A stretch of DNA of 64,000 nt from the NCBI RefSeq assembly GCF_001262495.1, contig NZ_LGYE01000006.1, positions 1 through 64,000 on the forward strand, written 5' to 3'. Each line of letters opens with the position of its first letter. Within the stretch, counting starts at the first letter, position 1. This document shows, piece after piece, positions 1 through 64,000 of the stretch. Origin of the DNA: Microbacterium sp. GCS4 (lineage in GTDB: Bacteria > Actinomycetota > Actinomycetes > Actinomycetales > Microbacteriaceae). The translations under genes and the position numbers were made by a program. The notes below the pieces were generated by a model. It ran no database searches and was not told the DNA's origin. It saw only the letters and a program-made list of their open reading frames with translations.

Positions 1-14
1 TTGAGTTCTCAAGG
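1..14 (-). promoter_or_regulatory. boxA-like antitermination element of an rRNA operon leader
   Basis: Read on the minus strand the window edge is CCTTGAGAACTCAA, which resembles the boxA-like element (TTTGAGAACTCAA type) found just ahead of 16S and 23S genes in actinobacteria. It lies downstream of the two minus-strand promoters at 70-97 and 166-193. The rRNA gene itself would be beyond base 1 and is not seen, so this call is inference. Confidence 0.5.
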
Positions 15-69
15 ATCGGACGCTCCCCCGACCCAACCATCACAGTCAGGCCCGAAGGGCAACTTCTCA

Positions 70-97
70 ATCTTACCTGCGCCGTTCCGGCTGTCAA
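70..97 (-). promoter_or_regulatory. Strong sigma70-type promoter (rrn P2 candidate)
   Basis: On the minus strand a perfect -35 TTGACA (92-97) is followed after 16 bases by a -10 TAAGAT (70-75). The arrangement is nearly identical to the promoter 96 bp upstream. Paired near-consensus promoters followed by a boxA-like leader are typical of rRNA operons. Transcription would leave the window to the left. Confidence 0.7.
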
Positions 98-165
98 ATC
101 GACACGCCGTGAGGTTCAGGCCCAGATCCGTGGCCGGGCGCTTACCGCGCCGAGGCAACTTCACT

Positions 166-193
166 AGCTTATCCGTTCCGGTCAGGCTGTCAA
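166..193 (-). promoter_or_regulatory. Strong sigma70-type promoter (rrn P1 candidate)
   Basis: On the minus strand -35 TTGACA (188-193), a 16-base spacer and -10 TAAGCT (166-171) are visible. The surrounding bases share GTCGATTTGACAG and a CGGAACGG spacer core with the promoter at 70-97, so the two are diverged duplicates. The rest of 1-419 holds no convincing coding sequence. Confidence 0.7.
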
Positions 194-419
194 ATCGACC
201 GCCGTCCCGTTCGGGAAGCTCCCACGTCGGACAGAAGTGTGTCCGCGATCTGCTCCGAGGAGCTGATCTGAGGGAGTGGTTCTCCGCTTGAGGGGGGTAA
301 GGCTCTCGGCCTCTCCGCTTCCCTGTGGGGCGAACAGGTAATAACTTACGTGGATCCGGGGACTCGGGCAAATCGCTGCGATCCGCCGGGCGTGTCGCCC
401 GCGAACCGGGTGACACGTC

Positions 420-851
420 TTACCCGCGGCCGCTCCCCGGGTGCCACAGCACCACCTCTGTCGACCGGCGCAGTCGGCGCCCGCTCGGCATCGGCACGAC
501 ACCAGCCGAACCGGCCGCGAACACCCGGACGCCCGGTCGGTTCTCGCGCTCGGCACGGAGCGCGGCATCCAGATCGGCCACGCGTCGGCGCAGCATCCGG
601 TTCTCGTCCTCGAGGTCGAGGAGACGGGCGATCGCGGGAAGGCTCATTCCTTCCGAGGAGAGCTGCGCGACCTCGCGGAGCTGCTCGATGTTGCGGGTCG
701 AATAGCGGCGAGACCCTCCGCTGGTGCGGCCGGGGACCACGAGCCCGATCCGGTCGTACTGTCGCAGCGTCTGCGGGTGCATGCCCGCGAGCTCGGCCGC
801 CATGGCGATCGCGAACACCGGAGTGTCGGCATCCATCTGCATGTCAGCCAT
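420..851 (-). CDS. hspR: HspR, MerR-family heat-shock repressor
   Basis: 143 residues. The N-terminal MerR winged helix (about 10-80) contains the family-typical run FAIAMAAELAGMHPQTLRQY and then RRYSTRNIEQL. A short leucine-rich helix (about 85-115) would serve for dimerisation. The tail is Arg/Gly-rich. HspR proteins bind HAIR inverted repeats and repress the dnaK operon with DnaK as co-repressor; two HAIR-like sites lie in front of dnaK here, so an autoregulatory loop is expected. It is the last gene of the dnaK-grpE-dnaJ-hspR operon, 33 bases after dnaJ. The start chosen has AGAGG about 10 bases upstream. Confidence 0.93.
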   Translation of the reverse strand: MADMQMDADTPVFAIAMAAELAGMHPQTLRQYDRIGLVVPGRTSGGSRRYSTRNIEQLREVAQLSSEGMSLPAIARLLDLEDENRMLRRRVADLDAALRAERENRPGVRVFAAGSAGVVPMPSGRRLRRSTEVVLWHPGSGRG

Positions 852-884
852 GAAGGGGCACCTCTCTTCCGGCGTTCGCTGTCG

Positions 885-1871
885 TCATCGGCGCGCCTTC
901 GCCATCAGGTCGGCGCGCGGGTTCTCGGCGGGCTCGAGCGCCTGGAACTTCTCCAGCGCCTCCTTCGCCGCCTCATCGAGGTGCGAGGGCACCGCGATCT
1001 GCAGCTCGGCGAGCAGGTCGCCCGTGCCCTTGCTGGTCGTGACCCCGCGTCCCTTGACGCGGAGCACCCGCCCCGACGGTGTCCCCGGTGCGACGCGGAG
1101 CTTGACCGTATCGCCCCCGAGGGTGGGAACCTCGATGGTCGCGCCGAGCGCGGCCTCCGTGAAGGTCACCGGCACCACGACACGGAGGTTGAGGCCGTCG
1201 CGCGTGAAGACCGGATGCGGTCGCACCGTGATCTGCACCACGATGTCGCCGCTCTCCCCGCCGTCCGGCGAGGGCCGGCCGCGACCGCGCAGGCGGATCT
1301 TCTGCCCGTCGGCGACCCCGGCGGGGATCTTCACCTTGAACGGCTTGCCGTCCTCGCCCTGCAGGCTGATCGTCTCGCCCTGCACGGCCGTCGCGAAGTC
1401 CAGCGTGGTGCGAGCTGTGACGTCGGCACCGCGCTGCGGGCCACCGAAACCGCGGAATCCGCCGGACGTCTGGCCGAATCGCCCGGAGCCGAACGAGCCG
1501 CCGCCCTGCCCCTGGTTGAACATCGCGAAGATGTCCTCGAAGTCGGCAGACTGCCCGCGGCCCTGCTGGCCGAACCGGCTGAAGACGTCTTCGAAGCCGC
1601 CGCCGCCCTGACCGCCCGCTGTGAAGCGCGCGCCCGAGCCCATCGCACGGATCTCGTCGTACTCTTTGCGCTGCTCGGCGTCGGAGAGCACCGAGTAGGC
1701 CTCGCTGATCTCCTTGAACTTCGCCTCCGCCTTCTCGTCCCCCTGGTTGGAGTCCGGGTGGTACTTCCGGGCGAGCTTGCGGTACGTCTTCTTGAGATCG
1801 GCGTCGCTGACGTCCTTCGAGACCCCGAGGGTCTTGTAGAAGTCCTTGTCGAACCAGTCCTGGCTAGCCAT
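885..1871 (-). CDS. dnaJ: DnaJ-family co-chaperone without zinc finger (CbpA-like)
   Basis: 328 residues. The J domain covers about 9-75 with the HPD tripeptide at 38-40 that stimulates DnaK ATPase. A Gly/Phe-rich linker follows (about 80-150), then two C-terminal substrate-binding beta domains. The protein contains no cysteine, so the four CxxCxGxG zinc motifs of classical DnaJ are absent; the architecture is that of CbpA or type II J proteins. It lies between grpE (7-base gap) and hspR in the chaperone operon and should work with DnaK and GrpE in protein refolding in the cytoplasm. Confidence 0.93.
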   Translation of the reverse strand: MASQDWFDKDFYKTLGVSKDVSDADLKKTYRKLARKYHPDSNQGDEKAEAKFKEISEAYSVLSDAEQRKEYDEIRAMGSGARFTAGGQGGGGFEDVFSRFGQQGRGQSADFEDIFAMFNQGQGGGSFGSGRFGQTSGGFRGFGGPQRGADVTARTTLDFATAVQGETISLQGEDGKPFKVKIPAGVADGQKIRLRGRGRPSPDGGESGDIVVQITVRPHPVFTRDGLNLRVVVPVTFTEAALGATIEVPTLGGDTVKLRVAPGTPSGRVLRVKGRGVTTSKGTGDLLAELQIAVPSHLDEAAKEALEKFQALEPAENPRADLMAKARR

Positions 1872-1878
1872 CGATCAC

Positions 1879-2535
1879 CTACTCGGCAGGGACGGCGACC
1901 ACGACCTTGGCGGGTCGCAGCTCGACGTCGCCGAGGCGGTAGCCCACCTCGACCACCTCGAGGATCGTCGTCGTGGTGGCGCCCGGCGTGGGCTGCTGGA
2001 AGATCGCCTCGTGGCGCTGCGGGTCGAACTCCTCGCCGGCCGCCCCGTACGAGACGACGCCGAGACGGTCGACCACGGTGCGCACCTTGTCGGCGATCAC
2101 GGCGAAGGGCGTGCCCTCGACCAGATCGCCGTGCTGGGCGGCGCGGGCGAGGTCGTCGAGCACCGGGATGAGGCCCTTGGCGGCCTCGCCCTTCGCGCGC
2201 TCGATCTCGACCTGACGCTGCTCCTCGGTGCGGCGGCGGTAGTTCGCGTACTCGGCCTGCAGGCGCTTGAGGTCGTTCAGGAGCGTCGACTCCAGGTCGG
2301 CGAGCACGGCGTCCTCCGCCGCGGCTTCACCGGTCTGCGTGGCACCGAGGATGTCGTCGACCGTGAGGTCGTCGGGGGCGCCGTCGACCGGGGTCTCGTC
2401 CGAGCCCTCGGCGGCCATCGCCTCGGTGGAGTCCTGGTTCTGCGGCTCGGGGCCGGATGCCTGAGCATCCGACCCCTCGCTGCGACCTCCGGCGGACTCA
2501 GGATTCTGGTTCTCGTCGAAGTTCTTGTCCGTCAT
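1879..2535 (-). CDS. grpE: GrpE nucleotide exchange factor
   Basis: 218 residues. The first 70 or so residues are acidic, low-complexity and probably disordered. A long coiled-coil helix follows (about 75-125, with LKRLQAEYANYRRRTEEQRQ), then the C-terminal beta domain ending in VELRPAKVVVAVP. GrpE releases ADP from DnaK and so resets the chaperone cycle; its helix also acts as a thermosensor in the family. The start lies 2 bases after the dnaK stop, indicating translational coupling. Confidence 0.95.
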   Translation of the reverse strand: MTDKNFDENQNPESAGGRSEGSDAQASGPEPQNQDSTEAMAAEGSDETPVDGAPDDLTVDDILGATQTGEAAAEDAVLADLESTLLNDLKRLQAEYANYRRRTEEQRQVEIERAKGEAAKGLIPVLDDLARAAQHGDLVEGTPFAVIADKVRTVVDRLGVVSYGAAGEEFDPQRHEAIFQQPTPGATTTTILEVVEVGYRLGDVELRPAKVVVAVPAE

Positions 2536-2537
2536 GA

Positions 2538-4538
<2,001 letters not shown>

Positions 4539-4608
4539 TTTTGATCCGAAGCCGCCGAGTAAGGCCACCCTAAGCAGACGATGGCAGGATGGAGGGCGGA
4601 GGTGCACA

Positions 4609-5538
4609 GTGGACGACTCGACGCCCTACGACGCCCTGATCGTGGGGGGCGGGCCGGCAGGCCTCTCGGCCGCGCTCAATCTCGGCCGAGCGCTCATGCG
4701 CGTGCTGCTGGTCGACGCGGACCGCCCCCGCAACGCCGCGACCCTGAACTCGCACGGCTTCCTCACGCGTGACGGCGTGCCGCCCCACGAGCTGCGCCGC
4801 CTCGCCCGCGCCGAACTCGAGGCCTACCCCGGGGTCGAAGTGCGCTCCCGCGTGCGCGTGCACTCGCTGCGGATGTCGGATGCCGGATTCGATGCGGGAA
4901 TCGGCCGACGCGCACCCGACGAGACCGTCGCGACCCGCGCCGTGCTGCTCGCGACGGGTCTGCGGGAGACGCTCCCCGACGTGCCCAACCTCCGCGGCTT
5001 CTACGGCATGAGCCTGTTCAGCTGCACGGCGTGCGACGCGTGGGAGCTGCAGGGCCGTCGCCTGGCGCTGATCGGCGAGACGTCGGATCTCGCCGCTCGC
5101 GCGCGTCTGATCGCCCGCTGGACCGCGGCCCTCACGGTCTTCACGAACGGATCGGATGCCGTGACCGCGGCCGAGGAGGCAGAGCTGACCGCCGCGGGCG
5201 TGACGGTGCGACGAGCCCGCATCGCCGAGCTCGTCGGAGACCGAGGGATCATCGAGGCCGTGCGGCTCGACGACGGGGAGGCCGTCTCGATCGAGGGCGG
5301 CTTCGTGCGGCCGGAGTGGTCGAGCGACCTGTCGTTCCTGCACGGGACGGCGCCGTCGGTCGACGGCCACGGGCTCATCCGCGTCGACCACGGCGGGCGG
5401 ACCGACATCGCAGGGCTCTACGCCGCCGGCGACGCGACGGTGCCGGGACCGCAGCAGCTCATCGTGGCAGCCGGAGCAGGAGCCCAGGCCGCCAGGAGCA
5501 TCGTGCGGGACTCGGTGGGCGTCGCCTTCGCGCACTGA
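4609..5538 (+). CDS. Thioredoxin-reductase-like NAD(P)/FAD oxidoreductase
   Basis: 309 residues from a GTG start preceded by GGAGG. The FAD-binding Rossmann motif VGGGPAGLSAALNLGRA is at about 11-27, and a second FAD segment, LYAAGDATVPGPQQL, lies near the end. A CxxC redox pair (Cys139 and Cys142 in SCTACDAW) occupies the place of the CATC motif of thioredoxin reductase. The second nucleotide-binding segment (LALIGETSD) is degenerate compared with GxGxxA. It stands alone, divergent from dnaK. A disulfide reductase role is likely, but the protein partner is unknown; it is not the standard trxB. Confidence 0.8.
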   Translation: MDDSTPYDALIVGGGPAGLSAALNLGRALMRVLLVDADRPRNAATLNSHGFLTRDGVPPHELRRLARAELEAYPGVEVRSRVRVHSLRMSDAGFDAGIGRRAPDETVATRAVLLATGLRETLPDVPNLRGFYGMSLFSCTACDAWELQGRRLALIGETSDLAARARLIARWTAALTVFTNGSDAVTAAEEAELTAAGVTVRRARIAELVGDRGIIEAVRLDDGEAVSIEGGFVRPEWSSDLSFLHGTAPSVDGHGLIRVDHGGRTDIAGLYAAGDATVPGPQQLIVAAGAGAQAARSIVRDSVGVAFAH

Positions 5539-5559
5539 GCGCGTGGCACGGCGTCCTGG

Positions 5560-6021
5560 TCACTTGCCGCCAGGAGGGCCCACGAGCAGCAGGATCACGT
5601 ACAGCGCGACGATGCCGACCACCAGCAGGATGGCGAGCACCCACGGCCGACGCAGGAACCAGCGCATGAGCCGGTCGTACCAGCGCGCATCGCGCGGGTC
5701 CTCTCCCTGCTCAAGCCGCCAGTCGCCGGTCAGGCGTCCGGTGCGCTGCAGCCAGATCTCGGTCGGGATCGTGGCGTACGGGATCACAGCGCTCGCCACG
5801 GCGACGACCGCGACGCCGACGTGCCAGCGCTGGTTGAGGGCGACGAGCAGAGCCGTGGCCGCATAGGCGAGGAACACGAAGCCGTGGATGCCGCCGCCGA
5901 TCGTCACGACGACGCCCGGCGCACCGAGGGCGCGCGCGACAATCGCCGAGATGAGGATCGTCCAGGTGATCGCCTCCGCGATCGCCAGGACACGGAAAAG
6001 ACGGCCGGGTGCACGGAACAC
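5560..6021 (-). CDS. DUF3817 family integral membrane protein
   Basis: 153 residues from a GTG start with AGGAG upstream. The longer in-frame extension has Arg-rich, non-membrane composition and was discarded. Four hydrophobic segments are visible: about 10-30, 38-58 and 65-85, the block that matches DUF3817 (with GGGIHGFVFLAYA), plus a C-terminal helix at about 128-150 ending in GPPGGK. Family members are small actinobacterial membrane proteins of unknown function. Divergent from the AraC regulator at 6114. Confidence 0.75.
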   Translation of the reverse strand: MFRAPGRLFRVLAIAEAITWTILISAIVARALGAPGVVVTIGGGIHGFVFLAYAATALLVALNQRWHVGVAVVAVASAVIPYATIPTEIWLQRTGRLTGDWRLEQGEDPRDARWYDRLMRWFLRRPWVLAILLVVGIVALYVILLLVGPPGGK

Positions 6022-6113
6022 GGGACTCCTCGGATGGTTTCGTGTCAGCGTAACCGGCGTTCCTATGAGCTCCCGGCCGGAATATCGCCGCGGGTGCAGG
6101 CGTTGCCTGAGGC

Positions 6114-7025
6114 ATGGTGATCGCCGACTCCTCCGCGCTCGCACGCGTGCTCGACTCCGTCGACCTGACGGTCGGCATCGCACGTCGCGCACCGCTCGCG
6201 CCCGGCGGGCTGCTGGCGCTTCCGACCGGACGCGCGACGCTCGTGTACGTCGCCTCCGGCGCCGTGCACGGCCATCCCCCGCTGAACGCCGGATGCCGGC
6301 TGGACGTCGACCGGGCCTCGAGCTCGATCGCCGTGGAGGAGCATCCGCGCAACGAGCCTCTGTCGGCGGGCGACGCCTTCCTCACCCTGGGCAACACCTC
6401 CTTCGCGCTCGAGGCCCACGGCCTCGCGGAACTGGTGGTGTTCGACCTCGAGTTCTCCGAGAGCGCCCGCCTGCTCGCCGGCGCGCTACCGGACCCGGTG
6501 ACCGTCACCTCGTTCGACGCTCTCGAACCCGCAGCGGCCGCTCTCGCCGCGAGCATGGGTCCGACCGACCCTCCGGGCTCGCCCGCACGTCAGGGCGACC
6601 CCCTCATCTGCCGCATGATGGCGAAGACCGTGCTGCTGTCGGTCATCCGCGCCTGGGCGGCGAACGGATGCGCTCCGGCGGGCTGGCCCGCGGCATCCGA
6701 CCCCTTCCTCGATCGCGTCGTCGAGGCGATCCACGAGCGTCCGGGCGAGGAATGGACGGTCGAGAGCCTCGCGAGCGTCGGCGCGATGTCGCGGTCGGTG
6801 TTCGCGGAGCGGTTCCGCATCGCGATCGGCCGCTCCCCCGCCGACTACGTCACCGAGGTGCGGATCGATGAGGCGAAGCGGATGCTGGAGGCGGGCCGTT
6901 CCGTCTCGGAGACCTCCCGCACCCTGGGCTACTCCTCGGACGAGGGCTTCAGCCGCGCGTTCCGCCGCCGCACGGGCATGACCCCGTCGTCATGGCGCGC
7001 GTCGCACGCGATCGTCCCGGCCTGA
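6114..7025 (+). CDS. AraC-family regulator with N-terminal cupin domain
   Basis: 303 residues. An N-terminal cupin-type sensor domain (about 1-180, of the kind called cupin_6 in AraC proteins) precedes a C-terminal double helix-turn-helix (about 200-300). The latter contains MSRSVFAERFRIAIGRSPADY and the family signature LGYSSDEGFSRAFRRRTGMTP. It ends 3 bases before the stop of the convergent MFS exporter at 7029-8228, a common regulator/efflux pairing in which the regulator responds to a small ligand. The target is inferred only from position. The start could equally be the GTG one codon downstream. Confidence 0.87.
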   Translation: MVIADSSALARVLDSVDLTVGIARRAPLAPGGLLALPTGRATLVYVASGAVHGHPPLNAGCRLDVDRASSSIAVEEHPRNEPLSAGDAFLTLGNTSFALEAHGLAELVVFDLEFSESARLLAGALPDPVTVTSFDALEPAAAALAASMGPTDPPGSPARQGDPLICRMMAKTVLLSVIRAWAANGCAPAGWPAASDPFLDRVVEAIHERPGEEWTVESLASVGAMSRSVFAERFRIAIGRSPADYVTEVRIDEAKRMLEAGRSVSETSRTLGYSSDEGFSRAFRRRTGMTPSSWRASHAIVPA

Positions 7026-7028
7026 CCT

Positions 7029-8228
7029 CTACCCCCGCGCCCGGGAACTCACCCGGTTCGAGGCCCCGAAGAGCACGGCGCCGAGCAGCAGCACGACCGC
7101 GCCGATCACGTAGACGAGCTGGATGCTCAGCGTGTCGACCAGCAGGCCGCCGACTCCTGCTGCGAGCGTGATCGCGCCCTGGAACCCGACGACCACGAGG
7201 CTGCCCCCGGCCTCCAGCCGATCGGGCATCCGGTGCCCGACCCAGGTGTTGGCGACGAGCAGCCACGACGAGAAGAAGAATCCCCACACCAGCACGATCG
7301 CGCCGACGCCGATCACCGTGCCCGCGAACAGGATCATCGACAGCACCGCCACCGCGATCACGAGCGGCGCGAACACCGAGAAGAACGCGAACCGCCGGTC
7401 GATGATCAGGCCGATCGACAGGTTGCCCGCAAGTCCGCCGACGCCGAACAGCGCCAGCAGGACCACGATGGTCGACGCATCCACACCCGGGATGCTCTCG
7501 AGCGCGAGCCGCACGTACGTGTAGGCGAGGAAGTGCCCGAGCACCACGAGCACGTGGCCGAGCATCCCGAGTCCTATGCCGGGGCGACGCAGCGTGTCGA
7601 CCAGGAGGCGGAGGCTGGACGCCTGCTCAGCCGGCACCGGAGGCAGCACGAAACGCAGCGCGACGGCCAGCAGCACCATCAGCACGCCGGCGATCGCGAA
7701 CACCGCCTGCCAGTTCACGAACTCGCTCAGCAGCACGCCGAGCGGGACTCCGGCGACGGTGGCGAGCGACACGCCCGCCGAGGTGAACATGACCCCGCGG
7801 CCCAGGTGCTCGGGCCCGGCGAGGCGCACGGCGACCGTGATGGACATGGCCCAGAACGCGCTGATCGCCGCGCCCAGCAGGAACCGCGCGAGGAGCACGA
7901 TCACCAGGTTCGGCGCGATCGCGACGATGAGGTTCGACGCGGCGGCGGCGAGCGCCATCCACACGAGCAGCGACCGTCGGTCGAGGCGCGGGAAGACGAG
8001 TCCGACCGTGGGGGCGACGACGAGTCCGACGAGCGCCGTGACCGTGACCGTCTGCCCGGCCTGCCCGGGGGTCACCCCGAGGGCGTCGGCCATCTCGGTG
8101 AGCACGCCGTTGGGGAGGAACTCGGCCGTGACGAGCAGGAAGCCCATCAGCATCAGCACGATGAGTCCGCCGTAGCGGACGCTCGGGGGGCGCGTGGTCG
8201 TCACGGGAACGGGGGCGGTCGTGGTCAT
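7029..8228 (-). CDS. MFS drug/arabinose-type efflux transporter (DHA1-like)
   Basis: 399 residues with 12 predicted membrane segments. The start MTTTAPVP at 8228 gives the usual MFS length, whereas a much longer open frame upstream has no membrane character. The opening MGFLLVTAEFLPNGVLTEMADALGVTPGQAG is typical of AraJ/CmlR/YdhP-type proton-driven exporters. Convergent with the cupin-AraC regulator, with which it may form an inducible efflux unit. The substrate cannot be told from sequence. Confidence 0.87.
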   Translation of the reverse strand: MTTTAPVPVTTTRPPSVRYGGLIVLMLMGFLLVTAEFLPNGVLTEMADALGVTPGQAGQTVTVTALVGLVVAPTVGLVFPRLDRRSLLVWMALAAAASNLIVAIAPNLVIVLLARFLLGAAISAFWAMSITVAVRLAGPEHLGRGVMFTSAGVSLATVAGVPLGVLLSEFVNWQAVFAIAGVLMVLLAVALRFVLPPVPAEQASSLRLLVDTLRRPGIGLGMLGHVLVVLGHFLAYTYVRLALESIPGVDASTIVVLLALFGVGGLAGNLSIGLIIDRRFAFFSVFAPLVIAVAVLSMILFAGTVIGVGAIVLVWGFFFSSWLLVANTWVGHRMPDRLEAGGSLVVVGFQGAITLAAGVGGLLVDTLSIQLVYVIGAVVLLLGAVLFGASNRVSSRARG

Positions 8229-8307
8229 GCTTACAGGTTTCCACCACCCGACGGCCCACGCCCGACGGGCCGTCCGCCGCATCCGACCGATCGTCCGGAC
8301 ACGCCGA

Positions 8308-8343
8308 GGGCGGATGCCGGGGACCGATCCCCGGCATCCGCCC
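8308..8343 (-). terminator. Perfect 15-bp stem-loop, terminator of the subtilisin gene
   Basis: GGGCGGATGCCGGGG (8308-8322) pairs without mismatch to 8329-8343 around a 6-base loop. It lies 26 bases after the protease stop codon in its reading direction. There is no T-tract, which is usual for high-GC actinobacterial terminators. Confidence 0.7.
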
Positions 8344-8368
8344 CTGATCTGCGGTGCGGTCGCGCCGA

Positions 8369-10216
8369 CTACTTCACGGTCGCGGTGTACGCGCCCGAGC
8401 CGGAGTCGGACACCACGACGACGCGGTACGTCCCGGCGGTCGCGCTGTACGAGAACTTCTCGTCCGGAGCGGTGGTGATGCCGCGGGCGACCGTCGTCCA
8501 CGTCCCCGACGAGGAGCGCTTCTGCAGGTACGCGTCGAAGTCCGCGCCGGTCGGACCGTCGAGGCAGACCTCGATCGTGCCGGCCGCGGTGCGGCTGAAC
8601 GTCGCGGAGATCGCCTGTGCGCCGGACGCGAGCGTGCCCGAGCTCACGGAGGTTCCGGTGCAGGTGCTCGGCGGCGTGGTCGAGGCGTTCACCTTCCACG
8701 AGAACGTGACCGAGTCCTGCGTCGCAGGGCTGGCGGCGTCACGCACCGTGACCGTGACGGACGACGTCGCGGCCGTCGTGGGCGTTCCCGTGATGCGTCC
8801 GGTCGTCGCGGAGATAGACAGACCCGCGGGAAGACCCGAGGCCGAGTACGTGTACGGCGCCGTGCCTCCGGTCGCGGTGACCGCGAGGTCGACCGCCGTG
8901 CCGACGGTCGAGGTCTGGTCGGGGATAGCGGCGAGGTCGACAGCGGTCGGCGTCGTCGTGGTCGGGTTCAGGAACCCGGTGTACAGCAGACGGCTCGGCG
9001 AAGCCCCGTCGAGGCCGCTGAGGACCCCGGTCGTGGCGTTGCCGACGAGCGCCTGCGTGATCTGGGCAGGCGTCACGGACGGCGTCTCGCCGAGCATCAG
9101 GGCGGCGGATCCAGCGACGTGCGGGGAAGCCATGGACGTACCGCTCAGGGACTTCGTCGCCGTGTCGCTCGTGTGGAACGAGGAGATGATGTCCGTGCCC
9201 GGGGCCCAGAGGTCGAGGCACGATCCGTAGCTGCTGGTCGAGTTCTTGACGTCCTGCCGGGTCGAATTGCCGACGGTGACGGCCTCGGGGACGCGCTGCG
9301 GGCTGTACAGGCACGCGTTGTCGTTGGAGTTGCCCGCCGCCTGCACCCAGGAGATGCCCGAGGCGATGAGGTTCTTCACCGCCTCATCGAGCGCGGGATA
9401 CGAGCACGCGGTCAGGCACCCGATGCTGTAGTTCACGACGGCCGGTCGCTGCGCGTTCTCCATGATCCACTCGATCGCGGCGAGCGATGCGTCGGACGGG
9501 CCCTTCCCGTTGCATCCGAGGATGCGCACCGAGTGGACGGTCGCCTTCTTCGCGACACCGTAGGTCGTTCCGGCCGCGGTGCCCGCGACGTGCGTGCCGT
9601 GGCCGTTGCAGTCCTGGTAGGGCTGGCCCGCGCCGGTGGCGTCGAAGCCGTTGCCGAGGCGCCCCGCGAACTCGGAGTGGGTGCCGCGGATGCCGGAGTC
9701 GATGACGTACACGTGCACGCCTGCTCCCGCGGAGTCGGGGTAGACGAATCGTCCGTCGAGCGGGAATGCGCGCTGGTCGATGCGGTCGTCGCCCCAGTTC
9801 GGCGGAGAGACCTGCTCGGCGAGGGCCACCATCGTCTGCACCGGCTCGACCGACTGGACCCGCGGGTCCGCGGCCACGGCGCTCGCCTCCGCGGCGGTGA
9901 GGGTGGCGGAGTAGCCGTCGATGGCGGTGTCGAAGACCTCGGTCACCTCGCCGCCGGCGGCGTCGCTGATGGAGTCCGCGACGCCCTCGTTGGCGGCGGC
10001 CGCAGCTTCTGGCTTCAGCACGACGACGTACTCGCCGTCGACCCCGGTGCCGGTCTGCGCGCCGACGACGGCCGGAGCGCTCGCCGGAGTGCCGACCGGG
10101 CTCGTGGTGGCGTTCGCGATCGATGGCGCGAACAGCAGGCCGCCGAGGGTGACGAGGGCCGCCGAGACGGCTACCCCTCGAGGCATCTTCGCGCCTCGTG
10201 AACGTCGAATGGACAT
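8369..10216 (-). CDS. Secreted subtilisin-family (S8) serine protease with C-terminal Ig-like and prepeptidase domains
   Basis: 615 residues; the ATG at 10216 has GAGGAG upstream. A signal peptide (about 1-36, ending IANA) is followed by an inhibitor I9-type propeptide (about 60-132). The S8 catalytic domain (about 140-400) carries Asp173 (VIDSG), His206 (NGHGTHVAG) and Ser361 (SGTSMASPHVAG), the complete triad. A putative Ig-like domain with YSASGLPAGLSISATTGRITG spans about 420-500, and a C-terminal PPC-like beta domain ends GSGAYTATVK. An extracellular nutrient-scavenging protease is most likely. Monocistronic, with a strong stem-loop downstream. Confidence 0.93.
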   Translation of the reverse strand: MSIRRSRGAKMPRGVAVSAALVTLGGLLFAPSIANATTSPVGTPASAPAVVGAQTGTGVDGEYVVVLKPEAAAAANEGVADSISDAAGGEVTEVFDTAIDGYSATLTAAEASAVAADPRVQSVEPVQTMVALAEQVSPPNWGDDRIDQRAFPLDGRFVYPDSAGAGVHVYVIDSGIRGTHSEFAGRLGNGFDATGAGQPYQDCNGHGTHVAGTAAGTTYGVAKKATVHSVRILGCNGKGPSDASLAAIEWIMENAQRPAVVNYSIGCLTACSYPALDEAVKNLIASGISWVQAAGNSNDNACLYSPQRVPEAVTVGNSTRQDVKNSTSSYGSCLDLWAPGTDIISSFHTSDTATKSLSGTSMASPHVAGSAALMLGETPSVTPAQITQALVGNATTGVLSGLDGASPSRLLYTGFLNPTTTTPTAVDLAAIPDQTSTVGTAVDLAVTATGGTAPYTYSASGLPAGLSISATTGRITGTPTTAATSSVTVTVRDAASPATQDSVTFSWKVNASTTPPSTCTGTSVSSGTLASGAQAISATFSRTAAGTIEVCLDGPTGADFDAYLQKRSSSGTWTTVARGITTAPDEKFSYSATAGTYRVVVVSDSGSGAYTATVK

Positions 10217-10543
10217 GGTGCTCCTCTCATCTGCGAAGGGCACCTTGTGAGCGTCCCTCCTCGTGTGACTGAAAGGTAGCGAGGGCCGTCGGGTTTCTGC
10301 ATCCGATCCAGAAATCGCATTCCGGAATGCTGGCTGATAGCCGTCGAGCGACGGCAGGCCGACGGCTCTGGACAGCACCCTCGCCGCACCCTAGGCTCGA
10401 CCACGCACCGGGCAGCGCCCGGAAGGCCGCACGAGAGGAGCCGATGACATGAACGCCGTCTTCGTCGCGCCCCTCGCCGACATCCTTCCCGAGGCCACCC
10501 GCTCCTGACCCGCGCGTGGCCTCCTTCTCCCCGGAGCCACACC
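10217..10543. other. 327-bp intergenic region with protease promoter side and a leader ORF
   Basis: This stretch separates the divergent protease and RIO kinase genes. The left part should hold the protease promoter, but I see no near-consensus pair. The right part holds the 19-codon ORF at 10449-10508 with a good ribosome-binding site. No repeat or RNA gene is evident. Confidence 0.5.
10449..10508 (+). CDS. Possible 19-residue leader peptide upstream of the RIO kinase
   Basis: ATG at 10449 follows AGAGGAG by 8 bases and encodes MNAVFVAPLADILPEATRS before a TGA, 35 bases ahead of the kinase start. The spacing and Shine-Dalgarno are better than those of the kinase gene itself. It has no run of regulatory codons such as Trp or Cys, so a classical attenuator is not indicated. 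It may be an upstream ORF coupling translation. Chance occurrence remains possible. Confidence 0.4.
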   Translation: MNAVFVAPLADILPEATRS

Positions 10544-11413
10544 GTGTCTGATCACTCCGCTTCTTCCGAAGCATCGTCCCTCTTCGACGCCTCGCCCTTC
10601 GAGGCCGTACCCGTGTTCGCCGACGTCGAACCCGGCGCGAACCAGCGCTGGACGACCTGGCCGTCCGTCACCCCCTCGGAACGCGGACCCGAGCCGCGGC
10701 CCGACTGGGTCGTGACGAGCGCCGGCGCCCTCGACACCGAGCTCGGCATCCTCAAGACCGGCAAGGAGGCCGACGTCTTCCTGATCGAACGGGCCGTTCC
10801 CGGCGATCCTCAGCAGCGCACGCTGCTCGCCGCGAAGCGGTACCGCGACAGCGACCGCAGCGGCTTCCACCGCTCGGCGGTCTACACCGAGGGCCGCGCC
10901 ACGCGGAACACCCGTGACACCCGCGCTCTGGCGAAGAAGTCCGCCCACGGTCGCGAGGTCGCCGCCGCGCAGTGGTCGTTCGCCGAGTTCACGGCGCTGA
11001 GCCGGATGCACGAGCTGGGCGCCCCTGTGCCCTACCCGGTGCAGGTGAGCGGCACCGAGGTGCTGATGGAGTTCCTCGGCGACGCCGACGGCACCGCCGC
11101 TCCGCGCCTCGCCCAGATCCGGGCCGACCGCGTCGAGCTCGCCGGGCACTTCGCGCAGGTCGTCGACCTCATGCGGGTGTTTGCCGCCGCGGGATTCGCG
11201 CACGGCGACCTCTCGGCGTACAACCTCCTCGTGCACGACGGCCGCGTGAGAGTGATCGACCTGCCGCAGATCGTCGACGTGATCGCGAACCCGCAGGGCC
11301 TCGACCTGCTGCACCGGGACTGCGTCAACGTGTGCGACTGGTTCGCCCGGCGCCGCGTCGACTGCGATGCCGAGGAGCTGTTCGCCGACCTCGTCGCGGC
11401 GTCGTTCGGATAG
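10544..11413 (+). CDS. RIO1-family serine/threonine protein kinase
   Basis: 289 residues, GTG start. The RIO nucleotide-binding loop ILKTGKEADVFLIER lies at about 67-81, the invariant lysine in LLAAKRY at about 100, the catalytic loop FAHGDLSAYNLLVHD at about 219-233, and the metal-binding Asp in VRVIDLPQIVD follows. The activation loop and peptide-binding subdomains of eukaryotic kinases are absent, as expected for RIO proteins. In archaea and eukaryotes RIO1 acts in small ribosomal subunit maturation; the bacterial role is poorly known. Preceded by a short leader ORF; no operon partner. Confidence 0.88.
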   Translation: MSDHSASSEASSLFDASPFEAVPVFADVEPGANQRWTTWPSVTPSERGPEPRPDWVVTSAGALDTELGILKTGKEADVFLIERAVPGDPQQRTLLAAKRYRDSDRSGFHRSAVYTEGRATRNTRDTRALAKKSAHGREVAAAQWSFAEFTALSRMHELGAPVPYPVQVSGTEVLMEFLGDADGTAAPRLAQIRADRVELAGHFAQVVDLMRVFAAAGFAHGDLSAYNLLVHDGRVRVIDLPQIVDVIANPQGLDLLHRDCVNVCDWFARRRVDCDAEELFADLVAASFG

Positions 11414-11468
11414 CGCCGCTCACCGGCTGCCGGTCAGGCTCCGGGTCCGGCTCCGGTTGCGGGACGGG

Positions 11469-12419
11469 TCAGTCCCGGGCGAGGCGCGCAGCGAGCAGCG
11501 TCACGAGCTCGTACACGACGTGGCTCGCGGCGATGCCGGTGATCTGGGCGTGGTCGTACGCGGGCGAGACCTCGACCACGTCGGCGCCCACGATGTCGCG
11601 ATCGCCGAGCGCCCGCAGGATGCGCAGCAGCTCGCGGCTCGTGAGGCCGCCCGCCTCGGGCGTCCCGGTGCCGGGGGCGTGCGCGGGGTCGAGCACGTCG
11701 ATGTCGATCGACACGTACAGCGGCTTGTCGCCGATCCGCTGCAGGATGCGTTCGATACCGGCCTCGACGCCGTGCTCCTCGATGTACTCGCTCGAGACGA
11801 TCGAGAAGCCGAGGCGGGCGTCGTCCTCGAGGTCCTGCTTCGAGTACAGGGGTCCGCGCGTGCCGACGTGGCAGCTCGCGGTGAGGTCGATCAGCCCCTC
11901 CTCGCTCGCCCGACGGAACGGCGTGCCGTGCGTGATGGGCGCTCCGAAGTACGTGTCCCAAGTGTCGAGGTGGGCGTCGAAGTGCAGCACCGCGACGGGT
12001 CCGTGCTTCGCGGCGACCGCTCGCAGCAGCGGCAGCGCGACCGTGTGGTCGCCGCCGATCGTGACGATGCGCTGCACCTGCTCGCCGAGCGCACGGGCCG
12101 CGGTCTCGACCTCGGCCACGGCCTCGGTGAGGTCGAAGGGGTTGACCGGGATGTCACCGGCATCCACCACCTGGGCGACCTGGAACGGCGACACGTCCTG
12201 CGCGGGGTTGTACGGCCGCAGCAGGCGCGAGGACTCTCGCACGTGCGAGGGCCCGAACCGCGTGCCCGGGCGGTAGCTGACCCCCGAGTCGAAGGGGATG
12301 CCGACCACGGCGATGTCCGCGCGTTCGACGTCCTCGATGCGCGGCAGGCGTGCGAAGGTCGCGATCCCCGAGTAGCGGGGGTTCTTCGAGGCGTCGATGG
12401 GGCCCACGTTCTCGGTCAT
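11469..12419 (-). CDS. speB: Ureohydrolase of the agmatinase/guanidinobutyrase family
   Basis: 316 residues. Manganese-ligand motifs of the arginase superfamily are intact: [20 protein letters not shown] and [22 protein letters not shown]. These enzymes hydrolyse a guanidino compound to an amine plus urea. General sequence favours agmatinase. The neighbouring TPP-dependent decarboxylase resembles enzymes of the arginine transaminase route, so 4-guanidinobutyrate is an alternative substrate. It ends a minus-strand run of four genes (17116 down to 11469) with modest intergenic gaps. The speB symbol is a family label. Confidence 0.85.
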
Positions 12420-12455
12420 CGGTCGTTCCTGTTCTCTCTCGGAAGCGTGTGGGGA

Positions 12456-14084
12456 TCAGACGAGCGCGCTCTGCGGGAGGTGCACGAGCTGCACTCCCCC
12501 GTCGGCGATCGCCTCGCGAATGGCGGGGATGATGTCGGCGCGCGCGTCGACGCGACGTCCGTGCGCGCCGAAGGCGGTGGCGAGCGCCGCCCAGTCCGGC
12601 TGCACGAGGTCGACGCCGATCGGAGCCATTCCGCGGTCGACCTCGTTCTGGCGGATCTCGGCGTAGCCGCCGTTGTCGACGCACACGATCGTGACGTCGA
12701 GGCGCTGCTCGACCGCGGTCACGATCTCGTTCACGCAGAACATGAGCGCCCCGTCGCCGATCACCGTCACCACGGGACGCTCCGTCTGCGCGACGCGAGC
12801 GCCGATGGCCGCGGGCAGGCCGTAGCCGAGCGTCGCGTAGGTGGGCGTGTAGAGCAGCGAGTGCGGATGCTCGGACGCGAGCACGCTGCCGAGCGCCATG
12901 TACACGATCTGCGAGGAGTCACCGGCGACGATCGCGTCGTCGGGCAGGGCCTCGGCGATGATCTCGGCGAGCGCGACGGTCTCGGGCAGCAGCTCGTGCA
13001 TCTCGCGCGCGATGGCGGCACGCTCGGTGGTCAGGTCACGGGGCGGGCGCTGCTCGGCCGGGAGGAGCTCGAGCAGTGCGCCCGTGACGGCGGCCGCGTC
13101 GCCCGCGAGCCCGACGGTCGCCGCGAGGTTCTTGTCGAGCTGGGCCGGCGAGATGTCGACGCGCACGACCGCGCCGCGAGCCTCGAGCCGTGGGACCCAC
13201 AACTCGGCCTCGCCGAGCTTCGAGCCGACGACGAGCAGCACGTCGGCGTCCTCCGCGACCGTGCGGGCCGCCGCGAGGCGCAGGTTCGATCCCAGTGAGA
13301 GCGGATGCTGTTCGTCGACCACGCCCTTGCCGTTGAGGGTCGTCAGCACGGCCGCGCCGAGGCGCTCCGCGATCGCGGTGAGCTCGTGCACGGCATCCGT
13401 CGATCCGCCGCCCGCGACGATCACGGGACGCTCCGCATCCGACAGCCGTCGGGCCGCCGCGGCGAGCGCCTCCGGGTCGCCGGAGACGCGCGCCGACACC
13501 GGTCGCGGCCGACGAGCCTCGGCGGGGACCTCGGCCGGGGCTTCAAGCACGTCGAGCGGGATCTCGATGTGCACGGGACGCGGACGGCCGGTGCGGAACA
13601 GCGCGAACGCGTCGTGCACGGCCTCCACCGCCTCGGCCGCCGTCGTCACGCGCCGCGACCACTCGGCGATCGCGCCGACCATGGCGGTCGCGTCCTTGGT
13701 CTCGTGCAGCGTGCCCACATCGGCGAACTCGGCTCCGAGCGCGACGCCGGGCGACAGCACGATCAGCGGGCGCGACTCGCAGAACGCCGTGCCGATCGCG
13801 CTCATCGCGTTCTGCAGCCCCGGCCCCGAGGTCGTGATGACCACGCCGGGCAGACCGGTCTGCTGCGCCCAGCCGTCGGCGCCGTAGCCCGCCCCCTGCT
13901 CATGTCGGTTCGTCACGGCGCGGATGCCGAGGTCGGCGAGCGGACGGTACAGCTCGAGGTTGTGGGTGCCGGGGATGCCGAACACGGCGTCGACCCCATA
14001 GGCGCGGATCGTCTCGAGCACGGCGCGACCGGCCGTGTCGGAGTAGTCGGGCGCGGTCTCGGGTTCGGGTGTCACGTCAGGCAC
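12456..14084 (-). CDS. Thiamine-pyrophosphate-dependent decarboxylase, possibly 5-guanidino-2-oxopentanoate decarboxylase
   Basis: 542 residues from a GTG that overlaps the stop of the amidohydrolase gene, with GGAGAG upstream; a second GTG three codons later is possible. The N-terminal pyrimidine-binding domain has FGIPGTHNLELYRPL and the catalytic Glu in RHEQGAGYGADG. The central domain follows, then a C-terminal TPP site with GDGALMF and DNGGYAEIRQ. Among acetolactate-synthase-like proteins this combination beside a ureohydrolase recalls AruI of arginine transaminase catabolism. Acetolactate synthase itself is less likely, since there is no ilvN or ilvC nearby. Substrate is inference. Confidence 0.78.
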   Translation of the reverse strand: MPDVTPEPETAPDYSDTAGRAVLETIRAYGVDAVFGIPGTHNLELYRPLADLGIRAVTNRHEQGAGYGADGWAQQTGLPGVVITTSGPGLQNAMSAIGTAFCESRPLIVLSPGVALGAEFADVGTLHETKDATAMVGAIAEWSRRVTTAAEAVEAVHDAFALFRTGRPRPVHIEIPLDVLEAPAEVPAEARRPRPVSARVSGDPEALAAAARRLSDAERPVIVAGGGSTDAVHELTAIAERLGAAVLTTLNGKGVVDEQHPLSLGSNLRLAAARTVAEDADVLLVVGSKLGEAELWVPRLEARGAVVRVDISPAQLDKNLAATVGLAGDAAAVTGALLELLPAEQRPPRDLTTERAAIAREMHELLPETVALAEIIAEALPDDAIVAGDSSQIVYMALGSVLASEHPHSLLYTPTYATLGYGLPAAIGARVAQTERPVVTVIGDGALMFCVNEIVTAVEQRLDVTIVCVDNGGYAEIRQNEVDRGMAPIGVDLVQPDWAALATAFGAHGRRVDARADIIPAIREAIADGGVQLVHLPQSALV

Positions 14085-15744
14085 GGTATCGCCGCTCTCC
14101 GTCGACCCAGGTCTCGCGCACCGTGATCGCCGAGATGTCCTCCGACGCGACCGCGAGCGGGTCGTCGGAGAGCACGGCGAAGTCGGCGTACTTGCCGACC
14201 TCGAGCGAGCCCAGGTCGTCTTCGCGGCCGATCGACACCGCGCCCTCGTAGGTGTGGGCGCGGAGCGCCGCGGCGGCGCTGATGCGCAGGTCGGCCGGGC
14301 CCAGCGAGTGACCACGACGTGTGACCCGCGTCACCGCCGTCTGGATCGCCTCGAGCGGGATCGGCTCCGCCACCGGAGCATCCGAGGAGATCGTCATGGG
14401 CACCCCCGCCCGCTCGAACTCGCCGAGCGGGTTGAAGCGCTCGCCGGGGGTGCCGATCGCCTCCTCGACGCCCTCGCCCCAGTTGAAGTAGTGCTGCGTC
14501 TGGTTCACCGGACGGATGCCGGCCGCCGCCATGCGGGCGATCTGCTCGGGGGTCGGCAGGCCGCAGTGCTCGATGCGATGGCGCGCGTCGGCATCGGGGT
14601 TCTCGGCGAGCGCCGCCTCGATCGCCGAGACGACCATCTCGATCGCGGTGGGCGACTGCGCGTGCGTCGCCGTCTGCAGTCCCGCGGCGTGCGCCTTCGC
14701 GATGAGCGCCGCGTAGTCGGCGGGCTCGTGGTAGAGCTGGCCCGTGCGGCAGGGGTCGCCCACGTAGCCGTCGGGGAAGTACGCCGTCCAGCCGCCGAGC
14801 GTCCCGTCGGCGTAGAACTTGATGCCGGCGAAGCTCAGGTGGGCGTTGCCGAACTGGCCGACCATGCCCATCTCGAGCGCCTCGTCGAGCAGGTGGGACA
14901 GCAGGTACATCGACACGCGCAGCTCGAGACGCCCGGCCTCGGCGAGGCGCAGGTACATGTCGAACTCGCGGCGGGTGACCTGGCAGTCGCCGATCGAGGT
15001 GACACCGCCGGCGAGGAAGCGCTGCGTCGCGGCATCCAGCTGTCGCAGGTGCTCCTCGGGCTCGTCGGCGAGGTGGAAGTTCGGTCCGTGGTGCGCGATC
15101 TTCACGCCGTGCACTCCCGTGAGGATGTTGCACGCGGCATCCGACAGCTCCCCGGTCAGCTCGCCGTCGGCATCGCGGAAGAACTCGCCGCCGTCGGGGT
15201 CGGGGGTGTCGCGGTCGACCCCGGCCGCCTCGAGCGTGCGGGAGTTCACGACCCCGCCGTGCCCCGAGGCGTTCATGAGGTACACGTCGCGGTCGGTCGC
15301 CACCTCGTCGAGCTCGAAGCGGGTGGGATGCCGCTTCTCGGCGAGGTTGCGCTGCTCGTAGCCGTAGCCGCGCACCGGCCGTCCCTCCGGCGCCTCGGCC
15401 GCCGCCGCCCGCAGCAGCGCGACGATCTCGGGGATGCTGCCGGCCTTCTCGGGCCCGCAGTCCACCCAGGTCATCATCTGACCGAACATGAGCGGGTGCG
15501 CATGGGCGTCGACGAAGCCGGGGACCACGACGGCGTCGCCCAGGTCGACGCGCTCGGGGTCGAGTCCCCGTCGCTCCGCCTCCCGCTCGCATTCCGCGAG
15601 CGTGCCGATCGCGGCGATCCGGCCGCGGTCGGTGAGCAGCGCGGTGGCGGTCGTGTCCTCGGCATCCACGGTGTGGATCGCGCGAGCCGTGAGCAGTCGC
15701 GGCGTCGTCTGGGCGGAGCGGTCGAAGGGGGTGAGCTTTCTCAT
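14077..15744 (-). CDS. YtcJ-like amidohydrolase (amidohydrolase 3 family)
   Basis: 555 residues. The metal-binding HAHPLMFGQ motif appears early (about residue 80) after a short beta-sandwich start. HRIEHCGLPTPEQ lies at about 388 and the catalytic Asp in ISSDAPVAE at about 455, followed by the closing sandwich segment VGKYADFAVLSDDPL. The family hydrolyses amide or cyclic amide bonds, and individual substrates are rarely known. It overlaps the next gene by 8 bases and lies 49 bases after the MHS transporter, so it is part of that catabolic operon. Confidence 0.85.
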   Translation of the reverse strand: MRKLTPFDRSAQTTPRLLTARAIHTVDAEDTTATALLTDRGRIAAIGTLAECEREAERRGLDPERVDLGDAVVVPGFVDAHAHPLMFGQMMTWVDCGPEKAGSIPEIVALLRAAAAEAPEGRPVRGYGYEQRNLAEKRHPTRFELDEVATDRDVYLMNASGHGGVVNSRTLEAAGVDRDTPDPDGGEFFRDADGELTGELSDAACNILTGVHGVKIAHHGPNFHLADEPEEHLRQLDAATQRFLAGGVTSIGDCQVTRREFDMYLRLAEAGRLELRVSMYLLSHLLDEALEMGMVGQFGNAHLSFAGIKFYADGTLGGWTAYFPDGYVGDPCRTGQLYHEPADYAALIAKAHAAGLQTATHAQSPTAIEMVVSAIEAALAENPDADARHRIEHCGLPTPEQIARMAAAGIRPVNQTQHYFNWGEGVEEAIGTPGERFNPLGEFERAGVPMTISSDAPVAEPIPLEAIQTAVTRVTRRGHSLGPADLRISAAAALRAHTYEGAVSIGREDDLGSLEVGKYADFAVLSDDPLAVASEDISAITVRETWVDGERRYRA

Positions 15745-15793
15745 GGGCCTGTTCGCTGTCGGGGCGGGCGGGGAAGGGCGGGCGCGGCTGCGG

Positions 15794-17116
15794 TCAGGGG
15801 AGCCGGTTCGCCGTCGTGTCGGTGCGCGCGGTGAAGGATGCCGTGACCGGCGCCTCGTCGGAATGCTGCGGTGCGAGCCGCGTGCAGACGCCGGCGATGA
15901 TCGCCATGCCGATGAACATCGCGATGACAGACCACACGCTGCCCGTCCACGCGATCAGCTGCGTCGCGAACCACGGCGAGAACCCGGCCCACACGGCGGC
16001 TCCCACGCCGTACGACAGCGCGATCGACGTGTAGCGCGCCTGCGGGCGGAACATCTGCGCCAGGATCGCGGCGATCGGGGCGTAGGTCGCGCTCATCGCG
16101 ATGCGCACGAGCGAGGCGAGCAGGAAGATCAGCGGCTCGACGCGTCCGGGCATGATCAGCAGGAACGGCGCGAACGTGAGCACCGAGGTGATGAGGCCGA
16201 TGTACATGACGTTCTTGCGACCCCACTTGTCGCCCAGCCACGCGACCGGCAGGGTCACGACGAACTCGACGAACGAGGCGATCGTCATGGCGTCGAGGAT
16301 GACCTGCTCGCTGATCGCGATGGGCTCGCCCGTGGCGTACGCGGTCGCGAAGGTCGTCGCGAGGTAGTAGCCGCCGGTCGAGATCGGGAGGATGCCGATG
16401 CCGAGGAGGATCGGCTTCCAGTTGGCGCGGAGCGCGAAGGCGAGCGGCATGGACTGCTTGCGGCCCTCGATCTTCTGCTCGAAGACCGGGGACTCCTCGA
16501 CGCGGTACCGCACCCAGAGTCCGACGCCCACCAGCACGATCGAGAGGAGGAACGGGATGCGCCAGCCGCCGTCGATGATGAACGTGTCACCGCCGCGCGA
16601 CATGATCGCGAAGATCCCCGAGGCGAGCAGAGCTCCGGCGGGGTTGCCGAGCTGCGTGAAGCCGCCATAGAAGGTCTTGGACTTCTCGGGGGCGTGCTCG
16701 ACGCTCATGAGCACCGCACCGCCCCACTCGCCGCCGACCGCGAGACCCTGGATCGCGCGGAGCAGGATCAGGAGGATCGGGGCCAGGATGCCGATGTTCT
16801 CGTAGGTCGGGAGGCAGCCGACCAGCACGGTCGCGACGCCCATGAGGAGCAGTGTGATCACGAGCGAGACGCGGCGGCCGAGCTTGTCGCCGATGTGCCC
16901 GAAGACGATGCCGCCGAGCGGTCGGACGAGGAACGCGACGGCGAAGGTCGCGAACGCGGCGGCCGTCTCGGCGAGGCGGTCGCCGCTCGGGAAGAACAGC
17001 GGGCCGAAGACGAGCGCTGCGGCGGTCGCGTAGACGTAGAAGTCGTACCACTCGATCGTGGTGCCGACGAAGGCGGCGATGCCTGCGCGACGCGCTTTGC
17101 TGTGGGTGGAGGCCAT
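15794..17116 (-). CDS. MFS metabolite:proton symporter (MHS family)
   Basis: 440 residues with 12 membrane helices. It opens KARRAGIAAFVGTTIEWYDFYVYATAAAL, the typical start of MHS symporters such as ShiA, ProP and KgtP, and has the conserved loop GDKLGRRVSLVITLLLMG between helices 2 and 3. These import organic acids, betaines or related metabolites with protons. First gene of the operon with the amidohydrolase, decarboxylase and ureohydrolase, and divergent from the Lrp regulator across a palindrome. It probably imports the substrate of that pathway. Confidence 0.88.
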   Translation of the reverse strand: MASTHSKARRAGIAAFVGTTIEWYDFYVYATAAALVFGPLFFPSGDRLAETAAAFATFAVAFLVRPLGGIVFGHIGDKLGRRVSLVITLLLMGVATVLVGCLPTYENIGILAPILLILLRAIQGLAVGGEWGGAVLMSVEHAPEKSKTFYGGFTQLGNPAGALLASGIFAIMSRGGDTFIIDGGWRIPFLLSIVLVGVGLWVRYRVEESPVFEQKIEGRKQSMPLAFALRANWKPILLGIGILPISTGGYYLATTFATAYATGEPIAISEQVILDAMTIASFVEFVVTLPVAWLGDKWGRKNVMYIGLITSVLTFAPFLLIMPGRVEPLIFLLASLVRIAMSATYAPIAAILAQMFRPQARYTSIALSYGVGAAVWAGFSPWFATQLIAWTGSVWSVIAMFIGMAIIAGVCTRLAPQHSDEAPVTASFTARTDTTANRLP

Positions 17117-17188
17117 GGAGCCCGCTCCTTTGCGGAAGATGTTCGGATAGCGAAGGATGCTACGGACACGGGGACGTCACGACAAGGT

Positions 17189-17226
17189 CATAACTCCAGC
17201 GTGATACGCGATTCACTGGAGTTATG
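17189..17226. promoter_or_regulatory. Large palindrome, candidate operator for the Lrp-type regulator
   Basis: CATAACTCCAG (17189-17199) and CTGGAGTTATG (17216-17226) are exact 11-bp inverted repeats 16 bases apart. The spacer region carries a second near-palindrome, GTGATACGCGATTCAC (17201-17216), offset by one base. It lies between the divergent MHS symporter (start 17116) and Lrp regulator (start 17337). Size and position suit a multi-subunit Lrp-family operator controlling both directions. Confidence 0.65.
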
Positions 17227-17336
17227 ATCGCGGGAGTGCACACCTTGCGGCTTCTCGCACGCCGATTCGGCTCCTAGACTGCACTTGTGGTCGCGTGTCC
17301 GCGCGTTCGCGGGAAACTGGGGAATGTGAGCCGACG

Positions 17337-18245
17337 ATGGATTTCGACGCAGAACTGATCCGGGCGCTGCAGGAGGACGGCCGCGCCAGCATCCGCTCCC
17401 TCGCCCTTCGACTCGGCCAGTCGCGCGCCGCCGTCGCCGCGCGCCTCCGCGCCATGCTCGACGACCGCACGGTGCGGGTCGTGGCTGCCGTGGACCCCGT
17501 GTTCCTCGGACAGCACGTGCTCGCGCACGTCTCGATCCGCACCGACGGCGCGGTCGAGATCGTCGCAGGGCACCTGCGCGACATGAGCGAGACCGTGCTG
17601 GTGTCGGCCGTCGGGGGTGCGCACGACCTCGTGACCGAGGTGCGTCTGGGCAGCATGGCGGATCTGCACGACCTGCTCGCGCAGATCCGCGCGATCGACG
17701 GCGTGCTCGACATCAACACGATCATCTACTCGACCGTCGTGAAGGGGTTCTTCGTCTCGGAGTACCACGGCGATGTCACGCTCGACACGATCGACGAGGA
17801 CCTCATCGAACACCTGCAGTCGGACGGGAGGATGAGCTTCCGCGCGCTGGGCGACGCCGTGCGTCTGTCGCCCTCGGCCGTCGCGACCCGCGTGCAGCGC
17901 CTAATCGACGGCGGCGTCATCAAGATCAGCGCGGTCGAGGCGCGCGGCCTCGCGCATCGGCAGCTGTCGATGGGCGTGGGGCTCAACCTCAACCACGACG
18001 ACGAGGCGGTGATCGAGGAGCTCCGCACCGGACGCGGCATCGACTTCGCCGCCCGCACCCTCGGACGCTTCGACGCGGTCGCGACCCTCGTCGAGCCCTC
18101 GGCCGGGGCCCTGTATGCGAGCCTGGAGCGGTTGCGGTCCCTCGCGGGCGTCACGCGCATCGAGGCCTGGCTGCACCTCGCGGTCCTCAAGGAGGACTAT
18201 GCCCGGACGTTGCACGCACCAGCGCTCACCGCCCGCGTGCGCTGA
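17337..18245 (+). CDS. Double-length Lrp/AsnC-family transcriptional regulator
   Basis: 302 residues, about twice the usual Lrp length. Two helix-turn-helix units are visible, at about 1-45 (DAELIRALQEDGRASIRSLALRL) and about 150-195 (DEDLIEHLQSDGRMSFRALGDAV). Each is followed by a ligand-binding AsnC-type alpha/beta domain. An internal duplication gives a covalent dimer. It is divergent from the transporter/catabolic operon and probably senses an amino acid or a derivative. The start was set at MDFDAEL, not the upstream in-frame codon, because it gives the family N-terminus and has GGGGA upstream. Confidence 0.88.
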   Translation: MDFDAELIRALQEDGRASIRSLALRLGQSRAAVAARLRAMLDDRTVRVVAAVDPVFLGQHVLAHVSIRTDGAVEIVAGHLRDMSETVLVSAVGGAHDLVTEVRLGSMADLHDLLAQIRAIDGVLDINTIIYSTVVKGFFVSEYHGDVTLDTIDEDLIEHLQSDGRMSFRALGDAVRLSPSAVATRVQRLIDGGVIKISAVEARGLAHRQLSMGVGLNLNHDDEAVIEELRTGRGIDFAARTLGRFDAVATLVEPSAGALYASLERLRSLAGVTRIEAWLHLAVLKEDYARTLHAPALTARVR

Positions 18246-18293
18246 CCGGCGCGCCGTCACCGTCCGTTCACCGCGCGCCGCCAGACTGCGAGC

Positions 18294-19703
18294 ATGAACG
18301 ATTCCTCCCAGAGCGGCGAGGCACCCGAGCCCGCCGCGACGGCGAACAGCGGCGCTGTCGGCGTCATCGGCCTCGATCTGCGCGGCGATGAGCCGGCGCC
18401 CAAGAAGCAGGTCTTCTCGTGGGCGCTCTGGGATTGGGCCACGCAGCCTTTCAACACCGTGATCCTCACGTTCATCTTCACGGCGCTGTACCTGACGACC
18501 GAGGCGTTCCTGCCTGCCGACATCGCGGCGCTCGGTGAGGACGACCCGATCCGCAAGGCCGCCGAAGCCGATCTCGCGTCGGGGCTCGGGCTCGGATCGA
18601 CCATCGCCGGCATCGCCATCCTGCTCATCGCCCCGGTGCTGGGTCAGCGAGCGGATGCCGCGGGGCGTCAGAAGCTCTGGCTCGGGATCGGCACAGGCGC
18701 ACTGATCGCGTGCATGTTCGGCCTGTGGTTCGTGGAGCCGACGCCGGCCCTGTTCTGGCTCGGTGTCGCCCTGATCTCGGCGGGATCGGTGTTCGGCGAG
18801 ATCGCGGCGGTGAACTCGAACGCCATGCTGATCGGCATCGCCACCCCGAAGACCGTGGGTCGCATCTCGGGGCTCGGCTGGGGTTTCGGCTACATCGGCG
18901 GCATCCTCGCCCTCGTGCTCGTGGTCGTGTTCTACATGCTCGACTGGTTCGGTCTGCCGGACGACGGCGGGCTGCCGTTCCGGATCATCGCGGTGGGCTG
19001 CGCGATCTGGGCGATCGTCTTCTCGATCCCGATCTTCCTCAACGTCCCCGAGCCGTCGATGGGCCGCCCCGAACGCAAGGTCGGCTTCTTCGCCTCGTAC
19101 GCGCTGCTCGTGAAGGACGTCATCGGGCTGTACCGCGACCCCGAGACGCGCAACACGTTCTGGTTCCTGCTGTCGAGCGCGGTGTTCCGCGACGGGCTGG
19201 GCGGCGTCTTCGCGTTCGGTGCGATCATCGCCGGGCAGGTGTTCGGGTTCGAGTTCCTGGAGCTCGTGATCTTCGGCATCGCCGCGAACCTCATCGCGGG
19301 CGTCTCGACCATCATCGCGGGGCGGTTCGACGACAGGTACGGCCCCAAGCGCATCATCCTCGTCTCGCTCGCGTCGATGGTGATCGCCGGGCTGGCGGTG
19401 TTCTTCCTCGTGGATGCCGGGACGGTGGTGTTCTGGATCGGCGGCCTGATCCTCTGCGCGTTCGTCGGTCCGGCGCAGGCGGCTGCACGGTCGTTCCTCG
19501 CCCGGGTGACCCCGGCGGGCCGCGAGGGTGAGATCTTCGGCCTGTACGCCACGACGGGGCGGGCGGCGAGCTGGATGTCGTCGGGCGCGTGGACGCTGCT
19601 GATCGTGCTGACCGGGGCGACCGCGTTCGGCATCGTCGGCATCGTGATCGTGCTCGTCGCCGGGTTCCTCCTGCTGCTGCCCGTCAAGGCGACTGCACGC
19701 TGA
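18294..19703 (+). CDS. MFS transporter of the UMF1/Atg22-like family
   Basis: 469 residues with about 12 membrane segments. The N-terminus KKQVFSWALWDWATQPFNTVI has the W-ALYDWANS-like signature of UMF1 (vacuole effluxer Atg22-like) proteins, and the first loop has a long insert before helix 2. In fungi Atg22 exports amino acids from vacuoles; bacterial substrates are unknown. It stands 48 bases after the Lrp regulator and 39 bases before the CDF transporter on the same strand. Confidence 0.82.
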   Translation: MNDSSQSGEAPEPAATANSGAVGVIGLDLRGDEPAPKKQVFSWALWDWATQPFNTVILTFIFTALYLTTEAFLPADIAALGEDDPIRKAAEADLASGLGLGSTIAGIAILLIAPVLGQRADAAGRQKLWLGIGTGALIACMFGLWFVEPTPALFWLGVALISAGSVFGEIAAVNSNAMLIGIATPKTVGRISGLGWGFGYIGGILALVLVVVFYMLDWFGLPDDGGLPFRIIAVGCAIWAIVFSIPIFLNVPEPSMGRPERKVGFFASYALLVKDVIGLYRDPETRNTFWFLLSSAVFRDGLGGVFAFGAIIAGQVFGFEFLELVIFGIAANLIAGVSTIIAGRFDDRYGPKRIILVSLASMVIAGLAVFFLVDAGTVVFWIGGLILCAFVGPAQAAARSFLARVTPAGREGEIFGLYATTGRAASWMSSGAWTLLIVLTGATAFGIVGIVIVLVAGFLLLLPVKATAR

Positions 19704-19742
19704 GGCGCGCCGCCCCGCCGCGGACGGGAGTAGCCTGACCGC

Positions 19743-20678
19743 GTGACTGTCATCATCGCGTTCCTCGCCAACGTCCTCGTGGCGATCGCGAAGACGGTCG
19801 CGGCCGTGCTGACGTCGTCGGCGTCGATGGTCGCGGAGGCCGCGCACTCCTGGGCGGATGCGGGCAACGAGATCTTCCTGCTGATCGCCGACCGCCGTGG
19901 CGCGAAGGCCAAGGACGACCGGCATCCGCTCGGCTATGGTCGCGCGGCGTTCGTGTGGTCGCTGATCGCCGCGTTCGGGATCTTCACGGCGGGTTCGATC
20001 GTGTCGATCATGCACGGCGTGCAGGAGCTCGCCGAGACCGGGCCGGTGGAGAGCCCGGGCATCGCCTACACGGTGCTCGGCATCGCGTTCGTGCTGGAGG
20101 GCGCGTCGTTCACTCAGGCGCTCGTGCGCTCCCGGCGGCTGGCGCGCGAGCGCGGGTCGTCGACCTGGGACTACGTGCTCGGCACGAGCGACACGACCCT
20201 GCGGGCGGTGTTCTTCGAGGACATGGCCGCGCTGATCGGGCTCGTGCTCGCCGGCGGCGCGATCGTCCTGCATCAGATCACGGGCGTCGCGGCCTGGGAT
20301 GCCGTGGGGTCGATCCTCGTCGGCATCCTGCTCGGGGTCGTCGCGGTCATCCTGATCGGACGCAACATCGCTTTCCTGGTCGGAACGAACGCGACGCCCG
20401 AGCTGCGGAACCGCGTGGGCCGCGCACTGCTCACGTCTCCGCAGGTGCAGCGCGTCACGTACCTGCACATCGAGTATGTCGGGCCCAACCGCCTGTTCCT
20501 CGTGGCGGAGGTGGATCTGACCGGCGACGCGCGGGAGCACGATGTCGCGAGCCGGCTGCGGGAGATCGAACGGCAGATCGAGGCGCATCCGGTCGTCGAG
20601 ACGGTCGTGCTGTCGCTGTCGGTCGACGACGAGGCATCGCTCGATTTCGGCGAGGATGCGACTGCCGCGACGGTGTGA
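19743..20678 (+). CDS. Cation diffusion facilitator (CDF) family transporter
   Basis: 311 residues, GTG start. Six membrane segments occur in the first 200 residues. The first metal-binding region is SMVAEAAHSWADAGNE (helix 2) followed by DDRHPLGYGRAAFVW. Helix 5 has an EDMAALIGLVLAGGA pattern in the place of the HxxxD site, so the second half-site is altered. The C-terminal cytoplasmic ferredoxin-like domain ends LSLSVDDEASLDFG. CDF proteins export divalent metals such as Zn or Mn against protons. Confidence 0.87.
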   Translation: MTVIIAFLANVLVAIAKTVAAVLTSSASMVAEAAHSWADAGNEIFLLIADRRGAKAKDDRHPLGYGRAAFVWSLIAAFGIFTAGSIVSIMHGVQELAETGPVESPGIAYTVLGIAFVLEGASFTQALVRSRRLARERGSSTWDYVLGTSDTTLRAVFFEDMAALIGLVLAGGAIVLHQITGVAAWDAVGSILVGILLGVVAVILIGRNIAFLVGTNATPELRNRVGRALLTSPQVQRVTYLHIEYVGPNRLFLVAEVDLTGDAREHDVASRLREIERQIEAHPVVETVVLSLSVDDEASLDFGEDATAATV

Positions 20679-20695
20679 GTCGCAGGGATGACACG

Positions 20696-22417
20696 TCATC
20701 CGACGCCGATGCTCGGTGCTCGGTCGATGACCAGCTCGTGCTCGCGCTCGCGCCTCGCGGCGGGACCGGCGAGTGCGTACTCGATGTCGCGCGAAGGCTT
20801 CGGCCGTCCCCCGCGTTGCGGGCGTGGTCGATGCCGGACAGGCGCTGTTCGGCCGGTCGTCCTCGCGTCTCGGTCGCTGAGCCGCGGTGTTCTCCAGAGC
20901 TGCTCGGGATCCCACCAGGCCGGCCCTCGCACCTGCGGCACGCCGGAGTCCATGCGGATCTCCCACCCCGATCCGTCGAGCGAGCGGTGATGCCACCAGC
21001 ACAGGGGCACCCCGTTGTCGGTGTCGGTCGGCCCGCCTCGCGAGTGTTCGGTGACGTGATGGATCTCGCACCACCCGGCCGGCACGTGGCATCCCGGGAT
21101 GAGGCACTCCTTGTCCCGGGCCACGATCGCTCGACGCTGGTGCACGGTGAACACGCGGCCCATGCTGCTGATCCCGACGATGCGCCCTCCGTCGAACACG
21201 ACGCGTTGGATCGTGCCGGAGCAGCCTGTCTGCGCCGCGACCCGTGCGGGCACCTGTGCATGCGAGTGTCCGTGCGCCCCCGGGAGTGATGCCGCTCCGG
21301 ATCCGCGCTCGAGATCCGCGACGTCCATCGTGACGACGAGGGTCGGCGCCGCGCCACCGAGCGTCGGCATGTCCTTGTGGCGTGCGGCGATGGCAAGGGC
21401 CGCCGCGAACGCGTCGTGCCGCTTCTGCAGCGGCGTGCGGCCGTCGATCACGTTACGCGGATCGGTATTGAACGGGTCTGCGGCCCCACCAGGATCTGCG
21501 CCCTCACCAGCGCCCGCGCCAGGATCAGCGTCAGCGTCAGCGCCCGCGCCAGCGCCAGCGCCCGCGCCAGCGCCCGCGCCAGGATCAGCGTCAGCGTCAG
21601 CGTCAGCGTCAGCGTCAAGGAACGCCACCCGTGGCTTCGCCGGCCCCTCGCCCGCCGGGTTGTTGATCGCGTCGAGGACGGTCTCGAGCTGCGCCGCCAC
21701 TTCGGGCGACAGCCACCCGCGGATCGGCCGCAGTCCGTCGCGCAGACGACCGATCGTGAGCCCGCGCCGGTGCTGTGCGTTCGCATCGTCGGGCTCTGCG
21801 CCGTCGGGATCGAGCACCGCGACGAGCGCATGCGCGAGGATTCCCAGGTCGTCGGTCGTCGGGATCGGCGCATCAGCCCCACTGTCACGATCCGCGTCGA
21901 CGCCCTTTCCGGCATCCGCGCTTCCATACCCACCGCGTGCGGCGTCGGCGAGGCACTGATCGGCGCTCGCTCGCTCATCGGGGGTCAGGCGGTCTCGGCA
22001 TCTCTCGACCGGAGTCGTCGCCGCGAGCATGCCGGCGACGCTCACTCTGCCGTCGAGCATAGCTTCGCGGAGTTCGGGCCAACGCGCGGGAAGCCGCTCA
22101 CCGGAGAGCAGGTTGACGTCGCGGCGCACGAGATCGACGACTTTGCCGATCCGGGCGGCACCTGCAGCATCCGTCGACAGCGTGCGTTGCAGCAGCTCGC
22201 TCGTGGACCGACACCCGGCACCGTGCGAGAGGTCGACGGCGTCGCCCGTCGCGACGGTCTCGACGATCATGGCCTCGAGGCGCCGCAGCGCGGCACCCGC
22301 CGTCGCCAGGATCTCCAGCCGTTCGTCCGATGACACCCCGGCCAGGGTGTCGTCGCCCAGCATCGCGTCGAGATCGTGGACGACCTGAGCGAGACGAGAG
22401 CAGGAACCGGTGGGCAT
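20696..22417 (-). CDS. DUF222 / HNH endonuclease domain protein with expanded Asp-Ala/Gly-Ala linker
   Basis: 573 residues. The N-terminal DUF222 helical domain (about 1-270) is followed by a low-complexity linker of DADADAD and GAGAGAG runs (about 265-315). A C-terminal HNH nuclease core has CLIPGCHVPAGWCEIHHVTEHSRGGPTDTDNGVPLCWWHH, with both CxxC-like zinc pairs. Such genes are abundant, multicopy and variable in Microbacteriaceae and are related to 13E12 repeat proteins of mycobacteria. Function in vivo is unknown. The linker is made of direct DNA repeats. The start MPTGSCS is the best family fit but has only a weak ribosome-binding site. Confidence 0.83.
   Translation of the reverse strand: MPTGSCSRLAQVVHDLDAMLGDDTLAGVSSDERLEILATAGAALRRLEAMIVETVATGDAVDLSHGAGCRSTSELLQRTLSTDAAGAARIGKVVDLVRRDVNLLSGERLPARWPELREAMLDGRVSVAGMLAATTPVERCRDRLTPDERASADQCLADAARGGYGSADAGKGVDADRDSGADAPIPTTDDLGILAHALVAVLDPDGAEPDDANAQHRRGLTIGRLRDGLRPIRGWLSPEVAAQLETVLDAINNPAGEGPAKPRVAFLDADADADADADPGAGAGAGAGAGAGADADADPGAGAGEGADPGGAADPFNTDPRNVIDGRTPLQKRHDAFAAALAIAARHKDMPTLGGAAPTLVVTMDVADLERGSGAASLPGAHGHSHAQVPARVAAQTGCSGTIQRVVFDGGRIVGISSMGRVFTVHQRRAIVARDKECLIPGCHVPAGWCEIHHVTEHSRGGPTDTDNGVPLCWWHHRSLDGSGWEIRMDSGVPQVRGPAWWDPEQLWRTPRLSDRDARTTGRTAPVRHRPRPQRGGRPKPSRDIEYALAGPAARREREHELVIDRAPSIGVG
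21511..21617. repeat. Low-complexity tandem repeat coding the linker of the HNH protein
   Basis: A 30-bp block starting cgcccgcgccaggatcagcg occurs at 21511-21540 and again, exactly, at 21571-21600. The bases between and after are hexamer repeats (agcgtc, gcgccc). It encodes alternating Asp-Ala and Gly-Ala stretches in frame, so copy number can vary without breaking the gene. Confidence 0.85.
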
Positions 22418-22526
22418 GCCCCCATCCCAGCAGGAGCCACCGACATTCGCACCGGCTTGAGCGCCGATTTTTCCCAGCTCAGAGAGATATTCCGGAACAG
22501 CACGCTCCCGATCGAACTCTCGCCGC

Positions 22527-23081
22527 TCAGGACTCCCAGTTGTCGGCGAGCTTGCCGAGAAGGCGGGCGAGTTCGACCCGCTCCTCGTCGGTGAACGCGG
22601 CGAGCGCCTTGCCCAGCGCCTCGCGTCGCTCGCCACGCACACCGCGCACCAGCGATCGCCCCTCGTCGGTCAGCGCGATCCGGGTGCGGCGCGCGTCGTC
22701 GGGATCGGCCTCTCGGCGCAGCCATCCGTGCGCGACCCCCTGCTGGACCAGGCGCGAGGCACGGGGCTGGTCCACGCCGATCGCGGAGCCGAGATCGCTC
22801 ACGCTGAGCGGGACGGATGCCGCGGCGAGCGCCTCGAGCATCCGCATCCGAGCCGGTCCCCCGAAGCGCCCCGAGGGGTCACCCATCCACGGCGGCATGC
22901 CGGGATGACCGGGCCGACCAGGGTGGGCGTGCTCGAAGTGGTCGGGGTGGGGTCCGCCGTGCCAGCCGTGCGGTCCGCCACGTCCACCAGGGCCGCGTCC
23001 TCGATCGCCGGCTCGACGGCCCCGCAGGCGCGCGAGAGCGCGGGCGATGGCTTCGGCGGGGTCGTTCTCGGAGTCGCTCAC
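22527..23081 (-). CDS. MarR-family regulator with His/Gly-rich N-terminal extension
   Basis: 184 residues. The first 75 residues are extraordinarily rich in Gly, His, Pro and Arg (HGWHGGPHPDHFEHAHPG). The MarR winged helix follows: PARMRMLEALAAASVPLSVSDLGSAIGVDQPRASRLVQQ and the wing READPDDARRTRIALTDEGR. The His cluster suggests metal binding or sensing. The gene is divergent from another winged-helix protein with an even longer His/Gly tail, and the intergenic region is full of ACATGC-type motifs, so the pair is probably co-regulated and autoregulated. Confidence 0.85.
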   Translation of the reverse strand: MSDSENDPAEAIARALARLRGRRAGDRGRGPGGRGGPHGWHGGPHPDHFEHAHPGRPGHPGMPPWMGDPSGRFGGPARMRMLEALAAASVPLSVSDLGSAIGVDQPRASRLVQQGVAHGWLRREADPDDARRTRIALTDEGRSLVRGVRGERREALGKALAAFTDEERVELARLLGKLADNWES

Positions 23082-23187
23082 GCCTCGATTTTACATGCGA
23101 CTTGACATGCATTCGTGACGCATGTCACACTACATGTACATGCACTGTGACAAGCACATGCTCACTGACATCAAAAGGACACCACTT
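23082..23187. promoter_or_regulatory. Divergent control region with repeated ACATGC/GCATGT motifs
   Basis: The 106 bases between the two His-rich regulators are AT-richer than their surroundings. They carry an exact inverted repeat TGACATGC (23103-23110) and GCATGTCA (23120-23127) with 9 bases between, a TACATGTA palindrome (23131-23138), and further ACATGC copies at about 23095, 23137 and 23155. This density fits cooperative binding by a MarR dimer, most simply the product of the adjacent gene. Confidence 0.65.
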
Positions 23188-24042
23188 ATGAACACCTCAG
23201 ACACTCAGAACCCCGAGAACACTCCGAACCACGACCGTCCGTTCGGATACTGGCTCAAGGCGGTCGACCGCCTCATGGCCGCCGAGTTCGCCACCGCCTT
23301 CGACGGCGAGCACGCGAGCCGCCGCGATTGGCGCCTCCTGAACGCCGTTGAGGGCACGAACGCGCCGCGCCGCCCGCTCTCCGCACACAAGCTGCGCGGA
23401 CTCGTCGAGCGCGGATGGATCGTCGCCGACGGCGAGGGCTGGACCCTGACCGACGAGGGGCGTGCCGCCAAGGACCGCCTCGGCGGCATCGTCGACGGCA
23501 TCCGCGCGAAGGTCGCAGACGCCGTCTCACCGGACGACCTCGCCACCACCGTGGCGTCGCTCGAGCAGATCGCGCGCGCCTTCGGCTGGGACGAGGAGAC
23601 CCCTCTCCCCCACAAGCGCACGCACGGTCGCGGCTTCGGACGCCGTCACGGCTTCGGCCCGCGTCATGGCTTCGGAGGCCGCGGGTTCGAAGGCCATGGC
23701 CGCCCGTTCGGCCCCGGATTCGGTCACGACGCTGGACCGGATGCCGAGCACGGCGACTGCGGACACCGCGGCCACCCCGGTCACGACCGCTTCCGCCGCG
23801 GACGCGGCGAGCACCGGTTCGCCGCGCACGAGTCCACCGGCCACGCGCACGGCTCACATCACGAGCACGGCTCAGACCACGCGCACGGCGACATCCCCGG
23901 CGAGCACCGACACGGCGGACGCGGTTTCGGCGGACGCGGCTTCGGCGCACACGGACACCCGGGACACCCTGGGGCCCGCATGGCGCAGCACGCCTTCGAG
24001 CGCGGCTTCGACGCCGGCTACTCCCGCGGGCGCGACGCCTGA
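23188..24042 (+). CDS. Winged-helix (MarR-like) protein with long His/Gly-rich C-terminal tail
   Basis: 284 residues; the start ATG has AAAGGA upstream. The first 120 residues look like a winged-helix domain (RRDWRLLNAVEG, HKLRGLVERGWIVADGEGWTLTDEGRAAKDRL), closest in pattern to MarR-type proteins but missing a clear recognition helix. From about 140 the chain is built of His, Gly, Phe, Arg and Asp repeats (RRHGFGPRHGFGGRGFEGHG, then HAHGSHHEHGSDHAHGD). The tail could bind nickel, zinc or copper, as His-rich metallochaperones do. Function unknown. Divergent from the MarR gene at 22527. Confidence 0.7.
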   Translation: MNTSDTQNPENTPNHDRPFGYWLKAVDRLMAAEFATAFDGEHASRRDWRLLNAVEGTNAPRRPLSAHKLRGLVERGWIVADGEGWTLTDEGRAAKDRLGGIVDGIRAKVADAVSPDDLATTVASLEQIARAFGWDEETPLPHKRTHGRGFGRRHGFGPRHGFGGRGFEGHGRPFGPGFGHDAGPDAEHGDCGHRGHPGHDRFRRGRGEHRFAAHESTGHAHGSHHEHGSDHAHGDIPGEHRHGGRGFGGRGFGAHGHPGHPGARMAQHAFERGFDAGYSRGRDA

Positions 24043-24111
24043 CGGTGCCCATCCGGACGACCCCGCCCCACGGCATCCATCCGGAACGACCCGCCTCACG
24101 GCATCCATCCA

Positions 24112-24139
24112 GAACGCCCCCTCTCCGGAGGGGGCGTTC
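24112..24139. terminator. Bidirectional terminator stem-loop
   Basis: GAACGCCCCCTC (24112-24123) and GAGGGGGCGTTC (24128-24139) form a perfect 12-bp stem with a TCCG loop. It lies between the convergent His-rich protein gene and the TetR gene. Just upstream is a direct repeat containing acggcatccatcc (two copies). Confidence 0.8.
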
Positions 24140-24187
24140 GGCATCCATGACCGGCGCCGGGCGGCACCGGCGACCCCGGCATCCGCC

Positions 24188-24772
24188 CTATCGCAACGCG
24201 GGGAGGATGACCTGGTCGACGAGCTCCGCGACGGCCTCGGGTTCGAGGGCGCGGCGACGCAGGCTCACGCTGCCGAAGGCGGCGGTCGGCACTATCCCCG
24301 CGATGACCGCGATGGGAGCATCGGCCCGGACCTCCCCGCGATCGCGCCACCGTTCGATCACACGCGTGAGCACGGCGACCGGAGGCCCTCCGATGACGCG
24401 GTAGGCGACCTCACGGAGCTCCTCGTCGCGTCCGATCTCACTGAGGATGCTGGCGAGCACGTTCGCAGTGCGCTCGTCCGCCTGGGCGAAATGCAGCGCA
24501 GCCGCGAGCAGATCGCCCCGCAGCGTGCCGGTGTCCGGTGCGTCCGTCGTGACCTGGAGCGCGCGGACCGCCGCGACCACGAGCTCGGCCTTGTTCTCCC
24601 AGCGGCGGTAGATGGCGGATCGTCCGCATCGCGCACGCTGGGCGACCGCCGCGATCGTCGTGCCGGCATAGCCGTTCTCGATCAGCAGCTCGTGCACGGC
24701 GGCGAGGATCGCGGCCTCGACGCCGGGATCGCGCGGACGACCGGCCGTCCTGCTCGCCTGAACCGCTTCCAT
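24188..24772 (-). CDS. TetR/AcrR-family transcriptional repressor
   Basis: 194 residues. The N-terminal helix-turn-helix (about 15-62) reads EAAILAAVHELLIENGYAGTTIAAVAQRARCGRSAIYRRWENKAELV, a standard TetR signature. The C-terminal ligand-binding helical domain is of the TetR_C_11 kind. Divergent from the DUF6069 membrane protein with 91 bases between; a double CGGTACCG palindrome there is the likely operator. The ligand is unknown. Confidence 0.9.
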   Translation of the reverse strand: MEAVQASRTAGRPRDPGVEAAILAAVHELLIENGYAGTTIAAVAQRARCGRSAIYRRWENKAELVVAAVRALQVTTDAPDTGTLRGDLLAAALHFAQADERTANVLASILSEIGRDEELREVAYRVIGGPPVAVLTRVIERWRDRGEVRADAPIAVIAGIVPTAAFGSVSLRRRALEPEAVAELVDQVILPALR

Positions 24773-24817
24773 GAGTCCCCATTGTATATTCCGGGAACGA
24801 AGAGTACCGTTACATAT

Positions 24818-24835
24818 CGGTACCGGTCGGTACCG
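24818..24835. promoter_or_regulatory. Double CGGTACCG palindrome, TetR operator candidate
   Basis: CGGTACCG at 24818-24825 and again at 24828-24835 are two exact palindromes with centres 10 bp apart, one helical turn. A third half-site, GTACCG, occurs at 24804-24809. They lie between the divergent TetR gene and the DUF6069 gene and would place repressor dimers on one face of the helix over both promoters. Confidence 0.7.
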
Positions 24836-24863
24836 TATTGGATCCGTCGATCAAGGAGCTGTC

Positions 24864-25295
24864 ATGGTCACCACCGTCCCCGCCGAGCAGGCCGCGACGC
24901 GGTCCCGCACGCGCACCATCCTCACCCTCGTCACGGCGGCCGTCATCGCGGTCGCCGCCAACACCGTCGTCGCGGCCGTCGCCGTCGCGACCGGAGCCCC
25001 GGCGACCTACGGTCCGCTCACCTTCCCTGCCTACGGCCTTTTCACCGTGATCGGCGTCGCGCTCGGATGGTTCGGGTGGTCACTCGTGCAGCGCAAGGCC
25101 CGCGACCCGCGGCGCACTCTCACGATCCTGGTGCCCGCCGTCACGGTCGCGTCGTTCCTGCCGGACGTGCTGCTGCTCGTGCTCGGATTCATCCCCGGCA
25201 CGACCACCGGCGCGGTGATCGCACTGATGGTGATGCACCTCGTCGTCGTCGCGGTCGCCGTGCCCGCATACGCCTTCGCCTCCCGCATCCGCTGA
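24864..25295 (+). CDS. DUF6069 family small membrane protein
   Basis: 143 residues from an ATG with AAGGAG upstream. Four hydrophobic segments span about 18-42, 55-75, 90-108 and 115-138. The layout, with FPAYGLFTVIGVALGWFGW between helices 1 and 2, matches the DUF6069 actinobacterial family. It is probably the direct target of the divergent TetR repressor, so the pair may respond to a toxic compound, but no activity is known. Confidence 0.75.
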   Translation: MVTTVPAEQAATRSRTRTILTLVTAAVIAVAANTVVAAVAVATGAPATYGPLTFPAYGLFTVIGVALGWFGWSLVQRKARDPRRTLTILVPAVTVASFLPDVLLLVLGFIPGTTTGAVIALMVMHLVVVAVAVPAYAFASRIR

Positions 25296-25330
25296 GCCGG
25301 GGCCGGCAGCTGAGGAGGTGCGCCGGTGTC

Positions 25331-25631
25331 GGCCGGCGCGGGCGCAGGAGAAGACGCCGGCGCAGGACATTTCCGGGGGATGCCCCCTACCTCCGCGTCA
25401 TCCCCTACCCCGGCGCGAGGGTGCCGGCCGGCGCGGGCGCAGGAGAAGACGCCGGCGCAGGACATTTCCGGGGGATGCCCCCTACCTCCGCGTCATCCCC
25501 TACCCCGGCGCGAGGGTGCCGGCCGGCGCGGGCGCAGGAGAAGACGCCGGCGCAGGACATTTCCGGGGGATGCCCCCTACCTCCGCGTCATCCCCTACCC
25601 CGGCGTCATCCCCTACCCCGGCGCGAGGAGG
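25331..25631. repeat. Three exact tandem copies of a 95-bp repeat
   Basis: Copies start at 25331, 25426 and 25521 with a period of exactly 95 bases; I see no mismatch between the first two. The third is identical until it nears its end, where a 16-base piece containing tcatcccctacccc is duplicated. Each unit holds the small hairpin GGGGG-atg-CCCCC and two GCCGGCGC blocks. It fills the gap between the convergent DUF6069 gene and the proline-rich membrane protein, and the last codons and stop of the latter lie inside the repeat tail. No gene is supported in 25296-25612. Confidence 0.9.
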
Positions 25632-26089
25632 GCGGATGCCGTCGCCAGCACCGACCCGGCACCACCGCTCGACCAGGGGAAGGAGGTCGTCGTCGCGAGG
25701 AACACTCCGACGGCGACGGCGCCGAGCAGCAGCAGGATCAGCACCGCGAAGATCACGCCGGACAGCACCCGGTAGCCGCCCGAGGTGGGGACCTCGGGTG
25801 CGATAGACGGCTGAGCCCAGTCGTCCGCGGCGGCCGCCGGACGGTCGCCGGACGGCTGGGCCGCAATGGAGGTCGGACGGCGGGAGGACCGCAGCTGCGC
25901 CTCGGGCGGAGGCGGCGGGATCACGTCATCCGCGGGCAGGATGTCGGGCGGCGGGGGCACCGCCGCCTCCGAGGCCTCCGGCACCGACGGGGCCTCCGGG
26001 ATGAGGCCGTCGGGGATCGGCGTCTCGGGCGGGGGCGGCGGCACGACCGCATCCGTCGTCGGATCCTGCGGGTTCGTGCCGTCGCTCAT
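25613..26089 (-). CDS. Proline-rich single-pass membrane protein
   Basis: 158 residues. The N-terminal half is disordered and rich in Pro, Glu and Ala (VVPPPPPETPIPDG, VIPPPPPEAQL). A single membrane helix follows at about 108-132 (VLSGVIFAVLILLLLGAVAVGVFLA), then a short Ser/Gly/Ala tail outside. Proline-rich actinobacterial membrane proteins of this build are usually of unknown function. The start follows the dcd stop by one base, so it is probably translated from the dcd message. Its 3' end is formed by the 95-bp repeat array. Confidence 0.7.
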   Translation of the reverse strand: MSDGTNPQDPTTDAVVPPPPPETPIPDGLIPEAPSVPEASEAAVPPPPDILPADDVIPPPPPEAQLRSSRRPTSIAAQPSGDRPAAAADDWAQPSIAPEVPTSGGYRVLSGVIFAVLILLLLGAVAVGVFLATTTSFPWSSGGAGSVLATASALLAPG

Positions 26090-26090
26090 G

Positions 26091-26696
26091 TCAGCCTCCC
26101 AGCGCTCCCACGTCGGTCACTCCCACGTCGGTGCGGTGGAAGTTCTGGAACGAGCGGGATGCCGTCGGCCCGCGCTGTCCCTGGTAGCGATTGCCGTACG
26201 GGCCGGAGCCGTACGGGTTCTCGGCCGGCGACGTCAGACGGAAGAAGCAGAGCTGACCGATCTTCATGCCGGGCCACAGCTTGATCGGCAGGGTCGCGAC
26301 GTTCGCGAGCTCCAGCGTGACGTGCCCCGTGAAGCCGGGGTCGATGAATCCGGCGGTCGAGTGCGTGATCAGGCCGAGGCGCCCGAGCGAGGACTTGCCC
26401 TCCAGGCGCGCCGCCACGTCGTCGGGCAGCGTGACCTGCTCGAAGGTCGCGCCCAGCGCGAACTCGCCGGGATGCAGGATGAACGGCTCGTCCGGGTCGA
26501 CCTCGATCAGCCGTGTGAGCTCGGGCTGGTCGACCGAGGGGTCGATGAACGGGTACTTGTGATTGTCGAAGAGGCGGAAGTACCGGTCCAGCCGGACGTC
26601 GATGCTCGACGGCTGGATCATCTCCGGCTCGTGCGGTGCCAGGCCGATGCGGCCCGTGGCGAGTTCGGCCCTGATATCGCGATCGCTGAGAAGCAC
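26091..26696 (-). CDS. dcd: dCTP deaminase (bifunctional, dUMP-forming type)
   Basis: 201 residues, GTG start. It has the dUTPase-like fold motifs [18 protein letters not shown], the nucleotide-binding [34 protein letters not shown] with the catalytic Glu, and the C-terminal [15 protein letters not shown] cap. Length and the actinobacterial context fit the bifunctional dCTP deaminase/dUTPase that converts dCTP directly to dUMP for thymidylate synthesis. Cytoplasmic homotrimer. Divergent from tRNA-Gly. Confidence 0.94.
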
Positions 26697-26789
26697 GGCA
26701 CCAGCCTAGTTGCCACGCCGTGACCGCGCTTTGGCCATGACGTGTCGGCCGGGTAGGCTTGCGATCACCCGCTCCTCGGATGCGGGTGC

Positions 26790-26860
26790 GGGGCTGTAGT
26801 TCAATGGTAGAACTTCTGCTTCCCAAGCAGACAGCGCGGGTTCGATTCCCGTCAGCCCCT
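26790..26860 (+). tRNA. tRNA-Gly (anticodon CCC)
   Basis: The 71-base cloverleaf is complete. The acceptor stem GGGGCTG pairs with CAGCCCC (26853-26859), the D stem is GTTC/GAAC, and the anticodon stem is TCTGC/GCAGA around the loop TTCCCAA, giving anticodon CCC. The T arm is GCGGG-TTCGATT-CCCGT. The 3' CCA is not encoded (the next bases are CCG). An island boundary starts at the base after the discriminator, which suits integration beside a tRNA gene. Confidence 0.95.
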
Positions 26861-26870
26861 CCGCATGTGA
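26861..26870. repeat. Left copy of 10-bp direct repeat flanking the island
   Basis: CCGCATGTGA follows the tRNA directly and recurs in the same orientation at 44809-44818, just outside the right inverted repeat. It is a candidate duplicated target or attachment core. Confidence 0.5.
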
Positions 26871-26871
26871 T

Positions 26872-26889
26872 TTCCAAAGCTATCCCGGA
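26872..26889. repeat. Left inverted repeat of the island
   Basis: TTCCAAAGCTATCCCGGA is the exact reverse complement of 44785-44802. Similarity continues inward with a CTGGAG block on both sides (after TAGT on the left, directly on the right). Confidence 0.75.
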
Positions 26890-27026
26890 TAGTCTGGAGT
26901 CACTCCAGACTGGAGTTCTCAAGGACTTCGAGCCTTCTTTCCACGCCGCGAACGAGAGAATCGCGAATCCGGTCCAGGCACTGCCGTGACGACGCGGGTC
27001 AGCTGACCGCGTTGCACTCGAGAGTG

Positions 27027-27428
27027 CTAGCGCAGAACTCGGAGAGCGGGCTGATGCGCGGTGTCCACGATGACGTTCTTGCCGTCTTCGAAGGGGGCTT
27101 CGTCATCACTGACGAAGAGCACGGGGACGGTGTGCTTGTACAGCTCTGCCGCGACCAGGGCGCCGGTGACGATGATGGCGTCACGTGACCCCAGAATGAT
27201 GGCGGCTGGCCCGGCACCCGACCGGATGAGTTCCGCGAGAACGCTCGATGACGAACTCGACCCGCGGCCGGTCATGACCAGGATGGAGTTAGAGAGGTTC
27301 CGGCCACGGTCAGGGTGATGGAGATCCACGACCGTGCCGCTCTCGTCCACTCCACCCCAGAACGACAACGGGGCGCGCAGTCGAAGCAGCGGTCCAATGG
27401 CGACTCCGTCGAGGAGGACGTCAATCAT
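27027..27428 (-). CDS. Aconitase X small (swivel, DUF126) subunit
   Basis: 133 residues. The swivel-domain signature is intact: SFWGGVDESGTVVDLHH, the strictly conserved MTGRGSSSSSSVLAELI run, and AIIVTGALVAAELYKHTVPV. The start ATG overlaps the stop of the large subunit (ATGA at 27425-27428), so the two are translated together as a split type AcnX. Together they dehydrate a hydroxy acid; characterised bacterial AcnX enzymes act on cis-3-hydroxy-L-proline, and archaeal ones on mevalonate 5-phosphate. It is the last gene of the peptide-importer operon. Confidence 0.9.
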   Translation of the reverse strand: MIDVLLDGVAIGPLLRLRAPLSFWGGVDESGTVVDLHHPDRGRNLSNSILVMTGRGSSSSSSVLAELIRSGAGPAAIILGSRDAIIVTGALVAAELYKHTVPVLFVSDDEAPFEDGKNVIVDTAHQPALRVLR

Positions 27429-28711
27429 GCGTCCTCGTCTGCGAGAACAACGCGCCCAGCGCGTGCGGAGGCGACGCACTCGGCCATCGACCCGAGAACA
27501 ACCTCCACGCCGATGTTCGCGGGCGCGTAGTGTGCCCACTTCCCGGAGTTGGTCATCACTCGCCTGCTGGTCGGGGACAGCATGGCGGTGACGTATGTGC
27601 ACGTGTCGACCACGATCCGGACACCCGCATGTCGAAGGATCTCCGCGGCACCGGACTCTTCGGCAAGCGCCAGTTGACGGCGACTGGTCGATACGAATAC
27701 GTCCACATTCTCTTCCGGCGGCGGACCATCGGCGAACAGTGCGGCAAGTCGCGTGATCTCGTCGAACGATGCATGGGGCGTCCCGATGCTCACAGCGTCG
27801 ATGGGACCATCTTCGAACGTGGAGAGCTTTCGCCGAGCTCGGCGTATCGTCTCCGCGTTCACCTTGACCCCCTTCTCCGGGGGGTTGCCGTGCAGCGCTG
27901 CCGTGAGGGTGGGGGCTTCAGGCGTGCGACCGACGACATGGAACATCCCCACGCCACCTGCGGACGCCGCGGCCGCACCGAGAGCCTTGAGCTGATCTTC
28001 GGACGCGTCGGCAGGAAGCCCGACGAACACCGGGTTCTTCGACCCGCTGATGGTTCCCGCGATATACCCGAGAGTCGGCCACAACGTCTCCTCAGCCAGG
28101 TCTTTGTCTGAAAGCTCCGTGCAGTCGAAAATGACCTGCCCACGGCGCGCGGGGGTTGCCTGCAACCCAGATAATGGGGCACGCCCGGTGATGGCGGCAG
28201 CGATGTCGAGGAAGTCGCCGTAGCGGTCCGTACGCGCGCCGAGCACGCTGTTCGCGAAGACAATCGCGTTCGATTCGGCCCACGCGATGTGTTCGCCGAA
28301 TCGTGGGCGGTCGGGAAGCTGGTAGGGCGCGCACGTCCAGCTCGCTGTGCAGCCCATGGCGAGGTACGCGGACATGAGCTCCCGCCCGCCTTCGGCTACA
28401 GTCTTCTGCTCCTCCGTATCTGTCCTCACGTACTGAGGATGGAGCAGGTCCATGGATCCGACGTTGAGTGTCGTGGGGATGCGCACCTTCGCCCCAAGTT
28501 CGACCAGGCGGTTCGCGAAATCCAGACTCGCCTGCCCGTGGAACAGCGCGGAATCGATGTGCGCTGAGGACACCCGGACCAGACGAGGCGCTTGCAAGGT
28601 CTTCGCGAGTCGCACGATGATCCGCATCGCCAGAGCGACCGCTTCGCCATCTCGGCCGGCGAGCATCGACTCCTCATCGTCGGTGAGAAGGAGAGCGACT
28701 GCGCCTGTCAT
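27425..28711 (-). CDS. Aconitase X large (catalytic) subunit, probable cis-3-hydroxy-L-proline dehydratase
   Basis: 428 residues. Family motifs are clear: IPTTLNVGSMDL (about 78-89), the Cys-containing AMGCTASWTCAPYQLPDRP (Cys121 and Cys127), AESNAIVFANSVLGARTDRYGDF (about 145-167), a third Cys in VIFDCTELSD and a fourth in VVDTCTYVT. The cysteines ligate the iron or Fe-S centre. Family knowledge gives dehydration of cis-3-hydroxy-L-proline to pyrroline-2-carboxylate in bacteria. The ATG overlaps the stop of the ABC ATPase gene, so the dehydratase is coupled to a peptide importer, and a candidate pyrroline-2-carboxylate reductase is at 34839. Substrate remains inferred. Confidence 0.85.
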   Translation of the reverse strand: MTGAVALLLTDDEESMLAGRDGEAVALAMRIIVRLAKTLQAPRLVRVSSAHIDSALFHGQASLDFANRLVELGAKVRIPTTLNVGSMDLLHPQYVRTDTEEQKTVAEGGRELMSAYLAMGCTASWTCAPYQLPDRPRFGEHIAWAESNAIVFANSVLGARTDRYGDFLDIAAAITGRAPLSGLQATPARRGQVIFDCTELSDKDLAEETLWPTLGYIAGTISGSKNPVFVGLPADASEDQLKALGAAAASAGGVGMFHVVGRTPEAPTLTAALHGNPPEKGVKVNAETIRRARRKLSTFEDGPIDAVSIGTPHASFDEITRLAALFADGPPPEENVDVFVSTSRRQLALAEESGAAEILRHAGVRIVVDTCTYVTAMLSPTSRRVMTNSGKWAHYAPANIGVEVVLGSMAECVASARAGRVVLADEDA

Positions 28712-30534
28712 GCGGCGCTGTCGAAGTCGGTGGCAGCGACGAGACGCTGGGTGTACTCGTGGCGCGGATCATCGAGCACGGATGCGGTGGACCCGCGTTC
28801 GACGATCTCGCCACGCAACATCACCACGACCTGGTCGGTGACTTGCCGGACCACACCCAGGTCGTGAGTTATGAACAACAACGACGTCCCCAGCTCCTCG
28901 TTGGCTGAGCGCAGGACGGAGAGGATCTGTGCCTGCACGCTGACATCCAGCGACGCGACGGGTTCATCGCACACGATGAGGTCAGGGCTGACCGCCAGGG
29001 CGCGAGCGATGGCGACACGCTGGCGCTCACCACCTGAGAGCGCGCTCGGCCGCCTGCGCGCGTAGGACGCCGGCAGCCGAACGAGTTCGAGCAGGTCGGA
29101 CACCGTCAACGACCTGGACGATTCCGCTTTCGACAGTGCCTCTCGCAGTGCGGAGCCGACGCGATGGGATGGGTTCAGAGACGTATACGGGTCCTGGAAG
29201 ACGCATTGCACAGCGCGGCGGACCGCATGCCGATCCGTCCGAGACATCGCGTCGTACGAGGTCGCGTCTCGACCACCGACGATGATGCGCCCGGACGTGG
29301 GCTTTTCGAGTCCGAGAACGCAGCGTGCGAGAGTCGTCTTCCCCGATCCGGACTCGCCGATGATGCCGACGCTCCCTCCCCGTTCTACGGTCAACGACAC
29401 GTCGGCGACGGCGCGGTGACCGGGGTGTCGTTTGGTGCCGAAGGTCTTCTCCAACGACTCGATGACGAGTGCCGGCTCGTCGTTCATCGTCGACACGAGC
29501 GAGGCGATGGGTTGCACGTCGACGTGCTCGCCCGCCTTCGAGTCCGCCAGGACCTCATCGCGGATCTCCTCGATCCGCACGCATGCGGTCTCATGTCCGT
29601 CACCGATGCTCCGAAGCCGCGGTGACCCGGCGATGCATTCTTCCGTGACCCACGCGCACCGGTTCGAGAACGCACAGTGATCGACCGTCTCGTGTGCGGG
29701 CACGATGGACCCGGGGATACTGTCCAGGATCACCGCCCGCGTTTTGCTGCTCGGGATCGACCGCAGGAGCCCTTCGGTGTACGGGTGAGCTGCTCCCGCA
29801 CGCAGAGCGTCGCCGTCCGCGCGTTCCAGGATGTTCCCGGCGTACATCACCATGACCCTGTCGCTGTAGGTGAAGCCGAGCTGGAGGTCATGTGTGACGA
29901 GGATCACCGACATCCCCCGGTCCCTTTGGATCTGTCGAATGAGGTCGAGGATCGCCCGCTGAGTGGTCGCGTCGAGCGCCGTGGTCGGCTCGTCAGCGAT
30001 AAGGATCTCGGGGTCTTTCGCCATCGCCGCGGCCAGAGCCACACGTTGACGCATACCACCGGAGAGTTGGAACGGGTAACGGCCGAGAACACTCTGGTCC
30101 GTGATCTGAACCTCAGCGAGCATGCGGCGAACGGTCGCATCGACGTCGGCCTTACGACGGTCGGCAGGAAGGGATTCGACGAGGTGGGTACGGATCGTCT
30201 GCAGCGGGTTGAGGATCGTGAAAGGGTCCTGCATCAGGATGGAGACGGCTTTGCCACGCACTTTTGCGAGATCCCGTTCCGCCGCCCCGATGAGCTCTTG
30301 CCCGTTCACTTTCACTGACCCGCGCGCCTGAACTCCGGCAGGCAGGAGCCCCGCGATTGTGCGCACGGTTATCGACTTGCCGCTGCCGGATTCCCCGACC
30401 AGGCAGAGCGTCTCTCCTCGGTAGAGGTCCAGGTCGGTGTCGAACGTCAACGGGACAGCGTTCCCGTCTCGTTCAGCAGATAGCGAGAGACCGCTCAGCT
30501 GTGCCACGATCTCTGTCGTGTCGGTCGCTTTCAT
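28708..30534 (-). CDS. Peptide ABC transporter ATPase, two fused nucleotide-binding domains (DppD-DppF type)
   Basis: 608 residues with two complete ABC domains. Domain 1 has Walker A GESGSGKSI, the signature LSGGMRQRVALAAAMA, Walker B ILIADEPTT and the oligopeptide-type C-terminal extension with a Cys-rich segment (HCAFSNRCAWVTEECIAG). Domain 2 (from about 350) has GESGSGKTT, LSGGERQRVAIARAL and LIVCDEPVASLD. This fusion powers Dpp/Opp importers. Its ends overlap both neighbours by 4 bases (permease upstream, AcnX downstream), so translation is coupled throughout. Confidence 0.93.
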   Translation of the reverse strand: MKATDTTEIVAQLSGLSLSAERDGNAVPLTFDTDLDLYRGETLCLVGESGSGKSITVRTIAGLLPAGVQARGSVKVNGQELIGAAERDLAKVRGKAVSILMQDPFTILNPLQTIRTHLVESLPADRRKADVDATVRRMLAEVQITDQSVLGRYPFQLSGGMRQRVALAAAMAKDPEILIADEPTTALDATTQRAILDLIRQIQRDRGMSVILVTHDLQLGFTYSDRVMVMYAGNILERADGDALRAGAAHPYTEGLLRSIPSSKTRAVILDSIPGSIVPAHETVDHCAFSNRCAWVTEECIAGSPRLRSIGDGHETACVRIEEIRDEVLADSKAGEHVDVQPIASLVSTMNDEPALVIESLEKTFGTKRHPGHRAVADVSLTVERGGSVGIIGESGSGKTTLARCVLGLEKPTSGRIIVGGRDATSYDAMSRTDRHAVRRAVQCVFQDPYTSLNPSHRVGSALREALSKAESSRSLTVSDLLELVRLPASYARRRPSALSGGERQRVAIARALAVSPDLIVCDEPVASLDVSVQAQILSVLRSANEELGTSLLFITHDLGVVRQVTDQVVVMLRGEIVERGSTASVLDDPRHEYTQRLVAATDFDSAA

Positions 30535-31394
30535 CGGGAGCTACCTTCCTTCGAGACCTTGCTGTACCAACGATCCGCTGCGAGCGTCGCGGCGAGGCCG
30601 ACGATGATGAGTGCGATGGAGGGCGCGAGCGACCCCCAGATGTTGGTTTCGAGGATGGACCGATTCTCGTTAATCATCAGCCCCCAGTCCGGCACCCCGG
30701 GGGGCACACCGAGGCCGAGGAACGACAATCCCGACAGGCCGACGAGCGCGCCGACGAAACCGAGCAGAAGGTTCGCCACCACAGTGGGGGCGACGTTGGG
30801 CAGCACGTGTCGGAACACAATCACGGGCTCGCTCACATCGAGAGTGCGCGCGGCCTCTACGTACGGCAGTGTTCGTTGGACGAGAGTGACGCTCCGCACC
30901 AACCGGGCTTCGATGGGCCATCCGAAGATCGTGAACATGGCGACGGCGACCCAGTAGCCTCCGTCGAAGACACCGACGACGACGAGGGTTGTCAGCAACA
31001 TCGGGAACGCCCACACCAGGTCAGTGACGCGCATGAGGAAACTGTCCAGCGCACCGCCTCGGAAACCGGCGACGAGACCGACGACGGTGCCCACAAGCGT
31101 GGCCCCGATGGCGACGACGACAGCACCTAGGATCGCTGTCTGCGCGCCAGCGATGAGACGGGAGAACACGTCCCTGCCCAGGTCATCGGTCCCAAGCAGG
31201 TGTTCGCCGCTGGGTGCGGTCGCGCCGAGCACGATGTCCTGTGTGTTCGGGTTCAGTGGAGTGATGAAAGGACCCGCCACCGCGCACACTCCGGCGACGG
31301 TGAGGACGAGGACACAGAGAACGGTGAGGAGGGTGACCTTCGGGCGACGCGCGCGCTCTTTCGCCATCTGCGTGACGATGCGTTGAGTGGTCAT
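30531..31394 (-). CDS. Peptide ABC transporter permease, DppC type
   Basis: 287 residues with six membrane helices. The N-terminal helix precedes the periplasmic segment ITPLNPNTQDIVLGATAPSGEHLLGTDDLGRDVFSRLIAGAQTA, characteristic of DppC/OppC. The EAA loop reads YVEAARTLDVSEPVIVFRHVLPN. Overlaps the DppB-type gene upstream and the ATPase downstream by 4 bases each. Forms the membrane channel of the importer with the DppB partner. Confidence 0.93.
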   Translation of the reverse strand: MTTQRIVTQMAKERARRPKVTLLTVLCVLVLTVAGVCAVAGPFITPLNPNTQDIVLGATAPSGEHLLGTDDLGRDVFSRLIAGAQTAILGAVVVAIGATLVGTVVGLVAGFRGGALDSFLMRVTDLVWAFPMLLTTLVVVGVFDGGYWVAVAMFTIFGWPIEARLVRSVTLVQRTLPYVEAARTLDVSEPVIVFRHVLPNVAPTVVANLLLGFVGALVGLSGLSFLGLGVPPGVPDWGLMINENRSILETNIWGSLAPSIALIIVGLAATLAADRWYSKVSKEGSSR

Positions 31395-32341
31395 CGCGGG
31401 CCCCCTGTCATCCGGATGCGCGGATCTACGACGGCATAGAGAATGTCGACGATGAAGTTGAAGGCGAACACGATGGTCGCGAGAAGGATTGCGATGGCTT
31501 GGACGACGGGCATGTCTTTCGAGCGAATGGACTCGACGAGGAGGGATCCGAGGCCGGGGATGGAGAAGATGTTCTCGATGAACACCACTCCACCGAGGCT
31601 TCCGGCCAAGAGTAGGCCGGTCACGGTGAGCACGGGCAGCATGCTGTTACGGAAGGTGTACGCCCCGAGAATCCGCGAGTTCGTGAGTCCTCGCGCTCTT
31701 GCGAACGTCACGTAGTCGGCGCTCTCGACCCCCAGAACGCTGGCCCGCATCTGTCGGGCGACGACAGCGAACTGCGCGATAGCGAGTGTGATGGCCGGCA
31801 GGAGCAGATGCCAGAGCCGGTCCACGAAGCCGTTGCCTGCGCCGAACACGGGAAAGATGCCCAGGGCGATCCCGAAGATGTAGAGCAGGATCGTCGCGGT
31901 CGCGTAGACCGGAGCGGCGAGGAACACCACGGACATGCCGCTAATCAGCACGTCGGCGATCTTCCCTTGGCGGAGGCCCGCAATCATCCCGAGCGGGATC
32001 GCCGTGAGAAGGACGAGCACGATGGCCATCACCGCGAGCGTGGCGGAGATCTCCAGGCGGCCACCGATGACGGTGGTCACCGGCTGACGTTCGACGATGG
32101 AGGACCCGAAGTCGCCGGTGACGGCTCCGGTCACCCACCGCCAGTACTGGGCGAGGAATGGGTCGTCGAGGTGGAACTGCTCTCGGATCGCGGCTAGCGT
32201 CTCCGGTGTTGCAGGTTGACCTTGGAGGAGTGTGCGTTCGACTGATCCGGGCGCGAGGTACAGAAGCGCGTAGACCAGGATCGACACCACGAAGAGCAAC
32301 GCGACGGTCTGCCCGAACTTCCTCAGGAGATAAAGGGCCAC
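31391..32341 (-). CDS. Peptide ABC transporter permease, DppB type
   Basis: 316 residues from a GTG with GAGGAAG upstream; a longer frame adds 22 non-membrane residues and was rejected. The start LYLLRKFGQTVALLFVVSILVYALLYLAPG and a loop with FHLDDPFLAQYWRW are typical of DppB. The EAA motif is DYVTFARARGLTNSRILGAYTFRN. It stands 75 bases after the binding-protein gene and overlaps the DppC gene. The C-terminus VVDPRIRMTG is the usual family ending. Confidence 0.93.
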   Translation of the reverse strand: MALYLLRKFGQTVALLFVVSILVYALLYLAPGSVERTLLQGQPATPETLAAIREQFHLDDPFLAQYWRWVTGAVTGDFGSSIVERQPVTTVIGGRLEISATLAVMAIVLVLLTAIPLGMIAGLRQGKIADVLISGMSVVFLAAPVYATATILLYIFGIALGIFPVFGAGNGFVDRLWHLLLPAITLAIAQFAVVARQMRASVLGVESADYVTFARARGLTNSRILGAYTFRNSMLPVLTVTGLLLAGSLGGVVFIENIFSIPGLGSLLVESIRSKDMPVVQAIAILLATIVFAFNFIVDILYAVVDPRIRMTGGPR

Positions 32342-32416
32342 GAGAGATGCTTTCTTCCTCGAAAACGACGGTGGAGGGAGCGGGCGGGTACGTGCGCACC
32401 CGCCCACTCACTGAGA

Positions 32417-33976
32417 TCACTGTGCGGCAGTGACTCGGTGAATCCAGTCCGCGCCTCGGGGCGCGAAGTCCTCGTAGCCCCACTCGTTGCTGAGGACCAA
32501 CAGCTTGTCCTCGGTGTAGAGCGGGACGTACGGGACATTCTCGGCGAGATCCTGCGAGATCGCGACGATTGCGGCCTTACGTTCGGCTTCATCGAGGGAG
32601 GACGCGAGGGTCGCGAGGTTCTCGTCGACCACGCTGCTCGTGTAGCCGCTCGTGTTCGAGCCACCCAGAAGGTTGCGCAGCGCTTCCCACGGGTCGGAGG
32701 ATCCGTAACCGGTGTAGATGGGACGCATCCCCTGCGGCTGGTCGATCTGACCGATCTCGTCGTAGAACTGCTCCGCCGACACCGGCTTGCCGTTCAAGGT
32801 GATGCCGATCTCCGCGAGGTCGGCCTGCAGGACCTGGAAGACGACCGAGTCGTACTCTGCGAACGTCACGTCTGCGGTGAACCCGTCGGGGTATGCCGAC
32901 TGCGAGAGTTCGTCCTGCGCCGCCGACAGATCGTTGCCGTAGACGGTGATCTGGTCGGTGAGCTCGCTGCCGTCCTCCCCGAACATGGCCTCGAGCTGCA
33001 GTATGGTCATCAAGGAGTCGGCCGGCGCACCGTTGCCTTTCAGCTGTGCGGTGACGAGATCGTCTTTAGACACTGCGTAGGCAATTGCCTTGCGCACATG
33101 GACGTCGTCGAACGGTGCCTCCCGCACGTCCAAGGACAGGTACTCCATGGCGAGGCCCGGTGCGAGCGTCGTAGTGACCGCATCGCTCGACTCGTACCGC
33201 TCCACGTCCGCGAGGCTGGCTTCGAACGTGCCGTCGACCTGCCCCTGGGTCAGGGCGATGCGCATGGTTTCCGCGTCAGTGATGGTCGTGAAGGTGACGC
33301 TGTCCGGAGCCGGCGCCTCACCCCAGTAGCCGTCATAACGCGACAGCACGGTGTCACCGGTCTTCGAGAACGACTCGTACTGGTAGGGCCCGGTCCCCAT
33401 CGTCAGAGCTTCCGGATCGCCGAGCGCGTCGCCGGACTCTTCGACGTATGCCTTCTGGACGATGAACCCGTTGGTCGCGAGACCGACGGGCAGGAACAGG
33501 GGGTCGACTTCGGACAGCGTAATCGTGACCTCGTCGTCGCCGGTCACGGTGGCGCTATCCAGCGCGGTGAAGTTGTAACTGATGAGCGAGGAGTCCTCAG
33601 CCACCCTGTTGATGGAGAACGCGACGTCGTCTGCCGTCATCGGATCCCCGTTCCAGAACGTTACGTCGTCACGCAGCGTGAAGACGTACGTCTTGTCGTC
33701 GGGGCTGGTCCACGACTCGGCGAGCCACGGTTCGATCTCTCCTGCATCGGACACGTGGACGAGTGTCTCCAGCGCCGCTGCTTGCACGGTGTAGGAGACC
33801 GCCGAGATGGCTTTGGTGTTGTCGAGACTCTGCGGGGCGGAGACCAGCGCCCAGGTGAGTTCGGTGGCGGCCGCATCCGGTGTGGATGCACCGGAGCAGC
33901 TGGACAGAGCGAGGGCGGCGACGATGCCGACCGCGGCTACAGCGGAGACCCTTCGGGCGGGCATTGAGGATGTCAT
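32417..33976 (-). CDS. Peptide-binding lipoprotein of the ABC importer (SBP family 5)
   Basis: 519 residues. The signal peptide carries the lipobox LALSSC (Cys at about 31), so the mature protein is a lipoprotein on the outer face of the membrane. The family 5 solute-binding fold shows DNTKAISAVSYTVQAAALETLV near the start, WTSPDDKTYVFTLRDDVTFWNGDPMTADDV, and the C-terminal VPYVPLYTEDKLLVLSNEW. First gene of the importer/AcnX operon, with a GntR-type motif at 33998-34013 about 22 bases ahead of the start. The ribosome-binding site is weak. It probably captures short peptides. Confidence 0.93.
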   Translation of the reverse strand: MTSSMPARRVSAVAAVGIVAALALSSCSGASTPDAAATELTWALVSAPQSLDNTKAISAVSYTVQAAALETLVHVSDAGEIEPWLAESWTSPDDKTYVFTLRDDVTFWNGDPMTADDVAFSINRVAEDSSLISYNFTALDSATVTGDDEVTITLSEVDPLFLPVGLATNGFIVQKAYVEESGDALGDPEALTMGTGPYQYESFSKTGDTVLSRYDGYWGEAPAPDSVTFTTITDAETMRIALTQGQVDGTFEASLADVERYESSDAVTTTLAPGLAMEYLSLDVREAPFDDVHVRKAIAYAVSKDDLVTAQLKGNGAPADSLMTILQLEAMFGEDGSELTDQITVYGNDLSAAQDELSQSAYPDGFTADVTFAEYDSVVFQVLQADLAEIGITLNGKPVSAEQFYDEIGQIDQPQGMRPIYTGYGSSDPWEALRNLLGGSNTSGYTSSVVDENLATLASSLDEAERKAAIVAISQDLAENVPYVPLYTEDKLLVLSNEWGYEDFAPRGADWIHRVTAAQ

Positions 33977-33997
33977 GCCGTGACGGTAGCACGATTG

Positions 33998-34013
33998 GGT
34001 GTAATACCTCACT
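33998..34013. promoter_or_regulatory. GntR-type operator motif ahead of the peptide importer operon
   Basis: GGTGTAATACCTCACT on the plus strand contains the inverted repeat GGT-GTAAT-ACC. It lies 22 bases upstream of the binding-protein start. It is one of four copies in the island, each ahead of a separate transcription unit. Confidence 0.7.
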
Positions 34014-34119
34014 CTTTTTTTTCGCGTGCTTTGAAGTGAAACCAGATCGCAACTTCCCGTAACCTCGGTGAAATCTTCGCGACTCCGACCAGGGAGCTAT
34101 GGAACGTGATACCGTTCGA

Positions 34120-34135
34120 GGCGTAAGGCCTCACT
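34120..34135. promoter_or_regulatory. GntR-type operator motif ahead of the regulator operon
   Basis: GGCGTAAGGCCTCACT matches 13 of 16 bases of the consensus GGTGTRATACCTYACT and sits within the inverted repeat GAGGC-GTAAG-GCCTC (34118-34132). It ends 18 bases before the GntR start, fitting autoregulation. A weaker GTGATACC half-site lies at 34106-34113. Confidence 0.65.
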
Positions 34136-34153
34136 AGAATCTTGGAGGACAAG

Positions 34154-34858
34154 GTGACCTTGACACTCGATTGGTCGGACGAGACTGTCGGCACCGCAGT
34201 GCAGCAGCAGAGCTACCGAGCACAGGCGGCAGCCATCCTCCGATCCCAGATCGTCTCCGGACGACTGGAAGCGGGCACGCTGCTCTCCATCGGTTCTGTG
34301 GCGGAGCGCTTGAAGGTGTCCATCACGCCGGTGCGGGAGGCGCTTCACGACCTGGCGAAAGACGGACTCGTCGAGATGCGCAGGAACCGCGGGTTCATCG
34401 TGCGGCGGCCGACACCGGACGAGCTCGACCAGATCAATGAAGTGCGTGCACTGTTGGAGATCCCGGCTATCCGCACCATCACCCAGCGAGGCCTCATCGA
34501 TGACTACGCCCCGCATCGTGAGCTGTGTGTGCGAACCCGCGGATACGCGATGGCACGGGACTGGTCGTCGTTCGTCGCCACCGACCGGGAGTTCCACCTG
34601 GGCCTGCTCCGAGGACTCGGTAACGACGAGCTCGTCACCATGGTCGGCACGCTCCGTGACAGAAGCCGCCTGCTGGGCCTTGACCAGATCGGCGACAGCG
34701 TGACTTTCGATCGGTCCCTGCAAGAGCACGACGACCTTCTCGAAGCAATGGCGGCGGGGGACGCTGACCGTGCAGCCGAGATCATGGCGACGCATCTCCG
34801 ACACGTCCGCGGACTCTGGGCGGGCTTGGACGAGAGCGATGCCGGACATGAGCACTGA
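34154..34858 (+). CDS. GntR-family (FadR/FCD subfamily) regulator of the island
   Basis: 234 residues from a GTG with a perfect GGAGG five bases upstream; a TTG at 34142 would extend it by four codons. The winged helix (about 12-75) has LRSQIVSGRLEAGTLLSIGSVAERLKVSITPVREALHDLAKDGLVEM. The FCD ligand domain (about 85-220) has the family's Asp and His positions (TDREFHLGLLRG, THLRHVRGLW), where many members bind a metal and a carboxylate ligand. It is the only regulator in the island, and a shared operator motif precedes all four units. The ligand may be proline- or hydroxyproline-derived, which is inference. Confidence 0.9.
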   Translation: MTLTLDWSDETVGTAVQQQSYRAQAAAILRSQIVSGRLEAGTLLSIGSVAERLKVSITPVREALHDLAKDGLVEMRRNRGFIVRRPTPDELDQINEVRALLEIPAIRTITQRGLIDDYAPHRELCVRTRGYAMARDWSSFVATDREFHLGLLRGLGNDELVTMVGTLRDRSRLLGLDQIGDSVTFDRSLQEHDDLLEAMAAGDADRAAEIMATHLRHVRGLWAGLDESDAGHEH

Positions 34859-35798
34859 GGATCGCCTCGCCGGCGCAATCGCGCTGGAGCCGGTGATTGA
34901 TGCGGTGCGCGACGCGTTCGTGAGCTTCCACAACGACGAGTTCGACCTGCCCGTCCGCACCTCGTTCGGCAACGGTCGAATTCTCACCATGCCCGTTCAT
35001 CATCGGCCGAGCAGCACCGCGGCCGTGAAGGTGCTGCGCATCGATCCTGCGCGCGACCCTGCCATCTCCGGAGCTATCGTGTGGACAGCGCCCGACGGGG
35101 AACTCGTCTTCGACGCGGCGGACATCACCGCAGTCCGCACCGGCGCAGTCAGCGGCGTTGCGACTGACCTGCTCGCACGCGCGGATTCCGCGACCCTCAC
35201 GATTATCGGCGCCGGAGCTCAGGCGTTCCACCAGGTCGCGGCAGTGGTCGCGGTACGAGCGATCCAGGAAGTCCGGGTGGTGTCCCGCACTCCGGCACGG
35301 ACGACCCGGCTCGTGGACAGGCTACGAGCGCAGTATCCCGACGTGCGGATCACCGTTCCCACCGATCTCGGTCAGGCCCTCGCCACCACGGATGTCCTCA
35401 CGTGCGCGACATCGGCACTGCATCCTGTGTTCAGCGCCGACGATCTCCCGAACCACATCCACATCAACGCCGTGGGTTCCTACCGCCTGGACATGAGGGA
35501 AGTGCCGGCAGACGCGTTCACCGACGCCGACATCGTCGTCGATGACTGGGAAGCCGCGTGTGAAGAAGCCGGCGACCTCATGGCCGCGCTGCGGAGCGGA
35601 CAAGCGAATGAGGAGGGTGTCACCGAACTGGGCGCCCGCCTGTCAGCGCAGCAAGGCGCGCGCTCGGATCGCACCATCTTCAAATCCGTGGGCCTCGCCA
35701 TCCAGGACTGGGCGGCCGCGTCCGCCATCGCCCGAAACCGCACTCATCACGTCAAGGACAACAATGACTCTGCCTCACACCCTCCCCGCGCTGTCTGA
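34839..35798 (+). CDS. Ornithine cyclodeaminase/mu-crystallin family enzyme, candidate pyrroline-2-carboxylate reductase
   Basis: 319 residues. The Rossmann motif LTIIGAGAQAFHQVAAV lies at about 121-137. The substrate-side lysine is in AAVKVLRIDP, and the family block AVRTGAVSGVATDLLAR and INAVGSYRLDMREVP are present. Family members include ornithine cyclodeaminase, alanine dehydrogenase and pyrroline-2-carboxylate reductase. The last would complete conversion of cis-3-hydroxyproline to proline after aconitase X. The start overlaps the end of the GntR gene, and its 3' end overlaps the M14 gene by 35 bases; the start could be the next ATG (34848). Confidence 0.82.
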   Translation: MPDMSTEDRLAGAIALEPVIDAVRDAFVSFHNDEFDLPVRTSFGNGRILTMPVHHRPSSTAAVKVLRIDPARDPAISGAIVWTAPDGELVFDAADITAVRTGAVSGVATDLLARADSATLTIIGAGAQAFHQVAAVVAVRAIQEVRVVSRTPARTTRLVDRLRAQYPDVRITVPTDLGQALATTDVLTCATSALHPVFSADDLPNHIHINAVGSYRLDMREVPADAFTDADIVVDDWEAACEEAGDLMAALRSGQANEEGVTELGARLSAQQGARSDRTIFKSVGLAIQDWAAASAIARNRTHHVKDNNDSASHPPRAV

Positions 35799-37164
35799 GG
35801 TCAAACGATGGCTCAGTGCGATGAGCGTCGAAGATCGGTTCCTTCAGGTCGACGAGATCGACAACGGCTTCGCGCTGCTCGTGGCGGAGGCGCCTGACGT
35901 CGCCTCGACCCGGAGGATCGGTACCTCTCGACTCGGTGAACCTCTGCTGTTGACCACCGTCGGCTCTGGTCACCGCGATGCGGTTGTCGTGTCCGGGGTG
36001 CACCCGAACGAGGTCGCATGCTTTCAGACGGCGGCACAGCTCGCGCGCCTCGCAACGTTCGACGCCGAGTTCCGAGCGGCTTACGACTACACCTGGCATT
36101 TCGTGCACAACCTCGACCCGGACGGCAGCCGTCTGAACGAGAGGTGGTTCGACCGTCCTGGCGATTTCGACGCGTACACGAAGGACTTCTTCCGACCAGC
36201 CCCGGACGCGCAACCTGAATGGACGTTCCCGACGGCATACCGGGACGCGTACTTCGACCGGATGCTTCCAGAGACGCAGGCGTTGGCTCGGGTGATTGAT
36301 GAGCTTCGCCCCGAGCTCTACGTCAGCCTCCACGGCTCTGAGGCAGGGGGTGCGTACTGGTATGTGTCCCAGTGGGACCCCGAACTCATGCACGACCTTC
36401 ATGACGTCGCACGGTTCGCGGGTGTCGACGTCGACCAGGGCGAGGCGGAGTCGGCGCACATGACCCAGCTCGCCGATGGCGTGTACCTGGCCTCTCGTTT
36501 CGCGGCTGAGTACGACGCGGCCGTGGCGGCGGAAGAAGACCCCACGCTGGGGTTCCTCGGATCGTCGTCCACGGAGTATGCCGCCGCTCACGGTGCTGCG
36601 ACGCTGATCCCCGAGGTGCCCTACTGGACGCACGCGGTCACCCCCACGGGTAAGACCTCAGAGTCTCATGCCTCCATGCTGTCTCGCACCGCCCAAGCGC
36701 TCGGGGATGTGGCCTCGAGTCTGAACGCGCAGATGGCTCTCGTCCGGGCGGACATGACCATCCCCTCACCTTTCTGGTCCGCGTCCGAAGCGTTCATTCC
36801 CCTGATTGCCGAAGATGCTGCGTCCGACCTTCGCCGTGTGGCGGTCTCGACGGAGGACCGTCCGGCAACCGCGGCGGAGACAGCCAGCCGTGAAACCCGA
36901 GTGCGCGGGTTCGTGCTGCGATATGGCGGGATGTTCCGCCGTGCGCTCAAGGTGCAGGTCGACGCCGGGCTCGCCAGCCCGGCCGTGCGCACAGCCCTCG
37001 CTACTGTGTCCGCGCTCGTCGACGAGTGGCTGAGACGGGGCGAACCCGTACCGCTGAAACCACTGAGCGTGAACGCGATGGTCATGCTGCAGGCCGGGTC
37101 CGTGCTCGTCTTCGCGAACGAAATCGCGCGCCGCCGGAGCACCGCTGCGCTCGCACACAGTTGA
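35764..37164 (+). CDS. M14-family zinc carboxypeptidase-like protein
   Basis: 466 residues; the ATG has AAGGA upstream. The M14 zinc site is recognisable: VVSGVHPNEVACF (His and Glu of HxxE), HNLDPDGSRLNERWF with the substrate-binding Arg, and the third ligand in ELYVSLHGSEAGGAYW. A later Glu in LIPEVPYWTHA may be the catalytic base. No signal peptide is seen, so it probably trims imported peptides in the cytoplasm. Start overlaps the preceding gene; its stop overlaps the next start (TGATG). Confidence 0.82.
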   Translation: MTLPHTLPALSEVKRWLSAMSVEDRFLQVDEIDNGFALLVAEAPDVASTRRIGTSRLGEPLLLTTVGSGHRDAVVVSGVHPNEVACFQTAAQLARLATFDAEFRAAYDYTWHFVHNLDPDGSRLNERWFDRPGDFDAYTKDFFRPAPDAQPEWTFPTAYRDAYFDRMLPETQALARVIDELRPELYVSLHGSEAGGAYWYVSQWDPELMHDLHDVARFAGVDVDQGEAESAHMTQLADGVYLASRFAAEYDAAVAAEEDPTLGFLGSSSTEYAAAHGAATLIPEVPYWTHAVTPTGKTSESHASMLSRTAQALGDVASSLNAQMALVRADMTIPSPFWSASEAFIPLIAEDAASDLRRVAVSTEDRPATAAETASRETRVRGFVLRYGGMFRRALKVQVDAGLASPAVRTALATVSALVDEWLRRGEPVPLKPLSVNAMVMLQAGSVLVFANEIARRRSTAALAHS

Positions 37165-38174
37165 TGGATGCCACCACCGCGGCCCGGTACGCGACAACGT
37201 GTGCCCGCGCGCTCCGCACGACGTACCCCTACGAGGCCGGACATCGGTCACTGAGCGACGCGGACTGCGATGTGACACCTGAACGCCTCCATCCCGCGTT
37301 CCACGGGTCTTTCGATTGGCACTCGAGCGTGCACATGCAGTGGTCACTGGTCACGCTGATGGGGACGCATCCTGACAGCGCCCCCGAGGGCGCACAGCAG
37401 CTCCTGGACGACCGACTTCGCCCCGGCGCTATCAGGGCAGAAATCGCGTACCTGCGACGCAGGAAGACGTGGGAGCGTCCCTACGGATGGGCCTGGGCAT
37501 TGACCTTAGCCACGCAGATCCTGGCGAGCACGACCCCTGCAGCAGCACAGTGGACCCCTGCTGCTCGCCTGCTGGCGGATGCCGTCGTCGAATTAGCCGG
37601 AGAGTGGCTTCAGTCCGCCCCTCGCGTGATCCGTCATGGTCTCCATCAGAACAGTGCGTTCAGCCTTGCGCTCCTGCACGACGCGGCCGATGCCGGCGGG
37701 TACACCCACCTGCTGAGCGCCATCCGCGACACAGCGTCCGGGTGGTACAGCACCGACACAGACCTGGACGTTCGATTCGAACCGTCAGGTTCCGACATCT
37801 TCTCGCCGGCGCTGAGTGAGGCGGCTCTCCTGGCACGACTTCTCGACACTTCCGCCTACCGGGAGTGGTTCGAGCGACTTCTGCCGGGATTCGGTCGGTC
37901 ACCGCATCCGCTTCTCACTCCGCCCGTCGTCGAAGACACCGACGACGGGTCAGCGACCCATTGGTCAGGGCTGGCCCTGTCTCGCGCCGCGCAGCTGGAT
38001 ATCATCGCGTCCCGGCTGGATGACGAGCGCACCGAACGTCTGCGAGCATCCGCTTCACATCACCGAGCGGCAGCTGCCGGGGTCATCAACGACGGCGACT
38101 TCATGTCGACGCACTGGCTCGTATCGTTCGCGCTGCTTGCAGATCATGCGTCCGGCCTGGAACTTAGGAGCTGA
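37164..38174 (+). CDS. DUF2891 family protein
   Basis: 336 residues. The N-terminal block YPYEAGHRSLSDADCDVTPERLHPAFHGSFDWHSSVHMQWSLVTLM is the hallmark of DUF2891, an alpha-helical family whose repeated His and Trp residues (HSSVHMQW, RHGLHQNSAFSLAL) suggest an enzyme of the six-hairpin or epimerase-like kind. No function has been established. ATG overlaps the M14 stop codon. Its place inside a peptide-degradation operon suggests a role on the same substrates. Confidence 0.8.
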   Translation: MDATTAARYATTCARALRTTYPYEAGHRSLSDADCDVTPERLHPAFHGSFDWHSSVHMQWSLVTLMGTHPDSAPEGAQQLLDDRLRPGAIRAEIAYLRRRKTWERPYGWAWALTLATQILASTTPAAAQWTPAARLLADAVVELAGEWLQSAPRVIRHGLHQNSAFSLALLHDAADAGGYTHLLSAIRDTASGWYSTDTDLDVRFEPSGSDIFSPALSEAALLARLLDTSAYREWFERLLPGFGRSPHPLLTPPVVEDTDDGSATHWSGLALSRAAQLDIIASRLDDERTERLRASASHHRAAAAGVINDGDFMSTHWLVSFALLADHASGLELRS

Positions 38175-38901
38175 CATCAACGATTTCACGGGCGTCCGGG
38201 TCGCGGTGTTCGGCGGGACCGGCGGTATCGGCGCCGCGACCGTCACGACACTCCTGGAGCGAGGAGCGTCAGTACTGTCCGTGGGGCGCTCCCCAGGCGA
38301 CACCACAGTGGTCGGTGATGTCGCCGATGACCAGAGCATCGCGCACGCTCTGAACGAGATCGAGCGGCGTCTCGGCGGCCTCGATGTGCTCATCAACGCT
38401 GCCGGGCGCGGGTCCTCGGCCTCGTTCGTCGACATGTCCCGTTCTGAGTGGGCCGAGCTGCTCGACGTGAATGTCATCGGCATGGCGAGGACTACCGCGC
38501 TGGCGCTTCCCTTCCTTCGACGCTCCGAGTGTCCAAGTATCGTGAACGTCTCCTCCATCCTCGCCGCTGTGGGTGTCGCCGACCGCGCCGCGTACTCCGC
38601 CAGCAAAGCCGCCGTCGCCTCCCTCACCAGGTCTCTCGCGGCCGAGCTGGTGCCCGACGGGATCCGGGTGAATGCTGTTCTGCCGTCCACCACGGAGACG
38701 GCCTGGGTGCAGCGGCTCGTCTCCTCAGCACCGGAACCCGAGGACGCGTGGAACGCACTCGTCGCTCGTCAGCCTTCCGGAAAGCTGGTGCAACCCGCAG
38801 AGGTCGCCGAAGCCATCGCGTACCTCGCGAACCCGGGTGCAGTGTCGACGACCGGCGTCCTCCTCCCCGTGGACGGCGGGGTGGCCAGCATCCGTCGATA
38901 G
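38146..38901 (+). CDS. Short-chain dehydrogenase/reductase
   Basis: 251 residues from the ATG at 38146. The nucleotide-binding motif VAVFGGTGGIGAATV, NAAG at the end of strand 4, the catalytic Ser in NVSSILAAVG and the YxxxK in AAYSASKAAVASL are all present, so it should be active; the substrate is unknown. It overlaps the DUF2891 gene. The ATG has no Shine-Dalgarno, whereas an in-frame ATC at 38176 follows GGAG at ideal spacing and would give the usual SDR N-terminus, so a rare ATC start (241 residues) is possible. Last gene of the GntR operon, convergent with pepA 2 bases away. Confidence 0.85.
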   Translation: MRPAWNLGADINDFTGVRVAVFGGTGGIGAATVTTLLERGASVLSVGRSPGDTTVVGDVADDQSIAHALNEIERRLGGLDVLINAAGRGSSASFVDMSRSEWAELLDVNVIGMARTTALALPFLRRSECPSIVNVSSILAAVGVADRAAYSASKAAVASLTRSLAAELVPDGIRVNAVLPSTTETAWVQRLVSSAPEPEDAWNALVARQPSGKLVQPAEVAEAIAYLANPGAVSTTGVLLPVDGGVASIRR

Positions 38902-38903
38902 GG

Positions 38904-40445
38904 TTACGGCTGCGCTGATGCGGCGACGTCCTCGGCCAAGGCGATGAGCGTTCGGCTACCGACTCCCGTCGACCCCAGTGGGGTGAACCCGTATGGCTTC
39001 GCTCGGTTGATGGCCGGGCCGCAGATGTCCAGGTGTCCCCACCGGGGAACGGCGTCTGCGCGGGAGACGAAGTGCTGCAAGAACAACGCCGCGGTGAGCA
39101 TGCCCCCGGGCCTCTCAGCTTTGTTCGCGATGTCAGCGACCCGCGAGCGGAGACCGTAGCCGAGATCGACGGGCAGCGGCATCCGCCACACGCGTTCGTC
39201 CGCAGCGGTGGCAAGACGGGAGAGGTCACCTGCGAGGTCGTCGTCGTTGGCCATCATTCCGCTGACGCGGTCGCCGAGCGCGATCTGCTGCGCTCCGGTG
39301 AGAGTCGCGATGTCGACGACGATGTCAGGACCCTCGGCCGTGGCTTCGATGATGGCGTCCGCGAGGACCAGGCGTCCTTCTGCGTCTGTATCCCGCACTT
39401 CGACGGTCGTCCCGTCGCGAAGAGTGATGACGTCGCTCGGTCGTTGCGACGTCCCCGACGGGACATTCTCTGCGAGCGCGAGCCAGGCCGTGACACGGAC
39501 AGGCACCTGCAGACGTGCGCAGGCGAGGACGGCGGTCAACACAGCTGCTGCGCCGGACATGTCGAAGTTCATGTAGTCGAGTTCCGACAGTTTCAGGTTG
39601 ATGCCACCGGAGTCGTAAGTGATCCCTTTACCGACGAACGCGAGGTGGCTTCGGGCCGACCCCTGCGGGGTGTAGTCGACGCGGACGAGCGCCGGACCGT
39701 GCTCGCTTCCCTGGCCGACCCCCACCAGGCCACCGAAACCTCCCCCACGCAGGGCCGCCTCGTCCCACACCTTGACATCCAGGCCGTCACGATCCGCGAG
39801 TTCGCCTGCCAGCTTCGCGAACGATGCCGGGTAGAGCAGGTTTGGCGGCAGATCCACGAGAGTGCGGGTCATCCGCGTCGCGCGTGCCGCCTCCACCGCG
39901 GACGTCACCTCTGCGGGGTCGAGGGTCATGCCTCCTGCCAGCACGTCGATCTCAACGGTTCCGCCATCACCGCCCTCGGCCTCGCGGTGAAGTCCCGGGT
40001 AGACGAAGCCTCCGAGCAGGGATCCTTCGATGATGGCGCGCACGTCCGCGGCATCGCTCACCGGGAGGGCGAACGTCACTGCGGCGATTCGAGCGGATGC
40101 GCGGGCCGCGGCCCCCGCTGCTCGACGCAATCTGACGGCACTGGTCGCGGACGGGTCATCGTCGTCCAGTCCGACGAGGACGATGTAGTCATAGGGGCTG
40201 CTCCCGGGTGCGTTGACCACCGAGGCCGTATCCGCCCACGTTGCTGCCAGGACGCCGGCGGAGCGGGTGAGAGAGTCCCGGGTGCGCGCGTCGAGCTGGT
40301 TGCGCGGGTCCAGCGCTTCCGCCTGCCCGTCTGCGACGGTGATGCCGATGACGACCCCTGAGCCTTCCGCGGAAGGCGCGGGACCGTCGACGGTGACAGT
40401 CGGGAGCTCGCCGGCCCGCAAGACGAGATCGATGGGTGAAGACAT
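38904..40445 (-). CDS. pepA: M17 leucyl aminopeptidase
   Basis: 513 residues. The C-terminal catalytic domain has GKGITYDSGGINLK with the metal-binding Lys and Asp, and the signature DTDAEGRLVLADAI (normally NTDAEGRL, here with Asp first). The N-terminal macro-like domain covers about 1-170. It removes N-terminal residues from short peptides in the cytoplasm as a dimetal hexamer. It is third in the M24-EamA-pepA operon, 14 bases after the permease gene. Housekeeping pepA genes are usually elsewhere, so this is probably a dedicated copy. Confidence 0.92.
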   Translation of the reverse strand: MSSPIDLVLRAGELPTVTVDGPAPSAEGSGVVIGITVADGQAEALDPRNQLDARTRDSLTRSAGVLAATWADTASVVNAPGSSPYDYIVLVGLDDDDPSATSAVRLRRAAGAAARASARIAAVTFALPVSDAADVRAIIEGSLLGGFVYPGLHREAEGGDGGTVEIDVLAGGMTLDPAEVTSAVEAARATRMTRTLVDLPPNLLYPASFAKLAGELADRDGLDVKVWDEAALRGGGFGGLVGVGQGSEHGPALVRVDYTPQGSARSHLAFVGKGITYDSGGINLKLSELDYMNFDMSGAAAVLTAVLACARLQVPVRVTAWLALAENVPSGTSQRPSDVITLRDGTTVEVRDTDAEGRLVLADAIIEATAEGPDIVVDIATLTGAQQIALGDRVSGMMANDDDLAGDLSRLATAADERVWRMPLPVDLGYGLRSRVADIANKAERPGGMLTAALFLQHFVSRADAVPRWGHLDICGPAINRAKPYGFTPLGSTGVGSRTLIALAEDVAASAQP

Positions 40446-40459
40446 CGTGGTAGGTCCTT

Positions 40460-41443
40460 TCAATGACTCTTATGGATCACGGCGTCGGCGCCGACCATCC
40501 CAGGGAATTCGAGCTGATCTGTCGTGTCCAGGCCGTCCTTCTTGGCGGGTCGTTGGGCGATGTACGCCCCAGCGATGACCAGCACCCCGCCGAGGATCTG
40601 TGCCGCTCCCAGACCTTCACCGAGCAGCAACCAGGCGATGACGGCCGCGAAGACGACCTCTACGTACGCGATGGCACCCCCGATGACCGCGGACAACCGT
40701 CGCACCGCTGCCCCTTCGAGGAGATACGCGAAGATCGCGCAGATGAGCACGAGCCAGAAGAACGGAATCCAACCGGACACGTCGTTACCCGCGAGCACCA
40801 CATCTCCGGTGAGGACGTGCCAGGGGAACGTCCAGGGAAGGGTCGTCACGCTCAACAGCACGGCAGCGACGGCTGTACCGGACGCTGTCATCACCAGGAC
40901 GTCGGATGAGTCTTTGAGATCTTCGATGAGCAGGAAGTATGCGGCCTGGCAGACGGCGGATCCGATTCCCGCGAGCACACCCCACACGTCGAACGCCAAG
41001 CCCGTCCACACTTCGACGACGACCACGAGGCCGAGCAGCGAGATGGTGACGCCGATGACCGCGGAGCGCGGAACATGCGTGCGTCGAACGAACTTCGTCC
41101 AGCCGATGATGAGAAGCGGGCCGGAGAACTGCAGCAGGATCGCGACCCCGACCGGCAGCAGCGACGTCGCGTAGAAGAAGAGGGTCTGCGACGCGGCCAT
41201 GCCGACCGCCCCGTATGCGATGAGCAGTCGCCAGGAGGATCGCCAGGTTGCCGCCAGCGCCTTCCCTCGCAGGATGATGACGACGGGAAGCAGAATCAGT
41301 GCGGCACCGGTGAGCCGCATCCACGACGCCTGCTGAGGCTCGAGGCCTGCTTCCATGAGTGACTTGGCGACCGGACCGGAGGTCGCGAATGCCGCACAGG
41401 CGACGACAGCGAGGATCAGCCCAACGTTTCGTGTCCGGCTCAT
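40460..41443 (-). CDS. EamA/DMT-family permease
   Basis: 327 residues with ten membrane helices in two EamA repeats (about 10-140 and 155-290). It opens NVGLILAVVACAAFATSGPVAKSLMEAGL and ends with a hydrophilic tail. DMT permeases export amino acids, related metabolites or drugs. Overflow export of an amino acid released from imported peptides is a plausible role here. The ATG overlaps the M24 stop (ATGA), giving translational coupling. Confidence 0.87.
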   Translation of the reverse strand: MSRTRNVGLILAVVACAAFATSGPVAKSLMEAGLEPQQASWMRLTGAALILLPVVIILRGKALAATWRSSWRLLIAYGAVGMAASQTLFFYATSLLPVGVAILLQFSGPLLIIGWTKFVRRTHVPRSAVIGVTISLLGLVVVVEVWTGLAFDVWGVLAGIGSAVCQAAYFLLIEDLKDSSDVLVMTASGTAVAAVLLSVTTLPWTFPWHVLTGDVVLAGNDVSGWIPFFWLVLICAIFAYLLEGAAVRRLSAVIGGAIAYVEVVFAAVIAWLLLGEGLGAAQILGGVLVIAGAYIAQRPAKKDGLDTTDQLEFPGMVGADAVIHKSH

Positions 41444-42921
41444 GCCGTCGCCGTCGACAGCAGCGCCCGACCACGCTCGAGAAGCGGATGCATCCATTCT
41501 TCGATCTCCGCGATGGTGCGTGGGAGACCGGCGCTGAGGTTGACGGGCCCGTCCTCCGTCGCCACGATGTCGTCCTCGATGCGGACGCCGATACCGCGGA
41601 ACTCGGCAGGAACAGACAGATCATCCGCTTGGAAGTACAGTCCCGGTTCGACGGTGAACACCATGTTCGGCCGGATCGTTGCGCCCCGATAGTTCTCGGG
41701 GCGAGACCCAGCGCAGTCATGCACGTCCAGGCCGAGGTGGTGACTCGTCGCGTGCGGCATCCACCGGCGGTGCTGCTGTCCGTCGTCGGAGAGCGACTCT
41801 GCTGCTGTGACCGGCAGGATGCCCCACTCTTCCAGTCGTTCGGCGAGGACGGTGACCGCAGCATCATGCGGGTCCTGGAAGGGCCTGCCGACGACGGCCG
41901 CGGCGATGGCCGCATCGGCGGCGTCGAGCACGGCCTGGTAGACGAGGCGCTGCACGTCGCTGAAGCGTCCTGAGACCGGCATCGTCCGCGTGATGTCGGC
42001 CGTGTAAAGCGTCTCCAGCTCCGCTCCTGCGTCCAGAAGCACCAGGTCGTTCGCGCGGACGAGGCCGTCGCAGGCGTCCCAGTGCAAAGTGGTGGCGTTC
42101 TCCCCGGCGGCGGCCGTTGACCCGTAGCCGATGTCGTTCGCTTCGATACGCGCGCGCCCCAGGAACGCCCACTCCACCACGCGTTCACCCCGAGAAACGC
42201 TCACCGCTTTCGGCAGCGCCTGGACTACATCCGCGAACCCTCGGATGGAGACGTCCACGGCTTTCTGCATCTCTCCTACCTCCCAGAGCGTCTTCGTCAG
42301 GCGCATCTCGTCAAGGGCAGTAGCGAGCGCGTCGCTTCCCGCCTCATCCACGTTGACTGCGCCTGCGGCGAGAAGACGATCCACTGCTGGAGCGACATTC
42401 GGCACGACCTGTACGGAGCGCCCGACACCGGTGAGGTATTCGACCAGTCCCTCAATCGGACGTACGGGCACGTTGAGGGCTGTCTGCAGTTCCGCCATCG
42501 ACGGGCGCCGCCCCGTCCAGTACTCCCCGGCTCCATCGAGGTAGAACGCTTCGGTCCCCGGCCCCATCGGCTCCCGCTGGAACAGCACAGCCTCGCCACC
42601 GGCGAGTACGAGTGCCGAGTCCGGGTCGCTACGGACGCCGAGCCCGGTGAGGTGAGCGAATCCGGTGTGCGGTCGAAACACATAGGTGACGTCGTTGGAG
42701 CGGACCTTCGCTGAGCCGCTCGGGATGATCAGGACCGTGTCTGGGAACTGCGCTGCGAGTTCTCGACGACGCACCGCTGCAAGTTCGATGGCATCGCGAT
42801 TGAACCCCCAGTCGGGTTGCGTCGCGGCCCAGTCCTCGGTCATCAAGGCCGATAGGGCGTCGGTCCGGCGAGGATGCGTGCGGGTCCGTGAGGCGCTTGT
42901 CGCGAGGTTCTCGTCCGTCAT
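41440..42921 (-). CDS. pepP: M24 Xaa-Pro aminopeptidase (PepP type)
   Basis: 493 residues. The N-terminal aminopeptidase P domain (about 40-185) is followed by the pita-bread M24 domain. Metal ligands are intact: LLDAGAE (Asp), TADITRTMP (Asp), ATSHHLGLDVHD (His), VFTVEPGLY (Glu) and GVRIEDDI (Glu). It cleaves the bond before proline, and in family members also before hydroxyproline, which fits aconitase X in the same regulon. First gene of a three-gene operon with a GntR motif at 42958-42973 about 36 bases upstream. Confidence 0.92.
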   Translation of the reverse strand: MTDENLATSASRTRTHPRRTDALSALMTEDWAATQPDWGFNRDAIELAAVRRRELAAQFPDTVLIIPSGSAKVRSNDVTYVFRPHTGFAHLTGLGVRSDPDSALVLAGGEAVLFQREPMGPGTEAFYLDGAGEYWTGRRPSMAELQTALNVPVRPIEGLVEYLTGVGRSVQVVPNVAPAVDRLLAAGAVNVDEAGSDALATALDEMRLTKTLWEVGEMQKAVDVSIRGFADVVQALPKAVSVSRGERVVEWAFLGRARIEANDIGYGSTAAAGENATTLHWDACDGLVRANDLVLLDAGAELETLYTADITRTMPVSGRFSDVQRLVYQAVLDAADAAIAAAVVGRPFQDPHDAAVTVLAERLEEWGILPVTAAESLSDDGQQHRRWMPHATSHHLGLDVHDCAGSRPENYRGATIRPNMVFTVEPGLYFQADDLSVPAEFRGIGVRIEDDIVATEDGPVNLSAGLPRTIAEIEEWMHPLLERGRALLSTATA

Positions 42922-42957
42922 TGCGCATCCTCCTTGAGTGAACGGTAGCCAATCGAG

Positions 42958-42973
42958 AGTAAGGTATCACACC
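42958..42973. promoter_or_regulatory. GntR-type operator motif ahead of the pepP operon
   Basis: On the minus strand this reads GGTGTGATACCTTACT and differs from the site ahead of the importer at two degenerate positions only. It forms the inverted repeat AAGGT-ATCAC-ACCTT (42962-42976). A weaker relative, AACTAAGGTAC, lies at 42995-43005 in the same divergent region. Confidence 0.7.
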
Positions 42974-43041
42974 TTGAATTCTTCGAGTACTCGCAACTAA
43001 GGTACTTTCGGGGCCGCCGTTGGCGTGCGCGTCGACCCGTT

Positions 43042-43057
43042 TCGGCAATACCTTACT
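43042..43057. promoter_or_regulatory. GntR-type operator motif ahead of serine dehydratase
   Basis: TCGGCAATACCTTACT keeps the ATACCTTACT core and matches 12 of 16 bases of the consensus. It ends 17 bases before the serine dehydratase start, where it would overlap the transcription start region. Confidence 0.6.
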
Positions 43058-43074
43058 TTGAGCAGAGGACGTTC

Positions 43075-44436
43075 ATGGCTATCAGTGCGCTGGACCTGTA
43101 TTCGATTGGCATCGGGCCGTCCTCGTCGCACACGGTGGGCCCGATGCGAGCGACCCGCCAGTTCGTGGACGAGCTGCGCGAGACGCGCGTTCTCTCGCGC
43201 GTGGCACGCGTGAGAGTTGACCTTTTCGGCTCCCTCGCCGCCACGGGGCGCGGTCACGGCACGGACACGGCGGTGGTGCTGGGCCTTGTCGGCGAAGACC
43301 CGGCAACCATCGATCCTCACGGCGCAGCTGCGCGCATCGACGCATTCTGGGCGTCAGGTCGAATCGAACTGGGCGGCACACACTCCATCCTCTTCACCCG
43401 TTCCGATGTCGTGCTTCATCTCGGACGGTCGCTGGAGGGGCATCCCAACGCCCTGACAGTGACGGCGCTCGGCGTCGAGGGCGAGACGATCCGCGAGTCG
43501 ACGTTCTTCTCCATCGGCGGGGGATTCATCGTCGAAGATGGTGTGCCTGATGCTCCGGACGACGTGGTCGCGGTCGGGCATCCTTTCACCACGGCCGCGG
43601 ACCTCCTGGACGTCTGCGACCGCAGCGGTCTCGCAATCAGCGAAGTGATGCGCATCAACGAGCGGGCATGGCGCAGCGATGACGAGACATCGCTCGGCCT
43701 CCGGGAGATTTGGGATGTGATGGCCGCCTGCGTTCACGCCGGCAGTCATACCGACGGCGTCCTGCCCGGCGGTCTCAACGTTCCCCGGCGCGCATCCCTC
43801 CTCCGCCAGCGTCTGGAATCGGATGGCGAGGCTGCCCATCACCTCCACTACATGGACTGGGTGAGCGTCTACGCGATGGCGGTCAACGAGGAGAACGCCG
43901 CCGGCGGTCGCGTCGTCACGGCGCCGACCAATGGCGCTGCGGGGATCATCCCCGCAGTGCTCCAGTACTACGTGAACTTCTTCCCTGACGTGGATGCCGA
44001 GAGCATCGAACGATTCCTGCTCACCGCGGCCGCCATCGGCATCGTCATCAAGTCCACGGCGTCCATCTCTGGAGCGGAAGTCGGCTGCCAGGGCGAGGTG
44101 GGATCCGCCTGCGCGATGGCCGCGGGGGCTCTGTGCGAGGCGTTCGGAGGCACTCCGGCTCAGGTCGAGAATGCCGCCGAGATCGGCCTTGAGCACAACC
44201 TCGGACTCACCTGCGACCCGGTCGGCGGCCTCGTACAGATCCCGTGCATCGAACGCAACGGTATCGCTGCGGTGAAAGCCATTCAGGCCGCAAGACTCGC
44301 GATGCACGGGGACGGAGTGCACCGGGTGAGCTTGGATCAGGCCATCCGCACCATGCGGGACACCGGACGCGACATGCTCACCAAGTACAAGGAGACCTCC
44401 CTCGGCGGGTTGGCAGTCAACGTCGTCGAATGCTAG
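43075..44436 (+). CDS. sdaA: L-serine dehydratase (iron-sulfur, single chain)
   Basis: 453 residues, the length of E. coli SdaA. The N-terminal beta domain has [20 protein letters not shown]. The catalytic alpha domain has [19 protein letters not shown] and [18 protein letters not shown], whose cysteines bind the 4Fe-4S cluster. Converts L-serine to pyruvate and ammonia in the cytoplasm. It has its own promoter region with a GntR motif, divergent from the pepP operon, so serine released from the imported peptides may be a main carbon source. Confidence 0.95.
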
Positions 44437-44546
44437 GCGATCTATCTGCATCCGACGACATCATCACAACCCACCGGGTGCTTGTCGCAATGGGACTGTA
44501 CGAGAAGACCCGCGACGAGGCGGAACGCGCGGCGACCGAGGGTTGA
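44430..44546 (+). CDS. 38-residue ORF coupled to serine dehydratase
   Basis: ATG at 44430 overlaps the sdaA stop codon and opens [20 protein letters not shown] before continuing to a Thr-Glu-Gly end. Composition looks protein-like (amphipathic, no Arg/Pro excess) and the overlap mimics the other gene joints of the island. I recognise no family. It may be a genuine small protein or the stump of a gene cut at the island edge. Confidence 0.4.
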   Translation: MLGDLSASDDIITTHRVLVAMGLYEKTRDEAERAATEG

Positions 44547-44671
44547 CGGTGGTGCGCGCGGCGCCTGGGCACCGTGTATGGCGCCCATCAAGCACGCCGT
44601 TGTTCTTTTCACCCGTTTCCCCTTACGCCACTCGCCGGATACCGCAATCGATAGACATTTTGACTCCTGGC

Positions 44672-44694
44672 CTGGGTTTACCCGGGCGCTTTTG
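44672..44694 (+). terminator. Rho-independent terminator at the end of the island
   Basis: CCTGGG, loop TTTA, CCCGGG (44672-44687), then CGC and TTTT. It lies 125 bases after the 38-residue ORF and would close the serine dehydratase transcript. Confidence 0.6.
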
Positions 44695-44784
44695 TCTGGA
44701 GTAGCTGTGGAATAGACCAGTTCGAGAGACCAGGAGAACGGCGGAAACTTCAGTCCGGACTGCGGACCCTGGACAGGTCTCCAG

Positions 44785-44802
44785 TCCGGGATAGCTTTGG
44801 AA
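44785..44802. repeat. Right inverted repeat of the island
   Basis: TCCGGGATAGCTTTGGAA is the exact reverse complement of 26872-26889. The adjacent inward CTCCAG matches the left CTGGAG block. Confidence 0.75.
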
Positions 44803-44808
44803 GTGACA

Positions 44809-44818
44809 CCGCATGTGA
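44809..44818. repeat. Right copy of 10-bp direct repeat flanking the island
   Basis: CCGCATGTGA is identical and in the same orientation as 26861-26870. It is separated from the right inverted repeat by six bases (GTGACA), against one base on the left. Confidence 0.5.
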
Positions 44819-44933
44819 CGTCGCTCGAGACCCCGGAGCCTCTTGAGGTGGTTGCGGAGCTGAGCCCTCGTGAAGGGTGCCAGCCGCAGGAACCACCGGT
44901 AGAGGATCGGCGCGCGGTCCGGCAGAGGGTTGA

Positions 44934-45776
44934 ATGGAGCGCATGACGACTCCGGACACCTGGCTCATCACCGGCGCGAGCGGCGGACTCGGCCTCGCGC
45001 TCACAGAGCGCGCCCTGGCTGCTGGGCATCGCGTGATCGCCGCCACCCGCCGCGGTGCACTCCCCTTCACGCACCCGCGGCTGACCGTCGCGCACCTCGA
45101 CCCGGTCGACAGAGACGCCTGCCGCCGGGTCGTCGAGGACGCGCACGGCACGACCGGCCGCCTCGACGTCGTGGTGAACAACGCGGGCTACGGCCTGGTC
45201 GGCGCCGTCGAAGAGGTCGAGGAAGCCGAGGCTCGAGCGATCCTCGACGTCGATCTGCTCGGCCCGCTGTGGATCACTCAGGCGGCTTTGCCGTTCCTCC
45301 GCGACCAGGGCCACGGGCACATCGTCCAGATCTCGTCGACCGGCGGAGTCGGAGCCGCGCCGATGCTCGGCCTCTACAACGCCGCCAAATGGGGCCTCGA
45401 GGGCATGACGGAGGCTCTGGCAGCCGAGGTGCGGGCGATGGGGATCAGGGTCACCCTGGTCGAGGTGAGCGCGATGGACACCGGATGGGCGACCTCGGGC
45501 ATGCGGTTCAGCACCCCGCACGCCGCCTACGACGGGGTTCGTGAGCAGCTCTTCGGCACCAGTGCGGTCCCCTGGCCGAGCGAGCCGGGCGCGACAGGTG
45601 GCGGAACCCCTCCCGTCGACATCGCGGACGGCATCCTCGCGCATGTGGCGGCAGACGACGGCCCGCTGCGTCTCGTGCTCGGCGACGGCGCCGCCGAGCA
45701 GATCCGCGTGGTGCTCGCCCGTCGACAGCAGGACTATTCCGGGCAGCCGGGATTCCGCAGCGGCGCGGGCGGCTGA
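44934..45776 (+). CDS. Short-chain dehydrogenase/reductase
   Basis: 280 residues. It has TWLITGASGGLGLALTERAL for NADP binding, VVNNAGYGLVGAVEE, the catalytic Ser in VQISSTGGVGAAP and the YNAAK variant of YxxxK (LYNAAKWGLEGMTEALAAE). Sequence type is that of the classical SDRs often called oxidoreductases of the YdfG kind; the substrate is unknown. It is the first host gene after the island. A second ATG three codons downstream is also possible. Confidence 0.87.
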   Translation: MERMTTPDTWLITGASGGLGLALTERALAAGHRVIAATRRGALPFTHPRLTVAHLDPVDRDACRRVVEDAHGTTGRLDVVVNNAGYGLVGAVEEVEEAEARAILDVDLLGPLWITQAALPFLRDQGHGHIVQISSTGGVGAAPMLGLYNAAKWGLEGMTEALAAEVRAMGIRVTLVEVSAMDTGWATSGMRFSTPHAAYDGVREQLFGTSAVPWPSEPGATGGGTPPVDIADGILAHVAADDGPLRLVLGDGAAEQIRVVLARRQQDYSGQPGFRSGAGG

Positions 45777-45840
45777 ACCGTCGGGACCTGGACCCTCCAC
45801 TGTTCTGCTGTTATGGTGTCTATATACAGATGGAGGACAG

Positions 45841-46218
45841 ATGAAGGTCGTGATCTCGACGAGCGCCCGCGTGCCGATCTACGAACAGATCAAGACACAG
45901 GTGCGCTCCGCGATCCTGTCGGGGGACGAGCCCACCGGCAGCACCCTGCCGTCACTGCGGCAGCTGGCGGCCGACCTGCGCGTGAGCGTGATCACCGTGA
46001 CTCGCGCGTACAACGACCTCGTGGCCGAGGGGCTCATCCGCAACGAGCACGGCCGGGGGTTCGTGGTGCGCGAGGTCGACCCCGCGGTCGCATCGGGTGG
46101 CCTCGCCCAGCGCATCGACGCCGCGTTGACCGAGCTGCTCGTCTCGGCGCGGCACGCGCGGCTGGACATCGACGACCTGCACCGACGCCTCGATGAGGCA
46201 TGGAGGAATGATGACTGA
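45841..46218 (+). CDS. YtrA-subfamily GntR regulator
   Basis: 125 residues with GGAGG nine bases before the ATG. The winged helix VPIYEQIKTQVRSAILSGDEPTGSTLPSLRQLAADLRVSVITVTRAYNDLVAEGLI is followed only by a short dimerisation helix pair (about 85-125), the reduced build of YtrA regulators. These repress a downstream ABC transporter and respond to cell-envelope stress or antibiotics. It overlaps the ABC ATPase gene and is first in its operon. Confidence 0.92.
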   Translation: MKVVISTSARVPIYEQIKTQVRSAILSGDEPTGSTLPSLRQLAADLRVSVITVTRAYNDLVAEGLIRNEHGRGFVVREVDPAVASGGLAQRIDAALTELLVSARHARLDIDDLHRRLDEAWRNDD

Positions 46219-47059
46219 CGACATGGTGCGGATCTCCGATCTGCGCATCACCCGACCCGACTTCGAGGTCCACGACATCTCGCTCACGATCCCCCGCGGT
46301 TCGGTCGTAGGTCTCGTGGGGCCCAACGGCGCCGGGAAGACCACAGTGATCCGGGCGCTACTGGGGCTTCGCGCACCGGATGCCGGAACGATCGAGGTTC
46401 TCGGACAGCCCGCCGGGTCGCCCGTGGCCCTCGCGAAGACGGGAGTCGTGCTCGACAGGCCGACCGCCGCCGGCGACTGGAAGGTCGCAACGGTGGGACA
46501 GCGGATCTCGCCGTTCTACCCCGACTGGGACGAGTCCCTGTTCGCCGAGCTCCTCGACCGGCTTCAGGTGCCCCGCACGCAGCGGGTGGACGAGCTGTCG
46601 CGCGGTCAGGGCGTCAAGCTCTCGCTCGCCTGCGCGCTCGCGCAGCGCCCGGAACTGCTGATCCTCGACGAGCCGTCGAGCGGCCTCGACCCGGCATCCC
46701 GCCGTGAGATCGGCGACGTGATCCGGCAGTTCATGATCGACCCGCAGCACTCCGTGCTGTTCTCGACGCACATCACGGCCGACCTCGACGACCTCGCAGA
46801 CGAGCTCGTGGTGTTCGTCGGCGGGCGGGTCGCCCATCACGGGGTGCTCCCCGATGCGAAGGAGGATTTCGCCGTCGCACGCGGATCCGGTCAGGCGCCG
46901 GCCGGCGTCCTCGGAGCGCAGCACGCCGGTGGGCAATGGGCCGCGCTCATCCGCATCGACGACACCGCGATGTTCGGCTCGGACATCGTGATCGACGAGG
47001 CGACCATCGACGACATCATCATCCACCTGGGTGCCGAGCATGAGGAGGCCGCAGCATGA
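46211..47059 (+). CDS. ABC transporter ATPase of a YtrA-controlled exporter
   Basis: 282 residues. Walker A GPNGAGKTT, a Q-loop variant around LDRPTAAGDWKV, the signature ELSRGQGVKLSLACALA (LSRGQ in place of LSGGQ), Walker B LLILDEPSSGLD and the switch His in STHIT are present. The start at 46211 has GGAGG upstream. Overlaps the GntR gene and the permease gene, so all three are co-translated. Probably part of a peptide-antibiotic or lipid export and resistance system. Confidence 0.92.
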   Translation: MTDDMVRISDLRITRPDFEVHDISLTIPRGSVVGLVGPNGAGKTTVIRALLGLRAPDAGTIEVLGQPAGSPVALAKTGVVLDRPTAAGDWKVATVGQRISPFYPDWDESLFAELLDRLQVPRTQRVDELSRGQGVKLSLACALAQRPELLILDEPSSGLDPASRREIGDVIRQFMIDPQHSVLFSTHITADLDDLADELVVFVGGRVAHHGVLPDAKEDFAVARGSGQAPAGVLGAQHAGGQWAALIRIDDTAMFGSDIVIDEATIDDIIIHLGAEHEEAAA

Positions 47060-47694
47060 CGTTCGCATTCACCCGACTCGACCTGATGTCGTGGCTCCCC
47101 CGCAGGCAGTCACTGCTGCCGCTCGCGTTCATCGTCGTCGTCGGCATCCTGCTGCCGGTGCCGGGGATGGCGATCGTCGCCTCGGCGTTCGTCACCTCGC
47201 TCATGCTCTCCGCGCCCTTCCTCGGCGACGAGCGTGATCACCTCGACACCCTGTACGGCGTGCTGCCGATCTCCCGCCGCGCGGTGGTCACGGGTCGCGC
47301 GCTCTCGATCGTCCTGTACGGGATCATCGCCATGGCCGTCGCGACCGTCACGACGCTGGTCGTCGCCGCGGCGCGCGGCACCACGGTGGCCCCCGAGGTG
47401 CTGGGGCTCGGCTTCGCGGCGGCGTTCGCCGTCGTCGGCGTCGCGGTCGGCGTGCAGCTGCCCGTCCTCTTCCGCGTCGGCTACTCCCGCGGTCGGCTCA
47501 TGGTCTACGCACCTGCCCTGCTGCTCGCCGCCGGGGCGTGGATCTCGCAGACCTTCGGCCTCGTCGACGGCGACGTGATCGGCGCGATCCCTCCGGCACT
47601 CGGACTCGGCGTGTGCGTCGCGGTGGGCGTCGTCGGGCTCGTCGTCGGCGTCGCGGTCGCCGTGCGGCTGTACTCGACACGAGAGCTGCGCTGA
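47056..47694 (+). CDS. ABC-2 type permease
   Basis: 212 residues with six hydrophobic segments. The extracytoplasmic/cytoplasmic junction FLGDERDHLDTLYGVLPISRRAVVTGRALSIVLYG is typical of short ABC-2 permeases paired with YtrA-regulated ATPases. The ATG overlaps the ATPase stop by 4 bases. Forms the membrane part of the exporter, probably as a homodimer. Confidence 0.85.
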   Translation: MTFAFTRLDLMSWLPRRQSLLPLAFIVVVGILLPVPGMAIVASAFVTSLMLSAPFLGDERDHLDTLYGVLPISRRAVVTGRALSIVLYGIIAMAVATVTTLVVAAARGTTVAPEVLGLGFAAAFAVVGVAVGVQLPVLFRVGYSRGRLMVYAPALLLAAGAWISQTFGLVDGDVIGAIPPALGLGVCVAVGVVGLVVGVAVAVRLYSTRELR

Positions 47695-47705
47695 CGACAC
47701 GCCCT

Positions 47706-47766
47706 CCTCACGTACAGCGTCCGCTGCCCTCGACATTCTCGGCGGCAGCGAACGCTGTGCGTGAGG
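47706..47766. terminator. Bidirectional terminator hairpin
   Basis: Two 23-base arms (47706-47728 and 47744-47766) pair with only two mismatches around a 15-base loop. They fill the gap between the convergent ABC-2 permease and the sortase-anchored protein gene. Confidence 0.8.
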
Positions 47767-47770
47767 CGCG

Positions 47771-49990
47771 TCAGGCGAGCGCCCTCCGGCGCCGGACGAC
47801 GAGTACTCCGCCGAGGCCCAGCAGCAGCACGGCCGCCAGGATGAACGGGAGCGGGTCGGCGCCCGTCGACGCGAGCCCGCCGGCCCGCACGACGAACGAG
47901 GCGCTCACCGAGCCCGCCGCCGCACCGGTCAGCGTCACGGTATGCGTGCCGGCCGCAGTGTCGGACGGGATGGTCCACATGAAGCGCACGGTCCCGTCCG
48001 CGTCCGCGGTCTGCGCACCGAGGTCGAGCGGCTCGGAGCGCATCACTCCCGTGACACGCTCGCCGGGTGCGAAGCCCGTTCCCGTGACGGTCTGCACCTG
48101 ACCGGGCGCGCGCTCGGCATGGCCGAACGTGACCGCGACCTGTGCCGGTGCGTCCGTGCCCGGGTCTGCACCGGGATCGGTACCGGGGTCCGTGCCCGGG
48201 TCTGTGCCGGGGTCGGTACCGGGATCCGTGCCCGGATCCGTTCCCGGATCGACGCAGGCCGCATACGCCTCGGGCGTCGGCGAGAAACGGAACCAGTCGA
48301 ACGTCGCCGGAAGCTCCGCCGCCGCCGTGGAACCCCGGAACGCGAACGGTCCGACGTGCGTGTACCGTGCGACACCCGGTGAGGCCTCGAGCCGCACCCG
48401 ATTCCCGAACGCTTCGAACGCCACCCCGTCGTACGACACCGACGCCTCGATCTCGCGGCCGTCGCTGGTCAACCGCAGCCATACGGTGTCGACCTCGGTG
48501 CGCTGCTGGCTGGTGAAGACCGGCCCTCCCGCGCCCACGAGTTCCACCACGCGCCCCGGCGTGGCCTTGCCGAGGTCGAACTTCAGGTAGGTCGTGTCGT
48601 TCGCGTAGAGCAGCAATCCGGCCTGCTGGAAGTTCTGCGTCGGGGTCAGACCGACCTTCGTCGTCACCTGCCAGGACCCCTCGGGAAGCTCCTGCTGCAG
48701 CAGCGGGGCCGCCGAGACCCCTCCCGTGTACGTCGGCACGATCAACGCTCCGTCCGAGACGGTGTGGCGTGCGGCATCCGCTCGCACCGTGCGGTCCCAC
48801 CGGTCACTCAGCGCGCCCGCGAACTCGTCCGATCCCGGAGCCGCACACGTGTCGAAGACCGGGTTCGCCGCATCCTCGGCGAACCCGCCGAACGGGGGCT
48901 CGATGACCGTCTCGGCGCCGGCCTTCGCCCACGCGATCGTCCCGCCCAGGCGGTCGCCCGATTCGTAGAACAGGTACGTCTCGCCGCCGTCCGTGACGAT
49001 CTCCGGCGAGGCGACCCGGCCCGTGTCGGTGCCGAGCCCGCTCGACTGGTGCAGCACGATCGGCACCTCCCCGACGTCCCGGAGGGTCGGATCGATCGTG
49101 CGGGCGTAGGACTTGCCGCTCGACGCGTGGTACAGCACGTAGAGCTGACCGTCGTGCTCCCAGAGGTTCGGGCCCGAGACGTTCGCGCCCTCCTCCTCAC
49201 CCGGCGCGACGACGGGCACCGGGTCGACGACCCAGGTGCGGCCGTCGACGGACTCCGCGAGCCGGATGCGACGGATGCCGGTCAGCCCGCCGCCGACCGG
49301 GGTGTCGTCGTTGGCCATGTAGAACATGGCGAAGTTGTAGGGCGAGTCGGGGTCCGGGTGATCGAAGACCCGGGCGTAGGACGTCTCGGTGATGCGCCGA
49401 GTGCCCGGCACGTCGCCCATGGCGTTCGTGACCGCGACGTCGCCGTAGGTGAAGGTGATCCCGTCGTCGCTCGTCGCGAAGCGCGTCACCGAGTTGTTGC
49501 CGTGGAAGTAGAGGAACATCGTGCCCTCGACGGCGTTCCAGACCGCGTCGGGGCTCGACACGTGCGGCACGGGTCCGTAGTGCGGCGGCCAGTCGTTCGT
49601 GATCACGGGACCTGCGGCGTACTCGGTCCACGGACCCTCGAGGCTGTCGGCGTACATCAGCACGATCCCGCCGGGGTCATCGTGCGGCGCCAGGTAGAGG
49701 TACCACTCGCCGAGCGGGTTCGCGAAGTGCTCCCCGGCGTGGAAGACGCTGGGGAAGATGTACTCGTCGGTGGGGTTGTAGATCATGTCGAACTTGTCGG
49801 TGATGATCCCCTGGTAGCCGAAGACCGGCCAGTCGGCGGGCGGTGGCGCCACTTCCGCGGCGACGCCGGGCCCCGATCCGACGGGGGCCGCCTGGGCGGG
49901 GAGGGCGCCTCCCGCCGCCATGACCGCGGCGACGGCGACGGCGGCGAGTGAGAGTGCGCGTCGCTGCGCACGTCGGGCTGTCGTTCTCAT
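47771..49990 (-). CDS. Cell-wall-anchored beta-propeller (GH43-like) carbohydrate-active protein
   Basis: 739 residues. A signal peptide (cleavage near LPAQA-AP) is followed by a five-bladed beta-propeller-like region (about 50-375) with blades of the GH43/GH117 kind (GEWYLYLAPHDDPGGIVLMYADSLEGPWTEY; DGQLYVLYHASSGKSYAR). A DUF1349-like beta sandwich follows (about 385-580), then a DPGT repeat linker, another beta domain (about 625-700) and the sorting signal LASTG with a membrane helix and RRRR tail. It is therefore probably anchored by a class E sortase. It likely binds or cleaves a surface polysaccharide for the adjacent importer; catalytic residues not assigned. Confidence 0.8.
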   Translation of the reverse strand: MRTTARRAQRRALSLAAVAVAAVMAAGGALPAQAAPVGSGPGVAAEVAPPPADWPVFGYQGIITDKFDMIYNPTDEYIFPSVFHAGEHFANPLGEWYLYLAPHDDPGGIVLMYADSLEGPWTEYAAGPVITNDWPPHYGPVPHVSSPDAVWNAVEGTMFLYFHGNNSVTRFATSDDGITFTYGDVAVTNAMGDVPGTRRITETSYARVFDHPDPDSPYNFAMFYMANDDTPVGGGLTGIRRIRLAESVDGRTWVVDPVPVVAPGEEEGANVSGPNLWEHDGQLYVLYHASSGKSYARTIDPTLRDVGEVPIVLHQSSGLGTDTGRVASPEIVTDGGETYLFYESGDRLGGTIAWAKAGAETVIEPPFGGFAEDAANPVFDTCAAPGSDEFAGALSDRWDRTVRADAARHTVSDGALIVPTYTGGVSAAPLLQQELPEGSWQVTTKVGLTPTQNFQQAGLLLYANDTTYLKFDLGKATPGRVVELVGAGGPVFTSQQRTEVDTVWLRLTSDGREIEASVSYDGVAFEAFGNRVRLEASPGVARYTHVGPFAFRGSTAAAELPATFDWFRFSPTPEAYAACVDPGTDPGTDPGTDPGTDPGTDPGTDPGADPGTDAPAQVAVTFGHAERAPGQVQTVTGTGFAPGERVTGVMRSEPLDLGAQTADADGTVRFMWTIPSDTAAGTHTVTLTGAAAGSVSASFVVRAGGLASTGADPLPFILAAVLLLGLGGVLVVRRRRALA
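48165..48248. repeat. 12-bp-period repeat coding the DPGT linker
   Basis: Imperfect 12-base units (ccgggatcggta-like) encode seven successive Asp-Pro-Gly-(Thr/Ala) units between the propeller/sandwich part and the C-terminal domain of the anchored protein. It is a flexible wall-spanning spacer and prone to copy-number change. Confidence 0.8.
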
Positions 49991-50102
49991 TGCTTCTCCT
50001 TCGTTGGATGCGTCGATGGATCTTTCGATGGATGCGCTGGCGAGGGCGCGACGAACAGCGCTCGGTCGGAACCGGGCGAGATGCGGGTGAGGGCGCTCCG
50101 GG

Positions 50103-51032
50103 TCAGCCCTTCAGTCCGGTGTGGGCGAGTCCCTGCACGAACTGCTTCTGCGCGAAGAGGAACACGACCAGCACCGGCACCACCGTGAGGGTCGTGGCGG
50201 CGAGCTGCACGTTCCACATCGGCCCGCCGTAGGCGTCGACGTACTGCGTCAGCGCCTGCGGCAGCGTGAACATGTCCTTGCTCGACAGGTACACGATCGG
50301 TTCGAGGTACAGGTTCCAGGACTTCAGGAACGTGAAGATCGCGACGGCGGCGAGCGCGGGCCGGGCCAACGGGAAGGCGATGCGCCAGAAGATGCCCCAG
50401 CGGCCGAGCCCGTCCATGCGTCCGGCTTCCTCCAGCTCGGTCGGCAGCCCGAGGAAGAACTGGCGCATGATGAACACCGCGAGCACCGCCGGCGCTCCGA
50501 GCACCGGGATGACGATCAGCGGCCAGTGGGTGTTGATCAGCCCCAGGGAGTTCACGAAGCGGAACAGCGGGACGATCGTCACCTCGCTCGGCACGAGCAG
50601 CCCCACCAGCACCACGAGGAAGAGCGCGTTCGCGCCGGGGAAGCGGATGCGCGCGAACGCGTATCCGGCCATGGCGGCGACGAGCATCGTGCCCACGGTG
50701 ACGAGCGCCGCGATGTAGAGGCTGTTCCAGTACTGCTGCGCGAACGGCTGCAGGCGGAACACCTCCCCGTAGGCGTCCGCGGACGGGTTCGCCGGCCACA
50801 GCGTCGGGACCTTCTGCAGGATCTCGCTCATCGGCTTGAAGCTGCTCGTGATCATCCACAGTGTCGGGAAGACGAAGGGGATGCTGAGCACGGCCATCAG
50901 CGCGATGAGGCCTCCCGCGAACCAGCGGCGCCGGCGGGTGGCCGCGCCAGGTCGCTCTCGGCGCTCCGCGGACCCGGTCGTGACGGCACGGGTGCTGAGG
51001 GACTCCGGCCGGTCGATGACGTCAGTTCTCAT
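50103..51032 (-). CDS. Carbohydrate ABC transporter permease (MalG type)
   Basis: 309 residues with six membrane helices after a basic N-terminus. The EAA loop is LPTELEEAGRMDGLGRWGIFWRIAFPLARPAL. The periplasmic loop before it and the ending FVQGLAHTGLKG are typical of MalG-like (CUT1) permeases. It overlaps the MalF-type gene by 11 bases. Part of the LacI-controlled sugar operon. Confidence 0.93.
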   Translation of the reverse strand: MRTDVIDRPESLSTRAVTTGSAERRERPGAATRRRRWFAGGLIALMAVLSIPFVFPTLWMITSSFKPMSEILQKVPTLWPANPSADAYGEVFRLQPFAQQYWNSLYIAALVTVGTMLVAAMAGYAFARIRFPGANALFLVVLVGLLVPSEVTIVPLFRFVNSLGLINTHWPLIVIPVLGAPAVLAVFIMRQFFLGLPTELEEAGRMDGLGRWGIFWRIAFPLARPALAAVAIFTFLKSWNLYLEPIVYLSSKDMFTLPQALTQYVDAYGGPMWNVQLAATTLTVVPVLVVFLFAQKQFVQGLAHTGLKG

Positions 51033-51972
51033 TGAAGACCCACCTCTTCCTGGTCTGCCATTGCACGAGCGTCAGCACGAGCACGATGAGGAACATCAGC
51101 ACCGCGATGGCGCTCGCGTAGCCGAAGTCGTTGAAGCGGAACGCCTGCTGGTACAGGTAGTAGACGAGGACGGTCGTCGAGTTGCCCGGTCCGCCGCCGG
51201 TGAGCACCGCTATCTGCGCGAACACCTCGAGCGAGCCGACGATCGTGAGGATCATCACGAGCAGGATGGTCGGGCTGATCATCGGCAGCGTGATCGAGCG
51301 GAAGCGCCGCCAGGCGCCGGCGCCGTCGATGCGGGCCGCCTCGCCGATCTCCTCGGGCACGCCCTGGAGCGCGGCGAGGAAAAGGATCATGTTGAGCCCG
51401 ACGTTCTTGAACACCTGCACCACGATCACGGCGAGCATCGCCGTGACGTCGTTGCGGAGCCAGTTCGGACCCTGGATGCCGACGGTGGCGAGGAAGCCGT
51501 TGATGCCGCCGTCCGCCTGCAGCAGGAAGCTCCAGACGATGGTCCAGGCGACGAGCGACACGACGACGGGCGAGAAGAAGAACGTGCGGAACGTGGTCGT
51601 GCCGGGGAGCTTCTGGTTGAGCAGCACGGCGAGGAAGAGCGCGAGCGTGACGTTGAGCACGACCAGCCCGATCGAGAACCACAGGCTCGCGAGCAGCGAG
51701 TCGCGGAGTCCGGGGTCGGCCAGCATCCGCTCGTAGTTGTCGGCGCCCGCGAACACGAAGGTGTTGGCGAGCACGTTCCATTCGTGCAGCGAGAACCACA
51801 GCACGGCGACGAGCGGCACGAGGACGAAGGCGATCGAGCCGAGCACCACGGGGGCGACCATCGTGTAGCCGACGATCCAGTCCTGCCGCGTCGCCGCGGA
51901 GCGGCGGGGGCGCACGGGACGCCCCTTCCGCTCCGCGGTGTCGGCCGCCGCGAGGACGGCGGAGGATGTCAT
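51022..51972 (-). CDS. Carbohydrate ABC transporter permease (MalF type)
   Basis: 316 residues with six membrane helices. It has the EAA loop VPEEIGEAARIDGAGAWRRFRSITLPMISPTI and the CUT1 hallmark GGPGNSTTVLVYYLYQQAF. The start is 4 bases after the binding-protein stop. No dedicated ATPase is in the operon; as in other actinobacteria a shared MsiK-type ATPase elsewhere presumably energises it. Confidence 0.93.
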   Translation of the reverse strand: MTSSAVLAAADTAERKGRPVRPRRSAATRQDWIVGYTMVAPVVLGSIAFVLVPLVAVLWFSLHEWNVLANTFVFAGADNYERMLADPGLRDSLLASLWFSIGLVVLNVTLALFLAVLLNQKLPGTTTFRTFFFSPVVVSLVAWTIVWSFLLQADGGINGFLATVGIQGPNWLRNDVTAMLAVIVVQVFKNVGLNMILFLAALQGVPEEIGEAARIDGAGAWRRFRSITLPMISPTILLVMILTIVGSLEVFAQIAVLTGGGPGNSTTVLVYYLYQQAFRFNDFGYASAIAVLMFLIVLVLTLVQWQTRKRWVFNEN

Positions 51973-51976
51973 GCGG

Positions 51977-53284
51977 TCAGCCCTCCAGGAGCGGAGCGAT
52001 CGTCTCGCAGGTGCTCCCGAGCACGGACTCCACGTCGGCGTCCGCGGTCCACAGGGCGTCGAGCTGCGCACGCACCGTGTCCTGGATCTTGGCGAAGTTC
52101 GGGTGCGCGGGCTTCGTGACGGCATCCTGGATCCCGTCGACGACGACGGCCTGCAGCTGCTCCTCGCTGAGGCGCGGGTTGCCCGCGGCGAGGGTCTCCG
52201 CGTTGAGCAGGGATTCCCGGGGCGGCGGGAAGTACGCCGCGAGCTTCTCGGCGTTCTCGGGTGCCGTGAAGTAGGCGAGGAAGTCGGCCGCGACGCTCGG
52301 GTTCTCCGCGTTCGCGAACACCCCGATGCCGGCCTGTCCGATCACGTTCTGGCGTCCCTCCGGGCCGTCGGGCAGCGGCACGACGTCCCAGCCGAAGGAG
52401 TCGTCGAGCGCGGATGCACGACTGATCTGCGTGATCGTCATCGCGGCGTCGCCGGCGAAGAAGTCGGCGGTGACTCCGGGCTCGGGCATCGCACCGTCGA
52501 CGAAGATCGCGTCGTGGATCCACGTCATCGCGTCGACCATCTCGGGGTCGGTCAGCGTGCAGCTGGCACCGTCCTCGCTCCACGGCGAGGCGCCGAACGA
52601 CGACCAGATGGTGGCGAGGTTCTCCCACACCTTGTAGTCGAAGTCGCGCACGACGAGCCCCTGCTTGCCCGAAGTCGCGGCGGAGGCGGCGGAGATGTCG
52701 CGGGCCGCGTCGAACGTCCAGTCGCCCGAGGCCACGAGGTCGGCCGGGTTCGGCTGTCCGGCGGCGGCGATCTGGTCGGTGTTCACGAACACGGCGAACG
52801 GGCTGTTCGAGAACGGGTACGCGAAGAGCTTGTCGTCCTGCTGCCACAGCGCGAGCGAGGAGTCGAGAAGGTCGTCGTACTCGTACCCCTCGTGATCCTG
52901 CAGCGTGCCGGTGATGTCGTAGAGGGCACCCGAGGAGACGAACTCCGGGGCGTAGCTCTCGAGGATCCAGCCGAGGTCGGGGGCGTTGCCTCCCGCGAGC
53001 TGGGTGGTGAGCGTCGTCGTGTAGTCGTCGAACGGGATCGGCTCGAACGTGACCTTCGAGACCAGGTCCGGGTTCTCGGCCACGTACTCGTCGGCGATCT
53101 CCTGGAAGAGGCCGAGCTGTGTCTCGTCGGCGGTCCAGACCGTCATGCGGAGCTCGACGGGCTCGTCGGGAGTGGCGGTGCCCTCGGGGCTCCCGCTGCA
53201 TCCGGCGAGCACGAGGGCGACGGCGGCGATGCCGGCCCCGGCCGTCAGCGGCAGACGCCGACGACGCGATGCGGATGTGCTCAT
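51977..53284 (-). CDS. Sugar-binding lipoprotein of a CUT1 ABC importer
   Basis: 435 residues; the ATG has AAGGAG upstream. The signal peptide ends in the lipobox VLAGC (Cys at about 29). The mature part is a family 1 solute-binding protein with QLAGGNAPDLGWI, FPFSNSPFAVF-like hinge strands and FANAENPSVAADFLAYFTAPENAEKLA near the C-terminus. Captures an oligosaccharide outside the membrane and delivers it to the MalF/MalG-type permeases. The sugar cannot be identified. Confidence 0.93.
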   Translation of the reverse strand: MSTSASRRRRLPLTAGAGIAAVALVLAGCSGSPEGTATPDEPVELRMTVWTADETQLGLFQEIADEYVAENPDLVSKVTFEPIPFDDYTTTLTTQLAGGNAPDLGWILESYAPEFVSSGALYDITGTLQDHEGYEYDDLLDSSLALWQQDDKLFAYPFSNSPFAVFVNTDQIAAAGQPNPADLVASGDWTFDAARDISAASAATSGKQGLVVRDFDYKVWENLATIWSSFGASPWSEDGASCTLTDPEMVDAMTWIHDAIFVDGAMPEPGVTADFFAGDAAMTITQISRASALDDSFGWDVVPLPDGPEGRQNVIGQAGIGVFANAENPSVAADFLAYFTAPENAEKLAAYFPPPRESLLNAETLAAGNPRLSEEQLQAVVVDGIQDAVTKPAHPNFAKIQDTVRAQLDALWTADADVESVLGSTCETIAPLLEG

Positions 53285-53357
53285 GGTGGTCTTCTCCTTG
53301 CTGTGCTGTGTTTCGGGTGGGCTGTGCGGTGATTCGGGTGGGTAGTCGGTGATCGTG

Positions 53358-54983
53358 TCAGTAGGCATGCACGCGCCCCTCGGGCCAGTGCAGCTCGACG
53401 CCCGTGGCCTCCAGCTCGCGCTGGTAGTCGGATCGGATGCCGGCGTCGGCGTGCACCTCGTGCGGGGTCGCACCGGTCGCTGCGCAGTAGGCGGCGAGGT
53501 GGCCGGCGGCTTCGCCGACGTTCCACTCCACGGGGTGCAACCGGTAGCAGCCGTTGGTGATGTGCGTCGTGCCGATGTTCTTGTTCGCGGCGAGCAGGTT
53601 GGCGGTGCGCTGCGGGATGAGCGCGCCGAGCGGGATCTCGAACGGCGTGGAGGCCACGTCGATGTAGGTGTCGCCGCCCGTGGAGGGGTGCAGGTCGATG
53701 CGGTACATGCCGACGCCGACCGACTCCTCGTACCTGGTCGCACCCGCCTCGCCGCGCACGTCGTAGGAGACGTCGTTCTCGGTGACGGTGGTGAGCGCCC
53801 GGATGCGCCGGGACTCGCGGTGGTACGGGGCCTGCGCGAGCCCGTCGTCCGAGCCCATCACGTCGGGGCGCAACCGCAGCCCGGGGTATCCGGTGCCGCC
53901 GTCGGCGCGCGGCGCCTCGGTCTGCATCCAGTACATCATCGACAGCGACAGCTGCCGCGCTCGCCGGTAGTGCTCCAGCTCCTCGTCGCGCGGGATGTCG
54001 AGCACCGGGGCGAGGAAGTAGTCGATGCTGGGCCAGTTCACGAGGCAGATGTCGCTCTCGTAGAAGCCCCGCTCGAACTGGTCTCGCGCGGCGATGCGCC
54101 GGAACGTCCACAGGTTCGCGTCGCCGGCGTTGCGGGACTGGTCGGCGTCGACCTCGGCGACGTCGTCGCCCGGATTCGGGTCGAAGGCGCGCGTGCCCAT
54201 CTCGAGCGTACGCGGGTTCGGCGCCTCCCACGACAGCATCCGGCTGCCCTGCCACGCCTCCGGCAGGTAGTCGCGCCAGAACCCGTAGTCGGTCGGGCGC
54301 TCGATCGTGTGGTCGCCGTCGACGTGCTCGATCGCGAAGCACACGCTCAGGGCCTGCACGTTCTCGGGCTGCGCCTCGTCCGGCGCGCTGGGCTCGCCGG
54401 TCTCGGCCCGCGACTCGAAGCCCGTGACGTACTCGGTGCCTGTCAGCGGCAGCAGCTCGCCGGTCTCGGTGGCGTCGAGCACGTAGCCCGCGCTGACCGC
54501 GACGGTCTCCCCGTCGACCTCGGACTGCAGGGTGACGCGGGTGATGCGGTCGCCGTCGACGTCGGCCGCGATCGGACGCATACGCTCCAGGAGGCGGATG
54601 CGGCCCGTCGACCGGTGCGGTGCGAGCATCTCCTCCAGCACGCCGACCGCGATGCGCGGCTCGTGGCACAGCTTCGACACCCAGCCCGCGCCGGGGTTGA
54701 GGTCGGCGCGGCTGCTCGCAGCATCCGTCAGCGGGTAGCGGCGGCGGTAGACCTCGCGGATGCCGTCGCGCAGCCGCCGGTAGCGGGCGGTGATGCCGAA
54801 CTCCTCCACCCAGGGGTGCTCGTCGGGCGGCACCGCCTGCGAGGTGAGCTGGCCGCCGATCCACGGGTACTCCTCGGTGAGGATCACGTGGGCACCCCGG
54901 TCGGCGGCGGCCAGGGCGGCGGCCACGCCGCCGAGTCCGGCGCCCACCACGAGGATGTCGGTGGTCAGTTCTCGCGTTGTCAC
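53358..54983 (-). CDS. FAD-dependent oxidoreductase (FAD_oxidored/PF12831 type)
   Basis: 541 residues from a GTG with AAAGGAA upstream. It opens with LVVGAGLGGVAAALAAADRGAHVILTEEYPWIGGQLTSQAVPPDEHPW, the FAD-binding motif plus GGQ of this family. YVLDATETGELLPLTG lies mid-chain, and NIGTTHITNGCYRLHPVEWNVGEAAGHLAAYC at the end closes the flavin site. Genes of this family often sit in sugar-uptake operons of Gram-positive bacteria, but the substrate is unknown. Its start overlaps the stop of the lacI-type gene (GTGA). Confidence 0.85.
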   Translation of the reverse strand: MTTRELTTDILVVGAGLGGVAAALAAADRGAHVILTEEYPWIGGQLTSQAVPPDEHPWVEEFGITARYRRLRDGIREVYRRRYPLTDAASSRADLNPGAGWVSKLCHEPRIAVGVLEEMLAPHRSTGRIRLLERMRPIAADVDGDRITRVTLQSEVDGETVAVSAGYVLDATETGELLPLTGTEYVTGFESRAETGEPSAPDEAQPENVQALSVCFAIEHVDGDHTIERPTDYGFWRDYLPEAWQGSRMLSWEAPNPRTLEMGTRAFDPNPGDDVAEVDADQSRNAGDANLWTFRRIAARDQFERGFYESDICLVNWPSIDYFLAPVLDIPRDEELEHYRRARQLSLSMMYWMQTEAPRADGGTGYPGLRLRPDVMGSDDGLAQAPYHRESRRIRALTTVTENDVSYDVRGEAGATRYEESVGVGMYRIDLHPSTGGDTYIDVASTPFEIPLGALIPQRTANLLAANKNIGTTHITNGCYRLHPVEWNVGEAAGHLAAYCAATGATPHEVHADAGIRSDYQRELEATGVELHWPEGRVHAY

Positions 54984-56086
54984 GAAGGGTTCCTTTCGAA
55001 GGGGCGGGTGAGGGCCGGTGCGAGGGCGAGCGTGTCGCCGTCGACGTCCGGGCAGTCGATGAGCTGGTGGTAGTCGGCGTCGGTCAGCTGCAACGCCGTC
55101 GACGATCGGGCGGAGGATCGACGTGCGGGCTCGGCATCCTGGTGCACGATGCGTGAGAGCAGGACGAGCGCGCGGGCGCCCATCTCCTCGCGCGGCACGG
55201 AGAATCCCGACCAGCGGCGGCCCCGGCGCAGCGGCAGGTGCGGCTGACCCAGCAGCACGATGGAGATGTCCCGGGGCACGGCGAGCCCCCGGGCCTCGAT
55301 CGCGTCCGCGATCTCGTCGGGGTCGTTCTCCGGAGCGAGGAGGAGGGCGGTGATGCCGCGCTCGACGACCTCGCCGACGCCGCGTGCGGGCTCGCGCAGG
55401 TCGAGGAAGCGCGGCGCGAGTCCCTTGGCCGTCATCGCGTCGCGATAGCCGTCGACGCGATCGCGCGTGGACTGGTCGTCGCCGCGCAGGCCCGCGTAGG
55501 CGATCTGGGTGTGGCCGAGAGCGACCAGCCGGTCGATCTGACGAGCGGTTGCCGTGACGTAGTCGGCGCCGACGTATGGCAGCAGGTGCTTGTCGGTCTC
55601 GCGTTTGCCGATGAACACGAAGGGGTAGTTCGTGTCGAGCAGATGCTGCAGCTCCTCGCGGTCCTCCTGCTGACCGAGCAGCAGGCATCCGTCGGCGATG
55701 CCGAGCCGCTGCCATCCGTCGCCCGCCAGCCGGCGCCGGCCGTCGACCACCCGCGCCGAGGTGAACAGCAGCATGTCGACGCCGAGCTGCTCGGCCGCTT
55801 CCTCGATGCCGTTCAGGAAGGCGCCGTAGAAGTCGCGGCCTCCGCGGGGGAAGGTCTTCTCGTAGGTGAAGACGCCGAGCAGCTGGTTCTTACCGCCGGC
55901 GAGACGCTGAGCCACCGGATTGGCCGAGTACCCGGTGATGCGGAGCGCCTCCTGCACGCGGTTGCGCGTGGCCTCCGAGATGCGGACGCCCTTCGGCGTG
56001 TGCCCGCTCAGGACGATGCTGACGGTCGCCTGGCTGACGCCGGCGAGAGCGGCGACGTCGGCCTGCGTCGAGCGGTGATGAGGCAT
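54980..56086 (-). CDS. LacI-family repressor of the sugar operon
   Basis: 368 residues. The helix-turn-helix with hinge (STQADVAALAGVSQATVSIVLSGHTPKGVRISEATRNRVQEALRITGYSANPVAQRL) is followed by the periplasmic-binding-protein-like effector domain (about 65-330), and a divergent C-terminal extension. First gene of the operon FAD oxidoreductase, binding protein, two permeases and anchored propeller protein. A palindrome at 56156-56169 upstream is a probable autoregulatory operator. Confidence 0.92.
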   Translation of the reverse strand: MPHHRSTQADVAALAGVSQATVSIVLSGHTPKGVRISEATRNRVQEALRITGYSANPVAQRLAGGKNQLLGVFTYEKTFPRGGRDFYGAFLNGIEEAAEQLGVDMLLFTSARVVDGRRRLAGDGWQRLGIADGCLLLGQQEDREELQHLLDTNYPFVFIGKRETDKHLLPYVGADYVTATARQIDRLVALGHTQIAYAGLRGDDQSTRDRVDGYRDAMTAKGLAPRFLDLREPARGVGEVVERGITALLLAPENDPDEIADAIEARGLAVPRDISIVLLGQPHLPLRRGRRWSGFSVPREEMGARALVLLSRIVHQDAEPARRSSARSSTALQLTDADYHQLIDCPDVDGDTLALAPALTRPFERNPS

Positions 56087-56155
56087 CGATCCTCCTTGAT
56101 CGCCTGCGGGGTGCTCCCCTCACTCTGGCGACCGAGGACCGTGATGGTCAACGTG

Positions 56156-56169
56156 ATAATACGCATTAT
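56156..56169. promoter_or_regulatory. Operator-like palindrome ahead of the LacI gene
   Basis: ATAAT (56156-56160), ACGC, ATTAT (56165-56169) is an exact inverted repeat in a conspicuously AT-rich patch, 70 bases before the repressor start. A possible minus-strand -35 TTGACC lies at 56146-56151, immediately downstream. Confidence 0.5.
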
Positions 56170-56260
56170 TAGCGCGTCGACCGCCGGCGCGCCCTACCAC
56201 TCCGCCGAGGACCGGCGCAAGAGCGCGATTCGGCGCGATGCTCCGTGGGACCATCGGGTC

Positions 56261-56599
56261 ATGACCACCCTCGCACCCTCGCCCCGGACGGGAGAGGACG
56301 ACCCCTGGGCGGGAGCGTCCGCGCTCCTACCCAGGGTGGCGCGCGGTGACCAGCTCGCGTTCGCGGAGCTGTACGACCTGACCGCGGGCGGGATGTTCGG
56401 TCTGCTGCGAGGGATGGTCGACGATCCCCTCCGCGCCGAGAAGCTGCTCGAAGACGTCTTCCTGGATGTCTGGACGCGGGCGGCGAGCTTTCCCGGGCGG
56501 CACGGTTCGGTCGCCTCGTGGCTGTACGGCATCGCTCGACGCGCGGCCGCGCGCGTCGAGCCCACCGGATCCCTCGAAGACGGATCAGCTGTCGCGTGA
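56261..56599 (+). CDS. Sigma-70 region 2-only protein (possible truncated ECF sigma factor)
   Basis: 112 residues. The segment PRVARGDQLAFAELYDLTAGGMFGLLRGMVDDPLRAEKLLEDVFLDVWTRAASFPGRHGSVASWLYGIARRAAARV is a good ECF sigma region 2, including the -10-recognition helix. The chain then stops after about 15 residues without region 4. Full ECF sigma factors have about 180 residues. It may be a remnant, a two-piece sigma subunit, or a decoy that binds core polymerase. No region 4 ORF follows in any frame that I can see. Confidence 0.7.
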   Translation: MTTLAPSPRTGEDDPWAGASALLPRVARGDQLAFAELYDLTAGGMFGLLRGMVDDPLRAEKLLEDVFLDVWTRAASFPGRHGSVASWLYGIARRAAARVEPTGSLEDGSAVA

Positions 56600-56653
56600 C
56601 CACCGGGCGCCCGCTCGCGCCCGACCTGCGCGGTCGTGGGGACGCGGGGCGTC

Positions 56654-56920
56654 TCACTTCTCGTAGCTGATGTTGCCCACGAAGGCCTGTGACGACGAGC
56701 TCCACCAGCATCCGTAGTAGTACGTGACCCTGTACCCCTGACCTCGCACAGATGCGGCGAAGTCCCGCATCTTGCGGTCGCACGAGATCGGATCGGACGA
56801 GGTGATCCTCTTGCCGTAAGACGTAGCGGCGGCCGGTGCGGGAGCGGCCACCGACCCTCCGACGATCAAGCCGAGGGCCAGCACGGCGACCGCGCCGACG
56901 CGGGCTGCTGCATTCTTCAT
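56654..56920 (-). CDS. Small secreted protein
   Basis: 88 residues; the ATG has GGAGGAG upstream. An N-terminal signal peptide (about 1-33, ending APAAA) precedes a mature chain of about 55 residues with two cysteines (ISCDRK and YYYGCWWSSSS) that could form a disulfide, and a Tyr/Trp-rich centre. No family recognised. The pattern resembles small secreted actinobacterial proteins of unknown role. Confidence 0.65.
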   Translation of the reverse strand: MKNAAARVGAVAVLALGLIVGGSVAAPAPAAATSYGKRITSSDPISCDRKMRDFAASVRGQGYRVTYYYGCWWSSSSQAFVGNISYEK

Positions 56921-57018
56921 GAGCTTCTCCTCCTCCAGCGCGGGCGTCCGTCGCCGCGATTGACCTCGACGATATCCAGAGATGGCGGCGCAGCCGATGG
57001 GGAGAAATCCCCGGTCCG

Positions 57019-57150
57019 TCACCGCAGGCAGCGGACCAGGAAGGCGAGTGCGCGCCCGAGGCGGCGAGCCCAGCTCTCGTGGCTGTCGGCGCGCAGGTCG
57101 GGATCGATGTGCCGGGCCGGGTCGTCCGCGCCGTCGGCCGCGGTGATCAT
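57019..57150 (-). CDS. 43-residue ORF coupled to glycerate kinase
   Basis: The ATG overlaps the stop of the glycerate kinase gene (ATGA) on the minus strand. The product opens MITAADGADDPARHIDPDLR and ends WARRLGRALAFLVRCLR, a basic amphipathic helix that could touch the membrane. No homology recognised. The coupling makes expression plausible. Confidence 0.4.
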   Translation of the reverse strand: MITAADGADDPARHIDPDLRADSHESWARRLGRALAFLVRCLR

Positions 57151-58286
57151 GACGCGACGTCCGAGTCCACGGCGATCCGCTCGCGCGCGATCGTGCGGCC
57201 GACCTCGCGCAGCAGCGGCACGGCGTTCGCCATGCTGCGCTCCTTCTCGGGCTCGAGCGCGCTCAGCGCGTACACCGCCGAGAAGCCCGCGCCCGCCGCC
57301 TCGTCGGCGGAGAGCGCCGAGTGCCCGCACACGGCGATCACCGGGATGCCGGTCTCCCCCGCGAGCGTCGCGACTCCCACCGGCGTCTTGCCCCCGAGGC
57401 TCTGACCGTCGAGGCTGCCCTCGCCCGTGATCACGAGGTCGGCCCCGGCGATCCGCGCGGCCAGTCCCGTGAGCCGCAGCACGACCTCGACGCCGCGCTC
57501 CCGCCGCGCACGCAAGACCGCGAGTGCCGCGTAACCGACTCCCCCGGCGGCGCCCGCCCCCGGCACCTCGATCGACGAGGTGACGCCGGCCGAGCGCTCC
57601 AGCAGATCGGCGAAGCGCGTGAGCCCCTGCTCGAGCACGATCACGTCGTCGTCGGACGCGCCCTTCTGCGGCGCGAACACGGCGGCGGCGCCGCGCTCCC
57701 CCAGCAGCGGGTTGTCGACGTCGCTCGCCAACACGAACGAGGTCTCCTCGAGTCGCGGGTCGAGCCCTGCGAGATCGACCGAGGCGAGACCGGCGAGGGC
57801 GGCACCCCCCGAAGTCGCCTCGCCGGTCTCCGTCTGCAGGGAGGCACCGAGTGCGTGCAGCATCCCGGCCCCTCCGTCGGTGCAGGCGCTGCCGCCGACG
57901 CCGAGCACGATGTCCCGGCATCCGCGATCCAGCGCCGCGAGGATCAGCTCACCCGTGCCGCGGCTCGTCGCCGTAAGCGCGGCCTTCTCGCCGCGCGGCA
58001 GCACATCGAGTCCGCTCGCGGCGGCCATCTCGACGATCGCCTCGGCACCGCGCACCGCGAACCGCGCGACCACCGGCTCACCCGTCGGTCCGGTGACCGT
58101 CGCGTCGACGGGAGAGAAACCGGCGGCGAGGGCAGCATCGATGGTGCCCTCACCGCCATCCGCCACCGGCACGGCCTCGACGACCGCATCCGGGAGGACG
58201 TCGTGGATGCCGTCGGCGAGCGCCGCGGCCACCTCCGGCCCCGTGGCGGAGCCCTTGAACTTGTCGGAGGCGATCACGATGCGCAC
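57147..58286 (-). CDS. glxK: Glycerate kinase (GlxK/GarK family)
   Basis: 379 residues from a GTG giving the typical N-terminus RIVIASDKFKGSATGPEVAAAL. Other family motifs are VADGGEGTIDA, GVGGSACTDGGAGMLHALG, FAPQKGAS and ITGEGSLDGQSLGGKTPVGVA. It phosphorylates glycerate to phosphoglycerate and is the final step of the glyoxylate carboligase route. It is the fourth kinase-end gene of the hyi-garR-gcl-glxK run on the minus strand, 8 bases after gcl. Confidence 0.93.
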   Translation of the reverse strand: MRIVIASDKFKGSATGPEVAAALADGIHDVLPDAVVEAVPVADGGEGTIDAALAAGFSPVDATVTGPTGEPVVARFAVRGAEAIVEMAAASGLDVLPRGEKAALTATSRGTGELILAALDRGCRDIVLGVGGSACTDGGAGMLHALGASLQTETGEATSGGAALAGLASVDLAGLDPRLEETSFVLASDVDNPLLGERGAAAVFAPQKGASDDDVIVLEQGLTRFADLLERSAGVTSSIEVPGAGAAGGVGYAALAVLRARRERGVEVVLRLTGLAARIAGADLVITGEGSLDGQSLGGKTPVGVATLAGETGIPVIAVCGHSALSADEAAGAGFSAVYALSALEPEKERSMANAVPLLREVGRTIARERIAVDSDVAS

Positions 58287-58294
58287 GGCCGGAC

Positions 58295-60082
<1,788 letters not shown>

Positions 60083-60127
60083 GGGAGTGTCCTTAGGTCT
60101 GTGAGTCGGTGTGTGAAGCGGTGTGAG

Positions 60128-60208
60128 CCGCGTTTCGTCTCGTCGCTCCGCTCCTCGCTCAACGACCGGGAGAAGGTCGTTGAGCGAGCGGAGCGAGACG
60201 AAACGCGG
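60128..60208. repeat. Large imperfect palindrome (REP-like hairpin) between garR and gcl
   Basis: The left arm (60128-60167) starts CCGCGTTTCGTCTCG and ends CGCTCAACGACC; the right arm (60175-60208) is its complement, GGTCGTTGAGCGAGCGGAGC and on to ACGAAACGCGG, with a few bulged bases and a 7-base loop. Similar GGTCGTTGAGCGAG...GACGAAACG units are, to my knowledge, dispersed repeats in this bacterial family. It may stabilise or partly terminate the operon transcript. Confidence 0.8.
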
Positions 60209-60220
60209 TGCCGACCGGGA

Positions 60221-61096
60221 TCAGCGGCCGGAGAGTTCGGTGGTGAGCGTGAAGAGGCCCGAGTGGTCGAGGCCGCCGTCGCCGCGGGCGACGAGGGCGT
60301 TCACGAGCTGGGCGACGGCCGCGCCGAGGGGGACGGTGACCCCCACGGATCGCGCGGCCGCGGTGACGATGCCCAGGTCCTTGTTGTGGAGGGCGAGACG
60401 GAATCCGGGCGCGAAGTCGCGGTCGAGCATCTTCTGCCCCTTCTGGTCGAGCACCTTGGAGCCGGCGAGACCGCCGCCGAGAACCTTCAGCGCCGCGTCG
60501 GTGTCGACGCCGAAGGCCTCGAGGAACGTGACGGCCTCGGCCAGCGCCTGGATGTTGACGGCGACGATGAGCTGGTTCGCGGCCTTGACGGTCTGGCCGG
60601 CACCCGCGGGGCCGACGTGCACGATGGTCTTGCCGATTGCGTTCAGCACAGGCTCGGCGGCGGCGAAGTGCTCCTCGGAGCCGCCGACCATGATCGACAG
60701 CACGCCGTCGATCGCCCCCTGCTCGCCGCCCGAGACCGGGGCGTCGACCGCGCCGAGGCCGGCCGCGACGGCCTCCTCCGCGAGCGACTTCGCGACGTCC
60801 GGACGGATGGACGAGTTGTCGATCCAGAGCGCGCCCTTCTTCGCGTTCGCGAAGACACCGCCCTCGCCGCGCACGACGTCTTCGACGTCCGGGGAGTCGG
60901 GCACCATCGTGAGGATGACGTCTGCATCCTTCACGGCGTCGGCGATGCTCTCGGCTCCGGTGCCGCCCGCTGCGACGAGCTTCTCGATCGGCTCGGGGCT
61001 GCGGTTGAACCCGGTGACCTCGTACCCCGCCGAGACGAGGTTGGTGGCCATGGGGAGGCCCATGATGCCGAGTCCGATGATGGCGATGCTGGTCAT
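60221..61096 (-). CDS. garR: 2-hydroxy-3-oxopropionate (tartronate semialdehyde) reductase
   Basis: 291 residues. NAD-binding motif IAIIGLGIMGLPMATNLVSAGYEVTGFNR, the catalytic-region motif VDAPVSGGEQGAIDGVLSIMVGG, HVGPAGAGQTVKAANQL with the catalytic Lys, and FRLALHNKDLGIVTAAARSVGV match the beta-hydroxyacid dehydrogenases. Reduces tartronate semialdehyde, the Gcl product, to D-glycerate. Operon neighbours hyi and gcl make the assignment firm (garR/glxR type). Confidence 0.93.
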   Translation of the reverse strand: MTSIAIIGLGIMGLPMATNLVSAGYEVTGFNRSPEPIEKLVAAGGTGAESIADAVKDADVILTMVPDSPDVEDVVRGEGGVFANAKKGALWIDNSSIRPDVAKSLAEEAVAAGLGAVDAPVSGGEQGAIDGVLSIMVGGSEEHFAAAEPVLNAIGKTIVHVGPAGAGQTVKAANQLIVAVNIQALAEAVTFLEAFGVDTDAALKVLGGGLAGSKVLDQKGQKMLDRDFAPGFRLALHNKDLGIVTAAARSVGVTVPLGAAVAQLVNALVARGDGGLDHSGLFTLTTELSGR

Positions 61097-61146
61097 GTCA
61101 TGCTCCTTCGCGGAAATGCTGTGCAGTGTCGGGGGTGCCGGGCGGC

Positions 61147-61932
61147 TCAGCGGCCGAGCCAGGCGAACGCCTCGGCCTGGGGCGTCTTGTACTCGAGGCC
61201 GACGGGCCCGGCGTAGCCGCCGGTGCGGGCCGCGTCGATCCAGGACGTGAGCGGCAGCTCGCCGCTGCCCGGCTCTCCGCGCCCGGGGGCGTCGGCGATC
61301 TGCACGTGCCCGAACTCGGCGGCGTGCTCGGCGATCACCGCGGCGACGTCGTCGCCGTTGACGGCCAGGTGGTAGAAGTCGGCGAGCAGGCGCACGTTGT
61401 CCACGCCGTGCTCGTCACGGACCCGGCGGATGATCGCGAGCGCGTCCTCCGCGGTCTTCAGCGGATAGGCGTCCATGCCCGAGACCGGCTCGAGCAGCAC
61501 GATGCCGCCGATCTTCGCGACGGCCGCACCGGCGTACGCGAGGTTCTGCACGGCGAGGTCGTCCTGCACCTGCGGGTCGACGCCGTCGATGCGGTTGCCG
61601 TACAGGGCGTTGAAGGCCTTCGTGCCCAGGCGCTCGCCGATCGAGACGACGACGTCGACGTTGGCGCGGAACTCGTCCTCGCGGCCCACCCAGGAGACGA
61701 GGCCGCGGTCGCCGGCGGGCATGTCGCCCGCGAAGAAGTTGAGGCCGGTGAGCTGCACGCCGGCGTCCTGGATCGCGGCGACGAAGGCATCGACGTCCTC
61801 CGTCGCGGGCACGGCCTCGGAGAAGGGCCACCAGAACTCGACGCCGTCGAAGCCGGCATCCGCGACGGCCGCCGGGCGCTCCAGCAGGGGCAGCTCGGTG
61901 AGAAGGATCGAGGCGTTGACGGTGTAGCTCAT
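61147..61932 (-). CDS. hyi: Hydroxypyruvate isomerase family protein
   Basis: 261 residues, TIM-barrel of the AP-endonuclease-2 type: NASILLTELPLLERPAAVADAGFDGVEFWWPF at the start, GLNFFAGDMPAGDRGLVSW, LLEPVSGMDAYPL, LLADFYHLAVNGDDVA and HVQIADAPGRGEPGSGEL with metal-binding Glu, Asp, His and Glu. Hyi interconverts hydroxypyruvate and tartronate semialdehyde. First gene of the glyoxylate operon, 50 bases before garR. Confidence 0.92.
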   Translation of the reverse strand: MSYTVNASILLTELPLLERPAAVADAGFDGVEFWWPFSEAVPATEDVDAFVAAIQDAGVQLTGLNFFAGDMPAGDRGLVSWVGREDEFRANVDVVVSIGERLGTKAFNALYGNRIDGVDPQVQDDLAVQNLAYAGAAVAKIGGIVLLEPVSGMDAYPLKTAEDALAIIRRVRDEHGVDNVRLLADFYHLAVNGDDVAAVIAEHAAEFGHVQIADAPGRGEPGSGELPLTSWIDAARTGGYAGPVGLEYKTPQAEAFAWLGR

Positions 61933-62028
61933 GAGATCATCCTTGATTTCGAATCGTGGAAGAAGAATTCCTTGTAATGAAAAGAATAGGAGCGGGCTGA
62001 CGACCTGTCAAGGACGCAGAATGGACTC

Positions 62029-62445
62029 ATGGAGTGGTGGACGATCGTCATCGCCGTGGTCGGCGGCGTGCTGCTGCTGTGGATCGCCCTCGTGGTCGCG
62101 CTCCTGTTCGCCGCCCGGCGGACCGGCGACCGGACTCGCCTCGTCGACCTGCTGCGTCTCCTCCCCGACGTCGTGCGCCTTCTCCGGAGGCTCGTCTCCG
62201 ACCGGTCCGTGCCGCGGAGCGTGCGCGTCACGCTCGTCGTCCTCCTGGCCTACCTTCTGCTGCCGATCGATCTCGTCCCGGACTTCATCCCGGTGCTGGG
62301 CTACCTCGACGATGCGATCGTCGTCGCGATCGCCCTCCGATTCGTGACCGGACGCGCCGGCGCCGATGCGCTCGATCGCCACTGGCCCGGTACGCCCGAA
62401 GGATTGCGCGCCCTCCGTTCGATCGTCGGCGTCCCCCGCACGTAG
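62029..62445 (+). CDS. DUF1232 (YkvA-like) membrane protein
   Basis: 138 residues. One N-terminal membrane helix (about 4-28) is followed by the DUF1232 core VRVTLVVLLAYLLLPIDLVPDFIPVLGYLDDAIVVAIALRFV, with the conserved PIDLVPDFIPVLGYLDD signature. Function unknown. Divergent from hyi and convergent with allE across a hairpin. Confidence 0.9.
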   Translation: MEWWTIVIAVVGGVLLLWIALVVALLFAARRTGDRTRLVDLLRLLPDVVRLLRRLVSDRSVPRSVRVTLVVLLAYLLLPIDLVPDFIPVLGYLDDAIVVAIALRFVTGRAGADALDRHWPGTPEGLRALRSIVGVPRT

Positions 62446-62478
62446 CGCACGCCGACAGACGCTCCCATCGAACGCGAA

Positions 62479-62507
62479 GAGGCGCCACCCACCGGGGGTG
62501 ACGCCTC
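62479..62507. terminator. Bidirectional terminator hairpin
   Basis: GAGGCG-C-CACCC (62479-62490) pairs with GGGTG-A-CGCCTC (62496-62507) with one mismatch around a 5-base loop, between the convergent DUF1232 and allE genes. Confidence 0.75.
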
Positions 62508-62526
62508 CTCGACCGGTCGGGACCGC

Positions 62527-63339
62527 TCAGGTGAGACGGATCTGCCGGTTCATGTCCTTGTACAGCAGATAGCGGAAGGGCTCGGGACCGCCGGCGTAGC
62601 AGGCCTGCGGGCAGAACGCGCGCAGCAGCATGTAGTCGCCCGCCTCGACCTCGACCCAGTCGTCGTTCAGGCGGTACACGCCCTTGCCCTGCAGCACGAA
62701 CAGGCCGTGCTCCATGACGTGCGTCTCAGCGAACGGGATCGACCCGCCGGGCTGGAACGTGACGATGTTGACCTGCATGTCGTGCGCCAGGTCGCTCGCG
62801 TCCGAGAAGCGCGTGGTCGCCCACACGTCGTCGGTGTCGGGCATCGAGACGGGCTCCACCTCCTGGTCGCTCGTCACGAAGGAGGCCGGGGCGTCGACGC
62901 CCTCGAGCCACTCGTACGCCTTGCGGATCCAGTGGAAGCTCGTGACCTCGTCGCCCTCGTTCGCGAGAGACCAGACGGCGCCCGGCGCGAGGAACGCGTA
63001 GCCGCCTTCCTCCAGCACGTGCGTCTCACCCTCCAGCGTGAGGGTGAGGCGCCCGGTCGTGACGAAGACCACGCCCTCCACTCCGGCCTCCACCTCCGGC
63101 CGTGCCGCACCGCCGCCGGGGGCGATCTCGACGATCAGCTGCGAGAACGTCGTCGCCGAGCTCGGCGTCGGCCGGGCGATGATCCACGCGCGGGTGTCGG
63201 TGAACCCGGGCAGGCTGCTCGTGACGATGTCGCGCAGCACCCCCTTCGGGATGAACGTGTACGCGAGCTTCACGACCGCGCGGTCGGTCAGCAGGTCGGT
63301 CTGCGGGGGCAGTCCGCCTCTCGGGGTGTAGTACGACAT
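62527..63339 (-). CDS. allE: (S)-ureidoglycine aminohydrolase
   Basis: 270 residues, two cupin domains. It begins YYTPRGGLPPQTDLLTDRAVVKLAYTFIPKGVLRDIVTSSLPG and has the second-cupin metal site PFAETHVMEHGLFVLQGKGVYRLNDDWVEVEAGDYMLLRAFCPQACYAGG, as in AllE/UGHY enzymes. Releases ammonia from ureidoglycine in allantoin degradation, which leads to glyoxylate, the substrate of the neighbouring Gcl. The ATG overlaps the stop of the next upstream gene. Expressed with the DUF6986 aldolase. Confidence 0.92.
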   Translation of the reverse strand: MSYYTPRGGLPPQTDLLTDRAVVKLAYTFIPKGVLRDIVTSSLPGFTDTRAWIIARPTPSSATTFSQLIVEIAPGGGAARPEVEAGVEGVVFVTTGRLTLTLEGETHVLEEGGYAFLAPGAVWSLANEGDEVTSFHWIRKAYEWLEGVDAPASFVTSDQEVEPVSMPDTDDVWATTRFSDASDLAHDMQVNIVTFQPGGSIPFAETHVMEHGLFVLQGKGVYRLNDDWVEVEAGDYMLLRAFCPQACYAGGPEPFRYLLYKDMNRQIRLT

Positions 63340-64000
63340 CAGGCCTCCTGGGTCTGGAGTTTCGGGTGGGCGAGGCGCAGGAGGTCGCGGGGCGTCGCGC
63401 CGACGGCATCCGTCACCTCCGCCTCGGTGAGGGCGCCGCATTCGAGTCCGCGCACGACGAACCGGGCGAGCGCCCTGGCGGTCGCGGGCTCGTCCATGAT
63501 CGCGGCATCCGCGCCGTGCAGATAGGCGTCCAGCCGGCGCGCGGCGGCGGCGAAGCCCTCGCGGTAGAACGCGTACGTCGCCAGGTACCGGGTCGGCAGC
63601 TGCGACGCGTGCAGATCCCAGCCCTGGTAGTAGCCCCGCTCGAGCGAACGACGCACGAGCCGGGCATGCAGCCGCCAGGCGTCGAGGGAGTGAGCGGGAT
63701 CGCCGACCGGGATGACGTTGGTCGAGCCGTCGGACAGGCGCACGCCCGTCTCGGCGACCGCGACCTGCATGACCTGCTTGGCATGATCGGCCGCGGGATG
63801 CTCCATCGACTGGTACGCGGCGGAGATCTGCAGCGAGGCGCTGTAGTCGTAGGTGCCGTAGTGCAGCGCCGAGATCCGACCGGGTGCACGGTGCAGCAGC
63901 GTCGCGACGGGCACCGAGCCGTCGGCGGCGACGATCAGCTGCGGCGTCTCCATCTGCACCTCGAACCGCAGTCGGCCGGGAGCCAGCCCGAGGCGCTGCT
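63339..64000 (-). CDS. DUF6986 aldolase (HpcH/HpaI-like), C-terminal part
   Basis: About 220 residues are in the window; the 5' end is off the right edge. The visible part has RFEVQMETPQLI with the metal-binding Glu of HpcH/HpaI aldolases, ISALHYGTYDYSASL, and a C-terminal helical region ending HPKLQTQEA. DUF6986 proteins accompany purine/ureide genes in actinobacteria. The stop overlaps the allE start, so the two are translationally coupled. Its exact reaction is unknown to me. Confidence 0.8.
   Translation of the reverse strand, partial: QRLGLAPGRLRFEVQMETPQLIVAADGSVPVATLLHRAPGRISALHYGTYDYSASLQISAAYQSMEHPAADHAKQVMQVAVAETGVRLSDGSTNVIPVGDPAHSLDAWRLHARLVRRSLERGYYQGWDLHASQLPTRYLATYAFYREGFAAAARRLDAYLHGADAAIMDEPATARALARFVVRGLECGALTEAEVTDAVGATPRDLLRLAHPKLQTQEA

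Follow-up and report, generated by a model that had tools for sequence, protein, structure and literature searches.

The window analyzed here is a stretch of 64,000 nucleotides from Microbacterium sp. GCS4 (contig NZ_LGYE01000006.1, positions 1 to 64,000). It contains two divergent genes, hereafter P1 and P2, which face away from each other across a short shared gap (Table 1). P1 encodes a protein of the MarR family, P2 probably a derivative of the same fold, and both proteins carry a long segment rich in His and Gly. The first-pass annotation, made from the sequence alone, had placed the two genes, their strands, their starts, and the gap correctly.

Table 1. Features of the divergent pair (positions in the window)
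Feature	Position	Strand	Remark
P1	22527..23081	-	Predicted MarR-family repressor, 184 aa, GTG start at 23081
P1 recognition-helix segment GVDQPRASR	22752..22778	-	Identical in 28/28 Microbacterium alignment rows
P1 His/Gly-rich linker, residues 21-73	22863..23021	-	Mostly predicted disordered
Shared divergent operator/promoter region, 106 bp	23082..23187	.	Between P1 and P2 starts
O1 ACATGC-GACTTG-ACATGC	23093..23110	.	
O2 GCATGT-CACACT-ACATGT	23120..23137	.	
O3 ACATGC-ACTGTG-ACAAGC	23138..23155	.	Second hexamer imperfect
O4 ACATGC-TCACTG-ACATCA	23156..23173	.	Second hexamer imperfect; not present in some relatives
Likely ribosome-binding site of P2, AAAGGA	23174..23179	+	AAGG in gap consensus
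P2	23188..24042	+	Probably MarR-derived protein, 284 aa, ATG start at 23188
P2 truncated helix-turn-helix, residues 56-74	23353..23409	+	AF2 model, alignments
P2 His/Gly/Phe/Arg-rich tail, residues 138-284 (147 aa)	23599..24039	+	
Cys191, sole Cys of P2	23758..23760	+	
Conserved P2 C-terminal motif AFERGFDAGYSRGRDA	23992..24039	+	

The two proteins of the pair

P1 is recognized by two Pfam models, PF12802 MarR_2 (41 bits, cut-off 27) and PF01047 (28.5 bits, cut-off 24.6), and the Foldseek search with its AF2 model matched MarR structures. In the model, an N-terminal helix is followed by a stretch of low confidence, to about residue 73, and by a full winged helix with two long dimer helices; the complete winged helix-turn-helix sits between the dimer helices, and for residues 81-180, the block means of confidence are 93-97 pLDDT. 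The linker (residues 21-73) contains 13% His and 30% Gly by composition count. The first-pass annotation was right about the winged helix and about the rich sequence attached to it and wrong in placing the latter at the N-terminus: in the alignment and in the AF2 model, the stretch is internal, with a conserved N-terminal helix on one side and the winged helix on the other. Cys is absent from P1 in 28 of 29 rows, including the window P1, which thus has no OhrR-type sensing Cys. An AdcR-type zinc regulator was ruled out, as the NCBIfam AdcR model scores 13.5 bits on P1 versus a cut-off of 175. P1 is probably an ordinary MarR dimer, and it is predicted to bind the repeated units of the gap described below. 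As a side observation, the PadR proteins of the same genome were read in part (one strand per locus), and a Gly-rich N-terminus was present in L230 only.

P2 is more distant from the family. No Pfam MarR model was found among its matches up to E = 1, and the best Pfam match (PF21863, 24.0 bits) is under the cut-off of 27. When the P2 core was compared by profile to solved MarR chains, the best match was 3oop (E 2.1e-8), and the Foldseek search gave a best E of 2.3e-5, with TM-scores by query length of 0.57 and 0.61 for the first two matches. In the AF2 model, two N-terminal helices, the wing, and two C-terminal helices are present, alpha-3 is missing, and the recognition helix is a 5-residue remnant (70-74) after a loop. 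Of the earlier description of P2, the C-terminal rich tail of over 130 residues (147 aa here) stood, and the winged helix turned out to be truncated. On the AF2 model and the alignment, P2 is probably a MarR-derived chain that has lost sequence-specific DNA reading.

The decay of this part of P2 is also evident among relatives. Nine loci (L072-L079 and L081) have a low-complexity insert within the helix-turn-helix, and in two of them (L072 and L076), the halves of P2 are in different frames, either by a real break or by assembly error. The P2 frame is also broken in L182 and L186, and here as well decay and assembly error are both conceivable. No P2 winged helix was found in L024, L070, L071, L080, L082, L120-L123, L185, and L199. 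On the P1 tree, the winged helix is missing in 11 of 93 rows, corresponding to seven changes, of which the starred branches force at least two; the tree is a quick one built on few columns, the states were assigned by hand, and the remaining rows were assumed to bear the winged helix. From L136-L215, its sample includes every second locus as well as L185 and L199, and it also includes seven of the nine insert loci. The features of the tail persist in most of the P2 proteins in which the winged helix varies or is missing. This repeated absence of the winged helix with retention of the tail supports the tail as the part through which P2 works.

Short, tail-less proteins made up of the P2 core (about 140 aa) exist in other genera of the family: they were found in 14 of the 15 regions examined, the remaining one (L101) holding an ordinary MarR. 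No P1 was seen beside the short proteins (L089-L103 except L101, in regions of 2-3 kb). These tail-less proteins are likely the source of P2.

The shared gap and the conservation of the pair

The gap contains six RCATGY hexamers, versus a mean of 0.93 in 1,000 dinucleotide shuffles, and none of 5,000 further shuffles reached six; the at least five ACATGC-type motifs claimed earlier are thus real. The hexamers are arranged as four 18-bp units of the form RCATGY-N6-RCATGY (O1 to O4, Table 1). As RCATGY reads the same on both strands, every unit is palindromic, its two hexamers being spaced 12 bp apart. O2 and O3 together form a 36-bp inverted repeat that is 83% complementary. The promoter and terminator scan of 22400-24300 gave nothing above shuffles, and therefore we claim no promoter positions. 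Shortly past the P2 stop, a G+C-rich inverted repeat was noted by eye (24112-24139); it is absent from the terminator scan, which is based on T runs.

The operator is conserved. Of the 66 gaps compared, those of 65 named loci and that of the window, 51 contain a perfect RCATGYN6RCATGY, versus 0.3% of shuffles. The exact 19-base pattern searched in other genomes, TACATGYNNYTTGACATGY, occurs once in 38 of 99 Microbacterium genomes and never twice, while the reversed-pattern control gave zero in all. Fourteen of these 38 genomes belong to the set of 35 Microbacterium genomes described below, and in all 14 the pattern lies between both genes, as a manual comparison of positions showed; variant operator sites are present in the set's other 15 genomes with the pair.

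The same pattern is rare in the genome of the window, where RCATGYN6RCATGY occurs at three places, two of them in this gap, and the reversed control at 10. The search tolerant to mismatches covered this genome: with up to two mismatches, a related pattern was found at four places (three in the gap) versus three control matches, and near-matches elsewhere are therefore uninformative either way. Two candidate regulon targets were discarded: the third perfect place (C1:159853), which appears to lie inside a coding region that we take to be glutamine-synthetase-like, and the near-match at 39557, which is at control level. A wider regulon is unsupported, the operator search having given no further target. 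The searches of this genome turned up no transporter, enzyme, or metal gene alongside the operator and thus give no clue to a pathway. Being rare and nearly confined to this gap, the operator suggests that the module regulates only itself.

The pair itself is a strictly co-occurring unit in Microbacterium. In 29 of 35 genomes, P2 is accompanied by a strong match to P1 (E at most 2.6e-39), and the other six have no P2 match and weak MarR matches only. In 28 of the 29, the genes are adjacent and divergent, and in G019, they lie on two contigs; G020 has near-identical copies of the pair on two contigs (L029 and L030). We also scanned named genomes, using the best 80 of 368 P1 relatives. Among these 80, 79 were from Microbacterium and one (L211) from an actinomycete MAG, and 78 had a P2 profile match on the opposite strand at the same locus. 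No P2 was found on the opposite strand of locus L195. In L185, the place of P2 is taken by an ORF rich in His, with a Cys close to its end. This short ORF of Microbacterium sp. Marseille-Q6648 ends in RGCRHAHV, has no recognized MarR domain, and is followed by a presumably CbiX-like gene.

Of 199 genomes of the family, 21 gave a P1 match (E 1e-15) and 58 a match to the P2 core (E 1e-6). The regions examined gave 16 loci with a divergent partner, from ten further genera, and two plain MarR proteins; the pairs of L071 and L080 were recognized from ORF reading, and one pair (G313) is divided between contigs. Of 297 genomes of the order, 33 gave a P1 match (E 1e-18), eight of them from another family (f7). 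There, P2 was recognized in four of five regions examined, with position and tail motifs counting for more than the score, which in L120-L123 is weak (between 5e-5 and 3e-3 in E) and is no better than, or close to, that of P1 itself. The printed gaps of L120, L121, and L123 retain the RCATGY pattern. The P2 profile search of locus L124 gave no P2. Nine loci with plain MarR and no adjoining P2 found (L085, L086, and L126-L132) were excluded from the pair counts. Taken with the strict co-occurrence and the conserved operator, which is essentially found only here, these results bear out the earlier suggestion that the genes form a two-part switch with its own operator, and the refuting condition named earlier, a pair not conserved, does not apply.

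The neighboring genes were assessed by tblastn with the window proteins and one CbiX-like protein of L185. The window carries an ATG22-like MFS gene and, after it, a CDF cation-efflux gene (18294-20678), convergent to P1. The convergent ATG22-like gene is present in 19 of 20 long Microbacterium loci and, in other genera, in 4 of 11 anchored loci (13 given). On the same side as P1, the CDF gene is present in 31 of 80 loci with short flanks and in 5 of 20 with long flanks. Downstream of P2, a gene that we take to be CbiX-like was found in 11 of 80 short-flank and 4 of 20 long-flank loci, and beyond P2, a gene that is presumably dcd-like in 16 of 20 long loci. Between the CDF gene and P1, the window has a DUF222/HNH endonuclease gene with a run of Asp-Ala/Gly-Ala repeats (20696-22420), for which only 9 of 80 and none of 20 relatives have a match at the corresponding position. 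An intergenic, directly repeated G+C-rich unit of about 80 bp was also noted by eye at 25320-25560.

The tail of P2 and the tail-less pairs

The tail of P2 (residues 138-284) contains 17% His and 27% Gly by composition count, and His reaches only 0-3.5% in the seven other window proteins counted. In the window tail, HxH is at chance level relative to composition shuffles, and GF/FG is enriched (15 versus 6.4, matched by 0.1% of 2,000 shuffles). Across 81 Microbacterium tails, counted without the last 20 residues of each and ignoring kinship, as in all our tail motif counts, FGP (183 versus 14 shuffled), GF/FG (803 versus 338), and HxH (311 versus 197) were above all 200 shuffles, and HH was depleted (94 versus 198) below all 200.

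Then, we considered the set of 88 unique P2 sequences from Microbacterium (drawn from 65 of 78 P2 loci with a clean start and 27 of 30 earlier P2 rows, and including L182 and L186 with their frame breaks). Exactly one tail Cys is present in 71 of them, none in 15, and two in 2; the 71 are a lower bound and the 15 an upper bound, since the automatic boundary placed some Cys in the core (L012 and L024 included). The C-terminal motif ERGFxxG (ERGFxAG), of which ERGFDAGFxRGR is the longer conserved form, is present in 76 of the 88. HxHxH occurs in 8 of the 88, never together with ERGFxxG; in shuffled tails, it was present in 0.38 sequences on average, with a maximum of three over 500 rounds. Stretches of the HVHVHVH type are present in four of the five g101 loci (L069, L088, L133, and L134, not L135), and stretches of the HIHIHTH or HVHVHVH type occur in two lineages. 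The tail boundary was located in 20 of 29 Microbacterium rows, and in these, the tail contains between 4 and 30% His; the nine rows in which the boundary failed are absent from this range. Beyond Microbacterium, the Cys is patchy: it is not visible in the P2 of L069, L070, L073, and L074, and it is present in that of L120-L123, which belong to another family. The L120 protein has three His in total by eye and keeps the Cys, FGPGFGPG, and ERGF. Such a tail is probably disordered, and it may bind metals or tether P1 and P2 to each other. An artefact of chance or composition is ruled out by the orthologues, the operator statistics, and the conserved Cys and C-terminus of the tail.

Three divergent pairs (L083, L084, and L125) lack the rich segments in both partners. 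They form one branch of the tree, so that they may represent one event, and the source assembly of L125 is 9.4 Mb long with 4% contamination. Their P1 has VDRPRASRLT in place of VDQPRASRLV, and their gaps contain ACAACAGTTG-type sites and no RCATGY. We consider them natural specificity variants of the same module. The joint change of recognition helix and operator supports P1 as the reader of the operator; together with the conservation of the operator and the unchanged recognition helix in Microbacterium, it leads us to infer that P1 represses both genes. The joint absence of the two segments suggests that those of P1 and P2 work together. From the tail-less pairs and the nearly His-free P2 of L120, it also follows that histidine is not essential to the pair.

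A proposed autoregulated module, its alternatives, and known systems

We propose that the pair is an autoregulated module in which P1 would repress both genes and P2 would be the output and, via its tail, the feedback partner, a reading that in our judgment is as apt to be right as wrong. A P1 dimer on the RCATGY-N6-RCATGY units would repress the two divergent genes, and a signal releasing P1 would allow P2 to be made. P2, its DNA-reading part lost, would keep the dimer helices and the long tail. The latter, with its FG/FGP repeats, its His, usually one Cys, and ERGFxAG or HxHxH, would serve as the output, most likely sequestering a soft ligand, either a transition metal or a thiol-reactive compound. 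P2 could then feed back on P1 via the MarR helices common to both or via their similar low-complexity segments. Both kinds of ligand are plausible candidates. The tail-less pairs and the patchy Cys outside Microbacterium count against this reading, as do the chance level of HxH in the window tail, the three His of the L120 protein, and the weak P2 scores of L120-L123. Metal buffering, anti-repression, and a redox Cys can be seen as overlapping versions of the role of the tail, and they are weighed separately below.

The suggestion that the pair senses or stores metal, already made in the first-pass annotation, is possible from the sequence. In its full form, the His linker of P1 would sense Ni, Zn, Co, or Cu and release the DNA, and P2 would be an intracellular chelator like the His-rich nickel-storage proteins. 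We consider this rather unlikely. It is coherent with the abundance of His in both rich segments, with the excess of HxH across the 81 tails, and with the HxHxH and HVHVHVH-type stretches, as well as with the mostly single Cys; HxH is at chance in the window's own tail, however, and the wide range of tail His, the tail-less pairs, and the three His of the L120 protein all speak against it. In its favor, the linker and the tail covary in His fraction (Spearman 0.34, n = 65, p = 0.005, kinship ignored), and CDF and CbiX-like genes flank the pair in some loci; against it, these genes are patchy, and neither was seen with the operator. Finally, P1 scores far below the cut-off of the AdcR model.

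P2 could instead be purely an anti-repressor or co-repressor of P1, acting by heterodimer formation through the MarR helices or by C-terminal docking, like ArmR on MexR, with a bistable autoregulatory switch as the result. As modeled, the dimer helices are kept in both proteins and P2 has no DNA-reading helix, which fits such a role, and the conserved C-terminus of P2 would be a candidate docking element. Against it, HxHxH replaces the C-terminal motif in some lineages, and in L185, no MarR helices are recognized in the ORF at the place of P2. Structural matches of the P2 core include the MexR-ArmR complex (3ech), along with many other MarR structures. We regard this reading as rather unlikely, to the same degree as the metal one.

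According to a third alternative, the pair would be a thiol or redox switch: the single Cys of the P2 tail, when oxidized, mycothiolated, or metal-bound, would set the state of P2, and the rich residues would keep the tail soluble. The number of tails with one Cys is far above the 36% that a Poisson distribution with the same mean expects, P1 is almost always Cys-free, and the Cys is also seen in the P2 of another family. Yet up to 15 of the 88 tails were counted without Cys, none is visible in four loci outside Microbacterium, and the Cys-free P1 of the window has no OhrR-type sensing Cys. Overall, we find this quite improbable.

Equally little credence is given to a closed circuit run by matching disordered segments, in which P2, no longer reading DNA, would gather with P1 via the FG/His/Arg-rich tails, in a condensate-like or metal-bridged state, titrating P1 off or onto the four-unit operator, with metal or redox chemistry at His and Cys setting the threshold.

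In that case, the pair would be a bacterial transcription switch with input and feedback both in low-complexity sequence. If the autoregulated module is real, it would be an example of conserved regulation, with a readily testable operator, where a former transcription factor now serves as a partner with a tail, its DNA-binding part being repeatedly absent. This would make it a clean case for the role of His/Gly/Phe-rich disordered segments on bacterial regulators toward metals, redox, and each other.

The operators of known MarR-family regulators are palindromic sites in divergent promoters. P1 resembles the autorepressors MarR, MexR, SlyA, and Rv2887 in fold, in Pfam match, and in the palindromes of the divergent promoter. 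Unlike in those systems, the divergent partner is a decayed MarR protein and not a pump or an enzyme, both partners bear His/Gly/Phe-rich segments, and there are four operator units with no regulon found past the pair. No title on such a pair was found among those listed in searches of open-licence papers. The AdcR regulators are zinc-sensing members of the family. P1 shares the MarR fold with them, but it is far from their model, and its link to metal is only proposed.

ArmR is a short protein and is not known to be a relative of MarR. That a small partner protein acts on a MarR repressor is a known principle, as described for MexR-ArmR (3ech; PMC3290565). Unlike ArmR, P2 would be a full MarR-derived chain. 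A His-rich tail is present in SlyD. A long His-rich low-complexity segment, as in the P2 tail, is also described for Hpn and Hpn-like (PMC8704837, PMC3856676). P2 is likened to Hpn, Hpn-like, and SlyD by its composition, and it differs from them in having a MarR-derived core, FG repeats, and a putative repressor of its own.
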